Shown piece by piece: positions 1 through 64,000 of a DNA stretch of 64,000 nt. This DNA is from Orenia metallireducens (GTDB lineage: Bacteria > Bacillota > Halanaerobiia > Halobacteroidales > Halobacteroidaceae), in the NCBI RefSeq assembly GCF_001693735.1, contig NZ_LWDV01000010.1, positions 678,552-742,551 of the forward strand, read 5' to 3'. The notes beneath the pieces are model-generated. The model searched no databases. It had not been told where the DNA came from and worked only from the letters and a program-made list of their open reading frames with translations. The translations under genes were made by a program, and so were the position numbers. Position 1 is the stretch's first letter; every line of letters starts with the position of its first letter.

Positions 1-17
1 TTTATTATTTTAAACAG

Positions 18-44
18 AAAAAAGGGCAGAACAAATTCTGCACC
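18..44 (-). terminator. Rho-independent terminator after fba
   Basis: Arms GGGCAGAA and TTCTGCACC form a hairpin followed, on the minus strand, by a run of T. It sits about 30 bases past the fba stop codon. Confidence 0.85.
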
Positions 45-75
45 TTTTTGAAAAAATAGTATGTTATTTTGTAAA

Positions 76-930
76 TTAAGCTTTATTAGCACTACCAAAA
101 GTATCGATTTTCTCTTTGGCAGCTTCAATGATTCCAGCTTTACCTGGTCCAATGATTTTACGTGGATCATATACTTTTGTATCATTTGCAATTACCTCAC
201 GTACAATCTTTGTCCAAGCTTGTTGGAATTCAGTATTTACATTAATCTTACAAGTTCCAGAATTAATTGCTTCTTTAATATCTTCAGTTGGAATACCCGT
301 TCCTCCATGTAATACTTGAGGAATATCAGCAAGATTTCTAATTTCTTTCATTTCATCAAAACCTAAATCAGGCTCTCCTTGGTATGGTCCATGAACAGAA
401 CCTAAAGCTGGTGCTAATGCATCGATACCAGTCTTTTCAACTAACTCTTTACATTCTTGAGGATCTGCATATTTAATGCCCCCAACTATACCATCTTCTT
501 CTCCACCTACAGTACCTAATTCAGCTTCAACAGATGCACCCTTTGCATGTGCATAGTCAACTACTTTCTTAGTAGTAGCAATATTCTCTTCAAGTGGATG
601 ATGAGATGCATCAATCATAACAGATGTAAATCCAGCATCAATTGCTGCTTTACAGTTTTCAAAACTTGTTCCATGGTCTAAATGAAGTGCAACAGGGATA
701 GTAATATTCATATCTTCTAATAAACCTGTTACCATATTTACTACAGTTTTGAATCCACCCATATAACGAGCAGCACCTTCAGATACTCCTAAAATAACAG
801 GTGACTTCTTAGCTTCACAAGCCTCTAAAATAGCTTGAGTCCACTCTAAGTTATTGATATTAAACTGCCCTACTGCATACTTCTCTTCTTTTGCCTTGTT
901 CAACATGTCAGTCATTGATACTAATGCCAT
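76..930 (-). CDS. fba: Class II fructose-1,6-bisphosphate aldolase
   Basis: Cleaves fructose-1,6-bisphosphate to dihydroxyacetone phosphate and glyceraldehyde-3-phosphate in the cytoplasm, with a catalytic metal. The 284-residue protein closely resembles Bacillus FbaA. The HLDHG motif (residues 83-87) holds catalytic Asp85 and zinc ligand His86. Other zinc-site histidines are His180 in GSVHGPYQG and His208 in LHGGTG. The KINVNTE phosphate-binding segment follows near 228-234. Length is normal for the family and the start has a strong AGGAGG site. It has its own terminator and appears monocistronic. Inverted repeat TAAAGAAG...CTTCTTTA in its leader (about 975-1000) could be an operator or leader hairpin. 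Confidence 0.97.
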
Positions 931-1322
931 AATCTTATAACCTCCTTAAAATTTTCAATAATTATTATTCCATAAAGAAGAATTAAAATCCTTCTTTAAT
1001 TTTAGTTTTTTCGACATTTTTTGAAGAAGTAGATCTCATAAAGAATTTAATCGATACAATCTGCTGTAAAATAGTATGTTTATTATAATATTCCTGATAA
1101 GTATATTAATCATGACTTCTCCCAACTAAATGTCCTATATAAAATGGTTTAATATACTATAGTATCCACTCTTCTTATATTATGACTTATAATAAGTATA
1201 GAGTCAAACAATAATTAAAAATATATTAAAGTAAATATAAATTATAAAAATATCTCACTGGGGAAAGATACTACATTTAGGAAATTTATTTTTACTTTCT
1301 CATTAACATCTAAAACTAGTCA
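931..1322. other. Intergenic region upstream of fba
   Basis: About 390 AT-rich bases hold the fba leader and presumably its promoter. The only clear structure is the TAAAGAAG / CTTCTTTA inverted repeat near 975-1000. No open frame or RNA gene was recognised in the rest. Confidence 0.5.
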
Positions 1323-1964
1323 CTATAGATTTATCCCTTCTAAAGCACTTACTACACCTTCTAAAATTTTAATCTGTTTTATCTTTCTTAAAAATGCTAA
1401 ATCTTCTTTGGTCTCTGCACTTATTCTAGTTACACCATGGCACCTATTACAGGTTAGCCTTATTTCACGAGGTAACATATCTATATCAATATCCGAACTT
1501 CCACATTGGCAGACCAAACCATTAGCTTCAGCAATATCGTGTAGTTCATTTAAGACAGATAACATAATCTCAGGATTATTAAAATAATCCTCAAACTCCA
1601 ATTTATCTATCATCAACCTTAAATATTCTTCCTCTTGATCAGCCAATCTTTTTACATCTTCATAAGGTCCTAAATACCCTAATTCAGCTCCATTATCTAA
1701 GCATTTAATCTTTTTAACCCTATTGACCCAAAACTGCCCTTGGGTAAAAGAGACTCTATGTGTGGATTCACAAACCACACAAGCATATTCTAACCAATAT
1801 TTTTTAGAACTACTCTTTCCAAATACTAGTTTAGTATATCCACAACCACATTTTATTTCTAATCTATTTTTTCCTGAAAAATCAAATATACTGATCTGAT
1901 TTAATTCTAATTCTCCGCAAAGAGGACATCTCCAGGCCAGAGTAGCATTACATTGAAGTAACAT
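1323..1964 (-). CDS. Cysteine-rich zinc-ribbon-like protein, unknown function
   Basis: The 213-residue protein has no signal peptide. Paired cysteines look like two or three metal-binding ribbons: CPLC (13/16) with CGC (39/41), CVVC (62/65) with Cys88, and CQC (152/154) with CNRC (172/175). A charged helical stretch (about 100-145) separates the N-terminal and C-terminal Cys clusters. The spacing suggests structural zinc and possibly nucleic-acid or protein binding, but no specific family was recognised. The start is supported by AAGGAGGGGG eight bases upstream. It is transcribed toward fba but separated from it by about 390 bases, so it is probably its own unit. Confidence 0.75.
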   Translation of the reverse strand: MLLQCNATLAWRCPLCGELELNQISIFDFSGKNRLEIKCGCGYTKLVFGKSSSKKYWLEYACVVCESTHRVSFTQGQFWVNRVKKIKCLDNGAELGYLGPYEDVKRLADQEEEYLRLMIDKLEFEDYFNNPEIMLSVLNELHDIAEANGLVCQCGSSDIDIDMLPREIRLTCNRCHGVTRISAETKEDLAFLRKIKQIKILEGVVSALEGINL

Positions 1965-2080
1965 TATTGGCTCCCCCTCCTTTCCACTCCTTCCTTGATA
2001 ATTATTCTCTACAAAGATAGAGAAATCCTTTTAATAGATAAAATATTGTTCAATAATATAAGAATATTTTTATGGATTCT

Positions 2081-2818
2081 TTATATACTTCTTGCTACTA
2101 TGGTCTTTATATTTTGACCAATCTCTAATTGAATCCAGCTATACTCCCCTAATGACTCTAACTCAATCTCTCCTGCTGCAGTTATTATCTTAGTAGTTTC
2201 GTTTAAAGTATAAGTCTTTAAGGATGGCTTTAATCTGGTACCTAAATTAACAGTAATTCTGCGACTTTTATAATCTATATCTGTTAACATGCCACTGACC
2301 TCATAGTGGTATAGAACTAGTTTATTTAGCTTATTTTCAACACCAAAGATAGCTATTCCTTTATCACCAACTCTCAATGCAGATAAATCATCAGCAAAGT
2401 TATTCCGTATCAGTTCTATCTCAGAATCTAGTGAGTAAATTAATTCTTCACCTGTATTTAAGTTCTGTAAAATAATTGATTCTTCATTAACCTCTTTTAC
2501 TTTAATATCAATTACTCTATAAAAACTGGCTATAGCCACTACCTGTTCAGAGCTATCTAAATCAACTTTAGCATATTGAAAAGTATCAGGGGTAATTGGT
2601 CTTAAAGCCACTAAAGATACTTCTCTGTTATTTAAAGAAACTTCTGCGTTTAACCTAACTCTATACTCTTTTATGCTATTATCATTACCTTTTAATAATA
2701 TCGTATCTTGCTTAGCATTTACCGATATTATCTGACCAGTTATCTCCTTAGCCTCAACATGATTATTCAAAACAAGAACATTTAACAATATAATTAAAGT
2801 TAATATAGCTTTCTTCAT
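2081..2818 (-). CDS. Secreted or surface protein, unknown function
   Basis: The protein starts with a typical signal peptide: MKK, then a hydrophobic core and a cleavage-like VEA-K near residue 24. The rest is beta-rich with repeated 'I..V....I.L' strands, suggesting small OB-like or beta-barrel modules repeated three times. An earlier in-frame ATG exists, but GGAGGAG lies just after it and directly serves the internal ATG at 2818, which is therefore preferred. No family was recognised. It is likely exported to the periplasm or cell surface. Confidence 0.7.
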   Translation of the reverse strand: MKKAILTLIILLNVLVLNNHVEAKEITGQIISVNAKQDTILLKGNDNSIKEYRVRLNAEVSLNNREVSLVALRPITPDTFQYAKVDLDSSEQVVAIASFYRVIDIKVKEVNEESIILQNLNTGEELIYSLDSEIELIRNNFADDLSALRVGDKGIAIFGVENKLNKLVLYHYEVSGMLTDIDYKSRRITVNLGTRLKPSLKTYTLNETTKIITAAGEIELESLGEYSWIQLEIGQNIKTIVARSI

Positions 2819-2904
2819 AATTATCTCCTCCATATATCTTTTGTTAGTAATATTATTTACATATTATTCCATAGATATACACAAGAAAATAAAATTATTT
2901 ACAA

Positions 2905-2945
2905 GACAATAACAAGTAACGAGTAACCAGTGGCAAGAAGCAATA
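2905..2945. repeat. Short intergenic repeat of the 'acaagtaacgagtaacc' type
   Basis: The string ACAAGTAACGAGTAACCAG resembles the reverse complement of CATTACCCGTCACTTGTCACTG at 5020-5042. Both lie in gaps between genes. This looks like a degenerate dispersed repeat; only two copies are visible here. Confidence 0.4.
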
Positions 2946-2956
2946 TACTTCCAAAT

Positions 2957-2983
2957 AAAAAAAGCGAGAATCTTCTCGCTTTT
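2957..2983 (-). terminator. Terminator after pyrG
   Basis: Arms AGCGAGAA and TTCTCGCT are separated by two bases and followed on the minus strand by seven T. It lies just past the pyrG stop. Confidence 0.9.
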
Positions 2984-2994
2984 AATAATTAAAA

Positions 2995-4608
<1,614 letters not shown>

Positions 4609-4724
4609 TTAGTGTGAGTAATTAATCTAAAACTAAACAATAAACACTAAAGTGGTCGCTGTTTCTCACACTCACAACCCACTCAACTTATTTGTCAGAC
4701 GTCTATCTTAACTTCTTCCATATA

Positions 4725-4773
4725 AAAAGACTAGAAAATTTAGAGACAGTTACCCCTAATTTTCTAGTCTTTT
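4725..4773 (-). terminator. Terminator after the XapX gene
   Basis: Long arms AAAAGACTAGAAAATT and AATTTTCTAGTCTTTT flank a loop, with T residues on the minus-strand side. It starts five bases past the XapX stop codon. Confidence 0.85.
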
Positions 4774-4777
4774 GAAT

Positions 4778-4933
4778 TCACGTAAAAGACTTAATTAGTA
4801 TAAACCCTATATATATTCCTATAATCCCTAAAACTCCTGCTAAATTTGGTGGAGCAGGAATAGGTAAATTCAAAAAGCCAAACAAAGCTCCAACAATTAA
4901 TCCACTTATAGTTGCCATTAACATTTGATTCAT
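4778..4933 (-). CDS. XapX-domain small membrane protein
   Basis: A 51-residue protein with two hydrophobic segments around a proline-rich turn: LIVGALFGFL, then LPIPAPPNLAGVLGI, then IGIYIGFILI. The 'LPIPAPP.LAGVLGI.GI..G' pattern matches the XapX (DUF1427) family, small membrane proteins named from the xanthosine operon but without a settled function. GGAGG lies five bases before the ATG. It has its own terminator and stands alone between pyrG and argS. Confidence 0.85.
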   Translation of the reverse strand: MNQMLMATISGLIVGALFGFLNLPIPAPPNLAGVLGIIGIYIGFILIKSFT

Positions 4934-5049
4934 CACTATTCCTCCTTAGATATATTCTATCCTTCTAAACCCCGCCAAATTCAAAATAGTAACAAGTAAG
5001 ACCTTTAAAAGCATTTTATTCATTACCCGTCACTTGTCACTGTCTTTAA

Positions 5050-6717
5050 CTACATACTTTCTGGAGCCGATACCCCTAATAAGTTTAATACATTAAGTAA
5101 GACTTGTTTAGTTGCTAAAACTAATACTATTCTAGCTTCCATTAAAGCTTTATCTTCAATTAAGACATGACATTTATTATAGAACTTATGGAAAGTAGCA
5201 GCTAAATCATAAGCATAACGGGCTATATGATGTGGTGCTCTACTTTCTGCACTCTTGGCTATCTCATTTGGGTAATCTGCTAACTTCTTAATCAAATCAA
5301 TCTCAGCCTCATCAGTTAACGGACTTAAATCTAAGCTAGCTGCTTGAGGTAAAACTACATTTTCATTATTAAGCTGCTCTAAAATACTACAGATTCTTGC
5401 ATGAGCATATTGAATATAGTAAACAGGATTATCACTAGATTCTTTTTTAGCCAACTCCAAATCAAAATCCAAATGGCTATCGGTACTACGCATTACATAA
5501 AAATATCTAGCAGCATCCTTACCAACCTCTTTAATCACATCACGCATAGTAACAAAGTTACCAGCACGTTTAGACATCGGTACCTGCTCACCATCACGTA
5601 ATAAGGTTACAAGTTGAACCAAAATAACCTGTAAAGCCTCTCTATCATAACCTAAAGCCTCAACTACCGCTTTCATTCTCTCAATATACCCGTGGTGGTC
5701 TGCACCCCAAACATTGATAACCTCTTCAAAACCACGATCATATTTATTCTTATGGTAAGCAATATCAGCAGCTAAATATGTAGGTGCTCCATCATCTTTG
5801 ATTACTACTCTATCCTTGTCATCTCCAAATTTACTAGAGTTAAACCATAATGCTCCCTCTTTATCATAAATCAATTCGGAATTCTTAAATTCCTCTACAA
5901 CTTGATTTATCGCCTCTGGATGTAAAGTTCGCTCACTAAACCAATTATCAAATTCTATACCAAAGCTAGCTAAATCATCTTCAATATTAGCTAATAATTC
6001 TTCGTAAGCACGTTCTCCAAAATAATCATAGTTCTCTGCTTTCGCGTCTTTTAGGTACTTATCATTCTCTTCATCAATAATTGTTTGGGCAATATCCTTT
6101 ATATAATCACCTTGATAAGCATCTTCAGGAAACTCAACCTCTTCTCCTAACAGCTCTTGATATCTAATTGCAACAGATTTTCCTAAAAGGTTCATCTGAT
6201 TTCCAGCATCATTGATATAATATTCCTTAGTAACATCAAATCCAGCAGCAGTTAATAAGTTAGCTAGTACATCTCCAACAACTGCCCCTCTACTATGCCC
6301 TACATGAAGAGGTCCTGTTGGATTAGCACTTACAAACTCTACTTGTACCTTCTTACCCTTACCTGTATCAACCTTACCATAACTTTCACCCTGTTTCTCA
6401 ATCTCTACTAATACATCATATAACCATTGATTGCTTAAGAAGAAATTGATAAAACCTGGTCCTGCTACTTCAACCTTCTCAATCAATTTCACATCAGCTA
6501 GATTCTCTTTAATTATCTCAGCTATTTGACGCGGCGGCATCTTAGCTTGTCCAGCCAAAACCATAGCAATATTAGTTGCAAAGTCACCATGAGCCGAGTC
6601 ACGTGGCACTTCTAATTTAATATTAGGTAACTTTTCGATATTCAGCTCTTTTGCATTATTAATCGCCTGCTCTATCTCTGTTACCAATCTCTCCTCTAAC
6701 TTTTGCACCAGAGCCAT
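5050..6717 (-). CDS. argS: Arginyl-tRNA synthetase
   Basis: Class I aminoacyl-tRNA synthetase that charges tRNA-Arg. The HIGH-type motif is HVGH (138-141) and the KMSKS-equivalent is MSKRAGN in the second half. The N-terminal Arg-tRNA additional domain (about 1-110) and a C-terminal DALR anticodon-binding helical domain are both present. Length of 555 is normal. It begins two bases after the end of the DUF1934 gene, so the two are almost certainly co-transcribed. No T-box leader was seen upstream of the pair. Confidence 0.97.
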   Translation of the reverse strand: MALVQKLEERLVTEIEQAINNAKELNIEKLPNIKLEVPRDSAHGDFATNIAMVLAGQAKMPPRQIAEIIKENLADVKLIEKVEVAGPGFINFFLSNQWLYDVLVEIEKQGESYGKVDTGKGKKVQVEFVSANPTGPLHVGHSRGAVVGDVLANLLTAAGFDVTKEYYINDAGNQMNLLGKSVAIRYQELLGEEVEFPEDAYQGDYIKDIAQTIIDEENDKYLKDAKAENYDYFGERAYEELLANIEDDLASFGIEFDNWFSERTLHPEAINQVVEEFKNSELIYDKEGALWFNSSKFGDDKDRVVIKDDGAPTYLAADIAYHKNKYDRGFEEVINVWGADHHGYIERMKAVVEALGYDREALQVILVQLVTLLRDGEQVPMSKRAGNFVTMRDVIKEVGKDAARYFYVMRSTDSHLDFDLELAKKESSDNPVYYIQYAHARICSILEQLNNENVVLPQAASLDLSPLTDEAEIDLIKKLADYPNEIAKSAESRAPHHIARYAYDLAATFHKFYNKCHVLIEDKALMEARIVLVLATKQVLLNVLNLLGVSAPESM

Positions 6718-6718
6718 A

Positions 6719-7135
6719 TTAATCCTCCTTATAAGTTATATTTAACTGATTCTCACTTATTATCTCTTCTCCATTATATAATTGATAGCTTAAATCAATC
6801 ATTCCTTGAAAAGAATCTACATCTATATTTAATTCTTTGACCTCAACTTGAAAGTTTAAAGTTCCATAAGGGGTATGATAATCAAAATCACTCTGTTTAT
6901 CAAGAACAAACTCCTGTATCATTCTTACTTGACCTTGTCGAATCAAAGTTAATTCATCCTCTTTTATCTTTAAAGTAGTCTCAACACCCTTTAACCCTTC
7001 TAAATCTTCCTTATATTTCAAGTAATAAATACCTTTTTTATTATAAAGTAAACCTTTTGTCTTAAATGCAATCTCATTCTTATCCAAACCTTCAATCTGC
7101 GAACTATTAATCATAATCTTTACCTCTTGTGGCAA
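6719..7135 (-). CDS. DUF1934 (YwiB-like) beta-barrel protein
   Basis: The 138-residue protein matches the DUF1934 pattern: N-terminal 'VKIMINSSQ', then 'FKTKGLLYNKKGIYYLKYKE', with a lipocalin-like all-beta fold expected. This family commonly sits directly upstream of argS in Bacillus (ywiB-argS), as here. The start is a TTG preceded by AGAGG at good spacing. An internal ATG seven codons later also has AGAGG upstream, but the family alignment needs the VKIMI strand, favouring TTG. Function unknown. Confidence 0.85.
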   Translation of the reverse strand: MPQEVKIMINSSQIEGLDKNEIAFKTKGLLYNKKGIYYLKYKEDLEGLKGVETTLKIKEDELTLIRQGQVRMIQEFVLDKQSDFDYHTPYGTLNFQVEVKELNIDVDSFQGMIDLSYQLYNGEEIISENQLNITYKED

Positions 7136-7282
7136 GGTATCAACCTCTTTCTATATTTACTGATTAGTAATTGATAATCAGTTATCTTTTATTTATTATA
7201 ATTTAATAAATAACAATCATTCACCAAAATATTATAATACAACAATAATTAATTATACCTTCTAGCCTTAATTTTTTCAAGA

Positions 7283-7690
7283 CTATAATTGAAATCCTTT
7301 TGCATATCTTTGACCATCTTCTTTGCTTGCTAATTCTCTAAAGTCCTTTACAACACACCCTAAAGATTCTAATTTATTCATTAAAGATTTTAGTGCTTTA
7401 GACCTTCCCCAAAATCTTTCTTGTACAAAAACTATAACATCTTGTCCAGTAGTCATCTTGGCATTCTGTAAGAATAAATCTATCTTGGGATCTATCTTTC
7501 CTCCAAATATCCCCAAATTGAGACTGCCTACTACCACCAGATCATATCTACCAAAATAAATCTTAGTTGAATTATTTAATATCTCTTCTGTATCTACTTT
7601 GATCCCATGCTCTTCAAAACCTAATTTCAACCCATCTACTATACTAGATAACTTCTCATCTTTAGAATAAGCAATCAATACCTTCTTCAT
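7283..7690 (-). CDS. Flavodoxin-domain protein
   Basis: The 135-residue protein begins with MKKVLIAYS, a flavodoxin-like FMN phosphate loop start, followed by alternating beta/alpha segments including YDLVVVGSLNLGIFGG. The FMN loop T/S-x-T-x-T motif is not conserved, so cofactor binding is uncertain. It resembles short flavodoxin-domain proteins related to protoporphyrinogen oxidase HemG. The start was moved three codons inside the longest frame because GGGGG lies nine bases before this ATG. Monocistronic by spacing. Confidence 0.7.
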   Translation of the reverse strand: MKKVLIAYSKDEKLSSIVDGLKLGFEEHGIKVDTEEILNNSTKIYFGRYDLVVVGSLNLGIFGGKIDPKIDLFLQNAKMTTGQDVIVFVQERFWGRSKALKSLMNKLESLGCVVKDFRELASKEDGQRYAKGFQL

Positions 7691-7750
7691 TAAATTCAAC
7701 CCCCATTAGAATTTAATACTTTATTCTATAATTTATCTCAAATTTTATCT

Positions 7751-8203
7751 TTATAAGAATAAAGAAATCAGCTTATAAATAACTGCTGTAATCCCACTAG
7801 CAATCAAAGGTCCACTTGGAACACCTTTAAAGAAGGCAACCCCTAAAATAACCCCAGAAACCAAGTTAATTGTTACTGTTGGTTTATTCTCCATTAGCCA
7901 TAATCCTTCTCTAGTAAACTGAGTTACGGCAATTCCCATAACTAAGGCTAAAATAGCAACTGGATTTAATATATTCTCTGTTATCCCTTCTAATTTTAAA
8001 TCTCCTGTAGCTAAAGGAGTTAAAACCCCTAACATAATTAAAATAATCCCTATTTTAACACTATAATTATCAATGATATTCAAAACTTGGTCTGCTTTAA
8101 GTAACCTAACAGCTAATAATACTATCCCAGAGATAATTAAAGAGTTATTTTTAGCAATAAGACCCAAAAACAATATAAGTCCCAATATTAAATTAACTTG
8201 CAT
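7751..8203 (-). CDS. DUF441 (YeaL-like) membrane protein
   Basis: A 150-residue polytopic membrane protein with about four to five hydrophobic helices and the family features LVSGVILGVAFFKGVPSGPL and APLATG-like (TPLATGDL). It fits DUF441, a conserved inner-membrane family of unknown function. The start was chosen at the internal ATG because AAGGTG lies six bases before it. It reads toward the flavodoxin gene about 60 bases away. Confidence 0.85.
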   Translation of the reverse strand: MQVNLILGLILFLGLIAKNNSLIISGIVLLAVRLLKADQVLNIIDNYSVKIGIILIMLGVLTPLATGDLKLEGITENILNPVAILALVMGIAVTQFTREGLWLMENKPTVTINLVSGVILGVAFFKGVPSGPLIASGITAVIYKLISLFL

Positions 8204-8407
8204 TTCAAACACCTTCTCTTCATTATATAGTTATAAAAATATACCATTATATAACAACTTATATGGTTGTTGGTAATCCATTTGAATTACAAATATGTCT
8301 ATACCTTGTTGAATAATTATAATTTAATATCTATATATTTTTTAACCACAAACTCTTGGTTAATTTTCGCCTAAAAAGCAACTTACTTTTTTTCTTAGCC
8401 AAAATTA
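8204..8407. other. Intergenic region with small inverted repeats
   Basis: Contains TTAACCA...TGGTTAA (about 8342-8363). The facing strings TCGCCTAAAAAG and CTTAGCC suggest further weak pairing. No coding potential was seen. It probably contains the promoter of the DUF441 gene. Confidence 0.4.
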
Positions 8408-8443
8408 TTAATACCGAAAAGCATTTAAATGTTTTCGGTATTA
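8408..8443 (-). terminator. Terminator after the lipoprotein gene
   Basis: Thirteen-base perfect arms TTAATACCGAAAA and TTTTCGGTATTAA lie just past the stop codon at 8455. Confidence 0.75.
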
Positions 8444-8454
8444 ATTCTAAAAAA

Positions 8455-9039
8455 TTATTTATCATAACCGTAATTAATAGTATAATCTAATAAACTAAAT
8501 TCATTAATATACCATTCATCATCTATTTTTAATAATTTAAACACTATTTTCCCGCTATCCATTGTAACAACCTGAAGACTTTTATCATTTCTTAGAAGTG
8601 ATACATCATAACCATCCTGTTCTAGTAAATTGATAATAATATCCCTATTAATAAATACACTCTTTGAATTAAAATCAGCAATAACAGTTACGGTATTATC
8701 CCCTGAAGAAATAACAATATTTTTGATTTCAAATTGTTCTGCTTTTGTATATAGCCAAGTTATAGATGATGTTATATTACTTATATAAATATCTCTATTA
8801 TCAAAAGAATTACCTAGGGAAGAACCATCCTTATATTCAATTTTACTTTTTATAGCTCCTTGTGGAATCATAGCAGAATAAACTTTAGAATCATCCTTAT
8901 CTTTAATACCTTCAACCCATAAGTTTATCTTCTTACTTATCCCCTCCTTATCCTCAGCACTTAATCCCCCCAAACATCCAGTCAAGAAGGTTAATAATAA
9001 AAATATACTGATTAATATTAGATAAGATTTTCTATTCAT
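8455..9039 (-). CDS. Putative lipoprotein, unknown function
   Basis: A lipoprotein signal peptide ends in the lipobox FLTGC, with Cys22 as the predicted lipidated residue. The mature part (about 172 residues) is mixed alpha/beta: an N-terminal helix, then strands ending in 'KIDDEWYINEFSLLDYTI'. This resembles the NTF2-like or DUF4878-type folds seen in many small lipoproteins, but no family is certain. It has its own ribosome site (GGAGGA) and its own terminator. Confidence 0.75.
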   Translation of the reverse strand: MNRKSYLILISIFLLLTFLTGCLGGLSAEDKEGISKKINLWVEGIKDKDDSKVYSAMIPQGAIKSKIEYKDGSSLGNSFDNRDIYISNITSSITWLYTKAEQFEIKNIVISSGDNTVTVIADFNSKSVFINRDIIINLLEQDGYDVSLLRNDKSLQVVTMDSGKIVFKLLKIDDEWYINEFSLLDYTINYGYDK

Positions 9040-9379
9040 TAATACTCCTCCTAATTTTATAATATACTTAAAAAACTTCTAGATTAAAGCATAATTACCT
9101 TTAAATATATTATAAAATAGATAAAGTTTGAACTATCAATTCCTATATCTATAAAGTATCTAAAAGGAACTAATAAATCTCTTTACTTTCTTACTAAATA
9201 TCACCTTTAAAAAAGCACCTTACCTTTCCCTATTCTTAGAAATAATAGAATAACATCAAAATTAATAGTTAATTTGCTCTCCTTAGATGAGAAAATACTA
9301 ATTTTCTATAAAGAATTATATCAACAAACTTGTAGATCTAGAATTAAATATAAGGTTTTAGTTATTAAATTTCTTTAAT
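9040..9379. other. Intergenic region between glnA and the lipoprotein gene
   Basis: About 340 AT-rich bases. It should carry the lipoprotein promoter near its left end. No structured element or frame was recognised. Confidence 0.4.
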
Positions 9380-9411
9380 AAAAAAAAGTAGGTTACAATG
9401 CTGTAACCTAC
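9380..9411 (-). terminator. Terminator after glnA
   Basis: Perfect arms GTAGGTTACA and TGTAACCTAC with a four-base loop, followed by eight T on the minus strand. Confidence 0.92.
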
Positions 9412-9424
9412 CTAATACATTTAA

Positions 9425-10756
9425 TTAAAATACTTTTAAATATTGGTCTAATTCCCATTGATGTACTTGAGTTCTATATACATCCCATTCGATTAATTTA
9501 GCCTCTACAAAGTGCTCTACAACATGTTCTCCTAAAGCATCTTTAACTAAATCATCAGCTAATAATTCTTGAATAGCATCAAAAAGACTACCTGGAAGAT
9601 TATCAATTCCTGCTGCTTCTCTTTCAGCTTTAGTCATTTCGAAGATATCTTCAATAATCTCTTTAGGTGGTTCAATTTTATTCTTAATTCCATCTAATCC
9701 TGCTTTTAACATAACAGCAGTAGCTAAATATGGATTTGCAGATGGATCAGGGTTTCTCATCTCTACTCTTGTTCCTGCTCCTCTAGCTGCTGGAATTCTG
9801 ATTAATGCACTACGGTTAGAAGCAGACCAAGCTAAATAAACTGGAGCTTCATATCCTGGTACTAATCTCTTATAAGAGTTTACAGTAGGATTAGTAATAG
9901 CTGCAATAGCTTTAGCATGCTTTAATAATCCTCCTATGTAATAATAAGCCTCTTGACTTAAACCTAATTTATCATTTTCATCATAGAATGCATTTTTTCC
10001 ATCTTTAAATAGAGATTGATTCATATGCATTCCAGAACCGTTCTCACCAAAGATTGGTTTTGGCATAAATGTAGCATGTAAATCATGCTCATTAGCAATA
10101 GCCTTAACTACAAATCTAAATGTAGCAATATTATCAGCAGTTCTTAAAGCATCTTCATACTTAAAGTCAACTTCATGTTGTCCTGGAGCAACCTCATGGT
10201 GAGATGCTTCCATTTCAAAGCCCATTTGCTCTAAAGCTAATACAATATCACGTCTTGTGTTTTCACCTTTATCGATAGGTCCTAAGTCAAAATATCCACC
10301 TTGATCATGAGTAATAGTAGTTGGATTACCTTCTTCATCTCTTTCAAATAAGAAGAATTCTGGTTCTGGTCCAACATACATTTGATAACCCATCTCTTCA
10401 GCCTCTTTTAAAGCTCTTCTTAATACATTTCTTGGTCCACCTTCAAATGGAGTTCCATCTGGCATATATACATCACAGATTAATCTTGCTACTGCACCAT
10501 CCTTTGGTCTCCATGGAAATACAGTAAATGTATCATAATCTGGTTTTAAATACATATCCGATTCATTAATTCTAGTAAAACCATCAATAGATGAACCATC
10601 AAACATAATTTTACCATCTAATGCATCTTCTAATTGATTAACTGTAATCGCTACGTTTTTGATTACTCCTAAAATATCAGTAAACTGTAATCTGATAAAT
10701 TTAACTTCTAACTCCTCAGCTTTTCGTAAAATATCTTCTTTAGTAAAGTTACTCAT
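9425..10756 (-). CDS. glnA: Glutamine synthetase, type I-alpha
   Basis: Makes glutamine from glutamate, ammonia and ATP; a dodecameric enzyme. The 443-residue protein has DGSSIDGF (53-60) and EPEFFLF (131-137). Arg62 is the residue linked to feedback inhibition in Bacillus. The length and lack of a C-terminal adenylylation Tyr motif fit the GSI-alpha subclass. A longer frame begins upstream, but AGGAGG eight bases before the ATG at 10756 fixes the start. It has a strong sigma-70 promoter and its own terminator, so it is monocistronic. No glnR gene is adjacent. Confidence 0.97.
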
Positions 10757-10793
10757 CGCTACTTCCTCCTTAAATTCTGTTTTATTTTTTTCT

Positions 10794-10822
10794 ATCTTAA
10801 CAGACAAGTGAATATATGTCAA
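10794..10822 (-). promoter_or_regulatory. Sigma-70 promoter of glnA
   Basis: TTGACA (10817-10822) and TAAGAT (10794-10799) are separated by exactly 17 bases, 38 bases upstream of the glnA start. A GTTAAC-centred palindrome (GTTGATGTTAACGTT) lies just upstream and could bind a regulator. Confidence 0.85.
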
Positions 10823-11138
10823 GTTGATGTTAACGTTTTTAAAAATTTTTATTATCTCTTTAAAATCTATAATTTTAGTTATTTAAAATAATATATCTTT
10901 GTATACTAAAATCAAATTACTTATTTTCTAAGTTATTAACACACTCTATGTTAAATAAGTCTTATCTAATATTATTAGATTTTATTCAGAAACTATCAAT
11001 CGATATTATCTGTAATTAATTAGTTTTATATTCAACTTAATTAATAATGATATTTATAAAGTTATATTACTTTTTAATAATTAAAGACAACTAAGTACAT
11101 ACTAAGGTATGATTAATTTCTATACAGGAGGTATAAAT

Positions 11139-12653
11139 ATGTCTAAAGAAGGTGGATTATCAGTTTGGCATCTTACCATGTTGGCTCTTGGAACAGTAGT
11201 AGGAGGTTCTTTCTTTTTGGGATCAGCTATTGCTATTAGAACAGCTGGTCCTAGTATAATAATCTCATATCTTTTGGTAGGAGCACTAGTTTATATTATC
11301 TTGACAGCCCTTTCTGAGATGACTGTTGCAGAACAACTACCTGGCTCTTTTAGAACATATTCAAAAAGAATGTTTGGTTCCCTAGTAGGCTTTGTTGTAG
11401 GCTGGGTTTATTGGACTGGTTTAATTTTAGCTATGTCCAGTGAAGCTACAGCTGCATCATTATTAATCAGATCTTGGCTACCTACAATCTCTTTACCATT
11501 AACATCCATATTGATTATCATTGCAGTAACACTCCTAAATTTATTAGGGGCTAAAATATTAACAACATTAGAAAGCGGTTTAGCCTTAATCAAACTATCA
11601 GCTATAGTAGCATTTATATTAATAGGTCTAGCACTTATCTTCGGATTAACCCCAAATAGAACAGCTATCGGCATAGGAGCTTTAGCTACTGAACCCTTGC
11701 TTCCTGGTGGTCTATCAGGTCTTGCAGGTAGTATGTTAATAGTTATGTTCACCTATGCAGGATTTGAAATGATTGGGTTAGCCGCTTCTGAGGCAGAAGA
11801 TGCCCATTCTACTATTCCCCGTGCTATTAAATATACAGTATTAGGGCTTGTAGGGCTATATTCTTTCGCTATACTCGTACTTCTACCTTTAATTCCAACA
11901 GCAGTACTTACAGAAGACGTAGGCCCTTTTGTAGCTGCCTTAGATAGAGTAGGTATTAGTTGGGTTGCAAACATTATGAATATCATCTTAATCATAGCAA
12001 TTCTATCAACTATGCTTGCAGCTATGTTTGGTTTAGGGAGAATGGTGCGTTCCCTTGCTAAAGAAGGCTCTGCCCCTTCATGGTTAAAGGATAAAGGTGA
12101 TGTTCCTTTTCGCGGAATAATATTCTCTGGAATAGGGATGGTTGCAGGTATGGGATTAGCTTATATACTCCCAAGTGAAATCTATGTCTTTTTAGTAAGC
12201 TCAGGAGGTTTCTCTTTGCTCTTTACCTATGTTATCATTATGGCTACACATTATAAATTTCGAAAAAAACAGGGATGTCCACCAACAGGAAACTGCCAAC
12301 TTACAGGATATCCTTATACTTCTCTAGCTGCATTATTTTTCTTAGTAGCAATTATAAGCAGTATGCCTTTAATTTCTGGTCAAGCTTCAGGACTTATAGC
12401 AGGTTTAATACTTGTAGGCTTTTATACTTTGTCTTATATAGCTTTAAAAACCTACTCTTTAATAAAATCTAATGAAAATATATCTCTTATAAAAATTTTA
12501 GGAGTTAAAGATATTTATAAAGAAAAAGATAGAATTGGCAGCAAGAGATTAGTAAGGACTCTAAAACCTGCTACTAACTGGGAAGTTTCAGGAGAGTTAG
12601 TGGTGAATAAGTCTTATACTCAAAAAAATTCAATTAATAAAGATAAAATTTAA
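11139..12653 (+). CDS. APC-superfamily amino-acid permease
   Basis: The 504-residue protein has about twelve membrane segments. The first helix contains the APC signature GTVVGGSFFLGSA, and later segments include the conserved 'FTYAGFEMIGLAASEAED' loop. It resembles amino-acid:cation symporters of the AAT/GABA-permease type, so import of an amino acid is likely; the substrate cannot be read. AGGAGG lies seven bases before the chosen ATG. The long hydrophilic C-terminal tail (about 455-504) is cytoplasmic. It is the only intact plus-strand gene and is divergent from glnA, which could mean shared nitrogen control. Confidence 0.9.
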   Translation: MSKEGGLSVWHLTMLALGTVVGGSFFLGSAIAIRTAGPSIIISYLLVGALVYIILTALSEMTVAEQLPGSFRTYSKRMFGSLVGFVVGWVYWTGLILAMSSEATAASLLIRSWLPTISLPLTSILIIIAVTLLNLLGAKILTTLESGLALIKLSAIVAFILIGLALIFGLTPNRTAIGIGALATEPLLPGGLSGLAGSMLIVMFTYAGFEMIGLAASEAEDAHSTIPRAIKYTVLGLVGLYSFAILVLLPLIPTAVLTEDVGPFVAALDRVGISWVANIMNIILIIAILSTMLAAMFGLGRMVRSLAKEGSAPSWLKDKGDVPFRGIIFSGIGMVAGMGLAYILPSEIYVFLVSSGGFSLLFTYVIIMATHYKFRKKQGCPPTGNCQLTGYPYTSLAALFFLVAIISSMPLISGQASGLIAGLILVGFYTLSYIALKTYSLIKSNENISLIKILGVKDIYKEKDRIGSKRLVRTLKPATNWEVSGELVVNKSYTQKNSINKDKI

Positions 12654-12685
12654 GCAACCCTTTATATAATATAGCTCTTAAATTC

Positions 12686-12724
12686 AAAGAATAGCTCAGA
12701 TATATTTGAGCTATTCTTTTTTAT
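12686..12724 (+). terminator. Terminator after the permease
   Basis: Arms AAAGAATAGCTCA and TGAGCTATTCTTT followed by T residues on the plus strand, 33 bases after the stop. Confidence 0.9.
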
Positions 12725-12807
12725 TTTTACATTTCATTGAAATTAATCTTTTAAATAAAAGTTTTTTTATAAGGAGGATTATGAATCTGTCATTAATAAT
12801 TACTTAG

Positions 12808-13061
12808 ATGAATAGAACAGCAAGATAGATAAATTTAAATCAAGCACTCTGAAAGCATTAATAATTTCATTGGTATTTGTAATAGTTATATCTATCGTTA
12901 TCTCTGCTAAGTTTTCTCATTATTTAGCTAAATGTATTAAGAAAATATTAGATGGCTTAAACCAAATAGCTAAGGGTAATTTTAATCATAAGTTAAATAT
13001 TAATAGCAATGATGAATTAGAAGAGTTGAGTATAACCTTTAATGAAAGTAACAAAAATTAG
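12808..13061 (+). pseudogene. Remnant of a methyl-accepting chemotaxis protein (TM + HAMP)
   Basis: An open stretch from about 12816 encodes one membrane helix (LVFVIVISIVISAKF) followed by a HAMP domain with the 'L..I..GNF.HKL....NDELEEL...FN' pattern. The signalling domain that should follow is absent: the frame ends 63 codons after the TTG at 12870. Just upstream, ATGAATAGAACAGCAAGATAG (12808) looks like a decayed start interrupted by TAG. The piece is therefore read as the middle of a broken receptor or sensor rather than a gene. Confidence 0.7.
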
Positions 13062-13246
13062 ACATTTAATTAAATCGGAACAATTATTAGGGTTAGCTAA
13101 TGATTAGTTAGTAAACTGTTGTATTAGTGGAAAAATAATTATAGAGAAATATATTTATAGTTACTTAGTACCATATACACATAGGTAAAATTTTAATCTA
13201 TATATTTATAAACTTTAATCATCCAAAAAATCCAGAATTTAAAAGA
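13062..13246. other. Intergenic region between the HAMP remnant and fxsA
   Basis: AT-rich and without a recognisable frame or structure. Confidence 0.4.
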
Positions 13247-13248
13247 TT

Positions 13249-13278
13249 AAAAAACTGGGAGATCTCCCCCAGTTTTTT
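13249..13278 (-). terminator. Terminator overlapping the fxsA stop
   Basis: AAAAAACTGGG and CCCAGTTTTTT form the stem; the 5' arm begins at the fxsA stop codon on the minus strand and a T-run follows. Confidence 0.85.
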
Positions 13279-13768
13279 AATCATCAATCTCTTCATAATC
13301 TACATCTATTGAATCAGATAAATCTTCCCATTCATCCTCTGCTTGATATTTAACTTCAGAATAGTTACTCCTCTTATCCTGATAATTAAAAGAACTTTGT
13401 TTATGGCTTATATGAACTTTGAATTTATTCTTTACTATATCTCTGATTAAATTTCTAGTAAACGGTATAATCAACATAAAACCACTAATATCAGTCAATA
13501 GACCTGGAGTTAAGAGCATCACTCCCCCAATTAGGATTAAGAGCCCTTCAATTAAACTATCAGCAGGCAGCTTACCTCTATCCAAAGAATTTTTAATCTT
13601 ACTTATCACAATAAAACCTTGTTCACGGGCTAAGCTAACACCTATCACCCCAGTTAAAGCTACTAAAGCCAATGTAGCTAGTGGACCTATATACCCACCT
13701 AAGTTAATTAATATTGATAATTCAACCATGGGAACTATAGTAAATAATAATAGTAACCTTAAAAACAT
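13277..13768 (-). CDS. fxsA: FxsA family membrane protein
   Basis: A 163-residue membrane protein with three to four helices. It matches FxsA: 'PMVELSILINLGGYIG' near the N-terminus, then 'REQGF', then 'LLILIGGVMLLTPGLLTDISGFMLIIP'. FxsA was named because overproduction relieves F-plasmid exclusion of phage T7; its normal role is unknown. The C-terminal 45 residues are hydrophilic and acidic (DEWEDLSD...YEEIDD), a common tail in the family. AAGGTG six bases before the ATG supports the start. Confidence 0.92.
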   Translation of the reverse strand: MFLRLLLLFTIVPMVELSILINLGGYIGPLATLALVALTGVIGVSLAREQGFIVISKIKNSLDRGKLPADSLIEGLLILIGGVMLLTPGLLTDISGFMLIIPFTRNLIRDIVKNKFKVHISHKQSSFNYQDKRSNYSEVKYQAEDEWEDLSDSIDVDYEEIDD

Positions 13769-13842
13769 AATAGTCACCTTCTTAATTATAAGTTATTATC
13801 TACTATTATACCGTGATTAAATAAAATATACAAAATAATTAT

Positions 13843-13874
13843 AAAAAAGCAACTGTCTGCACAGTTGCTTTTTG
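13843..13874 (-). terminator. Terminator of the ptsH-ptsI operon
   Basis: Arms AAAAAAGCAACTGT and ACAGTTGCTTTTT, with CTGC loop, located 25 bases past ptsI. Confidence 0.92.
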
Positions 13875-13898
13875 AGGAGTAATTCTAAAATTGTATGT

Positions 13899-15605
13899 TT
13901 ATATATTACTTAAAAAAGCTTCAACTTCCTCAGCAGTTGAGAAAGTCAATGCTTTTTGAGCAATCTCTTTTGCTTCTTCTAAACTCATATTTCTGATTCC
14001 ATCTTTAACCTCTGGAATAGAAACAGCACTCATACTAAATTCATCTAAACCAATACCCAATAGATAAGGTGTTAACCTCTTATCTCCTGCCATCTCTCCA
14101 CACATTCCTGCCCAATTTCCTTCTGCATGAGCTGCTTCTACAACACGTTTGATTAAACGTAATAATGCAGGGTGGAATGGTTGATATAAGTGAGAGATAT
14201 TCTCATTCATTCTATCAGTAGCAGTTGTATATTGAATTAAATCATTAGTACCGATACTAAAGAAGTCTGTCTCTTTAGCTAATATATCAGCTATCATTGC
14301 TGCTGCTGGAATCTCAATCATCATTCCAACTTCAAGATTTTCATCAAAGTCGATATTTTCAGCCTTCAACTCTGCTTTAACCTCTTCTAAAATTTCATTA
14401 GCTGCTCTTAACTGCTCTAATGCAGAGATCATTGGATACATAATCTTCACTTGTCCATAAGCACTAGCTCTTAAGATAGCTCTTAATTGAGTCTTGAAGA
14501 TATCTATTCTATCTAAGCAGATTCTAATAGCTCTATAACCAAGGAATGGGTTCATCTCTTTTGGTAAATCCAAGTATGATAGTTCTTTATCACCACCGAT
14601 ATCCAAAGTTCTAATTACAACTGGACCATCCATCTTTTCAGCTACCTCTTTATAAGCAGCAAACTGCTCCTCTTCGGTAGGAAAAGAGTCTCTGTCCATA
14701 TATAAGAACTCACTACGGAATAACCCAATACCTTCAGCACCATTAACTAAAGCACCTTTAACATCTTTAGGAGTACCTATATTAGCCACTAATTCAACTC
14801 TATGCCCATCTTTAGTCTCTCCAGCTAAATCTTTAAGTTCAGCCAATCTAGCCTTTCTCTGCTCATACTCTTCAGCCTTGTTCTTATATGAAGCCAATTG
14901 ATCCTCGGTAGGATTGATGATAATATCACCATCTACCCCATCAACAATAATTTGGTCTCCATTTTCTACTATATCTAGAATCTCACTTACTCCAACTACA
15001 GCTGGCAACTCTAAAGAACGTGCCATAATTGCAGTATGAGAAGTTCTACCTCCAATTTTTGTAGCAAAACCTAAAACTTTATCTTTATTAACTTGAGCTG
15101 TATCAGAAGGAGTCAAGTCATCAGCAATCAATATTACCTCTTCATCCAATTGAGCTAAATTTACACTATCTATACCTAATAAATTCTTTAAGATTCTACT
15201 TCCTACATCACGAATATCACTTGCTCTTTCCTTCATATAATCATTATCCATATTCGCAAATAAAGTAGCAAATTGTTCTACAGTAGCATCTAAAGCTGCC
15301 TCTGCATTTATCTTTTCATTAGCAATCTTATTTTCAACAGCCGAAATCAATTCTGGATCTGCTAAAACCAATAGGTGAGCTTGGAAAATCTCAGCTTTAT
15401 CATTTCCCATCTCTCTTTCAACTTTATCTTTAATAGCTTGTAGTTGTTCCTTAGAACGTTCTAGAGCATCATGTAATCTTGCTTTTTCACCTTCTACATC
15501 TTCAACAGTCTTCTTCTGGTAATCAAGATTCTCTTCTTCTAAAATTAAAACCTTACCAATTGCTATACCTGGAGATGCTGCTGTCCCCACTAATTCTTTA
15601 CTCAT
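13899..15605 (-). CDS. ptsI: PTS enzyme I (phosphoenolpyruvate-protein phosphotransferase)
   Basis: Transfers phosphate from PEP to HPr, the first step of all PTS sugar import. The 568-residue protein has the N-terminal HPr-binding helical domain and the phosphohistidine loop [13 protein letters not shown] with active His190. The C-terminal PEP-binding TIM barrel contains [13 protein letters not shown] and 'GTNDLIQYT'. AAAGGAG lies nine bases before the ATG at 15605; a TTG three codons earlier is in frame but less likely. It follows ptsH by 17 bases and shares its promoter and terminator. Confidence 0.97.
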
Positions 15606-15622
15606 TACTGCCAACTCCTTTC

Positions 15623-15886
15623 TTATTCTCCAAAACCACTTTCTAACAATTCAACCAATGCATCAACTGCTTCTTGAGCATTTTTCCCTTCTGCTTTGAC
15701 AGTAACTTCAGTACTTTTACTAACACCTAAACTCATAATTCCCATAATACTCTTAGCATTAACTCCATTTCCATCCTTTTCAATAGTAATCTCTGCATCA
15801 TACTTGTTAGCTAATTGAACAATCATAGATGCCGGACGTGCATGAATACCTGTCTCATTTTTAATTACAGCTTTTTTCTCTACCAT
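15623..15886 (-). CDS. ptsH: Phosphocarrier protein HPr
   Basis: The 87-residue phosphocarrier accepts phosphate from enzyme I on His15 (GIHARPA) and passes it to sugar-specific enzymes II. Ser46 in AKSIMGI is present, the residue phosphorylated by HPr kinase in Firmicutes carbon catabolite repression. It is therefore expected to be regulatory as well as catalytic. GGAGG precedes the start by about seven bases. It is the first gene of ptsH-ptsI, downstream of a sigma-54 promoter. Confidence 0.97.
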
Positions 15887-15965
15887 TTCAATACCTCCAA
15901 ATAATTTATATTTTAAATTTAAAATTTTAACAAGATTATATATTTTTCGTACACTAATTATTTAA

Positions 15966-15981
15966 TGCAATTTTCATGCCA
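15966..15981 (-). promoter_or_regulatory. Sigma-54 (-24/-12) promoter of ptsHI
   Basis: On the minus strand the sequence reads TGGCATGAAAATTGCA, one base off the consensus TGGCACG-N4-TTGCW, with GG and GC exactly ten bases apart. It lies 80 bases upstream of the ptsH start and about 225 bases downstream of the sigma-54 activator gene. The gap 15982-16205 should hold activator sites; an AATAAAGCC-GAT-GGTTTATT inverted repeat (about 16100-16119) is either that or a weak terminator for the activator gene. Confidence 0.8.
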
Positions 15982-16205
15982 ATATGTCTAATATAAATCT
16001 ATCACATTTAAAAAAAGATGTAATAGGAATCATATTTGAGAATTAATTAGATTAAGGTATATATTTATAAACAATAAAGAAATATGGTATTAAACACTTA
16101 AATAAAGCCGATGGTTTATTTTTAAATTCAACTATATAGTTTTCCTAAATTTAATAAAAGATATTCTTTGATACTTATTACCAAGCTGTTATTCTTTTTT
16201 ACCAA

Positions 16206-18236
16206 CTACTCTTTGACCAAACCGTACTTTCTAGCTTTAGCAGCTACCGTTTTATGGGTAACCCCTAAAACCTTACCAGTAGCATTAAAACTTTTATATT
16301 TTTCTAAAGCTCTCTTAATAATTTCTCGTTCATACTCTTCTATACTAGCTATCTCTCCATCAGCAGTAAGATTGATTAAAGATCTCTGATTCTGATAATT
16401 ATTCCTTATATAATCAGGTAAATCATCAATACTAATCTCTTGACTATCAGTAAAATTAATTCCCCTTTCAACAATATTTTGTAACTCCCTAACATTACCA
16501 GGCCAGGAATAGTTAGTTAATATCTCTAAAGCATCTTGGGAAATAGTATCAACCTTCTTATTTAGCCTTTCAGATAGTTTATCCAAAAAATGATTAACAA
16601 GTAAAGGAATGTCATCTTTTCTCTCTCTTAATGGTGGTAAGATAATAGGTATAACATTTAAACGATAATATAAATCTTCTCTAAAATTATTTTCTTCAAT
16701 CATCTCTTCTAGATTCCTATTGGTAGCTGTAATCACTCTTATATTAACAGAAATCCGTTCTATTCCTCCAACCCTTTCAAATTCTCTCTCCTGTAACACT
16801 CTTAATAATTTAACCTGTAACTCAACAGACAATTCACCAATTTCATCTAAAAAGATAGTACCTCCATCTGCAAGTTCAAATTTACCAATCTTTCTATTAA
16901 TAGCCCCAGTAAAGGCTCCCTTTTCATGTCCAAAAAGTTCACTCTCTATCAAATTAGAAGGAATAGCTGCACAATTTACTCTAATAAAAGGTTTATTCTT
17001 TCTGTTACTAGCATAGTGAATTGCTTCAGCAACCAACTCTTTTCCAGTACCACTCTCTCCTCTAATTAAAACCGTAGATGTTGTTTCAGCAGCTTTAGAT
17101 GCTCTGACTAAAGAGTCCTTTAAAACCCCACTTCTTCCAATAATTCTTTCAAAAGAAGAGTCTAACTCCTTTTCTCTCTTTAACTCTTGTTCTAAATACT
17201 CAGCTTTAGCCGATAATTCCTTTAAACGATCAGCTAACTTCTCTATCTCTATCTTCTTCTTAGCTACTAAGACAGCTCCTTCTATCTCTCCATCTACTTG
17301 TATTGGATAAACATTGAAAATAATAACTAAATCATTATCCTTTTCTGTTACAACACCTGTTATACTTTCACCAGTCTCCAACACCTGCTGATAGGTCTTA
17401 TCCTGATTGATCTCTTCTAGCTTACGTCCAACTACAGTCTCTATATCTATATTTAACATCTTGGCATAAGTTGGATTTAGATATTCGATACCACCCTTTT
17501 TATCAACAACACAGATTCCATCCTGTACCGATTCTAAAATTAAGTGTAACCGCTCTTTTAGTGCTCTTACCTCTTTTAACTCTCCTGATAATCTTTCTAG
17601 AGTAGAGATATCTTGAAAGACAGCAATCGCTCCTATAATTCGACCATTAGAGAATATTGGATTCCTATTGGTAACAATAGTCGCATCATTAATTTCTTGC
17701 CTCTTGCCTAACTCAGCTTGACCAGATTTAATTATCTCCTTAAGTTTAGAGTTGGCAATAACAGAATTTATATCCTCACCAATTACTCTATTGGCAGATA
17801 AGCCTGTAATTTTTTCAGCAGCAGGATTGAAACTGGTGATTACACCTTCCTGATCAACCACGATTACACCATTAGCAATATTATTAAAGACCTTATCCAT
17901 TGTTAAGGTAGTCTCTTGAAGAACCTGATCGATTTCATCCCTTGTCTGTTTATCTTCTAGATCAAATTTACCCTTTAAAAATTTTGCAAATTCATGTAGC
18001 GACTTATCAGCATTATCACCTTTGCTGACTATCACCATCTTATCCCCATATTTTATATTACTAGAAATAACTGAAATCAAGCTCGTTGCTGGAAGAAGGT
18101 CATTCTCATTCCTACCTATAAATAATTTATCTTTGTATTTATTCTGAAGTTGAATAGATTCACGGACTATTAAAGCTGCCACTCTAGCATGTAATCCCTT
18201 TTCATGTTCAAAAATTAATATTTCCTTTCTTACCAT
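16206..18236 (-). CDS. Sigma-54 activator with N-terminal HPr domain and PAS domains
   Basis: A 676-residue regulator with an unusual layout. Residues 1-90 form an HPr-like domain keeping the phospho-histidine motif GLHARVA (His16), but the Ser46-type SIMG loop is replaced. Two PAS domains follow (about 110-215 and 225-330). The AAA+ sigma-54 domain (about 365-600) has Walker A GESGTGKE, the sigma-54 contact loop GAFTGA and Walker [13 protein letters not shown] Fis/TyrR-type HTH closes the protein ([23 protein letters not shown] area). It sits immediately upstream of ptsHI and its sigma-54 promoter, so it probably activates that operon in response to HPr-domain phosphorylation. The regulatory link is inference. 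Confidence 0.92.
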
Positions 18237-18269
18237 TTAATTTTCCTCCATATACAAAGTATTATACAA

Positions 18270-19043
18270 TCAGCCTTTAATTCTTATGCCTCCAATATTT
18301 TTGGAAATCTCTATAGCCTTACTTGTTACTAAGGGAATTAGTTTATTATATAAAAATTTATCAGTAATTCTAATATTAGGACCAGAAACACTAATAGCAG
18401 CAATCACCTCCCCATCACCATTTTTAATAGGAGCTGCTACACATCTAACCCCTTCTTCCATCTCCTCAAAATCAATAGCATATCCTTGTGATTTAATCTG
18501 TTTGAGGTTATCCTTCAATTCTTCAATATCGGTAATAGTTTCTGAAGTGAATTTAGTCAATTCCATCCGTTTTAATACTTTATCTAACTCCTTTTTATCT
18601 AAATAGGCCAACAATACCTTTCCTGCACCTAAAGAATGAGCAGGTCCTTTACTCCCAATATTAGCAAACATTCTGACCAAGTTAGTTGATTCAACTTGAT
18701 CAATATAAACAACCTCTCCTTGGTCTAAAATAACTAGATTGGCAGTTTCATTACATGCATCTACAATCTCCCTTAAATAAGGGCGAACTATAGCTTTTAA
18801 ATCTAAAGAGTCCTCTAAAATACTAACTATCTCAAAGATACGAACACCTAACTTATATCTGCCAGTCTCCTCTTTTTCAACAAAGCCTCTATATATTAAT
18901 GTATTTAATAACCTATGTACAGTACTAATATTTAGGTCCACCTCTTCACTAATTTCACTTAAATTCATTGATTGGTTCTGTTCGACCAATAATTCTAAAA
19001 TTCTCAATGCCCTATCAACGGATTGAACTAATGTCTTTCCCAT
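18270..19043 (-). CDS. IclR-family transcriptional regulator
   Basis: The 257-residue protein has an N-terminal winged helix-turn-helix (about 8-70, 'SVDRALRILELLVE...ISTVHRLLNTLIYRGFV') and a C-terminal GAF-like effector domain ending in 'AISVSGPNIRI'. It resembles KdgR/YiaJ-type regulators that sense sugar acids or aromatics; the ligand cannot be deduced. The frame extends 29 codons upstream, but GGAGG before ATG 19043 fixes the start. It ends 33 bases before the HPr-sigma-54 activator starts, so the two may be co-transcribed. ATAATATGAAAA is repeated twice in its leader (about 19062-19104), a possible self-binding site. Confidence 0.92.
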   Translation of the reverse strand: MGKTLVQSVDRALRILELLVEQNQSMNLSEISEEVDLNISTVHRLLNTLIYRGFVEKEETGRYKLGVRIFEIVSILEDSLDLKAIVRPYLREIVDACNETANLVILDQGEVVYIDQVESTNLVRMFANIGSKGPAHSLGAGKVLLAYLDKKELDKVLKRMELTKFTSETITDIEELKDNLKQIKSQGYAIDFEEMEEGVRCVAAPIKNGDGEVIAAISVSGPNIRITDKFLYNKLIPLVTSKAIEISKNIGGIRIKG

Positions 19044-19109
19044 CTCCCAACCTCCATTTTTATAATATGAAAATATTATAACATATTTATCATAATATGA
19101 AAAGAAAAT

Positions 19110-19134
19110 AGGAGTGAACATCTCGTTCACTCCT
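19110..19134 (-). terminator. Hairpin between nadE and the IclR gene
   Basis: Arms AGGAGTGAAC and GTTCACTCCT with a five-base loop, followed on the minus strand by TATTTTCTTTT. Reads as the nadE terminator. Confidence 0.75.
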
Positions 19135-19158
19135 AGAAAATTACTATATAATATTGAT

Positions 19159-19890
19159 TTAAAATGAAGGAATAGGTATACTTTTTAACTTATGGGCATT
19201 CTTAGCAGCTAAATCATCAACAACTTCTTTAACCCTAGGCTCTGCTTCTCCTGTTAAGATATACTTATCTAGTTCTTCATAGGTAATACCCATCTCAGAC
19301 TCATCAGTCTGTCCACCCCATAATCCAGCCGATGGGGCTTTAGTAATAATTCTCTCTGGAACTCCTAAAAGTTTAGCAACCTCTCGAACCTCTAATTTAA
19401 CCAAATTACCCAAAGGTGCAATATCAATACCACCATCACCAAATTTAGTGAAGTAGCCAACCTTCAACTCACTTCTGTTATCAGTACCTACAACTAAACT
19501 ATTATTGATACTAGCATGATAATAAAGAGTAGTCATTCTCAGCCTAGGTTTGATATTAGCAACAGCCATACTCTTCTCTACATCAGCCTTACCTTCAATT
19601 GATTCTAATAGTTGGTCAAAAGTAGAACTTAAATCAACTACTTTATAAGAAATATCAAATTCTTCAGCTACTGCCTGAGCGTCCAAAGCATCTTGTGGAT
19701 CACTATAACAAGGCATAATCACCCCTAAAGTATTATCTGGAAAAGCCTTCTTACATAAAGTAGCCGTTACTGCTGAGTCAATTCCTCCACTTAAACCAAT
19801 TACCGCTCCATTACACCCTGCCTCTGTTACCTTATCTCTAATCCATTCTACCAATTGCTCAATTATTTGATTATAATCTTTTTCTAACAT
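19159..19890 (-). CDS. nadE: NH3-dependent NAD+ synthetase
   Basis: Amidates nicotinic acid adenine dinucleotide to NAD+ using ammonia and ATP. The 243-residue protein has the PP-loop SGGIDSAV (34-41) near the N-terminus and the 'GTDNRSELKVGYFTKFGDG' region that closes the active site. There is no nitrilase (glutaminase) domain, so free ammonia is the nitrogen donor. It has a good promoter and a terminator-like hairpin. The downstream IclR gene has its own leader. Confidence 0.96.
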   Translation of the reverse strand: MLEKDYNQIIEQLVEWIRDKVTEAGCNGAVIGLSGGIDSAVTATLCKKAFPDNTLGVIMPCYSDPQDALDAQAVAEEFDISYKVVDLSSTFDQLLESIEGKADVEKSMAVANIKPRLRMTTLYYHASINNSLVVGTDNRSELKVGYFTKFGDGGIDIAPLGNLVKLEVREVAKLLGVPERIITKAPSAGLWGGQTDESEMGITYEELDKYILTGEAEPRVKEVVDDLAAKNAHKLKSIPIPSF

Positions 19891-19948
19891 TTTCTCTCCT
19901 CCAAACCAGTAATAACTATAATATTCTAACCGAAGTCTTATTTAATTA

Positions 19949-19976
19949 ATTATAACACAGATAGAATAATTTGCAA
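19949..19976 (-). promoter_or_regulatory. Sigma-70 promoter of nadE
   Basis: TTGCAA (19971-19976) and TATAAT (19949-19954) are spaced 16 bases apart, about 60 bases upstream of the nadE start. Confidence 0.75.
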
Positions 19977-20054
19977 AAGGTAAACTACAAAATCATGAGT
20001 GATGATTAGCTAATCACCACTCATAAACTCTTGTTATTTACTCTTTATTTCCTG

Positions 20055-20513
20055 CTAGATAAATGGACTGCTAACCCAATCGATAAATAATAATGTAGGA
20101 AGAACCTCTTCATCATCTAGATCATAAGAAAAATCAAAGGAATTATGTAACTTGATCTCAATCACCTTATCTTCATTATATAAAAAATTAATCTCTTCTT
20201 CTTTTTTAAAGACCCGAAAATCATCTTTATTTATCTCCAAGGCTAACTCCTGATCATTTTCAGCACCTGGAACATAAAGTTTATACTCTACCATCACCAA
20301 CATCAATTTATCCTCTAAATTTACTGCTCGTAAAAAAGGTATAGGTTTAGAAATCCCATGAGGATAATCAGCATTACGGATTTGGGGAACAACACAATCT
20401 AATAAGACTCCATATCCTTTATCAGAAATTAAATTATTAAATAGATTAGTAACTTCTTCATAATCAATCTCTTTACCATAATTGTTATCTTTACTGGTAT
20501 AAAACTTACTCAT
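20055..20513 (-). CDS. Conserved-looking hypothetical protein
   Basis: A 152-residue soluble protein, acidic, with no signal peptide or membrane helix. It alternates strands and helices, with 'MLVMVEYKLYVPGAENDQEL' in the middle and a C-terminal 'LPTLLFIDWVSSPFI'. No family was recognised. AGGAGG precedes the start codon. It lies between the ECF S-component gene and nadE with gaps on both sides, so it is probably monocistronic. Confidence 0.65.
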   Translation of the reverse strand: MSKFYTSKDNNYGKEIDYEEVTNLFNNLISDKGYGVLLDCVVPQIRNADYPHGISKPIPFLRAVNLEDKLMLVMVEYKLYVPGAENDQELALEINKDDFRVFKKEEEINFLYNEDKVIEIKLHNSFDFSYDLDDEEVLPTLLFIDWVSSPFI

Positions 20514-20581
20514 TCTCCTACCTCCTTTTTATTAGAATACCATAAAACAATTATTTTGATTAATAATTTTACACTTTAAAA

Positions 20582-20612
20582 GAAAAAAGAGAAGGAATCA
20601 TCTTCCTTCTCT
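20582..20612 (-). terminator. Terminator after the ECF S-component gene
   Basis: Arms AGAGAAGGA and TCCTTCTCT followed by a T-rich tract (TTTTTTCTTTT) on the minus strand. Confidence 0.88.
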
Positions 20613-20645
20613 TAATATTAACTATTAAATTATTATTCAATAAAA

Positions 20646-21164
20646 CTAAGCTGCTAAACGGGATCTTTGCAATCCCTTAGCAATAGCCACAGTAATTAGT
20701 ACAGCAATTATAACTTCTGGAATTCCATGACTAACAGCAATAGTAACAGCCGTTTCCCAGTTAGGTAAGTAACCTCTAATTACTCCCAAGGATAACACAC
20801 CAACGGTATTGGTTATAGTACCTACTATAGCCGCTATACCTGTTGCCATTAAATTATTTTTAATAGCCATATATGCATATGCAGCAAATATACCAATCAA
20901 GACCCTTGGGAGAATAGCTATTATTGGATCTGAAAATAAGGCAGCACCACCACGCAAAAAACTGAACAAGCCAAATATCAAACCAACAGCACCTCCAACT
21001 AAAGGTCCCTCTATAATCGCCCCAATAATCACTGGGATATGCATTATAGTTGCTGAACCTGCTGGAGTAGGAACTGGGATAAATCCTAGTGGTGTTGAGC
21101 CTAGTAATAATGATATCGCTCCTAGTATTCCAGTTATCGTTAATTGTCTTACTGTAAATTTCAT
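20646..21164 (-). CDS. ECF transporter S component, probably for pantothenate
   Basis: A 172-residue protein with six hydrophobic segments. It matches the ECF-transporter substrate-binding (S) family: 'TITGILGAISLLLG' at the start, then long loop 'GFIPVPTPAGSATIMHIPVIIGAIIEGP', then 'GLIFGLFSFLRGG'. S components capture a vitamin and pair with a shared energizing module (EcfT/EcfA), which is not in this window. The gene follows panB-panC-panD, so a pantothenate or precursor substrate (PanT-like) is the best guess; this rests on context only. A terminator separates it from panD, so it has its own promoter. Confidence 0.85.
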   Translation of the reverse strand: MKFTVRQLTITGILGAISLLLGSTPLGFIPVPTPAGSATIMHIPVIIGAIIEGPLVGGAVGLIFGLFSFLRGGAALFSDPIIAILPRVLIGIFAAYAYMAIKNNLMATGIAAIVGTITNTVGVLSLGVIRGYLPNWETAVTIAVSHGIPEVIIAVLITVAIAKGLQRSRLAA

Positions 21165-21291
21165 TAATACTCCTCCTTATTTTTTGATAATTAATATATG
21201 ATAATTTCATTTATTATAAATTGATATTTATCGTATAATGGGTATAAAGAGACACTTTTCACTTTTAAAAAACAAACAAAATTATTAAAAC
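21165..21291. other. Intergenic leader of the ECF S-component gene
   Basis: AT-rich, with a ribosome site AGGAGG before the start at 21164. No riboswitch-like structure was recognised. Confidence 0.4.
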
Positions 21292-21324
21292 ATTTTTCGG
21301 GAAAGCTTATCAGCTTTTTTCCCG
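21292..21324 (-). terminator. Terminator of the panBCD operon
   Basis: On the minus strand CGGGAAAAAAGCT pairs with AGCTTTCCCG and is followed by AAAAATGTTTT. It lies about 260 bases past the panD stop, so the transcript has a long 3' end. Confidence 0.65.
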
Positions 21325-21325
21325 A

Positions 21326-21354
21326 GTTACTTTTAGCATTACCATAAAAGTAAC
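21326..21354. repeat. Palindrome GTTACTTTT...AAAAGTAAC
   Basis: Nine-base perfect arms around an 11-base loop, directly beside the pan terminator. Palindromes of this kind (GGTTACTTTT / AAAAGTAACC) recur in intergenic DNA of many bacteria; only one copy is visible here. The remainder of 21355-21583 shows no other structure. Confidence 0.5.
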
Positions 21355-21583
21355 CAAAAGGTCTAGAAGAAAATTAAACTCTCTCAGCAATCAACACCTA
21401 TTGAAATTGAGAAATATGGTACTTCTAATTCAAAGATCATACCGTAACTATTACTTCTTGAAAATGTTTGCTTCGTTCAAACATTAATTTTCTTCAATTT
21501 AAAATCTTTAAAATCTTTTAATTATCAATTCTCAACTCCACCTTCTCAATTCTAAAAAATATTGCAATATCTTTCTTTCATAT

Positions 21584-21943
21584 TTAAATATCACAATCAC
21601 AAATCTGATTATCTTCATTGACTAACACAACTTTAGGACTTAATTCTTTAGATTCACTTTCATTCATCAGAGCATAGGAGATTATAATTACAGTATCACC
21701 TGTTTGAGCCTTTCTAGCTGCTGCTCCATTTAAACAGATAACCCCTGAGCCCTTTTCACCGGGAATAACATAAGTTTCTAATCGTTCACCATTATTATTA
21801 TTTACAACCTGCACCCTCTCATTAGGGAGTATATCAGCAGCCTCCATTAACTCTTGATCTATAGTGATACTACCAATATAATTCAAATTAGCATCAGTCA
21901 CCTTCGCCCGATGAATTTTGGATTTATACATCATCCTTATCAT
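21584..21943 (-). CDS. panD: Aspartate 1-decarboxylase precursor
   Basis: Makes beta-alanine for pantothenate synthesis. The proenzyme cleaves itself between Gly24 and Ser25 (YIGSITID) to create the pyruvoyl cofactor; both residues are present. The '[23 protein letters not shown]' segment is also typical. At 119 residues the protein is slightly shorter than usual and ends in an odd CDCDI. It starts two bases after the panC stop, and its GGAGG overlaps the end of panC, indicating coupled translation. Confidence 0.96.
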
Positions 21944-21945
21944 AC

Positions 21946-22791
21946 CTATACCTCCAGAAGAATATTATCTATAAGTCTAGTTTCACCAATATAGACAGCT
22001 AATGCAATCAATATTTTCCCTGTAACTAAATCGACTTCTTTGAGATTCTTTTCATTAGCAATATGTACATAATCTATCCTAGCCAAAGGTTCATTTTCTA
22101 TATTCTTTATAATTTGAGATTTAATTAAGTTAGCGTCTCTTTTGCCAGCTTCTATCATATTCTTAGCCAAAGTCAAAGATTTAAATAAAATTAAAGCAGC
22201 CTCTCTTTCTTTAGTACTTAAATACTTATTACGAGAGCTCATAGCCAATCCATCTTCTTCTCTTACAATAGGTACAACTACTATCTTTACATCAAAGTTT
22301 AAATCTTCTACCATCTTCTTAATAACCAAGACCTGCTGAGCATCCTTTTGACCAAAATAAGCTCTATCAGGGTTTACAATGTTAAATAACTTAGTTACTA
22401 TAGTACAAACACCTCTAAAATGCCCTGGTCTAGAAGCCCCACAAAGTTTTGTAGTCAAGTCGTCTACCTCAACTCTAGTACAGGCATTTTTTAGATAAAT
22501 CTCTTCAACCTTTGGAGCAAAAATAATATCAATACCTACCCCTTTAGCTAACTTAGCGTCATGCTCTAAATTTCGAGGGTAATCCTCATAATCCTCATCT
22601 GGACCAAATTGAGTTGGGTTGATAAAGATACTGGCTATTACTATATCATTCTCCTCTTTAGCCCTTTCCATCAAAGTTAAATGCCCCTGATGTAAGTAAC
22701 CCATAGTAGGTACAAACCCTATTTTCTTTCCTTCTCTTCTTCTAGCTTTCACATAATCTCTAATATCAGAAATCCTATGATATATCTCCAC
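21946..22791 (-). CDS. panC: Pantothenate synthetase
   Basis: Joins pantoate and beta-alanine with ATP to make pantothenate. The 281-residue protein has the nucleotidyl-transferase HIGH-type motif as HQGH (34-37, in [12 protein letters not shown]) and the '[12 protein letters not shown]' and 'YFGQKDAQQ' family motifs. 'AMSSRNKYL' is the KMSKS-like loop. It lies 12 bases after panB and two bases before panD in an operon. Confidence 0.97.
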
Positions 22792-22803
22792 TCTACTTCC
22801 TCC

Positions 22804-23607
22804 TTAAAAACTCTCTTCTACTTTAGGAAATTCCCCCTGTTTAACATCATTCTTATACTTCGATATTGCTAAACTTATATCAGTATCTAACTCAGCATAT
22901 CTTCTGACAAATTTAGGCCTAAAATTAGAGAAGAGCCCTAACATATCTTGGGTTACGAGAACCTGACCATCACAAGCATTTCCAGCACCTATACCTATAG
23001 TTGGAATAGATATTCTTTCAGTCACTTCTTTAGCTAAATCAGCTGGAATACATTCCAATACAACTGCAAAAACCCCTGCCTTCTCCAAAACCAATACATC
23101 TTCAAGCAATTTCTTTCTAGCCTCAACCTCTCTTGCTTGAACTTTAAATCCTCCAAATTGATTGACAGATTGTGGGGTAAGACCTAAGTGTCCCATCACT
23201 GGAATTCCAGCTTGAACAACAGCCTTTACTTCCTCTGATATTTCACTGCCACCCTCTAATTTAACAGCTCCTACTCCAGTCTCTTTGATAATCCTTCCTG
23301 CATTCTGTACTGTCTTAGAAATATCATCTATCTTATAAGACATAAAAGGCATATCACTAACTACTAGGGACTCTTTTACTCCTCTAGCTACTGCCTTACT
23401 ATGGTAGATAATATCATCTAAAGTTACTGCCAAAGTATCTTCATAACCCAAAACAACCATCCCTAAAGAGTCCCCAACTAAAATCACATCAATTCCAGCT
23501 CGATCTATCAGTTGAGCAGTAGGATAATCATAGGCTGTTAGCATAGTAATCTTCTGACCTAGCTCCTTCCTTTCTTGTAAAGTCTTGACAGTTATCTTTT
23601 CTCTCAC
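22804..23607 (-). CDS. panB: 3-methyl-2-oxobutanoate hydroxymethyltransferase
   Basis: Adds a hydroxymethyl group from methylene-tetrahydrofolate to 2-oxoisovalerate, the first committed step of pantothenate synthesis. The protein has [10 protein letters not shown] near the N-terminus, the metal-site '[11 protein letters not shown]' and catalytic 'VVLECIP'. The start is taken as GTG 23607, with GAGGTG six bases upstream; a longer frame begins at 23652 without support. This gives 267 residues, typical for PanB. It is first in panB-panC-panD and is preceded by a structured leader. Confidence 0.95.
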
Positions 23608-23654
23608 TTCTATCACCTCACTTCTACTGATAATTAAGCTCTGGTAAATCAAAT

Positions 23655-23694
23655 AGAAAAAGCCCTCTCATCCTTTAAGGACAAGAAGGCTTTT
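23655..23694 (-). terminator. Attenuator-type terminator in the panB leader
   Basis: AAAAGCC...GTCCTT pairs with AAGGA...GGGCTTTTT on the minus strand. It sits about 50 bases before the panB start and downstream of a promoter, so it can only act by premature termination. Confidence 0.75.
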
Positions 23695-23818
23695 ATAATC
23701 ATAACCAAGCATAACTATATCATTAGACATAGTTATCCTAATATTTCAGATTCATACCGTCTCGGTCCTTGAGGATCCAAGCGAAAATATTAAATTGTAT
23801 ATAAAAATAGAAAAATCT
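23695..23818 (-). promoter_or_regulatory. Structured 5' leader of panBCD, possible pan-type RNA
   Basis: Read on the minus strand, a closing stem AATATTTTC / GAAATATT (about 23739-23791) encloses the hairpin CTTGG-A-TCC-TCAA-GGA-CCGAG, in which one A is bulged. A second hairpin ATAACTAT / ATAGTTAT follows, then the terminator. A hairpin with bulged adenosines ahead of pantothenate genes is the description of the published 'pan' RNA motif. The match is from memory and not verified; a leader with a terminator is what the sequence itself shows. Confidence 0.5.
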
Positions 23819-23824
23819 ACTACT

Positions 23825-23853
23825 ATTATACTAAGTAAAACTTTTAATTGCAA
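23825..23853 (-). promoter_or_regulatory. Sigma-70 promoter of panBCD
   Basis: TTGCAA (23848-23853) and TATAAT (23825-23830) are 17 bases apart. Transcription would start near 23818, giving a leader of about 210 bases. Confidence 0.8.
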
Positions 23854-23864
23854 CCCTAAGTAAA

Positions 23865-25541
23865 TTAAAATAACCCTGTAATCTTACCATTCTCATCAAT
23901 ATCTATATTCTCAGCAGCAGGTCGCTTAGGTAATCCTGGCATCGTCATCACATTTCCAGTTAATGCTACCAAAAATCCTGCACCTGCAGATACATTAATC
24001 TCTCTTACTGTTACTTCAAACCCCATCGGTCTTCCTTTCAAAGCAGGATTATCTGATAATGAAACAGGAGTCTTAGCCATACAGATTGGCATCTTATCAA
24101 AACCATCCTTAACTAGCTGCTTAATATCCTTCTTAGCTTGAGCTGTAAAGTTAACCTTAGCTGCTCCATATATTTCAGTAGCAATCTTAATTATCTTATC
24201 TTCAATAGAATCTTCAACATCATATAATACTTTGAAATCACTTGGCTTTTCAATTAGCTCCAATACCTTCTCAGCCAACTCGATTCCACCTTCTCCACCT
24301 TTAGCCCAAACTTGAGATAAGGCTACTTCTACTCCTAACTCTTCACAACGCTCTTTAATTAAATTCAATTCCGCCTCTGTATCTGTTGGAAATTCATTAA
24401 TAGCAACAACTAAAGGCACTCCAAACTTCTGAACATTCTCAATATGCTTCTCTAAATTCTCTAAACCAGCTGCCAATGCATTTAAATTCTCCTCATTTAG
24501 TTCATCTTTGCTTACACCACCATGAAGCTTTAGAGCGCGAGCAGTAGCTACTACTACAACTGCATCAGGGGCTAACCCAGCAAAACGACATTTGATATTA
24601 AAGAACTTCTCCGCTCCTAAATCTGCCCCAAATCCAGCCTCTGTAACTACATAATCAGCAGTTTTAAGGGCTAATTTAGTAGCCATAACACTATTACAAC
24701 CATGAGCAATATTAGCAAAAGGACCACCATGGATAAAGGCAGGAGTATTCTCTAAAGTCTGTACTAAATTAGGCTTGATTGCATCTTTTAATAATGCTGC
24801 CATTGCACCAGCAACCTTTAGATCTTTAGCTGTAATTGCTTCTCCTTCATAGTTATAAGCTACAACCATCTTACCTAGTCTTTCTTTTAAGTCCAATATC
24901 CCCTCTGCTAGACATAAAATCGCCATTACTTCAGAAGCAACGGTAATCATATATCCATCTTGACGAGGCTGACCATTTGCCGTTCCACCAAGACCTACTA
25001 CTATCTCTCTTAAAGCACGGTCATTCATATCTACTACACGTTTAAAATTAATCTTAGTTTGATCTAAATTCAACTCATTTCCTTGCTTAATATGATTATC
25101 AATAGCTGCTGATAATAAATTATGAGCTATACCAATAGCATGAATATCACCTGTAAAATGTAAGTTAATATCCTCCATCGGTACAACTTGTGAATAACCT
25201 CCACCAGCTGCTCCTCCTTTAATTCCCATACATGGTCCTAAAGAAGGTTCACGTAATGCTATTGCAGTATTCTTCCCTATCTTATTTAAAGCTTGACCTA
25301 AACCAACAGTAGTAGTTGATTTTCCTTCTCCTGCTGGAGTAGGATTAATAGCTGTAGTTAAGATTAACTTAGCTGTCTTTTCTTTTTCCATCAACCTCCG
25401 ATAAGTCTCTAATTTGATCTTTGCTTTATAATCACCATATAATTCAATATCATCTTCAGTCAATCCTAACTTGGCAGCTATCTCTTTAATATGTAACATC
25501 TTCGCCTCTTGGGCAATCTCAATATCTGACTTATAACTCAC
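23865..25541 (-). CDS. fhs: Formate-tetrahydrofolate ligase
   Basis: Makes 10-formyl-tetrahydrofolate from formate, ATP and THF, feeding purine synthesis and one-carbon metabolism. The 558-residue protein has the nucleotide-binding loop TPAGEGKST (68-76) and the family motifs '[23 protein letters not shown]' region and 'FTGDIHAIG'. Length is normal. It is preceded by a ZTP riboswitch, the usual control for this gene, and the panB promoter begins just past its stop. No separate terminator was seen. Confidence 0.98.
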
Positions 25542-25800
25542 TTTTATCTTCCTCCCTTTAAGTTATTATCATTTTTAATATTTCTTTATCCTTCTAGATT
25601 TATCCTTCGTTTTTAATTTTTATGAATACTAACTTCTCTGATATAAAACAGTTTTTAACCTATTCAATTTTGTCTTTTCTTCTTGCTATTCACTACTTAA
25701 CTCTTACTACTCCCCCTACGAGTTTTTATAGTTAAAAAAACTCTCCGTGAGCCGCTGATAATCTCTGTTTCTTAACCCAAAGCATCCATATAACGGCTCT
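25542..25800. other. Leader between the ZTP riboswitch and fhs
   Basis: About 260 bases of transcribed leader. It contains AGAGCCG (about 25793-25799) facing CGGCTC (about 25747-25752) across a 40-base loop, immediately after the riboswitch terminator, and a second T-run (AGTTTTTTTAACT near 25732-25744). No open frame was recognised. The extra stem may be a second terminator or RNA stabiliser. Confidence 0.4.
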
Positions 25801-25802
25801 AC

Positions 25803-25922
25803 AAAAAAAACCGCCTGAACAAATAGCTTTTTATACTATCTGCCCAGGCGGTCGGCTAATTTATTATATAAGTCATAATCCCCTATGGTTAACTCCATAA
25901 TTATCCGCCAGTATTATGACTA
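25803..25922 (-). promoter_or_regulatory. ZTP (pfl) riboswitch controlling fhs
   Basis: On the minus strand the aptamer has the conserved ACTGGCGGA start, a P1 pairing of GTCATAAT with ATTATGAC, the TGGAGTTAACCATAGGGGA region, and the diagnostic 3' part GCCGACCGCCTGGGCA. The CCGCCTGGGCA strand also pairs with TGTTCAGGCGG to form a terminator followed by eight T. Ligand binding (ZTP/ZMP, signals of folate shortage) should therefore block termination and switch fhs on. The class is established; recognition is by motif only. Confidence 0.9.
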
Positions 25923-25933
25923 CTTTTGCTTTG

Positions 25934-25963
25934 ATTATAACATAATAGTTTTTTCTTAGTCAA
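25934..25963 (-). promoter_or_regulatory. Sigma-70 promoter of the fhs riboswitch transcript
   Basis: TTGACT (25958-25963) and TATAAT (25934-25939) with an 18-base spacer, about ten bases upstream of the aptamer. Confidence 0.8.
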
Positions 25964-26078
25964 GATTAAAAAAATTACATTTAATATCTTTTTATGGGAT
26001 AATAAATCTTTAAACGTCCATTTATTTGCTCTAGAGACCACCCTAAATGAAGTTTTTAGTTAATATACTTTACAAGAA

Positions 26079-26477
26079 TTATATTTTCTTTTTTCTTTTA
26101 GCACCACAATTACTACGTCTATTTTGATATAATAAATCTACTTTTAAATAATCCTTAAACCTAATTGCTCTAGAATCAAAACCAGCACCAAAAATTAAAA
26201 TCTGCTCGATATCTTTGGCAAATTTATCAAAAAATTCATCAATCACTTCTGTTCTACCAATAATATATTGATACATACCTGAATTAAAAAATATCTTTTT
26301 AAATTGCTTTCTGAGAAAACTAACTTTTAAAATCATCTTAAAGAAAAATGGAAGAAAGATTGGAGCAATATAATCATCACTTTTATATAAATCATCATCT
26401 TCTTGAAAGGATAGTGCCTGCAATAATCATATCATTGGTGCTGTCCTCGAAACTTTCTTATTAATTCTCTTTAACAT
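26079..26477 (-). pseudogene. Broken leucine-carboxyl-methyltransferase-like (LCM family) gene
   Basis: Starting at ATG 26477 with a good GGAG site, the frame reads MLKRINKKVSRTAPMI, hits TGA (26427-26429), then continues as 'LLQALSFQED...YKSDDYIAPIFLP...GRTEVIDEFF'. It ends in the SAM-binding strand 'ILIFGAGFDSRAIRF'. That order is typical of PPM1/LCM-type S-adenosylmethionine methyltransferases of about 280 residues. The C-terminal half is missing after residue 110 or so, replaced by a basic nonsense tail. Both an internal stop and truncation mark it as a pseudogene. Confidence 0.8.
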
Positions 26478-26506
26478 AATTAATTTCTCCTTTTTAAATA
26501 TACTTT

Positions 26507-27211
26507 TTATTCAGCAGCATAACCTGAAACTTTAAAATCATCAAAGTAACTAATAACAGAATTCATTAAAGTATCTGAGTTATCTTCAGTAGCAGCACCT
26601 GCACTAGAGACAAAGACTCCTACATTAACGCCTTCCTCATGAGTATCTATCCCCGTTAACTTTCCTACAATATTTTCATTAATATAAAAGATGGCCTCAT
26701 CATTATTTTGCTTTATTTTGATTCTATTCTGACCCCATTCATTAAGATGGCTTGTTTCTTCAGTTGTTAAATGAGTCCAACCATCTCCTGTAATTTCATT
26801 GTATCTACTAATACTATATTTTCCTAAATAAGGAGTAATCCGGAAAACATAATAATCAACGGAATCTTCATCCTCAACGCCATTAAAAATTACTCCAGAA
26901 TGCCCCTCCCTTAGAGGCTGCTCTATATTTGCCTCAAGAGTATATTCTGATCCCAACTTAGCAATTGGAGCAATACTTGGAACTATTAAGCCACCTTTGA
27001 ATAATTTAATTTCATAAGTACCATGGTCATTATAAGTTTTACTTGAAACATCATCTGTTCCAGTAACCCAACCAATATTTATACTACTAAAATCATCATG
27101 AAAATTTATTAATGTTGGTTCATTATTTTTAATAACCTCATCATCACCACTACAACCAGTTAACAATAGTAAAGCAATTAATGATACTACTACAGCAAAA
27201 TTAAATTTCAT
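26507..27211 (-). CDS. Lipoprotein with a jelly-roll (LamG/DUF1080-like) domain
   Basis: A 234-residue protein with a lipobox LLLTGC; Cys20 is the predicted lipid anchor. The mature domain has the beta-sandwich pattern of concanavalin-like or DUF1080-type proteins: 'FHDDFSSINIGWVTG', then 'YEIKLFKGGLIVPS', then 'VDYYVFRITPYLGKYSISRY', then 'INENIVGKLTG' and 'SYFDDFKVSG' at the end. Such domains often bind or cleave glycans; no catalytic residues could be assigned. GGAGAG before ATG 27211 sets the start eleven codons inside the longest frame. Confidence 0.75.
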   Translation of the reverse strand: MKFNFAVVVSLIALLLLTGCSGDDEVIKNNEPTLINFHDDFSSINIGWVTGTDDVSSKTYNDHGTYEIKLFKGGLIVPSIAPIAKLGSEYTLEANIEQPLREGHSGVIFNGVEDEDSVDYYVFRITPYLGKYSISRYNEITGDGWTHLTTEETSHLNEWGQNRIKIKQNNDEAIFYINENIVGKLTGIDTHEEGVNVGVFVSSAGAATEDNSDTLMNSVISYFDDFKVSGYAAE

Positions 27212-27284
27212 AATACATTCTCTCCTTTTTATATTTTTAGGCATAAATCTTACTAATAATCATCGATTAAAATCTTAGTTGATT

Positions 27285-27866
27285 TTAATCTTTATTAAAT
27301 AGAAAGTTAATAATTAACTTCCAGATATGATTGTAACGATCAGTTTCAACCTTATCATAGTCTAACTCTTTCTCACCTAAGAAGTGAGAATCTCTTATAA
27401 CTATCTTTTCTCCTTCGCCAATAAAACCATTTAAAAATTCACACCCTCTTACCCTAGCATTCTTAGCAAAAATAGACTTTAATAAAGATCCTTCCTTAAT
27501 ATTAGCACTATCTGCATAAATATTGACAATCATACCTTTAGGAATCTTAATCTCAAAATATACTTCGTTCAAAGTAAAAGCTAACTTATTATCATCAAGA
27601 TCATTGGGATAATTTTGAAGATGTTCTTCTTTATCAAAAGATATTACATTATTATCTGTAATAATCTCATATGGCTCTCTTACCAGATATGTCGTATCTA
27701 TTTTTACATAGTTTCCATTCCAGGTCTCTACTCTTATCCGTGATCCTTTGAAATCCAGAGTTAATTCTTCCTCAATATCAACCTTTATATTTGAAGCACT
27801 TGCCAGTCCATTTAGAATAAATATTAAGGAAAATAAACAAATAAAGATTATAAATTTTGATCTCAT
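27285..27866 (-). CDS. Exported protein, beta-helix-like, unknown function
   Basis: The 193-residue protein begins with a signal peptide (hydrophobic 5-20, likely cut after ASA-S near 24). The rest is beta-rich: 'DFKGSRIRVETWNGNYVKIDTTY' and later 'GSLLKSIFAKNARVRGCEFLNGFIGEGEKIVIRDSHF' resemble the DUF4097/adhesin-like head-domain repeats. It is probably periplasmic or surface-exposed. A purine-rich ribosome site precedes ATG 27866. Spacing suggests possible co-transcription with the lipoprotein 70 bases downstream. Confidence 0.7.
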   Translation of the reverse strand: MRSKFIIFICLFSLIFILNGLASASNIKVDIEEELTLDFKGSRIRVETWNGNYVKIDTTYLVREPYEIITDNNVISFDKEEHLQNYPNDLDDNKLAFTLNEVYFEIKIPKGMIVNIYADSANIKEGSLLKSIFAKNARVRGCEFLNGFIGEGEKIVIRDSHFLGEKELDYDKVETDRYNHIWKLIINFLFNKD

Positions 27867-27939
27867 TTATTCCCCCCCTTTCTTAAAAATAATTTTACTT
27901 TAACCTTAAATATATAATACATTATATATTTTAAAAAAG

Positions 27940-27989
27940 CCCCTAACTAAAGTTAGGAATTACAAAGCCCTTAGAAAATTCTAAGGGTC
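27940..27989. repeat. Hairpin repeat CCTAACtAAAGTTAGG plus CCCTTAGAAAATTCTAAGGG
   Basis: Two adjoining palindromes occupy the gap upstream of the exported protein. The first palindrome and its right flank recur at 32371-32405, and the core palindrome alone at 44552-44567. These look like small dispersed stem-loop units, possibly acting as terminators. Confidence 0.65.
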
Positions 27990-28023
27990 TTATCTGCTAT
28001 CATTATTTAAATAACTATTCTAA

Positions 28024-28437
28024 TCAAAGATCAGCCTTATTAAAATATACTATACTAGCTATTAAAGATAAACTAAAGGTAATAACTAAAGTTATCCATG
28101 AATGAGTTATTGAATATTCAGCTATATCTACAATCCCAAGCCCTGAAACACTAATTACCGTCGGTATAGTCTAAGGAAAAATAGCAGCATATTTAGAATT
28201 TGTAATAAGAATTGCAACCAAAGACGTAAAAATACTAAAACCAATTGCAGGCATAAAGTCTTTAAATATTAGAGTAATTAGAATAATAGTAGGAGTTAAA
28301 GCAAAAAGTAATACTCCACCTAATAAATAAATTTTAAGATATTTTATCAAAAGAGATGAAGTCAAGCCTGCAAAATTACCTACTAAGCCTAATATCTAAG
28401 CTAGAAGTATAGCAACTATCATCAATAATAGAATCCA
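28024..28437 (-). pseudogene. Remnant of an ABC-2 type transporter permease
   Basis: One minus-strand frame runs from about 28437 to TGA 28024 and is interrupted by TAG at 28396-28398 and TAG at 28171-28173. Ignoring these, it encodes successive membrane helices: 'WILLLMIVAILLA', 'LKIYLLGGVLLFALTPTIIL', 'IGFSIFTSLVAILI', 'TIPTVISVSGLGIVDI' and 'WITLVITFSLSLIASIVYF'. This resembles the C-terminal half of bacitracin/lantibiotic-immunity ABC permeases. It abuts a truncated response regulator directly, the usual partner in such modules. The N-terminal half and the ATPase gene are missing. Confidence 0.75.
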
Positions 28438-28439
28438 TC

Positions 28440-28864
28440 CTAATTATCATATACCAATCTGTTGCTATCCTCTTTAGGATTATCACTTCCTAACACAAAG
28501 AATCTACGTAAATGATCCTTTACTCTTGCTATTAGCTCATTAATATTAAAGGGTTTAGTAATATAATCATCTGCCCCAATTCTTAATCCCAATACTTTAT
28601 CAATTTCAGCATCTTTGGCACTTAACATGATTATAGGTATATTCGTTGCCTCTCTAAGCTTTCTACAAACTTCAATTCCATCTACCTTAGGCATCATTAT
28701 ATCTAAAATAATTAAGTTATACTTATCTTTAGAATTGAGCATTTCAAGAGCTTCTTCACCGTTAGAAGCAATATCTACCCTATAGCCTTCTATTTCTAAA
28801 TATTTTTTAAAAGCTTCTGGATTTCTTCTTCATCATCTGCAACTAAAATCTTTATATTTTCCAT
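28440..28864 (-). pseudogene. Truncated and frameshifted OmpR-type response regulator
   Basis: From ATG 28864 the frame reads MENIKILVADDEEEIQ and then shifts near 28826 into 'AFKKYLEIEGYRVDIASNGEEALEML', after which the receiver domain continues intact. It has phospho-acceptor Asp in LIILDIMMP, Ser/Thr in MLSAKD and Lys in ITKPFN. The protein stops 22 residues after the receiver, where the winged-helix DNA-binding domain should be. The downstream sequence is the ABC-2 permease remnant, so a deletion probably removed the output domain, the kinase and the ATPase gene. Confidence 0.82.
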
Positions 28865-28879
28865 ATTATTTCTCACCGC

Positions 28880-30301
28880 TTAAACTATAACATCTATATC
28901 CTTTACTCTATAATCCTGAAGTTCTTTAGGCATCATACTTATAAATTCATTCCAATCTTCCTTTAATAAAGATAGATAGTCAGATTTTGAATTAGTTGCA
29001 TATGTTGTCTCTTGTTTTTCTCTTAAAACTGCTAATGCTTTCTTATATTCATTACTAATTGTATCTGCTGATTTTCCACCAATTTCTGCAAATAAATTAA
29101 TCATACTTTGCCTACTTTTATTATCAAAAAAAGGAGTATAATCGCTCATACCTTTCTCAGTTCCTACACTTTCTATGATTTTCTCTCTACTTATTTGCAT
29201 CAATCCATCTAATACACTAGCTTGCTTGTTAATTAATCTATCAAGTCCTAACATTAGTTTATCACTAAAATCCTTAGGTAAAGCATGCTTTGTAGCAAAA
29301 AGCATCTTAGCTTTTGCCTGCCCCCATTCTACAGATTTAGTAATTCCATCAAAACTATTTGTAAAAGAATATAGATTTTCGTATGCTGAAGCAATAGTCT
29401 TAGAAGTATATTCTAATTCAGAATAACTCATTTCTTCAATCTTATTCTTTGAATTTTCCTCAGATTTCTCTTTTAAATTTTCTTCAACATCTTTTAGCTG
29501 GCTATTTAATTTATTTTGGAAGAAGTCCATATTAGCCTCATCTTCGCTCTGCATTTTATATCTAGTGACAGCTGTGTTTAACTTCATACATAATACTTCC
29601 CCATTTTCATCAGTACAAGTCTCAGGATTTATCTCATAGGTCACTCTGCTATTAACCATCTTATCCCATTCTGTTTGATGTTCTCTCTTAACTTCTCTGA
29701 TATAACTAATATTTTCATTCATTATCCTATATAGATTATTAACAAATTCTTCTTTATTAAAATCATCTCCAAAATAATGTTTAAAATTATCTGCATATTG
29801 AGAGAATAATTCTGCTGCTGTTTCTTCTAATATACTATCTTTTCGTTCAAGTGCTGCTTCTTTTTCAGCACCATCATAGTTTTTTTTGATTCTATCACTC
29901 CACACCTCATTCTTTATAGCTAATCTTTGAATAAAACTACTGTCAAACATTTTATCCCAATCTGCCTTTACAAATAAGGAGTCTAAACTATTACCTTCAT
30001 TTTTAAAAATCTCAGTAATATCCTTACCATGAAGAGACATTGCCTGTTTAAAGTCTAATTTTAATGGATTAACTGAACTTAAATGCTCTTTAATTAACTC
30101 TTTTTTTCTTGTAGTTGATTCTTTAATTTTTTCTAAGCTCTCTTTTGAAATCTCAATCTTATTAAAATCAAAAGGTAGTTCTACCTCACTATAATGAGGA
30201 TCTTCTACAGATATTTCTGCTGATTCTATTCTATCTCTGACTGTATTAATATTATCAAATCTTAAATAACTTGAAACAAATCCACTAATGTTTATATCCA
30301 T
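28880..30301 (-). CDS. Large helical protein of unknown function
   Basis: A 473-residue protein with no signal peptide or membrane helix. It is mostly alpha-helical, charged, and has coiled-coil-like stretches ('NSQLKDVEENLKEKSEENSK' area). Two cysteines lie close together (TCTDENGEVLC). No family was recognised. It is intact while its downstream neighbours are broken. A distant similarity in style to the DUF4885-like pseudogene at 33523-34349 was noticed (short 'I..F....' N-terminus, no export signal) but not enough to claim homology. The start codon has a weak GGGG site upstream. Confidence 0.6.
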   Translation of the reverse strand: MDINISGFVSSYLRFDNINTVRDRIESAEISVEDPHYSEVELPFDFNKIEISKESLEKIKESTTRKKELIKEHLSSVNPLKLDFKQAMSLHGKDITEIFKNEGNSLDSLFVKADWDKMFDSSFIQRLAIKNEVWSDRIKKNYDGAEKEAALERKDSILEETAAELFSQYADNFKHYFGDDFNKEEFVNNLYRIMNENISYIREVKREHQTEWDKMVNSRVTYEINPETCTDENGEVLCMKLNTAVTRYKMQSEDEANMDFFQNKLNSQLKDVEENLKEKSEENSKNKIEEMSYSELEYTSKTIASAYENLYSFTNSFDGITKSVEWGQAKAKMLFATKHALPKDFSDKLMLGLDRLINKQASVLDGLMQISREKIIESVGTEKGMSDYTPFFDNKSRQSMINLFAEIGGKSADTISNEYKKALAVLREKQETTYATNSKSDYLSLLKEDWNEFISMMPKELQDYRVKDIDVIV

Positions 30302-30359
30302 TTTAGTCCCCTTTTTTAATACTTTTAAAGAACATCTTACTAATTTATAATCAACTCTC

Positions 30360-30815
30360 TTAAAAATTAATAATAGAATTTAATTTTTCTATATCATTGT
30401 CAGTATATATAGCTATATTATTTCTAACTAATAGATCAGCAGTAAAACCATTTCCTTTACGAAGTTGTCCACTAAATTCGCCATCATATACAAATCCATA
30501 CCCACAAGATGGACTCCTGGACTGTAATATTGCTATTTCTGCTCCAATAATTTTAGCAATCTCTAAAGTTTTTCTTGCACCTTTAATAAATTCATTTGTA
30601 AAATTTTCACCATCTTTACTTATGATTTTTTCATCCCTGCTTTCATCAACGATAATTTCACAACAAACCCTAGGAGTCTCTAATCCCCCTAATATTTCAG
30701 GACAGACAGGAAGTGCTTTACCCTCCTCTACTAACTTAGTTACAAATTCATTCTTACTATTTCCTCCATCATACCTACAATTAATTCCTGCTAAACAGGC
30801 ACTTACTAAATACAT
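30360..30815 (-). CDS. DUF523 family protein
   Basis: A 151-residue protein with the DUF523 cysteine signatures: SACLAGINCRYDG (Cys7, Cys13), 'PVCPEILGGLETPR' and 'SRSPSCGYG'. The clustered conserved cysteines suggest binding of an iron-sulfur cluster or metal. Related sequences form one domain of proteins linked to 2-thiouracil breakdown, but single-domain members have no agreed role. AAGGAG nine bases before the ATG at 30815 sets the start, because it directly abuts the earlier ATG. Confidence 0.9.
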   Translation of the reverse strand: MYLVSACLAGINCRYDGGNSKNEFVTKLVEEGKALPVCPEILGGLETPRVCCEIIVDESRDEKIISKDGENFTNEFIKGARKTLEIAKIIGAEIAILQSRSPSCGYGFVYDGEFSGQLRKGNGFTADLLVRNNIAIYTDNDIEKLNSIINF

Positions 30816-30870
30816 ATTAATCATCTCCTTTTCTTAATTCAATCTAAATATGCCCCCAAGAACTTAAATA

Positions 30871-31121
30871 TTGGTTCTTCCACGACTTTTGTGAAAATAA
30901 TTTAAAATCAAAAGAATTATTAGACGCAGATTTACGCAGACAAAAGCGGACTAAAAAATAAGAAATGAAATAATAAAAGGTTTTAAATCAGATCTTAGTC
31001 AGATTTTAGTCTGCGTCAAAAAAGATTTTGATTTATATCTTTTATAAAAATTATTAGTTCAACTTATATAAAATAGGCATTAATCACAAAGTTCGTTGTT
31101 GAACCTAAATATTTAATTTTC
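30871..31121. repeat. Composite intergenic repeat, copy 1
   Basis: The left end TTGGTTCTTCCACGA... (30871-30899) and right end ATTAATCACAAAGTTC... (31079-31110) match the ends of a second element at 32961-33161 with few differences (28 of 29 bases on the left). The interior differs: here it carries GACGCAGA (30923-30930) facing TCTGCGTC (31010-31017), that is, an inverted pair of 'tctgcgt' motifs about 95 bases across. No coding potential. Confidence 0.75.
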
Positions 31122-31152
31122 CCTGTTACAAAAAAATTTGTTTTAAATATCA

Positions 31153-31839
31153 CTATAATATACTTAAAATAAAATTATGAACAGAGTGACTTACTATACA
31201 TGCCCATAATGAATTAGTCTTCTTAAATATATAAGCTTCTAAAATAGCAAATCCAAATACATAAATGGAACTAAAAATTAAATTAGGAAAAATTAATTTA
31301 CCTTTAATAAACCAAGCAGGATAATGAATAAAGAGAAATAATAATGAAGATATCAGCATTGCTTTTCTAAAAGAACTATTATTCCAGATTTTCTTCAACA
31401 AAAACCCTCTAAAAACTATTTCCTCTGTAAAACCTACAAATACTATTCCATTAATCAAAGTATTCATATTAAGATTTAAATCTAACTTTGAATTCCCCAT
31501 AAAATAGACTCTTGAAAAATTATAAATAGCAAACAATAGACTTAACATAATTGCGCCTACTAATCCTCGTTTAGTGTTATCTTTTAATTTTAAATAGGAT
31601 AATGGATTAACCTTATCATAAAATTTAAGATATAAAAAAACTGGAAAAATCCAAACTAATACTTTTATTAGTAATCTTGAAATAATATAAATATTTGTAG
31701 AATAATTATCTTTAATAAATGTAGCAATTTCTACCTCATATATAGTCCAAACAATAAAGAAGAGTACTATATAAGTTAGTACTCCTCCTAAATTTTTGCG
31801 TTTGTTATTTATTATAAATTTAACCACCTCCTGAACCAT
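31153..31839 (-). CDS. CPBP-family intramembrane protease
   Basis: A 228-residue membrane protein with about six to seven helices and the Abi/CPBP (type II CAAX protease-like) motifs: EE-x3-R at 139-144 (FTEEIVFRGF), a second-motif His in 'FLFIHYPAW', and a last His in 'SHSVHNF'. These residues form the predicted catalytic site. Roles in this family include bacteriocin self-immunity and prenyl-protein processing; none can be assigned here. An AGGAGG lies just inside the frame, so the true start may be a non-ATG codon a few residues downstream of 31839. Confidence 0.85.
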   Translation of the reverse strand: MVQEVVKFIINNKRKNLGGVLTYIVLFFIVWTIYEVEIATFIKDNYSTNIYIISRLLIKVLVWIFPVFLYLKFYDKVNPLSYLKLKDNTKRGLVGAIMLSLLFAIYNFSRVYFMGNSKLDLNLNMNTLINGIVFVGFTEEIVFRGFLLKKIWNNSSFRKAMLISSLLFLFIHYPAWFIKGKLIFPNLIFSSIYVFGFAILEAYIFKKTNSLWACIVSHSVHNFILSIL

Positions 31840-31901
31840 CTAAAATTAGGTTTGCCCTATCTATAAATTTATGTTTTTTAACATAATAAAACTTATATTT
31901 A

Positions 31902-32291
31902 TCAAACAGTTATTTCAACTCTATTTCCATCTGGATCTAAAATGACACTTTCAAAATATCCATCTCCAGTTGTTCTAGGTTCTCCTATAATTTCATAACC
32001 ATCTTCTCTTAATCTTTCTGTTATAGATAAAACTTTGTTCTTACTACCAACTGAAATGGCAAAGTGAATTAATCCCATATACTGCTCTTGTATATCATTT
32101 AAATTTTCAGGTATTGATGGCTTATGCATAATTTCTAAGCGACACCCTTTATCAAAAGACAGAAAATATGATTCAAACTTCTTAGTACTATTAGTATATT
32201 TATCGCCCGCTTTAGCATTAAAATATTTAACATAGAAATCCTTCAATCTTTCAAGCTGATTTGTCCAAATTGCAATATGTTCAATCCTCAT
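31902..32291 (-). CDS. VOC-fold (glyoxalase/bleomycin-resistance-like) protein
   Basis: A 129-residue protein of the vicinal-oxygen-chelate family. The first betaalphabetabetabeta half starts 'MRIEHIAIWTNQLERLKDFYVKYF' with a metal-ligand candidate His5. The second ends 'GYFESVILDPDGNRVEI', with Glu as the usual last ligand. Members include glyoxalase I and antibiotic-binding proteins; the substrate is not predictable. AAGGAG eight bases upstream supports ATG 32291. Confidence 0.88.
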   Translation of the reverse strand: MRIEHIAIWTNQLERLKDFYVKYFNAKAGDKYTNSTKKFESYFLSFDKGCRLEIMHKPSIPENLNDIQEQYMGLIHFAISVGSKNKVLSITERLREDGYEIIGEPRTTGDGYFESVILDPDGNRVEITV

Positions 32292-32370
32292 CTTCTTCAC
32301 TCCTTTATAAAGTTATTAAAGTAAAAATACCAACCATACTTATATCATACACTATAAACATATAAAATAC

Positions 32371-32421
32371 CCCTAACGAAAGTTAGGAATTATAAAACCC
32401 TTACCTAAAATAGATAAGAGG
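32371..32421. repeat. Hairpin repeat CCTAACGAAAGTTAGG with a second stem
   Basis: The palindrome at 32372-32387 and its right flank resemble 27942-27972. A second stem AAACCCTTA / TAAGAGGTTT follows and overlaps the end of the downstream peptidase-like fragment. Confidence 0.6.
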
Positions 32422-32694
32422 TTTTACTAAAAAGTACTTTTTAGTAATATCAATTGTTGAATAAAAAATAGGTACAGGTATGCCTACTTTCAGTTGTCTC
32501 ATTATAATATCTAAAACTTCAGAGTCTTTAATATTCTCTTTTATCTCTACATTATAGTTGTTAATTGAGATTTGCAAATACTTCTCTACATCCTTAGGAC
32601 TCATATTAATACTATCCATACTAATATTATTTCGCTTCATAAAAGTATCCTCTTCTATTAATTGACCATAATACTCTTTCATTGAACATATCAT
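32401..32694 (-). pseudogene. Fragment resembling a C39-like cysteine peptidase
   Basis: A 97-residue frame with 'YGQLIEEDTFMKRNNIS', 'MSPKDVEKYLQISINNYNVEI' and 'IMRQLKVGIPVPIFYSTID'. This order resembles the middle of C39_2-type (bacteriocin-processing-like) peptidase domains. The N-terminal Cys motif and the C-terminal catalytic His/Asp segments are missing at both ends. It is therefore probably a decayed fragment. The family match is tentative; the alternative is a small unrelated protein. The downstream boundary is a repeat hairpin. Confidence 0.5.
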
Positions 32695-32847
32695 GGATAT
32701 ACTACATGAATAAATGTACTTCTATTTTAAAATAGGAAATTCATTTAACTCATAAACTCCTCCTTTATAAGAAGTTAATATATGATTATAGTCATCCTTT
32801 ATTCTTCTTTCAATAACTTTAATATATATATGAATTCAAATTCCTTT

Positions 32848-32950
32848 AGTCACTAATTAACACGAACAATAAATACTTTTTGGCTGACAGCCGACAACTG
32901 ACAGCTATCAGTCGTTAGATTTTAATTCGTGATGATTAGTGAGATTCGTG
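32848..32950. repeat. Inverted-repeat-bounded intergenic element
   Basis: TCACTAATTAACACGAA (about 32852-32868) faces TTCGTGATGATTAGTGA (about 32926-32942), 15 of 17 bases complementary. Between them is a run of CTGACAGCCGACAACTGACAGC. The left gap 32695-32847 shows nothing recognisable. Confidence 0.6.
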
Positions 32951-32960
32951 GTTAAAATTT

Positions 32961-33161
32961 TTGGTTCTTCCACGATTTTTGTGAAAATACCTTTTCTAAA
33001 ATTACAGATAAGTTTGTAGTTTATAACCACAGGTTTCAACCTGTGGAAATTTATAAAATTTATGGTAATATCACAATTTTTACGGAGCCTACGGGTTAAA
33101 ACCCGTAGCTAATTTAATATATTACTATTATTAGTCACAAAGTTCATTATTGAACTAAATT
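32961..33161. repeat. Composite intergenic repeat, copy 2
   Basis: Ends match those of copy 1 at 30871-31121. The interior here holds two perfect palindromes, CCACAGGTTTCAACCTGTGG (about 33029-33048) and CTACGGGTTAAAACCCGTAG (about 33090-33109). It looks like the same outer element carrying different inner modules. Confidence 0.75.
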
Positions 33162-33522
33162 TTTTTATTTTTTAGGTTTAAAATTAACTTCATAATTGCT
33201 AATATGAAATCTTTATCGGTTTCTATATAAATGAAATTGAACACTAAAAAACTACTATTAAAATTGCGATTCCTGATGAAATTTTCTTCAATTTTTCTTT
33301 CACAGTGCCAATCTCCCTTAAAAATATTTTTAAGTTTGTTTAATAACACCTATTATAAACTTGGCTTGTCAATAATTTTAGTAGCTAAAAATTCCTCCTT
33401 ACCATGTTAGACAATATCTTTTTCTTTTGTAAAATCAATTTAGCTCATACTAGCAAAAATAAATCTCTTATGCTATAAAACCTTTAACCTAGATTCAATT
33501 AGTTTCTAAATTAAAATTAGAT
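33162..33522. other. Decayed DNA with a second copy of a VOC-gene 3' end
   Basis: Bases 33316-33362 match 34763-34809 at about 40 of 47 positions; the latter is the end of a broken VOC gene, so this is probably an older duplicate of it. A 64-codon frame at 33155-33349 exists on the minus strand but has no recognisable domain or convincing start and is not called as a gene. The rest shows nothing. Confidence 0.45.
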
Positions 33523-34349
33523 TTACCCATGTACATCAATTAATTTATATTCTGAAGCACAGTCTGGAACACAGTCATCAAACCAACTATCTATCTGGTT
33601 AGTACCAAAGCCATATTTAACATTTATGTCAACAAATGAACCATTATAAAATTCTATACTTTTCTTCATATCTGGTATACCATCTATTCCTTTTTCTAAA
33701 ACACGTTTTGTTTTTTCTACCATACCATAAAACGGATGTGATTTACCAGCAGAAATTATTTTTTGCAATTTACTCTTTGGATTTACTCCTATAAGTTTTC
33801 CGTCTTCTACTGTTAAATCATCCATACCCTGTCCTGCTTTTTTTAAAAAATCATATATATGCCATTTGTCAAATATATCATGGTCAACTGTACCATTAAA
33901 AGAGTCTACCCCATGAATTTGAAATAGTAGTTCTGAACCAAATCCTTGTTCATTATTTAAAATATCTTCTAATAAATCTTTTCTTTCTTGATTATCTATC
34001 CCCTTAACTGTTACATTATAATCTTTATCAACAGTTAACTTTATATTTTCATCAGATGATAAATTAAAATTATTTTTTCAAGAATATCATCAAACCTATT
34101 ATTAAATTTTTTTCTTCTATCTGCCCGAAATAAAGCAGCATCTGAAAATGCTGTAGCATTAGATATTGGCTTACCTGTAGAAACGCTATAATCAGTATAT
34201 CCCAATTTATGCGCTAATTTTACAAATGTCTCTGTACTTACGTGTATTTCAGAAGATTTTTTTCTTCTGTTGTTAGTTGCTTTATCTATTGATTTATTAT
34301 TAAATAAATTAGTATTATAATTCACTCCACATTTTTGTATAGTATTCAA
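33523..34349 (-). pseudogene. DUF4885-like protein, frameshifted
   Basis: ATG 34349 opens a frame with 'HVSTETFVKLAHKLGYTDYSVSTGKPISNA' area and 'ADRRKKFNNRFDDILEK'. At an A-rich tract near 34068-34076 the frame must shift one base to continue as 'NNFNLSSDENIKLTVDKDYNVTV', 'QGFGSELLFQIHG' and on to the stop at 33523. The two parts make one protein of about 275 residues. The pattern recalls DUF4885 proteins of Bacillus and Clostridium, from memory. A real frameshift, a read error, or slippage in the A-tract are all possible. Confidence 0.65.
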
Positions 34350-34393
34350 ATAGACAACCTCCCTCTATAGATTATACATTAACCTATGATAGT

Positions 34394-34600
34394 ATGAACT
34401 TTATATTCCTTAACAGTATAATTAGAAACTATGCCATATTTTTTATGATTTGTCTTATTTTTCTTCTGGATACTTAATATCCTTTCTTAGCTAATCTATC
34501 TTTTATTTTTCTTGTTCCATAATTATTTCTGCTTTCTTTGAAGATAGTTATAATTTCATTTTCTAATTCACTATTACTATAGTCTCGTGAACTTAGACTG
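34394..34600 (-). mobile_element. IS3-family transposase (OrfB) fragment
   Basis: The minus strand encodes 'SELENEIITIFKESRNNYGTRKIKDRLAKKGY', TAA (34474-34476), 'VSRRKIRQII', a one-base shift, then 'KKYGIVSNYTVKEYKVH'. The 'YGTRRI...L...G..VSRRRI.R.M...GL.S.Y' order is the N-terminal region of IS3/IS150-type OrfB integrases. The DDE catalytic domain is absent and no terminal inverted repeats were found. A dead relic. Confidence 0.82.
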
Positions 34601-34762
34601 AAATTTTCCAGTATTAATATTTCTATAAAAGTTTTATAATTATATTAAGTTATAGACAAAAGTTATATGTTCTAGATACTATATTGGATAAAATTCATTT
34701 TAGATTCACAAATCTATAAGAATAGGGTAGGGTTATAATGAGGTCTAACCTAATTATTCTTT

Positions 34763-34985
34763 CTTAAAAATATTCTTAAATTTGTTCAATCACATCTATT
34801 ATAAACTCTTTAGGCATAGAAAATTTCTTAATAATCTCTTCTACTGTATTTCCTTATTTATGGTATCTAATCACGACTGCTTCCATACTTTCACCAATTT
34901 CAACTATATGCTTATCATAATCATATATCCTAAAAACTTTTTGGTGCCAAGGCTGTTCAATAATATCATGTAACTTTCATATTTG
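34763..34985 (-). pseudogene. C-terminal remnant of a VOC-family protein
   Basis: The minus strand reads 'DIIEQPWHQKVFRIYDYDKHIVEIGESME', then 'AVVIRYHK', TAA (34854-34856), 'GNTVEEIIKKFSMPKEFIIDVIEQI' and stop. 'W.Q.V.R.YD.DKH..E.GE' is the C-terminal metal-site region of glyoxalase-like proteins in clostridia, followed by their usual helical tail. The N-terminal half is missing. Position 34854 is CAA (Gln) in the expected protein, so one C-to-T change explains the stop. Confidence 0.75.
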
Positions 34986-35042
34986 GTTCTATGATTTAAT
35001 GCTAATAATAAACTAATACTTTGGGGTATTTTATATAAACAG

Positions 35043-35066
35043 GGAATAACCTTTTACAGTTATTCC
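35043..35066 (-). terminator. Hairpin after the lipoprotein gene
   Basis: GGAATAAC and GTTATTCC flank an eight-base loop about ten bases past the stop codon. The T-run is weak. Confidence 0.5.
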
Positions 35067-35076
35067 TTATTATCAA

Positions 35077-35664
35077 TTAAAAGATTTCAATTGAATTAAT
35101 CATTTCATTTGCTATTCCTAAATAACTATCATAATTATCTGGCATAGCATAATAAATTAACTCATACCGACAATTTCCCTCTGCAAATGAAATAATTTTA
35201 ACTTTTGAATTAAAACTACTGTTTTCTTCTAAATAAGGATCTATAGGACCAGATAAAATAAATTCATATGCATACTGTCCATTAAAATTAATTTGTTCAC
35301 TTTCAACCTCTACTGCATCGGAATAAAGAGAAAGTATATAATTTCTTAATCCATCTAAATTTTCATTAGTAAATGGTTCAGAATATGAAGTTTCATCTAT
35401 TATAAGATAAGGTTTAAAATCAGAAGGATTAAAATCAGGAAATAAACTTCCAGCAGCAAAATAAATATCTATTTCACCTTCTTCAATCATTTCAGATGAT
35501 TTTTTCCATCCTTCTGGGTATTTAATACCATAATGAGCATTAGAATAACTTTTCCAAACATCATTGTCTCCATTACCCCCTGAACCAAAACAACCTGTTA
35601 AAACAAATACAAGTGATAAAATCAAACTAGTAAATAAAATCTTTTTCTTAGCTACTAATAACAT
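35077..35664 (-). CDS. Putative lipoprotein, PsbP/DUF1795-like
   Basis: A 195-residue protein with a lipobox VLTGC (Cys25). The mature part begins 'WKSYSNAHYGIKYPEGWKKS', the typical first strand of PsbP-like/DUF1795 domains, and ends 'YELIYYAMPDNYDSYLGIANEMINSIEI', the matching last strand and helix. Members are small periplasmic or membrane-anchored proteins of unclear role. AAGGAG nine bases before ATG 35664 supports the start. Confidence 0.78.
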   Translation of the reverse strand: MLLVAKKKILFTSLILSLVFVLTGCFGSGGNGDNDVWKSYSNAHYGIKYPEGWKKSSEMIEEGEIDIYFAAGSLFPDFNPSDFKPYLIIDETSYSEPFTNENLDGLRNYILSLYSDAVEVESEQINFNGQYAYEFILSGPIDPYLEENSSFNSKVKIISFAEGNCRYELIYYAMPDNYDSYLGIANEMINSIEIF

Positions 35665-35890
35665 CAATATCCACTCCTTTAGTTATTTTAATAATTTGTA
35701 TTATATATAGCTATTAGCTTTAATTAAATTCCCCCTCCTTTCCAGCAATAGTTTTTAATTTCAAATATAGTTGCTTAAAATAAATTGAATTCATGTTTAT
35801 CAATTATTTTCTAGTTAGTTCTTTAATTGATATTGATTTCTTATAAGCTATCAATCTAGGAAAAGTTAAAAATCTTCTCCTTTATATTCC

Positions 35891-36457
35891 TTAGTTATTT
35901 TCATTAAATTCATCCCTTGTCAAACCAAATAAAATTTCATCCTTATATTCCCCATCAGTAAATATATTCTTTCTTCTAACACCTTCTTGAACGCAACCAA
36001 GTTTTTTCATCATTGTTGCTGAAGCAATATTTCCTTCAAGAACTGATACATTAAATTTATTTAACCTTCGTTCATTAAAAGCATAGTTTAGTAATAATTT
36101 CATCGCTGCTGTACCATAACCTTGACCTCGATGGTCTCTATCTACCTGTATTCCTATTCCAAAGGTACCGTTCTTCTCATTAATTCCAGAAATATTTAGA
36201 GCACCTACTACTTCACCATCCAAAGATTTTATTGTAAACATCAACCTTCCTGATTCTGGATCAAAATTTGCAAATTTTTCAGTCATTGCTTTAGCTCCTT
36301 CAACAGTAGGAGGCAATTCTAATTCATATTGTAGTAAACGTCTAGCTTTACTATCGAAAAGATTGTAGTAATGTTCTTCCCAATCTTCAGGCTTCATTGC
36401 TCTCAACCTAACTAAATCATTCTGCCAATAATAATTATCATACTTTATTTTTTTCAT
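35891..36457 (-). CDS. GNAT N-acetyltransferase (RimJ/RimL type)
   Basis: A 188-residue acetyl-CoA-dependent acetyltransferase. The N-terminal 'VRLRAMKPEDWEEHYYNLF' and the acetyl-CoA loop 'VDRDHRGQGYGTAAMKLLLNYAF' (Q/R-x-x-G-x-G/A) fit the RimJ/RimL group; 'NIASATMMKKLGCVQEGVRR' follows as in that family. Substrate unknown (protein N-termini, amino acids or antibiotics are possible). It stands alone with its own ribosome site. Confidence 0.9.
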   Translation of the reverse strand: MKKIKYDNYYWQNDLVRLRAMKPEDWEEHYYNLFDSKARRLLQYELELPPTVEGAKAMTEKFANFDPESGRLMFTIKSLDGEVVGALNISGINEKNGTFGIGIQVDRDHRGQGYGTAAMKLLLNYAFNERRLNKFNVSVLEGNIASATMMKKLGCVQEGVRRKNIFTDGEYKDEILFGLTRDEFNENN

Positions 36458-36600
36458 CTTAACCCCTCCATATAATTCTAATTTTTATACTATACCCTAT
36501 TAGAAATAACAAACTTTTATCATACTCTTAGGGATTCATAACTCCTATATAATAAGACTCAACTACATAATATCAATTATATAAACAGATTTCTTAAAAT

Positions 36601-37334
36601 TTATTTTTCAGCTACTGCAATCATTCTTCTACTTTCCTCTAGTGAAAATGGTGTAAAAGAAAAATCACCAAAGTATTCTACTTTACTAAATTTAGTTTTT
36701 GAAAAACATTCTTCATATTCTTTCTTTTTCATTGAATTTAATCGCATTATTTCAAAACTATGCTTAAATGAATCTTTTGTCTTTTGAACATTTAAAATAT
36801 TAAATACTATCTCTTCTTCATTTGGATATTCTAAAACAAAATAAAACACTTGATTTTTATTAATTCTTCCTGGAAGAACTTTTGGTTTATCATTTATTAA
36901 TTTATCTGATAAGCCATTATCTATAATCAATATACCTCCATCATTTAGCCTTTCATACATTGAATTTAAAGCTTTTATAACTTCATCTTCTCCCAACATA
37001 TGTCTTATACTGTTGGACATACATATTATCATATCAAACTTAATATCCCATAATCTTTCTAAAGACCTGTATTCTCCTTCTTTAAAAACAATACTTTTCC
37101 CATTTGTATTTTCTCTTGCTATTGAAGCATCTCTGGTGATAAATCAGAACCATAACATTTAAGTCCCAGTTCATCCAGCATAGACAAATGCCAACCTGTA
37201 CCACAGGAACAATCTAGACAGGTTTTAATTGAGTATCTATCAATTATATCTTTAAAGAAATTATCCTGTTTAAAAATTACCTCTTTGGGATTAAGAGCTT
37301 CATAATCTTTTGCAAGAAACTTATAATTACTCAT
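36601..37334 (-). pseudogene. SAM-dependent methyltransferase, one frameshift
   Basis: ATG 37334 opens the N-terminal part 'FLAKDYEALNPK' and SAM motif I 'CLDCSCGTGWHLSML', ending at TAG after 'YGSDLSPEMLQ' (37119). Shifting one base near 37115-37125 restores 'SIARENTNGKSIVFKEGEYRSL', and the frame then runs to 36601 with 'MIICMSNSIRHM' and 'NDGGILIIDNG'. Together they form a normal class I methyltransferase of about 244 residues. A single indel separates it from an intact gene, so it is either a recent pseudogene or a sequence error. Confidence 0.82.
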
Positions 37335-37365
37335 ATAATAAACTCCTTTTTTATATTTCTTTGCC

Positions 37366-38265
37366 TTAATTCTCCATATTAATTAACTCCTCAACCTCTT
37401 TTAAAGTTGGTGCTTCCAAAACACCTGGGAAAGAATTACAGACTAGAGCAGACAATGCTGCTGCAAATCGAATTGTTCTCTTATCACTCCACCCATTAAG
37501 CAGACCAAATATTATTCCTGATCTAAATGAATCTCCAGCGCCTGCAGTATCGATAACCTCTACTTCAAATGGTTTCATTGTATTTATATTATTATTTCTT
37601 GAATAAATAATCTCATCTTTTCCTGAGGTAAAAATCACTAATCCTTTACATTCTTTCATATAAGATTCAAATAATTCTTTTTTATCTACACCATTATATT
37701 GATGGCCTATAAATTCACCTGAAATAATTAATACTTCTGCATTTTTAGCAATTATATTATCATATCGACAATCAACGCTAACATAAGGTTTTTGGTTCTT
37801 TATACAAAGCTCTGCAATATTTTTTGATTCGTCCTTAAAAAAAGGATCTAGACAAACAATTTTGGAATTAATAATATCTTCCTCTTTAGCTTTATTCCAT
37901 CTTACTCCTGAAGAAAATAATGCTCCATAGGTTCCAAATATTGTTCTTGTTTCATTATCAGCACAAACTAATTCATAAGGCCCCTTATAATCATTTTTAA
38001 TCTTTACTCTAGTTGTATCAATTTCAAAATCATTCAATATCTTTATAGTATTTAATTCTTCACTATTGTTGCCAAGCCAATTTCCATCTAGCTTTACTCT
38101 AATGCCTAGCTTACTCAACACAATTGAAGAATTAGCAGCCTCTCCACCTGTCATTTTAAATATTTTCTTTATCTCACTATAACAATCTGGCTTAGGAAAG
38201 TCATTTTCCAATAATACTAACTTACTTGTAGATATCATTCCATATGAAAATACATCATAACTCAT
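37366..38265 (-). CDS. PfkB-family sugar/nucleoside kinase
   Basis: A 299-residue ribokinase-like enzyme that phosphorylates a small alcohol such as a sugar or nucleoside with ATP. Both family signatures are present: 'GGEAANSSIVLSKLG' (35-49) and 'DTAGAGDSFRSGIIFGLLNG' near residue 240, where Asp in GAGD is the catalytic base. The substrate cannot be inferred and no sugar transporter is adjacent. It ends 31 bases before the methyltransferase start, so the two may be co-transcribed. Confidence 0.9.
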   Translation of the reverse strand: MSYDVFSYGMISTSKLVLLENDFPKPDCYSEIKKIFKMTGGEAANSSIVLSKLGIRVKLDGNWLGNNSEELNTIKILNDFEIDTTRVKIKNDYKGPYELVCADNETRTIFGTYGALFSSGVRWNKAKEEDIINSKIVCLDPFFKDESKNIAELCIKNQKPYVSVDCRYDNIIAKNAEVLIISGEFIGHQYNGVDKKELFESYMKECKGLVIFTSGKDEIIYSRNNNINTMKPFEVEVIDTAGAGDSFRSGIIFGLLNGWSDKRTIRFAAALSALVCNSFPGVLEAPTLKEVEELINMEN

Positions 38266-38351
38266 TTTTAATCACTCTTTTTCATTATTAGTTTTTTATC
38301 TAAATTTTAATTTCTTATGAAATTATACAGTTTTATAACTAAATCACTTAA

Positions 38352-39194
38352 TTATTTACTTCTAAATGGAAATGAATATAGTGTATAAATACGTTCTCTA
38401 TTAAACTTTAATTTCTCTGCTAAAGTTCTTGATGCTATATTACTTTCCATACATTCCCAGTATGGACTAAGTTGATTCTTTATACAAGTTTCTATAAAAG
38501 CTTCAGTTGTTATCTGTGATAATCCCTTTCTCCTAAATTCTTCAAGAGTCTCAATTCCCATTGGTCGAATGTTATCATATCCAAAGTCACATATACAGTA
38601 ATTAACTATTTTATCCTCAAACAAAATACAATAGCCAAATGTTCTATCTAAATAATCATCACATGAATCCCACCATCTTAATATTTCTGAAATAATATAA
38701 TCTAAATTCTTTATTCTTTTATTATTTAACAATTCCTTATCAATTTTTTTAAGTATAAACCCATCTTCTAATTTTCGCTTTTCATAATCATTCCATAAAT
38801 CAGTATTCAATCTATAAATATATTGTTTTGACTTATTTAAATCCCTATCACCAAATATCTCTTCTAATATAGGACACCATTTTTCAGTTTCCCCACTAAA
38901 TTCAAACTGATTTAAATTTCGCTTCATTGCTCTTGGCTTAATTTCTTCATCTATGAAATTACTAATATAATTATTAAATTTTGGATTATTTTCATCTCCA
39001 ACAAAATAAAATCCTTGAATACCTTTAGACCAAACCATAGCAGTCTGAGGCGACTCTATAGAATCTACAAAAATCCACCCTGGATTAATACCTTCAATAA
39101 CTGCTTTTACTTCAATATTGTCCATCGTATCATCTAATAAACTATAGATAGAATTAAAATTCTCTTTTTCAATCTCATATATCACTTTTATCAC
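38352..39194 (-). CDS. GNAT acetyltransferase (PF12746 type)
   Basis: A 280-residue two-part protein. The N-terminal 160 residues form the divergent GNAT-like half with 'NPGWIFVDSIESPQTAMVW'. The C-terminal half has 'GYCILFEDKIVNYCICDFG' and 'GIETLEEFRRKGLSQITTEAFI', followed by 'PYWECMESNIASRTLAEKLKF'. This matches the GNAT_acetyltran family common in Bacillus and Clostridium. Function and substrate are unknown. Confidence 0.85.
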   Translation of the reverse strand: MIKVIYEIEKENFNSIYSLLDDTMDNIEVKAVIEGINPGWIFVDSIESPQTAMVWSKGIQGFYFVGDENNPKFNNYISNFIDEEIKPRAMKRNLNQFEFSGETEKWCPILEEIFGDRDLNKSKQYIYRLNTDLWNDYEKRKLEDGFILKKIDKELLNNKRIKNLDYIISEILRWWDSCDDYLDRTFGYCILFEDKIVNYCICDFGYDNIRPMGIETLEEFRRKGLSQITTEAFIETCIKNQLSPYWECMESNIASRTLAEKLKFNRERIYTLYSFPFRSK

Positions 39195-39365
39195 TCCAAT
39201 ACTTTATATTATTTCCATTTTAAACAGATTATAGTAAAGTTGTATTTTGCCTAACATCCTCCTGTTTGCAACCTCGACATCCTTCTGATTTTCTATCAAT
39301 ACTTAAACATATTCTTCGTATAATAGGGACCAATTTATGTGAATCGTAGACCGTCCGTTTGCCAT

Positions 39366-39845
39366 TTACCTAAATTTCTCAAGCCTATAGTGCCCTTCAT
39401 CATCCAATGCTTTAACCCCATCTTTATAGTTATATCCAAACTTCCTATAAAATTCACAAGCTGTTATTGATGATGGTATCTCAACTCGCTTAGCTCTTAT
39501 ATAATACTCATCTTGCTCCAACGTACTTATTATTTTCTTTCCAATTCCCATTCCTTGATATTCAGGCAAAACAAATATCGATAACAGAATGCTTTCATCT
39601 TCCTTTCCCCAATAACTCGATATTGAACCACAGCCTACAATCTGCTTTGAATCTTCAACCACATAACTATGCGCATAACTGGCTACCTAAAGAACTTTCT
39701 CTGCATTATATATATCATATAATTTCTTCATTTCTTGATATGAATAATCCTTAATATTTACTTCCATGAAATTTCTGCGTATCAACTCTGATACTTCTCC
39801 TGCATCTTCTTCCTGCAACCTTCTTATATATAATTTATTCTCCAA
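39366..39845 (-). pseudogene. GNAT acetyltransferase with one in-frame TAG
   Basis: From TTG 39845 the frame reads 'ENKLYIRRLQEEDAGEVSELI', 'RRNFMEVNIKDYSYQEMKKL', then TAG (39687-39689), then 'VASYAHSYVVEDSKQIVGCG', with acetyl-CoA loop 'PEYQGMGIGKKIISTLE' and 'EFYRKFGY'. The whole would be a normal 159-residue acetyltransferase. A Gln codon (CAG) at the stop would fit. All domain parts remain, so inactivation looks recent. Confidence 0.82.
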
Positions 39846-39870
39846 GTTCCCCACCTTATTTTATTTAAAT

Positions 39871-40434
39871 CTAATCTTGACACTCAAACAAATAATCTAT
39901 TGCCCGATTAAGTGTTGGAATAAAATCCTTAGAAGTATCAAAATACTTTAAATTGTAATCCTTACAATCTTTCATTATCATTTTACTATGTTCGACCATA
40001 TTGGTTATATGGTTTGATATGTACTCGTCATTTTTATTGCTTAACCAATCATTTTCACCTGTACTATACCTCTTTACATCTTCAACTTTTTTCTCTATAT
40101 CTATATCTGTATACCCCACAAAACAAACTCTGATTCTATCAGGATATTTCTCAGTTAATTCTGAAATAAGTTCTGGAAGAACTGCTTCCCCCTCAAGAAC
40201 ATAATCTTTATCTGTCCAAATCATGTTTTCGCACATTCCCTTTAAAAAACTCCAAAATTTCTTTGCTATTTCATCTGGAAACAACTTATCATGAATTCCA
40301 TATTCAGGTATGCCATTGGTGAATCCCATTACCAGCCAGTCAAGTGACATATATGGGATTTTCTTCTCCTCTAAAATTTTATTTGCCATCATTGTCTTAC
40401 CAGAGCGTGAAGTCCCGCTTATTACATATATCAT
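39871..40434 (-). CDS. P-loop kinase-like protein
   Basis: A 187-residue protein beginning with a Walker A loop GTSRSGKT (7-14) and 'YMSLDWLVMGF', as in small adenylate-kinase-like or 2-phosphoglycerate-kinase-like P-loop proteins. 'DYVLEGEAVLPELI' and 'VCFVGYTDIDIEKKVEDVKRY' follow in the usual order. It likely phosphorylates a small molecule; the substrate is unknown. It ends 25 bases before the GNAT pseudogene start. Confidence 0.82.
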   Translation of the reverse strand: MIYVISGTSRSGKTMMANKILEEKKIPYMSLDWLVMGFTNGIPEYGIHDKLFPDEIAKKFWSFLKGMCENMIWTDKDYVLEGEAVLPELISELTEKYPDRIRVCFVGYTDIDIEKKVEDVKRYSTGENDWLSNKNDEYISNHITNMVEHSKMIMKDCKDYNLKYFDTSKDFIPTLNRAIDYLFECQD

Positions 40435-40467
40435 ATATTATATCCCCCTTCTATAAACTAACTTATC

Positions 40468-41448
40468 CTAAAATTTAATTTCTTGACCAACAACTATTTC
40501 TCTATATTTATCACCAAAGCTATCTCTAAATTGCTTAATAGTCCAATTACAACTATCATGAGAAGAGATTCCGACTACTTTTACATTCTTTTCAGTCAAC
40601 AACCTAATAGCATCACTAACTTCTGACTTTTTATATCTATGCCAGGGAAGCTTAGGACCTAGTATATTCTGCCCAATCGATTTAAGGTTAGTAGGATTAG
40701 TAATTGGATAATGTAAGCCTCCAATAACTCCATAAATAGGCTGGTCAAATAAGTCCTCTGCTCTCTTGATAATCCGTTCAATTGATGGATGACCGCAGCC
40801 AATAATCAATACGATGCCTTTTCCTTCTACATTGATAGCTAAAGACTGTTCCTGAACAATACCAGCTAGCCAGATAGCTCTACTTATCGGTCCAATACTT
40901 ACTATGCCATTAGCTATTTTTCTAGGCTCTTTGATTACTTGAATAGTAGCACTTTCATGTCTCATTTTTAGTGGTGTATAAGCCGAAATACCATTTAAAT
41001 TAATATCATTATCAGACAAGGCAAAACTTCCTTCAAGCCCTTTACCCCCTGTATGATCATGATGATTATGGGATATAAAGATACTATCAATTTATTTTAG
41101 ATTTATTCCCAACTTATCCATGTTTTTTAATAATGGTGACGGATTTTCCTTTTTTGAATTCCATCCCAGATCAAATAAGATATATTTTCCATCAGCCTTG
41201 ATTAAATATGAAACTGCTGGCTCTCCTATTAAGTTATCGCTTTTGGTATCCGACTCGACTAAAGGTATTATACTTAACTTCTTTACACTTCCGATATCTT
41301 TAATCTTAGCAACTTCGGATTGTTCCCATGCTGTCTCTACAATTTTCGTATCTTTATAAAATTTAATACTAAAAATGAGTACACTTAATCCTATAATCAA
41401 AAAAATTATCAATAAAATATATTTAACTTTATTTAAAATCCACTTCAT
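40468..41448 (-). pseudogene. Membrane-anchored MBL-fold metallohydrolase with one in-frame TAA
   Basis: ATG 41448 gives an N-terminal membrane helix (9-27) and 'GEPAVSYLIKADGKYILFDLG'. TAA at 41092-41094 interrupts directly before 'IDSIFISHNHHDHTGGKGLEGSF', the metal-binding loop of the metallo-beta-lactamase fold. The remainder to 40468 includes 'VLIIGCGHPSIERI' and 'GVIGGLHYP', as in the RFA-P-synthase-related MBL group. A CAA Gln codon at the stop would restore a 326-residue enzyme. Restart downstream of the stop would lack the first strands. Confidence 0.83.
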
Positions 41449-41478
41449 TTCAATACCCTCCTTCCTGTATTAATAATA

Positions 41479-41500
41479 GGGGGCAAAGATCTTTGCCCCC
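41479..41500. repeat. Perfect palindrome GGGGGCAAAG-AT-CTTTGCCCCC
   Basis: Ten-base perfect arms with a two-base centre, in the gap between the beta-barrel gene and the MBL gene. A G+C-rich stem in otherwise AT-rich DNA; it may be a read-through terminator, though no T-run follows. Confidence 0.7.
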
Positions 41501-41580
41501 TGCTATATAGAACATAAAAAAGTTTTTTGATTACAATCCTCTATATGCTTTTGAACTTACTCACACTGATTACTGACACT

Positions 41581-41610
41581 ATAAAAACTGAAATCTTTGT
41601 CAGTTTTTAT
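41581..41610 (-). terminator. Terminator after the outer-membrane protein gene
   Basis: ATAAAAACTGA and TCAGTTTTTAT flank an eight-base loop and lie 13 bases past the stop, with T-rich sequence on the minus strand. Confidence 0.8.
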
Positions 41611-41622
41611 ATACTAATTATA

Positions 41623-42180
41623 CTAAAATTTATACGTTAAAGCTCCATCTAATCCAAATCCACTAAAGTCCATTTCTAAATCTTTTACTTCAACATTATT
41701 ATTTCTATAAAGTGCTCTTGCTTGTAAACCTAAACTATCACTGATTTTATAATCTCCTTCTACTCCCAGTTTAAAACCAAAGCCTGAATCTCCTTCATCA
41801 ATGCCAAAGCCATCTAACTCTACAAAATAGATACCAGCTGCTCCAAAAGCAGAAATCCCTGGTATAAATTCATAATTGACTGTTCCTAAATATCCTGTTG
41901 TACCTGCTTTATAAGAATCATCTTCCCACTCAACTTCCATACTTTCTATTTCACCACCAATTGCAATCTTTGGTCTAACCCATCCTTTAAGTCCAACTAA
42001 AAATGAAATCCCTGAATCTACTTCATTAGAAGCAAGGTCATTTGCTTCCTCTAAACTATAGGTATTATAGCCCAAACCACCATATCCTTCCCAAGTTCCT
42101 ATTTCAGCAGCACTACTAACTGCTGATAAGATCAATAAAGTCATAACTAAAATTAACATAATTAATAAACTTTTCTTCAT
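41623..42180 (-). CDS. Small outer-membrane beta-barrel protein
   Basis: A 185-residue protein with a signal peptide (MKK, hydrophobic 5-20, cleavage after SSAA near 25). The mature part alternates polar and hydrophobic residues in about eight strands ('GTWEGYGGLGYNTYSL', 'FGAAGIYFVEL', 'LQARALYRNNN') and ends in aromatic TYKF. C-terminal Phe after an amphipathic strand is the BamA-recognised signature of outer-membrane barrels of the OmpW/OprF-type eight-strand class. This implies the cell has an outer membrane. It has its own ribosome site and terminator. Confidence 0.85.
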   Translation of the reverse strand: MKKSLLIMLILVMTLLILSAVSSAAEIGTWEGYGGLGYNTYSLEEANDLASNEVDSGISFLVGLKGWVRPKIAIGGEIESMEVEWEDDSYKAGTTGYLGTVNYEFIPGISAFGAAGIYFVELDGFGIDEGDSGFGFKLGVEGDYKISDSLGLQARALYRNNNVEVKDLEMDFSGFGLDGALTYKF

Positions 42181-42256
42181 AATTATTCCTCCTTATGTTT
42201 TTATAATAATTTATAATATAGGCTGCCCAATAAGAGCAATTTCCTTATTATATTGT

Positions 42257-43135
42257 TTAAGTGTGTGAAGTAATTGGATATGTTAGCCCCTCCATATTAA
42301 GCTTTCCCTTAATAAACATATGATCATCTTCTTTAAGAGCATCAAATCCCCTACTTTGTATACTTAGATCCTCTACTTCTAAATTAAAATGAAATACTGT
42401 CTCTTTAACTGCATCTTCTTGAATACTTGCTAATATTTTCTTATAATTAATAGCTTTTGTAGAGATAACATCATAAATATTAAGAACATCCCCAGCAAGA
42501 GCATATAATACAATTAACTCCTCATCCTTGTTATAATAGATATTATCTTTGAAAATTTCTAGACAATACCAATAAAGTATCTCTTCGTTAGCTTCAAAAA
42601 AGAATTTATTTGAAGTCGCAATTCTATTTTCTGCAATTTTAGCCAATATTCTTAGATCATCATTATCATTCATATCTAATTTTCTAAAGTTATATGTTAA
42701 ATCTGATTCTACTTTCTCTTTAGTAAAAAATTGTAGTCTATCTACTTCTTTATAACCAAACTTAGGATAAAAATCTACTACACTTTGATTGGCAAAGAGG
42801 TAAAAAGCTTCATATTCATCCTCATATTTTTTAGTTACATAATCCATCAACTTTCTTGCCAAACCTTGCTCTCGATAATTTTCAGCGGTCATGACTGTTC
42901 CAATTTGGAGCAGCTTCCTAACCCCTTTTGCCGTCTTCAATTTCATCTTAGTAACAGAGACATTAGCAATTATCTGATCTCCATCTTTATAGGAATAACA
43001 AATATAATTATCCTTCCACAAACCTTTTTGATACCATCTCTCAAAACTGATTCCAAATACCTGCATACATAATTCATTAAAACTTTTCCTCAGTAAATCA
43101 TTATTTTTATAATCATACACCAATTCTAATTTCAT
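42257..43135 (-). CDS. GNAT acetyltransferase, two-domain (Eis-like)
   Basis: A 292-residue protein with an N-terminal GNAT domain: 'ANVSVTKMKLKTAKG', 'QIGTVMTAENYREQGLARKLMDYV' (acetyl-CoA loop) and 'FYPKFGYKEV'. The C-terminal half ('DVISTKAINYKKIL...') looks like the sterol-carrier-like or second GNAT half of Eis-type enzymes. GGAGG just before ATG 43135 supports this start over an upstream ATG that would overlap the preceding gene by 11 bases. Substrate unknown. Confidence 0.83.
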   Translation of the reverse strand: MKLELVYDYKNNDLLRKSFNELCMQVFGISFERWYQKGLWKDNYICYSYKDGDQIIANVSVTKMKLKTAKGVRKLLQIGTVMTAENYREQGLARKLMDYVTKKYEDEYEAFYLFANQSVVDFYPKFGYKEVDRLQFFTKEKVESDLTYNFRKLDMNDNDDLRILAKIAENRIATSNKFFFEANEEILYWYCLEIFKDNIYYNKDEELIVLYALAGDVLNIYDVISTKAINYKKILASIQEDAVKETVFHFNLEVEDLSIQSRGFDALKEDDHMFIKGKLNMEGLTYPITSHT

Positions 43136-43184
43136 TTTTCCTCCAATCAATAACTTTCTAGTTAATTTAATTATTTTTGTTTCA

Positions 43185-44272
43185 TTATTGCCCATAAGTC
43201 TCTGGTAATACTGTATTTATCATAAGCTCATGAAATTTATCTGCTTCAGTCCATATTTCACCATGAGCTGAACTTTTAAACCAGAATAATTTTTTGCTCG
43301 GTGCTTCTAAAATTTCGAAATATTCCTCAATAAATTTAGCTGTATAATCATGTTTACCAATCATATAGTAAACAGGAACTTCAAGTTTATTTGCCTGAGT
43401 AACAAAATCAAGATTCTGTAATTGTGGATATACAATTTTGAAGGTATTTAACATTCCTTTAAAAAACCTGATCTTATCTATAAAACTATATTCTTCTAGC
43501 ATTATCATACTGGTTGGATTATACCATTCAGAATTTTTTTCTTCAAAAGGATTCTCTCTTCTATAATACTGAGCATAATTGGTTAAAAAAGGCTTATATT
43601 TTTCCAGTAGGTCTTCTCCATAATATGGAGGCTCACCTGCTTCTTGAAGTTTCTTAACTAACTTTTCATTGCCAGCTCTTTTAGCTGCATCTAAAACATA
43701 ATGATACATATATTTATCAGTTTCTAAAACATTAACCATTTGTGCTGCTCCAATATAAGCATAAAACTGCTCTGGATACTTCTGTACAGCTTTGGTTCCA
43801 ATAATTGTCCCCCAAGAATGACCTAAAAGATATATCTTCTTTTTATTAAATCTATCTTTTAAATAATCTGTCAACTCATTAATATCTAAAACATACTGCT
43901 CCACATTTAGATCTTTCTTATCTTTTATCGCTGGATAAGACTTACCACATCCCCTCTGTTCCCAATTAACTACGATAAAATGATCTTCTAACTTTTTATT
44001 AAACTTTAAGAATCTTCCCATTTCACTTGCACCTGGTCCTCCAGAAAGCAATAACAAAATAGGATTATCAACACTCTTTCCTCTAATAACTATCCACTGC
44101 TCTACTCCCCCAATTCAATTTTTTCCATAGTAGCTATACTTTCCGAAATAACCTCTCCAGCTGAGTTAAGAATAGGATCTGTATGTCCAGGCATTAATAC
44201 CATTACCCCTATTAATAAAGTTGCTATAATTCCCATATATATAATCACCTTTTTCCCTACTTTAATTTTCAT
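43185..44272 (-). pseudogene. Membrane-anchored alpha/beta hydrolase, frameshifted in a G-tract
   Basis: ATG 44272 opens a frame with a membrane helix (VIIYMGIIATLLIGVMVLM) and '...ESIATMEKIELGE', then TAG. A GGGGG tract (44107-44111) one base too short explains the shift; adding a G yields 'GGVEQWIVIRGKSVDNPILL'. It then joins the long frame at 44057, with 'SGGPGASEMGRF', nucleophile GHSWG and catalytic-His region 'SSAHGEIW'. The full protein resembles proline-iminopeptidase-like hydrolases. The start overlaps the upstream 76-codon gene by 11 bases, so translation is coupled. Phase variation, decay and read error are alternatives. Confidence 0.82.
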
Positions 44273-44492
44273 CACCACCTATATCTTCTCTTTTTACCAT
44301 TAGAAGTTCTAAACCTAAATCGCTAAATTTATTAATTATTGAATATAGCCGGGCTTGATCAATTATTCTTCCCAATAATTTTGTATTACCTCCTACAAGA
44401 TGTATCAGATTCAATTTATCAAATTCTGTTAAATGGCGTTTAGAAATATGTCCTTTAATAATAAATTCATACTTGTAATCTGCCTTCGACAA
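44262..44492 (-). CDS. Small hypothetical protein coupled to the hydrolase gene
   Basis: A 76-residue soluble protein: 'YEFIIKGHISKRHLTEFDKLNLIHLVGG', then 'GRIIDQARLYSIINKFSDLGLELL'. No family was recognised. Its stop overlaps the hydrolase start (ATGAAAATTAA), and AGGTGG inside its 3' end serves as the hydrolase ribosome site. That arrangement suggests a two-gene unit in which this protein accompanies the hydrolase. Confidence 0.7.
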   Translation of the reverse strand: MSKADYKYEFIIKGHISKRHLTEFDKLNLIHLVGGNTKLLGRIIDQARLYSIINKFSDLGLELLMVKREDIGGDEN

Positions 44493-44551
44493 AATTTAAC
44501 CCCCTCTCTTTTAATCTATTTTAATTATATCGATAACAGATAGTTAATAAA

Positions 44552-44567
44552 CCTAACGAAAGTTAGG
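44552..44567. repeat. Hairpin repeat CCTAACGAAAGTTAGG, third copy
   Basis: Identical core to 32372-32387 and one base different from 27942-27957. Flanks are not shared with the other two. Confidence 0.65.
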
Positions 44568-44611
44568 TTTTAAAGTTAGATGACTTAAAACTTTCTCATT
44601 CTATAATAAAG

Positions 44612-44637
44612 ATAGTCCCGAAAGATCTCGGGACTAT
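44612..44637 (-). terminator. Repeat-type terminator ATAGTCCCG...CGGGACTAT
   Basis: Nine-base perfect arms. Nearly the same sequence occurs at 50501-50526 (one base different). The minus strand continues with TATTAT, a weak T-run. It could end transcription of the small fragments upstream. Confidence 0.6.
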
Positions 44638-44680
44638 AACTAATAATAATTTTATAATTTGAATACTATATCTTATCATT

Positions 44681-44865
44681 TTATTTTTTTATGTTAATTA
44701 TACTTTTAATTAATAAAACAATATTTAGAATAAACATAGGTGTTACTGATTTATACTCTTGATATTCTTTACCAAACTTATCAAGCAACTCTTTCTCCTC
44801 TCTTTTGGCCTCTATAAAAGTAAAGCAAAGCCATAATAGTCCACCAAGAATAAAAGATTAATCAA
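44681..44865 (-). pseudogene. C-terminal fragment of an isoprenylcysteine-methyltransferase-like membrane protein
   Basis: Without a start codon, the minus strand reads 'FILGGLLWLCFTFIEAKREEKEL' area, then 'LDKFGKEYQEYKSVTP', a C-terminal membrane segment, and stop. 'E...L...FG.EY..Y....P' is the conserved C-terminal motif of ICMT/phospholipid methyltransferase proteins. Only the last third remains. Confidence 0.65.
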
Positions 44866-44869
44866 GCCT

Positions 44870-45246
44870 TCATATTTTTGTCAATTTGACAATCAGATAA
44901 AAAGCTACTAAATCTAAGTTTAAACTTTCATTGGTCATTGGAACAGCGTAATTAAATCCATATCTCCGATAAAAATAAAGAATACCTTCAATTACTGCCA
45001 AATCATAACCTGGTTCTTCACATTTTTTAAAAAAAGTTCTGTTAAGCGCTTATTAATCCCCTGACCTCGATACTCCTTAATAGTCCCTGCAATTCCATAT
45101 TCTGCAGTCTTTATATCAACACTTCCATATTTAACTAGTACATCTACTAATTCTTTTACTTCATCATCAAATACATCATGAGATAATTGCTTTAAATTCT
45201 TAAAATCCTCTTCTGTACTGGCAATTGAATATCCAATATTACTCAT
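44870..45246 (-). pseudogene. GNAT acetyltransferase, internally deleted and frameshifted
   Basis: ATG 45246 gives 'GYSIASTEEDFKNLKQLSHDVF', then after a gap 'YGIAGTIKEYRGQGINKRLTELF', the acetyl-CoA loop. A T7/A6 tract near 45020-45032 then shifts the frame. The other frame continues 'KKCEEPGYDLAVIEGILYFYRRYGFNYAVPM' area to a stop at 44870. The part between the N-terminus and the acetyl-CoA loop is too short, indicating an internal deletion. It abuts the ICMT fragment. Confidence 0.75.
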
Positions 45247-45282
45247 CGGTAATTATTCCTCCTAATATTTCTTAGTCTTAAC

Positions 45283-45786
45283 TTATAAATAGTCACCTCT
45301 TTCTATAATATTTATAATTTCATCTACTATCTTTTCTACAGTACTATTTGTAGTATCTATTTTAATAGTCTTCATAGTCTGATAAAGTTTAAGTCTTTCC
45401 AAACTCATTTTAATATTTTCTTCTTTACGTCCATCCTTTAACATTCTCTTTTCTAATTCTTCTTTAGAACAAATTAAAGAGATTTTATAAAGTTCAAATT
45501 CATAATTTTGGAGCTTATCCAATATAATCTTAAAAATATCTTCATGATGGATAACCCAATTAAATATTACATATTCAAAGCCAGAATTATCTAAAAAATT
45601 GTTTAAAAGATATGTTATATTATCTTCTACCATTCTTCTATTTTCTTCTGTAGCACGAAATGGATTCATCATCCAGCACCAATCACCATCAAGCCAAACA
45701 CTACTATTAAGTTTTTTATATAATCTCTTACAAATTGTTGTTTTCCCTATTCCCATTGGACCATTGATAATAATTAATTTTTTCAT
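45283..45786 (-). CDS. Small P-loop nucleotide/metabolite kinase
   Basis: A 167-residue protein with Walker A GPMGIGKT (9-16) and 'VWLDGDWCWMMNPF', an acceptor-site pattern seen in shikimate/gluconate-kinase-like or AAA_33 P-loop kinases. 'RMLKDGRKEENIKMSLERLKLY' is the lid region. The substrate is unknown; aminoglycoside-like small molecules are possible for relatives but not shown. AAGGAG before ATG 45786 sets the start seven codons inside the longer frame. Confidence 0.85.
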   Translation of the reverse strand: MKKLIIINGPMGIGKTTICKRLYKKLNSSVWLDGDWCWMMNPFRATEENRRMVEDNITYLLNNFLDNSGFEYVIFNWVIHHEDIFKIILDKLQNYEFELYKISLICSKEELEKRMLKDGRKEENIKMSLERLKLYQTMKTIKIDTTNSTVEKIVDEIINIIERGDYL

Positions 45787-45879
45787 TTCTATCTCCTTCT
45801 TTCTCAAACATTAAGAAAAACTAATTCCATCTAGTTATTTTATAATTTTAAACTTATAGGCTAATAACAGTATTCTATA

Positions 45880-46716
45880 CTATTTTCTAGTAACTACTGC
45901 TAATGTCTTTGATTTTTTAGAATATCTTTTTCCTGTCACATCAGAGTAATAACTATGATCTTTAAATCCAAATTCATCTAATACATTAGTTATGGTTGCT
46001 TTAGTATAAAAATGATTAAAAAGTCTATAAATTTTAGTTTCTCCATCCTCAGTCATAACTATTGTCTGATCTAACAACGTATCATCTTCTGGATAAAGAA
46101 AAGTTTCAGTTAATGCAAGATACGGTTTCTCATTCCAGAATCCATCTTCTGTAATCTCCCAACTTCTACTTAACACATCTTTATCCCTATTCCTATCTGT
46201 AAATACATCAAAAACAAATATACCACCTGGTTTTAATGCTTTATAAATCTTCTTTAGTAAAATATCTCTTTCTTCATTTGTAAGTGCTCCAAAATCACAA
46301 AAAATTAGCATAATCACATCAAATTCAGCCTCAAAGTCAATTGTTAAATAATTTTGATAGATATATTTAATATCTAAATTATTTTCTGTAGCTTCTTTTT
46401 GAGCATAATTTATTGAGCGTTGAGAATAATCTATTCCAGTTATAGAATAGCTAAGCTTAGCTAAACGAGAAGCATATAATCCAGGTCCACAACCAAGATC
46501 AAGAACTTTAATATCTTTCTTAGAAAAAACATCCTCGTTAAGCCATTCAACCGACTTATCTATAGTTGACATCTTTCTACTGGCTGCATCCCAATCTGGA
46601 TTAAGATGGGCTTCAAGCATCTTCTTAGAGATATGTGGATCATCCCAAAACAAAGTCTTATTTCTTTCAAATAATTGAGGCTTTTGAGAAAGTTCCATAA
46701 GTTTTTTAATATTCAT
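45880..46716 (-). CDS. Class I SAM-dependent methyltransferase
   Basis: A 278-residue methyltransferase. Motif I is 'VLDLGCGPGLYASRLA' (about 71-86), motif II 'GIDYSQRSINYA', then 'FDVIMLIFCDFGALT' and 'ALKPGGIFVFDVFT'. The N-terminal extension 'LFWDDPHISKKMLEAHLNP' is characteristic of a Bacillus/Clostridium group with unknown substrate. AAAGGAG precedes the ATG. It is intact and stands alone. Confidence 0.9.
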   Translation of the reverse strand: MNIKKLMELSQKPQLFERNKTLFWDDPHISKKMLEAHLNPDWDAASRKMSTIDKSVEWLNEDVFSKKDIKVLDLGCGPGLYASRLAKLSYSITGIDYSQRSINYAQKEATENNLDIKYIYQNYLTIDFEAEFDVIMLIFCDFGALTNEERDILLKKIYKALKPGGIFVFDVFTDRNRDKDVLSRSWEITEDGFWNEKPYLALTETFLYPEDDTLLDQTIVMTEDGETKIYRLFNHFYTKATITNVLDEFGFKDHSYYSDVTGKRYSKKSKTLAVVTRK

Positions 46717-46812
46717 TTAAACAACAACTCCTTTTTAGTTGCTAGTTCCAACATAGAATTTTATATCATATTAACTTCAATTATTTTAAATTTACATAAT
46801 TTTGGTTCTTAT

Positions 46813-47604
46813 CTAATTTAATAAATTTAACTCTCTTAATATATTCTTAGTTATTATTTTAGCTTTCCATCCATATGCACCATTTTCAGCTTTTATATTA
46901 GTTGCAAAAGTATATCTATTGCCGTTATTATATAAATAACCTACAAACCACCCTAACTTCCCATTAGATCCTGTTTTACCCGAAAAAATAATATTATTCT
47001 CCTTTTCTAAAACTATAATTTTTTTAACTATATTTATTACCTTATCATTAAATGGAAGTTCTTCTTTGTATAACTTGGTTAAAAAATCAACCTGCTCCTT
47101 TGGAGAAATTTTTAAAGAATTATCAAGCCAAAACATATCTATACGAGACCCAATTTCTTTGTTTCCATATCCTACTTTATCTAAATAATTCTTCATTCTA
47201 TCTCTTCCAATATCACAGGCAACATCTTGATAATACCATACTACTGAATTAGCTATAGCCGTTTTTAAAGTATGATCTTTATTCCAAGATTTTATTGAAT
47301 ATTTCTTTTCATCCCATTTTTTCATTGTATTCTCATCCTTTACCACACCTGTTTGAAGTCCTACTAATGAATTAAATATCTTAAAAGTAGAACATGGTGA
47401 TACTCTTTGATTTGCTTGAACTTCATTATACTTAAAATATGAATTATTATTAAAATCATATAAAACAAAAGTTCCTTCATAATCTTTAAATATCTTATCA
47501 AAATTAACATTGTTATCTTTTAAATCAACTTGGTCTTCATTTTTAAAACCAGATGTGAAAACCATAATTGAAATTAATAAAAAAATTAAAACAAAATTTT
47601 TCAT
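46813..47604 (-). CDS. Class D (OXA-type) beta-lactamase
   Basis: Serine enzyme expected to hydrolyse beta-lactams, or a related penicillin-recognising sensor. The 263-residue protein has the active-site Ser72 in STFK (72-75), SVV (120-122), YGN (146-148), Trp159 in FWLDNSLKIS, and KTG (210-212). Lys75 is the residue normally carbamylated in class D enzymes. The N-terminus has a signal peptide with a hydrophobic core (4-17) but no lipobox. Length fits family members found in Bacillus (BPU/YbxI type). The alternative, a BlaR/MecR sensor domain, is unlikely because there is no membrane-anchored partner domain. Confidence 0.92.
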   Translation of the reverse strand: MKNFVLIFLLISIMVFTSGFKNEDQVDLKDNNVNFDKIFKDYEGTFVLYDFNNNSYFKYNEVQANQRVSPCSTFKIFNSLVGLQTGVVKDENTMKKWDEKKYSIKSWNKDHTLKTAIANSVVWYYQDVACDIGRDRMKNYLDKVGYGNKEIGSRIDMFWLDNSLKISPKEQVDFLTKLYKEELPFNDKVINIVKKIIVLEKENNIIFSGKTGSNGKLGWFVGYLYNNGNRYTFATNIKAENGAYGWKAKIITKNILRELNLLN

Positions 47605-47741
47605 TCTATTTTCCTCTCCTTTTTAATTTATAATAATCTATCCTAAAAATATAATTGTCCACCCCATATTATTACTTAAATACCACCAATAACTTCTAGT
47701 AATCTTCCCCTATTTAAATTTGTTGGAACCTCTTCCTTTTG

Positions 47742-48734
47742 TCAATGATTTTCACACCCACAATAATCAAGTAATACACATTGCACTGGAATACTTACTC
47801 TCTTCATTTCATAGCCACCTAATAGTAAATTTAAAACACAAGCAACCTCTACTAGCTCAATTTCATCTTGGTTTTGCCACTTTTCTAAAAATTTAGAAAA
47901 ATCAGAAGAATGAGATATCATTACTACTCTAAAATCTTCTTCTTGGGCAATTTGATTAATTTGATTAATATTACACTCTTGACTACATGCACTACAAATC
48001 ATATTTAATCCATCTTTTTGAGCTTTACAATCTGCAGCAGATTTTCTTCTCATACAAGTAGGCAATAATACTATTTTTTCTTTGGTAGATTTAAATTCTT
48101 CTTCAAACGCCTGATTTATTATTCTAGCTCCTACCATATTTAAATGATACTCAACTTCTTGCTTAGCACAAAGTAAAACATCTTCTTGCTATAAATGTTC
48201 TTTATGCTTTTCTCTAAGAAAATATTCAACATCTTCTGTATATTGACCTAAAACTTCTTTACTATTCTCTTCAAACCATTTAGATAACTTAATAGAGTTA
48301 GTTAAATATTTAATAATAAATTCTGGAAATTTACTTTCAAAATAGCTCAACCAATTATTAAATCTTTTAACTTCTTTCTTATATTCCCCAGTAGCTTTTA
48401 AATAATAAATAAATTCACTAAAATTCTGTTGATTAATAGTTAGATTATTTTTTTGCTTTCTTAAAGGGAAATATAATATTAATGTTGCTAATATCCCACG
48501 TAAGAAATCAATCTTAGGCTTTAATCTTTCTTTTTTACTTCTTAAATTATATAACTTCTTTAAAATTAAATAAAAAGGCTTTAGATATCTTATTACACTA
48601 TTAACATATAACTTCCACAGTACCCCGATTGTCCAAAATTTAAAAATATATTCCTCTTTAGAGCGTAAATTCTCTAGTTATTCTTGCTCTATAAAATCCA
48701 TAAAATCATTAATTAAATTATTACTTCTCTTCAT
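47742..48734 (-). pseudogene. DUF116-domain protein with two in-frame stops
   Basis: One frame of 331 codons runs from ATG 48734 to 47742, broken only by TAA (48678-48680) and TAG (48189-48191). The C-terminal 130 residues have the DUF116 cysteines: 'LLPTCMRRKSAADCKAQ', 'MICSACSQECNI', 'ACVLNLLLGG' and 'CVLLDYCGCENH'. The N-terminal 200 residues are helical and may touch the membrane. Both stops fall where Gln codons would fit (EQE-LEN, EHL-QED). Two single-base changes would restore the gene. Confidence 0.82.
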
Positions 48735-48838
48735 TTACCTTATTAATGACTTTTTATGTAAAGAAAGAAATTTTACTATAATAATTATCTTTTTTTAATT
48801 ATAAGTAACAGTTTTCATTTTATCTACCTTCTCAAAAG

Positions 48839-49615
48839 TTATTTACTATCCTTAGGAGAGAGATCACGCATAAAGAACATACCTATCTTTAACGCAAACC
48901 ATGCCGCTATCTTTTTAAATATACTTATCTTAGTATCATAATAATACTCATCTTTATCTTCATAATATTCATAATCAGCAGGAAGGTAATCTTTTACCAA
49001 AGAAGATACATTCTTAAAAAATTTAAATCGCAGATACTTATTAATGCCTGGTACTTCCCTTTTCCCTTCCACTATTGAATCATAAAGTCTCTTTGCTGCT
49101 TTACTTACAGCTTTTCGTTGTTTAGCTTCAGCCTTACCAGTTAAAGGCCATGGTGGAGTCACATAAGCTAGTTCATCAACTATTTCCGGCCCAACCCCAA
49201 AAGTATTACGCATAGCCTCTATAGTTTCTTCCATTCCTGCTCCTCCAGAATTTGCAATTAACATTACTTTTTGATCAAAAAAACGTGGTCGATGGTTAGT
49301 ATAAGCAAAACGGTCAATAAAGTTCTTCATCAACCAACTAACATTATAGACATATCCTGGTGAACTTAATATTACTCCATCAGCATTTACAATTTCCTCT
49401 TCAATTTTTATCCTATCGTCTTTTAATGGACATAAATCTACTCCTCTGGAGACGCATAAAAAACACCCTCGGCATAATTCTAAATTAGAATCTTTAAGTA
49501 ATAGATATTCAAATGTAGCATCACCAAATTTCGTCATTTGCTCTTCTATTTGTTGAACAATCTTATACCCATCACCCTTACCCTTGGGACTACCAATTAC
49601 AGCCAGTATTTTCAT
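48839..49615 (-). CDS. Iron-sulfur flavoprotein (NADPH-dependent FMN reductase fold)
   Basis: A 258-residue flavodoxin-fold protein. The FMN loop is 'GSPKGKGDGYKIV' (7-19). The compact motif C-RG-C-FL-C-VSRGVDL-C matches the CX2CX2CX4-7C [4Fe-4S] site of iron-sulfur flavoproteins. 'SSPGYVYNVSWLMKNFIDRF' is the second flavin contact. The C-terminal 80 residues include a hydrophobic end ('IAAWFALKIGMFFM') that may associate with the membrane. It follows the TetR gene by about 30 bases and is probably its regulated target. AAGGAAG supports ATG 49615. Confidence 0.87.
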   Translation of the reverse strand: MKILAVIGSPKGKGDGYKIVQQIEEQMTKFGDATFEYLLLKDSNLELCRGCFLCVSRGVDLCPLKDDRIKIEEEIVNADGVILSSPGYVYNVSWLMKNFIDRFAYTNHRPRFFDQKVMLIANSGGAGMEETIEAMRNTFGVGPEIVDELAYVTPPWPLTGKAEAKQRKAVSKAAKRLYDSIVEGKREVPGINKYLRFKFFKNVSSLVKDYLPADYEYYEDKDEYYYDTKISIFKKIAAWFALKIGMFFMRDLSPKDSK

Positions 49616-49643
49616 AAAAATCACTTCCTTTTAATAATAATTA

Positions 49644-50216
49644 TTAGCTCTTCCCTAACATGTTATCAACAATTCTATCCATCAACTCATCTCTTTGCTG
49701 ATCATCATAATAATTAATTCCAGTCTGTTCTTTAAAGATAGAAGTTCTTAAGAATATCACTTGTACTGTTGCTAACTGCTGCTGAGCCATAATTTTTAAA
49801 TCTACGCCATCTTTCTTATCTCCATAAACTTCTTTTAATTGTTTAACAATTGACTCTAATACTTGACTACTATTATCATTGATACTTCCATTTTTTAAGT
49901 CATTTAAAATAGAAACTCTAGCTATTCCTGGATTATTAGCTAAAAACTTAGCAGCTCTCTTTAATCCCAATCTCATTTTTTCTTCTGGACTTATATCTAC
50001 ATCTTGATATTGCTTACCTGCATTACTTATAATAGTACCTATAAATTTTTGAACAGCTTTATTAATTAAGTTCTCCTTAGTTTGAAAATGATAATTAATC
50101 ATACTTACAGCAACATCTGCTTTTTTAGCAATACGGCGCATTGTTATTTTCTTTATATCCTGTTTTTCTTTAATCAAATCAATAGTTGCCATAATAATCT
50201 TATCTTTTGTTTCCAT
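49644..50216 (-). CDS. TetR-family regulator
   Basis: A 190-residue repressor-type protein. The N-terminal HTH is typical ('KKITMRRIAKKADVAVSMINYHFQTKENLINKAV', residues about 20-55 in part). The C-terminal ligand domain is helical and unrelated to known ligands by eye. It starts the two-gene unit with the iron-sulfur flavoprotein. A probable operator overlaps its promoter region 24-44 bases upstream. Confidence 0.9.
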   Translation of the reverse strand: METKDKIIMATIDLIKEKQDIKKITMRRIAKKADVAVSMINYHFQTKENLINKAVQKFIGTIISNAGKQYQDVDISPEEKMRLGLKRAAKFLANNPGIARVSILNDLKNGSINDNSSQVLESIVKQLKEVYGDKKDGVDLKIMAQQQLATVQVIFLRTSIFKEQTGINYYDDQQRDELMDRIVDNMLGKS

Positions 50217-50239
50217 ACTTTCCCTCCTTTATGCTATCA

Positions 50240-50260
50240 AACATTGTTTAGAACATTGTT
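50240..50260. promoter_or_regulatory. Probable TetR operator
   Basis: AACATTGTT-TAG-AACATTGTT: two near-palindromic nine-base boxes with 12-base period just upstream of the tetR gene. TetR proteins usually bind such sites to repress themselves. The rest of 50264-50494 shows no recognisable element. Confidence 0.6.
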
Positions 50261-50494
50261 CGATTAATGGCATTATACCTTATTTTTTATAATTAAGTCA
50301 AGATAAACTGCTTAAATAATTATCTTATTTTCTTAAACTACATAGAATATTGTGAAAATAATACTTATTTTATATAAATTATTTATATTTTTTATTCAAA
50401 TCAGAGAATTTCATAAAGGAAAATTCATACAATAAACCTACTATATATAAATTAAGCTACAGATTATAAAATAACCTGGAATATAATTTCTATA

Positions 50495-50526
50495 ATAAAA
50501 ATAGTCCCGAAAGATCTCAGGACTAT
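50495..50526 (-). terminator. Terminator after the LuxR/MalT-type gene
   Basis: ATAGTCC...GGACTAT stem with flanking A/T runs, six bases past the stop. Shares 25 of 26 bases with the stem at 44612-44637. Confidence 0.8.
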
Positions 50527-50531
50527 AAAAA

Positions 50532-53123
50532 TCAAATTAATTTTAATTTTCTAGCTTTATTAATTGCTTGAGCACGTCTATTTACTCCAAGCTTACCGTA
50601 AAGGTTATGAATGTGCCATTTGGTCGTTCCAACAGTAATAAATAACTCTTTAGCAATCCCTTTATTTGAATATCCTTGAGCTATTAACTGTAAAATTTCT
50701 AATTCTCTGTCACTTAAAGGCTCTATTAATTTCTCATTATTTTCATTGACTTTAGAATTTTTATCAAATTGCTTTATTACATTACTAACAAAAGTCGGTG
50801 CTAAACTCTTTACTTCTGACAAAAGCTGAGTTATAGGCTGCCCATCTTCAATAAAAGAACGATAAAATTCCTCTGGAGCAGCAATACTTAATGCTTCTTT
50901 TAAATATTTAATTGCCTTATCTTTAGCTCCAAGCCCTTTTAGAGCATAGCTTTGTAAAAGATGAATAGTAATCAAGTTCCTATAATTTTCTTGTTGTTTA
51001 GTATTTTCTTCTATAGTTTGAAGAAGTTCTAAAGCTTTTTCAAAATTTTGTTGGGCTAATAAAATACGAATATAAATCTGATTGGCACAAGCATTAGATT
51101 CATTAGCATAATTTTCTAAGGCTAATTCTAGATTACCTTCTTTTAAGTAAAGTTCTATCTTATAATTTTCAATTCTAGTAATTAAATAAGAGAAATCTAT
51201 AACTTTAGAAAAATCATAAAGCTCTTGTAAGATCTCTAAAGTTTCATTTCTCTCTCCTAAAGCATAATAAACTGAAGCAAGATATAACTTAGCTTCACTA
51301 TAAAGATGAGTTAGACCTAATTGTTCTACTAACTTAATTCCCTTAATTAAATACTCTTTTGCCTCTTTTAATTTATTTCCTTCAAAAGCTACCATTCCTA
51401 AAGTAATATAAATAACTTCAGCTATAGGAAGCAATTGCCCCCCTTGATCAACAAAATATCTAAGACCTTGTTGACATAACGCCTTAGCCTTTTTTCTCTC
51501 ACCATGTTTAATAAGATTTAAAGCAAGATTAATTAAAGCTATTAAAGCTATAAAAGGCTGTTCTAATTTCTTTCCAGTAAATAATGCACGATTAAAAGCA
51601 TCGATTGACTCTTTTATTCTGCCCCGACTTGCCTCTGCCCAGCCAATGGTTAACAATGCTCCACTATAAAAGAAGTAATCAGACTTATCAATAAGGTCTA
51701 AAGACTCTTTAGCTAATTTATAAAATGAAGTTTCTCCTTTGATAATATTAAATAAAACCTGTAACAATTTACATCTGCCTAAAAATCCTGATTTCTCTAC
51801 TACAGTTGAATTATCTATTAACATTGATAGGTGAAATTCAGCTTCTTGTACTTGACCATCAAAAAATAGTCCAATAATTTTATAAAAATTTAAATTTATA
51901 TCCTCTCTGATATCTTCTTGGGGTAATAAATCTATTAAGTTAACTAAAGTTTTTATTTCTCCATTTTGAAATAAATTATCAGCAACTTTCTCAATTAAAG
52001 CTATAGCTTTACTAGTAGTATTAGCAGCTATAGCATGATTAATAGCTTCAATTAAATAGCCCTCTTTTTCTAAATAATTAGCCGCTTTAAGATGTAAAGT
52101 ATTTTTTTCTTCCTTATCAAGTTCTGTAAGTAAATACTCTGCAAAAAGCTGATGATAGCGGTAAAAATTATATTCTTGATCTAAAGGAATAACAAAAAGA
52201 TTAGATTCTTTTAATAAACTTAACATTCTAGCACTATCTTCTCTTCCTGTTATAGCATTGCATAAAGCAGGATTTAAACTATCTAAGATAGCAGTTTGGC
52301 ATAAAAAAATATATATATCTTGGTTTAATTCTTTAATTACCTCTTCAAATAAATAATCTATTACATGTCGATGACTACCTCCAAAGGAATTAATAAATCG
52401 ATTAATTGCTTGTTGATTCTTCTTTTGTAAAGAAATAGCTGCTAACTGTAAACTAGCAATCCACCCTTCAGTACGATTAGCTAAAATAGCTATATCCTGC
52501 TGTTTAAGACTAAGAGACATCTTATTTTTAAAGAAGTCTTCAACCTCACTTAACTTAAATTTTAAATCTTTAGCTCTAATATCTGTTAGTTGATGAGCTA
52601 CTCTAAGGCGTGAAAGATTAAAAGGTGGATCTTGTCGGGTAATTAATACAAGGTTGAGGGATAATGATTGACAATCAAGTAAATATTGAATTATAGTATG
52701 AATCTTTTGCTCATTAATTAAGTGATAATCATCAACAACTAAGACAAAAGTAGATGATAATTTAGCAAGATCATTAATTAAATTTGTGATTAAAACTTCA
52801 AAGGCAGGTAATTGAGGAGAAGCTAATAAAGTTTGAATAGTCTTACCTATATTTATATCAATTTTTTTTAAGGCTTGTATTAAATAAGTTAAAAATCGCA
52901 CAGGATCATTGTCTTTTTTATCTAGTGATAACCAGCAATAAGGGATATTAATAGTATTTAACCACTCAACTATTAAAGTACTTTTACCATAACCTGCTGG
53001 TGCAGATACTAAAGTTAGTCTTTTATCTAAGCCTTGATTAAGCTGCATTATTAAGTCTTGCCGACTTACTAAATACTTGCTTAAAGCTGGGAGATTAAGT
53101 TTAGTAGTTAATAATGGTTTCAT
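50532..53123 (-). CDS. MalT-like LuxR-family transcriptional activator
   Basis: An 863-residue signal-transduction ATPase (STAND class). The N-terminal NTPase domain has Walker A APAGYGKST (41-49), 'VLVVDDYHLI' as Walker B and 'LNLVLITRQDPPFNLSRLR' as the sensor segment. A middle winged-helix and TPR-like superhelix region spans about 350-780. The C-terminal LuxR HTH (about 800-863) includes 'LSDRELEILQLIAQGYSNKGIAKELFI' area. MalT uses this layout to sense a sugar; the inducer here is unknown and no target operon is adjacent. Confidence 0.92.
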   Translation of the reverse strand: MKPLLTTKLNLPALSKYLVSRQDLIMQLNQGLDKRLTLVSAPAGYGKSTLIVEWLNTINIPYCWLSLDKKDNDPVRFLTYLIQALKKIDINIGKTIQTLLASPQLPAFEVLITNLINDLAKLSSTFVLVVDDYHLINEQKIHTIIQYLLDCQSLSLNLVLITRQDPPFNLSRLRVAHQLTDIRAKDLKFKLSEVEDFFKNKMSLSLKQQDIAILANRTEGWIASLQLAAISLQKKNQQAINRFINSFGGSHRHVIDYLFEEVIKELNQDIYIFLCQTAILDSLNPALCNAITGREDSARMLSLLKESNLFVIPLDQEYNFYRYHQLFAEYLLTELDKEEKNTLHLKAANYLEKEGYLIEAINHAIAANTTSKAIALIEKVADNLFQNGEIKTLVNLIDLLPQEDIREDINLNFYKIIGLFFDGQVQEAEFHLSMLIDNSTVVEKSGFLGRCKLLQVLFNIIKGETSFYKLAKESLDLIDKSDYFFYSGALLTIGWAEASRGRIKESIDAFNRALFTGKKLEQPFIALIALINLALNLIKHGERKKAKALCQQGLRYFVDQGGQLLPIAEVIYITLGMVAFEGNKLKEAKEYLIKGIKLVEQLGLTHLYSEAKLYLASVYYALGERNETLEILQELYDFSKVIDFSYLITRIENYKIELYLKEGNLELALENYANESNACANQIYIRILLAQQNFEKALELLQTIEENTKQQENYRNLITIHLLQSYALKGLGAKDKAIKYLKEALSIAAPEEFYRSFIEDGQPITQLLSEVKSLAPTFVSNVIKQFDKNSKVNENNEKLIEPLSDRELEILQLIAQGYSNKGIAKELFITVGTTKWHIHNLYGKLGVNRRAQAINKARKLKLI

Positions 53124-53350
53124 TGCTTTACCTCTTTCTTAGGTTAAAATATTTTTAATACTAATAAGTAATAAATTCTACATATTATCTTAAAAAACTT
53201 TAAACCTTAACTTTACATTTAGATTTCCAATTTATTTTTATTTTACTTATATTAATTCTTAGAAAATTATTAAACACCTTTTTCTTATTTCCATAAAAAT
53301 TATATAAAAACAAATTAAATCTAAATAACTTAACAGCTTTATAAGCAAAA

Positions 53351-53380
53351 AAACCACTAGCAATTAATTGCTAGTGGTTT
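53351..53380 (-). terminator. Terminator after ftsH
   Basis: Fifteen-base perfect arms AAACCACTAGCAATT / AATTGCTAGTGGTTT with flanking T on the minus strand. Confidence 0.93.
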
Positions 53381-53384
53381 TAGT

Positions 53385-55244
53385 TTACTCTTCAGCATTA
53401 TCTTCTTTTAGATCCCAATAATCTTCTTCAAGATCATCATAAAAACCAGGTTTATATTTACTAATAATCGTTTTAATCTCTCTTCTATTTAAGGTCTCTT
53501 TCTCTTTTAATTCAGCTACCATATCTTCAACCATATCTCTATTCTCTGTCAATATGGTTCTAGCTGTTTCATAACATTTAGATACTAAGTCTTTAGCCTC
53601 TTTATCAATCTGTGAAGCAACCTCTTCACTATAATTTCGGCTACGTGAAATATCTCTACCTAGGAATACCTGTTCATTATGCTTTTGACCTAAAGTAAGT
53701 GGTCCAAGCTTTTCACTCATTCCATAATCGGTAATCATATTTCTAATAATCTTAGTAGAACGCTCTAAGTCATTTTGAGCACCAGTACTAACATCATCAA
53801 GGAAAACCTCTTCGGCTACTCTTCCTCCTAATAACATAGTAACCTTATCTAAAAGTTCAGATTTGGTGATAAAACTCTTATCCTCTGTTGGCAGATTGAT
53901 CGTAAACCCTCCAGCTCTACCACGAGGGATAATAGTTACCTTATGAGTTGGATCAGCATGTTCTAATAATTCTCCTAATAGAGCATGACCAGTTTCATGA
54001 TATGATACAATATCCCTTTCTTTATCACTGATAATCCTACTCTTCTTCTGTGGACCAGCAATAACACGATCAATGGCATCATCAAACTCTAACATACTGA
54101 TTCTATCTTTGTCACGGCGTGCAGCCAAAATAGCCGCTTCATTAGCTAAGTTTTCCATATCAGCACCAGTAAAACCTGGAGTTCTACGAGCCAATACACT
54201 TAAATCTACATCATCAGCTAAAGGTTTATTCTTGACATGTATCTCTAAAACGCCTCTTCTACCTTTATAATCTGGTCGATCAACAGTGACTTGACGGTCA
54301 AAACGACCTGGTCTTAATAAGGCAGGATCTAGTACATCAGGTCTATTAGTTGCAGCCATTAAGATAATCCCTTCATTAGCTTCAAAACCATCCATCTCAA
54401 CTAATAACTGATTTAACGTCTGTTCACGTTCATCATGACCTCCACCTACACCTGCTCCACGTTGGCGACCTACAGCATCTAGTTCATCAATAAAGATAAT
54501 ACATGGTGCATTCTTCTTCCCTTGTTCAAATAAATCTCTAACACGTGATGCACCAACACCTACAAACATCTCAACAAAATCAGAACCACTGATAATAAAG
54601 AAAGGTACTCCAGCCTCTCCCGCAACAGCTCTAGCCATTAAGGTCTTACCTGTTCCTGGAGGACCTACTAATAATACCCCCTTTGGTATTGTAGCACCCA
54701 ATTTATTAAACTTTTCAGGACTCTTTAAAAATTCTACAACTTCAACTAGTTCTTCTTTAACTTCTTCATAATTAGCTACATCATCAAAGGTAACCCTCTT
54801 CTTCTCATTATCATGGAGTCTAGCTTTACTCTTACCAAAAGACATCATCTTATTGCCTCCACCTTGCATCTTGTTCATAATAAAGATCCAAGCTGCAATT
54901 AAGATTACAGTAGGTAATAAGTAAGCAAAGACACCTGTCCACCAAGGTGGTTCTGGCTCAGGTCTTGTCTCAATATCTACTTCATTAACTCGTAATATCT
55001 CTTCAACTTTTTCAATAGTTCCAGGGACATTTATCTTAAAAGTTTTGTTCTCTAATCTACCCTGAATTACATTTTCACCTATGATGGTAACTTTTTTAAT
55101 CTTTCCTGCTTCGACTTTATTTATAAATTCGCTATAAGTAATCTCTTCACTAGGTTGATTAGGTGCAATAATATACTGAGCTATTAAAACACCAATTGCT
55201 ATAATTATCAAATAAAAACCTATACTTTTTGAAAATTTCTTCAA
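53385..55244 (-). CDS. ftsH: ATP-dependent zinc metalloprotease FtsH
   Basis: Membrane protease that degrades misfolded and regulatory proteins. Two N-terminal membrane helices (8-26 and 104-123) flank a periplasmic domain. The AAA+ domain has Walker A GPPGTGKT (194-201), Walker B '[11 protein letters not shown]', and the SRH region '[18 protein letters not shown]'. The zinc site is HETGH (416-420). At 619 residues it is normal length. In this gene order (spoIIE-tilS-hpt-ftsH) it is the last gene and is followed by a terminator. Confidence 0.98.
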
Positions 55245-55402
55245 CTATTAATCCTCCTTCCTCCCAAATACATAAAAATAAAATCATATAATTCCACAAT
55301 TATTTATTATACCATATTAAAGAAGTTATAGCAAACTAATCAATTTCATAAATCCTTTTAAGCAACTTGCCTTAATTGAATTATAAAATCTCTTAAAATA
55401 TA

Positions 55403-55948
55403 CTATCCTTCATATAGTTCAGACTTAGGAACGAAGATAAATGGCACATTTCTATATCTCTCTTCATAATCCAATCCATAGCCCACTACAAATTTATTTG
55501 GAATCTCAAATCCATTCCAATCTATTTCAACATGCTTTTCTGTTCTACGTTCTGGTTTATCCAATAAAGTACAGACCTTAATACTCTTAGGGTTACGAGT
55601 CTTTAACATATTAATTACATGCTTTAAAGTTAAACCAGTATCAATAATATCCTCTACAATTAATACATGCTTATCTCCAATACTCTCTTCTAAGTCTTTA
55701 ATAATTCTAACATTTCCTGTAGTAGTAGTTCCTTCATAACTAGTAACATCCATAAAATCAAGGACTACTGGTAGATTAATTTTACGAGCCAAATCAGCCA
55801 TAAACATTACTCCACCTCTTAAAATACAGACCATAACTATCTCATCATCTTGATTATAGTAATTAGTTATCTTTTCTCCTAATTGGGCTATTCTCTCTTG
55901 TAACTCCTCTTCTTTAATTAATATTTCTTCAATAATTCCCTCTAGCAC
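55403..55948 (-). CDS. hpt: Hypoxanthine phosphoribosyltransferase
   Basis: Salvages hypoxanthine and guanine to IMP and GMP with PRPP. The PRPP loop is VLIVEDIIDTGLT (95-107), with 'CILRGGVMFMADL' and the Mg/PPi region upstream. 181 residues is typical. It lies 12 bases after tilS and is probably translated from the same mRNA; the pairing tilS-hpt is conserved in Firmicutes. Confidence 0.97.
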   Translation of the reverse strand: MLEGIIEEILIKEEELQERIAQLGEKITNYYNQDDEIVMVCILRGGVMFMADLARKINLPVVLDFMDVTSYEGTTTTGNVRIIKDLEESIGDKHVLIVEDIIDTGLTLKHVINMLKTRNPKSIKVCTLLDKPERRTEKHVEIDWNGFEIPNKFVVGYGLDYEERYRNVPFIFVPKSELYEG

Positions 55949-55960
55949 TATAATTCCTCC

Positions 55961-57352
55961 TTAATTTATAATTTCAATTATTAGAATCTTCTCTGTTTCA
56001 TCTGTGATTTTAAATCTATCATCTACTCTAAGTCCACCTACCCAGAAAATATCACCATCTAAAGTTGTAAAAATTGGCACCTTATCCCTTTTATTTATTG
56101 GAATTTTCTCATCAATTAAAAAATCTTTTACCTTCTTACTCCCTTTCATTCCTAAAGGATAAAAACGATCTCCATCTTCACGCTGCCTTAAATAAAATTC
56201 CTTACCTATTTTAGAAAAATCTAAACAAGCAATATTGGGATCATTAAGAGTCTTCTTCCAAGGATATGTCTTCTCAACAATCTTTGTTTTAACTTCTAAA
56301 TCTACTTGGGGAATTTTTTTACTTCCTAATAATAACCTATGCTTAAAATAATTAATATTATCAATATCTTCTGTTGTAAAAATTATCTCCTCATAATTCA
56401 ATTTAACTATTATTCCTTGGGGCAAATCAAGCCGACTTCCAGTCTCTGAATTCTTAATTAAATCAAGAACTAAATCAATATGATCATAATAAATATCTTG
56501 ATAGCTACCCTTTAAAAATTTAATACCCTCTCTAATAACTCTTCTCTGTATAGCTAAATTTAATTCTAATAATTTTTCGGCATTTAAGATCAATTTACCA
56601 TTGTTTTTATTTATAGTTAATTGAGCTAAATTCTCTATTGTATATTCTCCTAAAAAAATCTCCTCTTCCCTTAACAGATCTGCAGTTTTATTTAATGTGG
56701 AGACTAGATTATTATTATACTCTTCTACTAATAAAGGTATTAAATTCAATCTAACTTTATTTCTAAGATATATAGTTTCTAGATTACTCTTATCGATTCT
56801 TGGATTCAAGTTATGCTCTTCACAATAACCTTCTATCTCTTCTCTAGAGATTTCAATTAATGGTCTAACTATCTTTCCTTGCTTAGGATAGATTCCACTT
56901 AAACCCTTTAATCCTGCTCCCCGTAAAAACTTCATTAATACAGTCTCAGCCTGATCATTAGCATTATGTCCAACAGCAACCTTATTAATATTAAACTTTT
57001 CAATTAACCCAAAGAAGAATCTATACCTAACTTGACGAGCTGCATCTTCAAGAGATAATCCCTTCTCTTTTTGATAAGCTTTAACATCATAAGATTTTAT
57101 AGTAATAGGAATATTCCATTCTCTAGCTAATCTTTCTATAAACTTAGCATCCTTTATAGATTCTTCTCCTCTAATCATATGGTCTAGGTGAGCAATATGT
57201 AAATATAGATTATATTCTTCCTTTAACGTTTTTAAGCTATGTAATAAAGCAAGGGAATCAGGCCCCCCTGATACCCCTATTAAAATTCTATCCCCGTTAT
57301 TAATTAATTTATATTTCTTTATAGTAGATTCTACTTTAGTTAACAAAGACAT
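55961..57352 (-). CDS. tilS: tRNA(Ile)-lysidine synthetase
   Basis: Modifies the wobble C of tRNA-Ile(CAU) to lysidine so that it reads AUA. The PP-loop is SGGPDS (28-33) in an adenylation domain of about 230 residues. A central TilS-specific domain and a C-terminal substrate-binding domain ('YLRQREDGDRFYPLGMKGSKKVKDFL' area) follow. At 463 residues it is full length. It is essential in most bacteria because AUA is common in AT-rich genomes such as this. Confidence 0.96.
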   Translation of the reverse strand: MSLLTKVESTIKKYKLINNGDRILIGVSGGPDSLALLHSLKTLKEEYNLYLHIAHLDHMIRGEESIKDAKFIERLAREWNIPITIKSYDVKAYQKEKGLSLEDAARQVRYRFFFGLIEKFNINKVAVGHNANDQAETVLMKFLRGAGLKGLSGIYPKQGKIVRPLIEISREEIEGYCEEHNLNPRIDKSNLETIYLRNKVRLNLIPLLVEEYNNNLVSTLNKTADLLREEEIFLGEYTIENLAQLTINKNNGKLILNAEKLLELNLAIQRRVIREGIKFLKGSYQDIYYDHIDLVLDLIKNSETGSRLDLPQGIIVKLNYEEIIFTTEDIDNINYFKHRLLLGSKKIPQVDLEVKTKIVEKTYPWKKTLNDPNIACLDFSKIGKEFYLRQREDGDRFYPLGMKGSKKVKDFLIDEKIPINKRDKVPIFTTLDGDIFWVGGLRVDDRFKITDETEKILIIEIIN

Positions 57353-57490
57353 TTATTCTATATCCCCTCTAAACTCTAATTTGGCATCAAGTTTATTTGC
57401 AAAAATAAATCCCAAAATAAAAGCTTCTATACAGCTTTAAATTCTACAAAAATCTATGTTTTCCTGCTTAATTTAGTTATTTATTCTATC

Positions 57491-59881
57491 TTAACACTTA
57501 TCAACCCTAATTACAAGTACAGTCATATCATCTTTTAAATCATCATTCTCTGATTGAGCTTTGTCAAGAATATATTGTGCTAGAGATTGAGGATCATTAA
57601 TTAGGTTATTCTTAAGGATTCTAAGTACCCACTCTTCTTTGATAGTTAGATGTTGATTACTATCTAAGACACCATCAGTCATCATGATAATTAAATCCTT
57701 ATCGTGTAACTGTAATGAATTAGGTTCTATATCAACTTTATTTAAAATGCCGATTGGTAAAGAATTAGACTTAATCATACTAATATCTGAACCTCTTTTA
57801 ATAAAACTAGAAGCTGATCCTACCTTAACAAATTCTGCTTGCCCAGTTGCTTGGTCGACATTGAGTAAATCAATAGTAGCAAAGGAATCTTCATAAGATC
57901 TAAGCCCCAAAGAAGAATTAACTATATGTAATGCTGATTCATAGTCCAAGCCAGCTTGCAACATTTTTTGTAATAAATTAACAGCAGTTCTACTCTCTTG
58001 AGAAGCCTTAACCCCTACACCCATTCCATCACTTAAAATAGAGATAAACTTACCATCTCTTTGTTTAAAAAAGGTATAGTTATCCCCTGAAACATTTGGA
58101 TTAGAGCTTACAGTAGCTACTCCATAATTAAATTGATAATTAGCTCCAGGAGCTAATTGGCAGATACAGCTTCTTTTACCCAACTCTGCACCACATTCAT
58201 TCCAAATCATCTCCAAATTCAAGTCTAACTTACTATTAAGTAAAGGAATCATCTTCTTAGCACAATTACTCTCTCCATTACAACTATTCTTTCTAATAGT
58301 AAACTCTAGTTCTTCGTTATTATAATTGGTAGCTAAAACCTCTTTAACCATAAATCCACTATTTTCTAAGATAGAGTATATCTTATTCTCTATCTTCTCT
58401 TCTGTTCTAATCTCTACTGTAAATTCTTTAGACAACTTATCTATTACTTGAGACATACCTACTAGCTGATCTAATAAAATCCTTTCACTACTTTCTAATC
58501 TAGCTCTCCAATAATTATTTAATTCATACATCTTAACAAACTCATTGATTGCAGTTGCTAATTTTATCTTCCTTGAACAACTGATAGTCATAATATTTGT
58601 TAAATCATCTACTGTTACTTTACCCCTATTTTCAGCTATTAATAACAAATCAAATAAAGAATTATAAGTTTTGTAAAAAGAGTTATTCCAACAAGAATTA
58701 TATAAGTCACATTTAGAACATACCTTATCAGTCAATAAATCTAGAAAAGAACCTATATTCTTTACTTCATCTTGTTCTGTAACCCCTACCTCAAGAAAAG
58801 AACTGGACAGCTCTGTAAATATATTAGAGAATTGTTCCATCCTTTGGGAAATAAAAGACTGTAACTTCCTCTCTTCCAATCTTAACCCTCTGTGCTTATC
58901 ATCAATAAGCATATTTAAAGCTGGTAATAAGCTATCAGGAGTTACTAACAATAATAGCGCAGCAATTAAAGCCTCTTTTAATAATACCATAACAGAAACT
59001 GCTTCACTTATAAAAATAAGATAGATAACATTACTTAAAATAAAGCCCAGAATCACCCCTAATTTTTTATGCTTCTTAAAACTACCAGCAATCAGAGCAG
59101 CTAAAGCATAACTACCTATTAATGGAGTGCTATCTAAATGAGAGATACTATAAAAAAAGCCCAATAACACTCCAACTATAGTAGCTAAACCTGTACCACC
59201 AGTCAAAGCTATAATCATAATTAAGTAAGCACTAGCCAGACGAACTAAATTTATAGAAGCAATCTCTTCAACAGGTAAGCCTCCAATTGATAATGCAATT
59301 ACTATAATAGCAAAGATTAAAATCATTATATTCTTTTGACTCTTGTTCTCTAAATAAATTAAAAAGTCTGGCAATATTCTCAAAGATAATAAAGTCATTA
59401 AAAATATCAACAGAACTTCAGAAATAACCAAGATTATATCTGCCGTAGAAGAACTGATTAATATCTCGGGAATCTGACATAGAAAAACAATTAAGCCTGC
59501 CACCATCGAGTATTTTAATGGCTTAAAATCCTTTAAATAATTGCTAGCTATCAATAATAAAATCATACTAACAATATACTTAGTAGCTAAAAATTCCAAC
59601 TGGACAACATATCCTATAACTACACCACTAAATATAAACAATAATCTTGACACATCTGTTATCTTCTTTTTAACCTGATATAAAAAGAGTGCAAAATAGA
59701 TAAATCCAAAAGGTGTCAATCCATCTAAGATAATAGCTCGTCCAAATAGAAAAGCGATTAAGAATAATGTTAGATTCATATAAGGTATACTGTTTAAAGT
59801 TATAAAAAAAGAACTCTTTTTAGATTCTTTATTCTTAAAATCGCTTTTTCTCTGATAAATAGGTAATTCTAAACTTCCCAA
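57491..59881 (-). CDS. spoIIE: Stage II sporulation protein E
   Basis: Membrane serine phosphatase that activates sigma-F in the forespore by dephosphorylating SpoIIAA and also acts in polar division. The N-terminal region (about 25-330) has around ten membrane helices. The C-terminal PP2C domain (about 590-796) includes 'FISILSDGMGVGVKASQESR' and 'DLIIMMTDGVLDS' with metal-binding Asp residues. A middle domain links them and includes clustered cysteines ('CSKCDLYNSCW'). Length of 796 is normal. It shows the organism can sporulate or descends from one that did. Confidence 0.96.
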   Translation of the reverse strand: MGSLELPIYQRKSDFKNKESKKSSFFITLNSIPYMNLTLFLIAFLFGRAIILDGLTPFGFIYFALFLYQVKKKITDVSRLLFIFSGVVIGYVVQLEFLATKYIVSMILLLIASNYLKDFKPLKYSMVAGLIVFLCQIPEILISSSTADIILVISEVLLIFLMTLLSLRILPDFLIYLENKSQKNIMILIFAIIVIALSIGGLPVEEIASINLVRLASAYLIMIIALTGGTGLATIVGVLLGFFYSISHLDSTPLIGSYALAALIAGSFKKHKKLGVILGFILSNVIYLIFISEAVSVMVLLKEALIAALLLLVTPDSLLPALNMLIDDKHRGLRLEERKLQSFISQRMEQFSNIFTELSSSFLEVGVTEQDEVKNIGSFLDLLTDKVCSKCDLYNSCWNNSFYKTYNSLFDLLLIAENRGKVTVDDLTNIMTISCSRKIKLATAINEFVKMYELNNYWRARLESSERILLDQLVGMSQVIDKLSKEFTVEIRTEEKIENKIYSILENSGFMVKEVLATNYNNEELEFTIRKNSCNGESNCAKKMIPLLNSKLDLNLEMIWNECGAELGKRSCICQLAPGANYQFNYGVATVSSNPNVSGDNYTFFKQRDGKFISILSDGMGVGVKASQESRTAVNLLQKMLQAGLDYESALHIVNSSLGLRSYEDSFATIDLLNVDQATGQAEFVKVGSASSFIKRGSDISMIKSNSLPIGILNKVDIEPNSLQLHDKDLIIMMTDGVLDSNQHLTIKEEWVLRILKNNLINDPQSLAQYILDKAQSENDDLKDDMTVLVIRVDKC

Positions 59882-60096
59882 AACAACCCCTCCTCTTTAT
59901 TACATAAATTGTAAAATTTATCTTTATTATACATCTTATAAAGAGGAAATTTTGTCGATAAACAGAGATAATCGTTCAAAAAATTTAGACAATAAAATCT
60001 ATTGGTTACCATAATTTTCCTAAAAATAGAGATTTGAATATATTCTTTTAGGTTAATTTGTGATTTTATACACTAATATAAATAAATATATACTAA
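59882..60096. other. Intergenic region between spoIIE and the tRNA genes
   Basis: AT-rich; should contain the spoIIE promoter. No frame or RNA structure was recognised apart from the terminator to its right. Confidence 0.4.
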
Positions 60097-60126
60097 AAAA
60101 GACACTATCTAAGAGATAGTGTCTTT
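60097..60126 (-). terminator. Terminator of the tRNA operon
   Basis: AAAAGACACTATCT and AGATAGTGTCTTTT form a 14-base stem followed by T on the minus strand, 34 bases after tRNA-Met. Confidence 0.93.
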
Positions 60127-60159
60127 TATCTATATGTATACGTTTATTAAATTCAAATT

Positions 60160-60236
60160 TGGTAGCGGCGGAGGGATTTGAACCCCCGACTCTACGGGTA
60201 TGAACCGTATGCTCTAGCCAACTGAGCTACACCGCC
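60160..60236 (-). tRNA. tRNA-Met (elongator, CAU)
   Basis: A 77-base cloverleaf with encoded CCA. The acceptor GGCGGTG pairs with CGCCGCT, the anticodon loop TTCATAC reads CAU in stem TACGG/CCGTA, and the T-arm has GGTTCAAAT. Similar to Bacillus elongator tRNA-Met. tRNA-Ile2 with CAU would show other identity bases, so Met is preferred. Confidence 0.93.
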
Positions 60237-60256
60237 ATATTATAAAATCTTCATTT

Positions 60257-60332
<76 letters not shown>

Positions 60333-60350
60333 ACAATATTTAATTAAAAA

Positions 60351-60439
60351 TGGTACCGAGGGTCGGACTCGAACCGACACGGGAGTTAAATCCCACCGGA
60401 TTTTAAGTCCGGTGCGTCTGCCTATTCCGCCACCTCGGC
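60351..60439 (-). tRNA. tRNA-Leu (UAA)
   Basis: An 89-base tRNA with a long variable arm (class II), encoded CCA, acceptor GCCGAGG/CCTCGGT and anticodon loop CTTAAAA reading TAA. It is first in the three-tRNA unit, and its upstream gap to ppx (60440-60600) probably carries the promoter. Confidence 0.95.
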
Positions 60440-60600
60440 AAATCATCTGTTTGAAGACAATTTCCTCAAACGACAATAGCTATTATATTATATATACGAC
60501 TATTGGTCAAATATATTTATACTTAAATAGTAGCTTTAAATCAAAATATATAGTTATTACTTCTAATATCTATTATATACTCAATTATACTATTTTAAAT

Positions 60601-61482
60601 TTAATTAAGAGTATCTATTACTACACCTTCTAAAATACTATCATCACTCACCTTAACTATATCTTGTTTACTCTGCTCCATTATCTCTAATAATATAACT
60701 ATCCCCCCTAAGATTATATCTGCCCGCTTAGCATCTAAGCCTATTACCTCTTTTCTCTCTTCTAAAGATAATGAACTTAAATCATCTAATATCTGTATAA
60801 TTTCTTCTTTAGATAGGTCAGAACCATGCACTATACTATAATCATATACCTCTAATGCTTCTCTAATTGATACCAAAGTAGTTACAGTTCCCCCAACCCC
60901 TATTAGTTGTTCTACATTCTTATCCTTTAACAGATCAACAAGCATATCCTTAGCTTCTCTTTTCATCTCTTTAAGATGTTCACCATAACTCTCTGTTAAT
61001 CTAACAGCTCCAAGATTGATGCTATTAAATTCCATTATATCTTTATATTTACCAAAAATAAATTCTGTACTTCCACCACCAATATCAATAACTAGAACCT
61101 GATTTTCTAAATCTTCAATAGCTGATACAACTCCCAAATAAGATAATCTAGCCTCTTCAGTCCCTTTAATCACCTTTATATCTATCCCAGTCTCCTCTTT
61201 AACCCTCTTTAAGAATATATCCTGATTTTTAGCATCTCTAACAGCACTAGTTGCTATTGCTACAACTTCAGCGTTATAATTATTGATTATCTCTTTATAC
61301 TCTCTTAAAACCTTAATAGTTCTTAGGATAGCTTCCTTTTTTAAATATCCATTCTGATGAATCCCTTCACCTAATCTAGGTGTTCTTAGCTCACTGACTA
61401 ATTTATTCAATCCATTATTAGCTTGCTCAGCAATTAATAGTCGGACTGAATTTGTTCCAATATCAATTGCACCTACCCTCAT
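60601..61482 (-). CDS. ppx: Ppx/GppA-family exopolyphosphatase
   Basis: Hydrolyses polyphosphate or pppGpp. It is the short single-module form: 293 residues with the actin-like ASKHA fold. The first phosphate loop is 'GAIDIGTNSVRLLIAE' (4-19) and the second 'VLVIDIGGGSTEFIFG'. The C-terminal RNase-like domain of longer enzymes is absent. It starts two bases after the DUF501 gene ends, so they form an operon, a common pair in clostridia. Confidence 0.93.
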   Translation of the reverse strand: MRVGAIDIGTNSVRLLIAEQANNGLNKLVSELRTPRLGEGIHQNGYLKKEAILRTIKVLREYKEIINNYNAEVVAIATSAVRDAKNQDIFLKRVKEETGIDIKVIKGTEEARLSYLGVVSAIEDLENQVLVIDIGGGSTEFIFGKYKDIMEFNSINLGAVRLTESYGEHLKEMKREAKDMLVDLLKDKNVEQLIGVGGTVTTLVSIREALEVYDYSIVHGSDLSKEEIIQILDDLSSLSLEERKEVIGLDAKRADIILGGIVILLEIMEQSKQDIVKVSDDSILEGVVIDTLN

Positions 61483-61484
61483 CT

Positions 61485-62054
61485 CTATTCCTCCTCAAAG
61501 CTTTCTTTCATGCAACATTCTTCAGGTTCAACCTCTCCATATTCTTCTTCTAATAATTCAGCTACTATCTCTCCTACTGGGTTCTTCCTATCAACTAAAT
61601 AATGAGCAAAATGTGTATGTAAGCACTTAATCCCTTCAAATTCTAAAATACCACCTACTCCAGATTCTTTTAAAACCTTATATTGTCCTGGGTTATTCTC
61701 CTTTAAATCTTTTAACCTAACCTCATCAACCAAATCTAATCTATAATTAGCATAATCTTGGTGAGCTTCCTCTAACCTCTTGGATAATTTCTTGTTACCT
61801 AAGATCTTATTTTGAACCTCTTGTACCAGACCCTTACTCTCTAATTTTCCAATTCTATAATTTAACTCTGGACAGGTTAACCACAATGTAGTTGGAAAGA
61901 TACCTACACTATCCCCTTTATCCAAAATAGGTGCAGTTACTACCACTTGTGGGCTTTCATCTTTACATCTTTTAATAATATCAACTAAATTTCTTGGTTT
62001 ACGCCCTAATTGTTTCTCTAATATCTCTAAATCTTTCTGAGTATAAGCCATCAA
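61485..62054 (-). CDS. DUF501 family protein
   Basis: A 189-residue protein that fits DUF501: 'LEKQLGRKPRNLVDIIKRCKDESPQVVV', 'FPTTLWLTCPELNYRIGKLES' and 'CLHTHFAHYLVDRKNPVG'. A CC pair and an acidic tail end the protein. Conserved His and Cys residues suggest a metal site, but the function is unknown. It is co-transcribed with ppx. Confidence 0.9.
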   Translation of the reverse strand: MMAYTQKDLEILEKQLGRKPRNLVDIIKRCKDESPQVVVTAPILDKGDSVGIFPTTLWLTCPELNYRIGKLESKGLVQEVQNKILGNKKLSKRLEEAHQDYANYRLDLVDEVRLKDLKENNPGQYKVLKESGVGGILEFEGIKCLHTHFAHYLVDRKNPVGEIVAELLEEEYGEVEPEECCMKESFEEE

Positions 62055-62105
62055 ATCACTCCTTTGATAATTATAATAATCTATTCTTCCCTAGCTAATA
62101 TAAAT

Positions 62106-62132
62106 AAACACCCCCAATGATTGAGGGTGTTT
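62106..62132 (-). terminator. Terminator after the S1-domain gene
   Basis: AAACACCCCCAAT pairs with ATTGAGGGTGTTT, with AT-rich sequence after it on the minus strand. Lies 130 bases past the S1-domain gene and upstream of DUF501. Confidence 0.8.
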
Positions 62133-62261
62133 AATAACAGTCATGTCAGTAAATTTTATATACAATAAATATATTACTTAAATATATTTATACATTACTA
62201 TTATAAATTATAATAATAATTACCCATTATTAAAAATCTACTGATTTATAATAATTTATAT

Positions 62262-62654
62262 TTATCTTATATTACCACTTTTTTTATCTAAGCTACGTCT
62301 TAAATCTTGTTGTTTTTCACTACTTTCTTTCAAAAAGTCACTCATCATATCATCAAAAGACTTTTTAGGTGGCTGAGTGAACTTAGTTTTTTTATTAGCT
62401 TCAGATAGTTGTTTAATAGATAATCCTATTTTACCATCTTTTCCAATAGAAATTACCTTAACATTAACTTCTTCATTAAGCTTTAAATAATTATTAACAT
62501 CTTTAACATAAGCATCAGCTACTTCAGAGATATGAACTAGACCGCTCTCACCTCCATCTAATTCAACAAAAGCTCCAAATTTGGTGATCCCAGTCACTAC
62601 CCCTTTTACAATACTTCCAACCTCAATTGACATGCTAAAAAAATTCCTCCTCAT
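62262..62654 (-). CDS. YabR-like S1 RNA-binding protein
   Basis: A 130-residue protein with an N-terminal S1 OB-fold ('VEVGSIVKGVVTGITKFGAFVEL' area, then 'GLVHISEVADAYV', then 'GKIGLSIKQL', residues about 8-78). A lysine-rich C-terminal tail (80-130) follows. This matches YabR/general-stress-protein-13-like S1 proteins next to divIC and spoIIE in Bacillus. AGGAGG lies just inside the longest frame, about six bases before ATG at 62633, which may be the true start (MSIEVGSIV). Here divIC is replaced in position by the tex gene. Confidence 0.88.
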   Translation of the reverse strand: MRRNFFSMSIEVGSIVKGVVTGITKFGAFVELDGGESGLVHISEVADAYVKDVNNYLKLNEEVNVKVISIGKDGKIGLSIKQLSEANKKTKFTQPPKKSFDDMMSDFLKESSEKQQDLRRSLDKKSGNIR

Positions 62655-62725
62655 AAGATTTTATGTGTTTATAAGTATATTAATCCCTTACATTATATCC
62701 TATCATCTGTCAAGTGTCAAACAGT

Positions 62726-64000
62726 TTAAAAGTTCATGGTTAGTGATATTCTTCCTCTCTCAGCATCAACTTCTAAAATCGAAACACTAACAATATCTCC
62801 TACTGCTACAACATCTAAAGGGTTTTTAATATACTTATCACTTAATTGGGAAATATGAACTAACCCATCTTGTTTTACACCAATATCAACAAAAGCACCA
62901 AAATCTACTACATTACGTACTGTACCTTGCAATACCATGCCCACTTCCAAATCTTCAAACTTAAGAACATCAGTTCTAAAAATAGGTTTAGGCAAATCTT
63001 CTCGTGGGTCACGATCAGGCTTTAATAAAGACGAGATTATATCCTTTAATGTTGGTAAACCAACTTCTAGTTCTTCAACTAATTTATCCAAATCTAAAGA
63101 TTTTATCTTAGCTTGCAAGTTCTTTAATGCTTCCTTCTTTGATAAGTCCTCTAACTGAAAATCCAATTTACGTAATAATTTCTCAGCTATATGATAGGAC
63201 TCTGGGTGTATAGATGTTCGATCTAGAAGATTCTCACCTTCTCTAATCTTTAAAAATCCTGCAGCTTGAGTAAATGTCTTAGGTCCTAAGCGATAAACAT
63301 CTTTTAATTCATCTCTACTTTTAAACTTCCCATTCTCTTCTCTATATTTTATTATATTCTTAGCCACATTAGAATTAATTCCAGAAACATATTCTAATAA
63401 GGCACTAGATGCTGTATTTAAGTCGACTCCTACATAGTTTACAACAGATTCTACTACATCTTTTAGAGATTCTTCCAATTTTGATTCTGTTACATCATGC
63501 TGATACATTCCTACCCCTAAATGCTTAGGAGCAATCTTAACCAATTCTGCTAAAGGATCTTGTAGCCTCCGACCAATAGAGATTGCACCTCTTATCGATA
63601 CATCTAAATGAGGAAATTCCTTAACAGCTAATTTTGAAGCAGAATAAACCGATGCCCCTGCTTCATTAACAATAATATACTTTAATTCCTGTGATAACTC
63701 TCCAATCAGTTCAACAACTAAACTCTCTGTCTCTCGAGAAGCTGTTCCATTTCCAATGGCAATTATATCTATATTATACTCTTTAACCAAAGCATTTAAC
63801 TTCTCTTTTGCTTCATCCCATCTCTTTTGAGGAGGGTGGGGATAGATTGTATCATAAGATATAAAATTACCAAACTCATCTAATACACTTATCTTAGAAC
63901 CTGTTCTAAAGCCAGGATCAATTGCCATTACTCTTACTTTAGATAAAGGTGGCTGTAATAGTAAATTTCTTAAATTCTTTGCAAACACATTGATTGCATG
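62726..64000 (-). CDS. tex: Tex family RNA-binding protein, C-terminal part
   Basis: The gene is cut by the window end: the frame stays open to 64000, and a full Tex protein has about 720 residues, of which 420 or so are seen. Present are the YqgF-like domain ('VMAIDPGFRTGSKISVLDEFGN', 'NGTASRET'), the helix-hairpin-helix part ('LNTASSALLEYVSGIN', 'YRLGPKTFTQAAGFLKI') and the C-terminal S1 domain ('VLQGTVRNVVDFGAFVDIG', 'GLVHISQLSDKYI'). Tex binds nucleic acids and affects transcription and translation; details are unclear. Confidence 0.93.
   Translation of the reverse strand, partial: HAINVFAKNLRNLLLQPPLSKVRVMAIDPGFRTGSKISVLDEFGNFISYDTIYPHPPQKRWDEAKEKLNALVKEYNIDIIAIGNGTASRETESLVVELIGELSQELKYIIVNEAGASVYSASKLAVKEFPHLDVSIRGAISIGRRLQDPLAELVKIAPKHLGVGMYQHDVTESKLEESLKDVVESVVNYVGVDLNTASSALLEYVSGINSNVAKNIIKYREENGKFKSRDELKDVYRLGPKTFTQAAGFLKIREGENLLDRTSIHPESYHIAEKLLRKLDFQLEDLSKKEALKNLQAKIKSLDLDKLVEELEVGLPTLKDIISSLLKPDRDPREDLPKPIFRTDVLKFEDLEVGMVLQGTVRNVVDFGAFVDIGVKQDGLVHISQLSDKYIKNPLDVVAVGDIVSVSILEVDAERGRISLTMNF

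Follow-up and report, generated by a model that had tools for sequence, protein, structure and literature searches.

In PyrR-dependent attenuation of pyr operons, a small hairpin with a bulged purine serves as an anti-antiterminator, and the leader also holds an overlapping antiterminator and a terminator. The TPP and FMN riboswitches represent another type of leader, in which one kind of RNA governs genes for both synthesis and import through ECF transporters, with outputs that act either on a terminator or on a Shine-Dalgarno sequence. The pan RNA motif (Rfam RF01749) was described in 2010 (Weinberg et al., PMC2864571). As far as the text of that article is accessible, two tandem hairpins are stated for most, not all, pan members, and the main text names only panB, panC and the gene for aspartate decarboxylase as pan-linked genes. 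We found no report of a ligand, a regulator protein or a mechanism for pan RNAs in the searchable literature.

Here we analyzed by computation the leader of the panBCD operon of Orenia metallireducens in a stretch of 64,000 nucleotides, hereafter the window, to which all coordinates refer. This leader has in common with the described pan RNAs a hairpin with two bulged adenines upstream of panB, panC and panD. It differs from them in having one hairpin, in scoring 0.4 bits under the Rfam cut-off, in the antiterminator that we propose, and in a regulon that includes importers. The leader is proposed to work like PyrR-dependent attenuation, but it is not a member of that class: the PyrR site model (RF00515) gave 26.2 bits (E 0.088) against a cut-off of 54, and both the genes and the sequence are different. 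Like the TPP and FMN riboswitches, pan RNAs serve synthesis together with ECF import and appear to use terminator or Shine-Dalgarno outputs, whereas the putative pan sensor is far smaller. While the RNA class is thus known, we did not find the one-hairpin lineage, the mapped switch or the importer regulon in the available literature; the supplements of Weinberg et al. and most subscription journals lay outside this search, and parts may have been noted previously.

The leader ahead of panBCD

All leader elements before panB sit on the minus strand. An earlier note on this DNA, made from the letters alone, had given the range 23608-23853, which is correct, but had left the strand unstated. The promoter that it described, TTGCAA-N17-TATAAT, is present at 23853-23825 (−) and matches 10 of the 12 consensus positions, although this score alone is not beyond chance (15 such sites versus 14.6 expected in this AT-rich region). 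The transcript is expected to start near 23818 (−). Throughout the order (13 genomes), a −10-like box is found 16-55 nt 5′ of the pan hairpin.

The pan hairpin itself, UCGCUUGG-A-UCC-UCAA-GGA-CCGAG-A-CGG, occupies 23784-23757 (−). It is built from 3 bp, 5 bp, a bulged A, 3 bp and a loop, with a second bulged A on the 3′ side, beneath which UCG/CGG pairs close the structure. Both bulged residues, A23776 on the 5′ side and A23760 on the 3′ side, are A throughout the order (13 of 13 genomes) and in 100 of 110 other pan RNAs. The hairpin proposed in the earlier note (CTTGG-A-TCC-TCAA-GGA-CCGAG) is real and conserved in relatives, but it is longer than described there; the note had also overlooked the second bulged A, the absence of the first hairpin that is usual in pan RNAs, and the ability of the foot to pair with the terminator. 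Downstream follow a middle conserved element, UUAGGAUAACUAUGUCUA (23741-23724, −), a second hairpin of 11 bp that overlaps this element (23736-23711, −), and an intrinsic terminator with a stem of 17 bp and a U-rich tail (23694-23658, −), the stem of which covaries within the order. The second hairpin and the terminator ahead of panB had both been foreseen from the letters, and the description of the leader as structured was borne out as well: its fold has a predicted energy of −62.7 kcal/mol, versus −42.3 kcal/mol for shuffled sequences (z −5.6; 0 of 200 shuffles as good).

At the Rfam gathering thresholds the leader gave no match. The RF01749 model nonetheless aligned to 23819-23753 (−) with 35.8 bits (E 7.6e-5 on 271 nt, in a search run with an E-value setting), 0.4 bits short of the gathering score of 36.2, which is a detection threshold rather than a biological trait. 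The shortfall arises because one pan hairpin is present where two are usual: the leader aligns poorly to the half of the model that describes the first hairpin, and throughout the order (13 genomes) the promoter or unrelated sequence stands in the place of that hairpin. In a search of the whole genome, the leader (E 2.3e-4) was the sole match at E-values up to 0.001, and no second pan RNA was found in the genome with either the Rfam model or a single-hairpin pattern. Three leaders of the same family (in G003, G005 and G006; G, L and f denote our genomes, loci and families) pass the cut-off, with 36.4, 36.4 and 37.4 bits. To count hairpins, we scanned 119 pan loci for the arrangement 3 bp - 5 bp - A - 3 bp. 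About half of the loci contained at least two such hairpins, but each genome of the order (13 of 13) had exactly one, always with both bulged A's. Compatible changes in the hairpin include U-G, C-G and U-A at its base and U-G, C-G and G-U in mid-stem, and compensatory pair types occur at nearly every pair across the 110 other pan RNAs. With a hairpin bearing both bulged A's, panBCD directly downstream and the tandem hairpin missing, the leader was classed as a pan RNA variant with one hairpin. This assignment, which is based on sequence comparison, supports the pan-motif reading of the earlier note. The matches of PyrR, mir-1302, KRAS and other Rfam models to the leader were all below threshold and were taken as chance.

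The pan model matched 32 of 41 close genomes and, in a wider sample of the phylum, 84 of 199. When GTDB was scanned with an exact pattern, pan RNAs before pan genes were also detected in Chloroflexota, delta-proteobacterial groups, Nitrospinota and others. Where no gene of the pan type follows, as for some of the 120 pattern matches (for example in Actinomycetota), the match is probably due to chance.

The middle element, UUAGGnUAnCUAUGnCUA, lies between the pan hairpin and the terminator and is conserved as strongly as the pan hairpin within the order. Exact matches to it are almost confined to pan leaders. We rejected the idea of a mobile or general signal, as near-matches elsewhere were not clearly commoner than those to a reversed control pattern. 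Candidate roles for the element are those of a pause, a spacer or a binding site.

Pairing of the hairpin foot and a second type of output

The foot of the pan hairpin, GGACCGAGACGGUA (23768-23755, −), can pair with the terminator 5′ arm, AGCCUUCUUGUCCU (23691-23678, −), and we propose that these two segments are the 5′ and 3′ strands of an antiterminator. The duplex of GGACCGAGACGGU with GCCUUCUUGUCC in the window has a predicted energy of −13.5 kcal/mol (p 0.004 versus shuffled feet). Foot and arm vary together among the relatives: ACGGUUUAAGCA occurs with UGCUUAACCGU in G011, ACGGAAAGAAG with CUUCUUGUCCGU in G008, and ACGGUUAGAG with CUCUUUGACCGU in G010. Across the 13 genomes of the order the duplex was stronger within leaders than between leaders (−14.0 versus −11.7 kcal/mol), with a permutation p of 2e-4 that is not blind, as the 13 leaders had been inspected by eye before the test was written. 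The rules for foot and terminator were fixed after the leaders of the order had been studied and were then applied to two larger sets. Within-leader pairing was also stronger in 75 Bacillota leaders (z −5.0; 0 of 20,000 permutations as good), where most terminators, like all others outside the order, were called automatically. The same held for 57 leaders from the pattern scan, most of them from outside Bacillota (Chloroflexota, delta-proteobacterial groups and Nitrospinota; z −3.1; 26 of 20,000 permutations), a set for which the fetching pattern fixes part of the foot. All these p values ignore the relatedness of the sequences and are thus optimistic. Compensation is directly visible in loci L196 and L197, where CAG/CUG replaces CGG/CCG, and the commonest form outside the order is a foot CGGAAGG with a terminator CCUUCCG or CCUUUCG. 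Such pairing may explain the conserved purine tail behind the hairpin in the Rfam consensus.

Folding of the leader points in the same direction. When the transcript is truncated behind the terminator 5′ arm, the antiterminator is expected to have 11.0 pairs and the pan hairpin 0.2, and forbidding the terminator arm in the fold costs about 2.6 kcal/mol (from −30.8 to −28.2), so that a modest binding energy of a ligand or protein could flip the state. By computation, the predicted antiterminator and the terminator are mutually exclusive, as in an attenuator. Of the 13 members of the order, at least 4 (clearly G001, G003, G004 and G012) give no individual pairing signal, and the G003 leader favours the pan hairpin over the antiterminator when folded.

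Another output is suggested by leaders of importer genes. In more than 12 relatives a pan RNA immediately precedes an orthologue of the ECF S gene of the window (46-57% identity), which agrees with the view in the earlier note that the ECF S component is the import side of the same regulon. This arrangement is found in the families f3 (Halanaerobium-like, a label given to relatives from gene content and kinship) and f9 and in the genomes G040 and G082, and in the ECF S leaders of these we found no terminator; there the foot, for example GGGAUGGGAGG or GGGAUGAAAGGAGG, is a Shine-Dalgarno sequence. The use of one strand as either antiterminator or ribosome site would fit a single rule, namely that a stabilised hairpin base turns the gene off.

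Proposed switch and alternative explanations

Taking the leader, its conservation, its mutually exclusive and covarying pairings and its gene contexts together, we think it probable that the single-hairpin pan RNA controls panBCD by conditional transcription termination, the hairpin acting as an anti-antiterminator. An effector signalling enough pantothenate or CoA would stabilise the pan hairpin, which would then hold its 3′ strand GGACCGAGACGGU, allow the terminator to form and switch panBCD off. Without the effector, GGACCGAGACGGU would pair with the terminator 5′ arm GCCUUCUUGUCC, so that no terminator would form and transcription would read through. In leaders that lack a terminator, such as those of importer genes in Halanaerobium-like relatives, the foot would be masked as a Shine-Dalgarno sequence by the same stabilisation of the hairpin. 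We infer the effector, the direction of control and the operation of the switch in cells; the direction follows from the logic of biosynthesis and import. Since import and synthesis genes would stand under one signal, this signal is more likely to be pantothenate or something made from it, such as CoA, than a biosynthetic intermediate. The putative switch is concrete and can be tested by mutation, its one-hairpin form is suited to binding studies, and the pan RNAs before importers make the trigger testable.

The same switch could be operated by different sensors. We see about an even chance that an unnamed RNA-binding protein clamps the pan hairpin at high pantothenate or CoA in a PyrR-like manner, given that a hairpin of 28 nt and two bulged A's leaves very little room for a metabolite pocket and that the architecture equals PyrR attenuation in its logic. 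Protein binding was also suggested for the tandem form in the accessible text of Weinberg et al. 2010 (PMC2864571), although the presence of one hairpin throughout the order argues that dimeric binding is not obligatory there. Three candidates for such a protein, however, are each missing from some pan-bearing genomes, which makes them unlikely as self-regulators. The DUF2520 protein is lacking in the Halanaerobium-like family f3 and in G000-G003 and G005, and PanB is lacking in G019; in f5 and G016 the ECF S protein is either absent or only remotely similar. CoaX, encoded in 37 of 39 relatives, is a possible sensor. A second possibility, that the hairpin itself forms the aptamer of a riboswitch sensing pantothenate or a metabolite of the CoA pathway, would agree with the broad spread of the RNA across phyla with no shared accessory gene found, with the strict conservation of both bulged A's and with a regulon of pantothenate synthesis and import; its very small and simple structure and the lack of a reported ligand in the literature found leave this a tentative option to which we give the smaller share of belief. 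Overall we regard a protein as about twice as likely an effector as a small molecule. The boldest form of the aptamer idea, in which the lone 28-nt hairpin would be a complete sensor for a metabolite of the pantothenate/CoA pathway and its 3′ strand would be aptamer, antiterminator and, in relatives, Shine-Dalgarno sequence at once, is rather doubtful, but if true this RNA would rank among the smallest riboswitches in nature and be the vitamin B5 switch that has been missing.

Two further explanations dispense with this type of switch. The terminator could be a constitutive attenuation or processing signal whose complementarity to the foot stems from a copied part of the pan hairpin, and its 5′ arm does resemble the pan 5′ arm in several genomes. 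A mere copy accords poorly with the within-leader specificity and the compensatory differences in two data sets, and with the complementarity below and beyond the hairpin in most genomes of the order, which is why we hold this origin without switching to be improbable. Attenuation through a leader peptide, with the CUAUGYCUA element as the start of a short ORF that overlaps the terminator, has in its favour that most leaders of the order carry an AUG in the middle element and that family f5 combines a strong Shine-Dalgarno sequence with a short ORF overlapping a terminator-like hairpin. Yet the ORFs range from 3 to about 20 or more codons with no common peptide discernible by eye, the Shine-Dalgarno signals are weak, and the AUG is not invariant (G001, G002 and G010), so that we give this explanation hardly any credence.

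The operon, its importers and the wider regulon

The identity of the genes downstream of the leader as panBCD, as read from the open reading frames, was borne out by Pfam and NCBIfam. The operon comprises panB (ketopantoate hydroxymethyltransferase, GTG start; 22804-23616, −; TIGR00222, PF02548), panC (pantoate-beta-alanine ligase; 21946-22791, −; TIGR00018) and panD (aspartate decarboxylase; 21584-21943, −; TIGR00223). Further along lies the gene for the PanT-like ECF transporter S component (20646-21164, −; PF12822), whose orthologues are those found directly behind pan RNAs. Among solved structures, its best matches are 4RFS_S (E 1.4e-7) and 6ZG3_C (E 2e-4), both of which we take to be ECF-PanT. 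Judged from this sequence relationship and from its linkage to pantothenate genes, the S component is a probable pantothenate importer. We considered whether the 419-nt spacer between panD and the importer gene (21165-21583, −) might be a second regulatory leader and rejected this idea: the spacer is one copy of a dispersed repeat, for which the genome has 58 matches, and its folding departs only slightly from expectation (z −2.4). The importer gene lies close behind panD in G002, G003, G005 and G007. The adjoining ORF of 152 aa (20055-20513, −) had no match in Pfam or NCBIfam.

Beyond this operon, pan RNAs precede panB, panC, panD and the adjoining gene for a DUF2520 Rossmann protein, and they are also found before transporter genes of other kinds. 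PanF sodium/pantothenate symporter genes follow them at L104 and L170 (TIGR02119, above cut-off), PanS-like genes at L260 (NF047939, below cut-off) and L212 (by resemblance), and, in Chloroflexota, ECF ATPase genes at L102 (NCBIfam) and at L081, L112 and L140 (by resemblance). OPT-family transporter genes occur behind pan RNAs at L226 (NCBIfam, below cut-off) and L090 (by resemblance); to our knowledge, this family is not usually linked to pantothenate. Genes for S components of the BioY family follow pan RNAs at L269 and L278 (Pfam) and at L110 (by resemblance), and CoaX, a pantothenate kinase, is encoded next at L269. These BioY-type proteins are like PanU, a protein resembling biotin S proteins that imports pantothenate in Bacillus subtilis (PMC11487621). 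The regulon thus takes in several unrelated families of vitamin B5 importers, and it gives uncharacterised ECF S proteins a likely substrate.

At L231 and L274 (also at L191) a pan RNA stands before an amidohydrolase gene that is followed by BirA; the amidohydrolase might release pantothenate or beta-alanine from conjugates. In five leaders of family f5 (L002, L004, L006, L007 and L009), the foot is the strong Shine-Dalgarno sequence of a short upstream ORF. This ORF overlaps a terminator-like hairpin (GAUGCC...GGCAUC in L002, L006 and L007) ahead of the DUF2520 gene, and translation-coupled attenuation is possible there. DUF2520 searches gave no match in G000, G001 and G002; at L033, in G001 of the same genus, an apparent remnant of a DUF2520-type gene lies between the pan RNA and panB.

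Directly upstream of the pan leader of the window lies fhs, encoding formate-tetrahydrofolate ligase (23865-25541), and the order fhs-pan recurs in several relatives. PanB uses a folate cofactor, and the neighbourhood may therefore be functional. Ahead of fhs we observed a ZMP/ZTP riboswitch (RF01750, 64.1 bits; 25835-25925, −).
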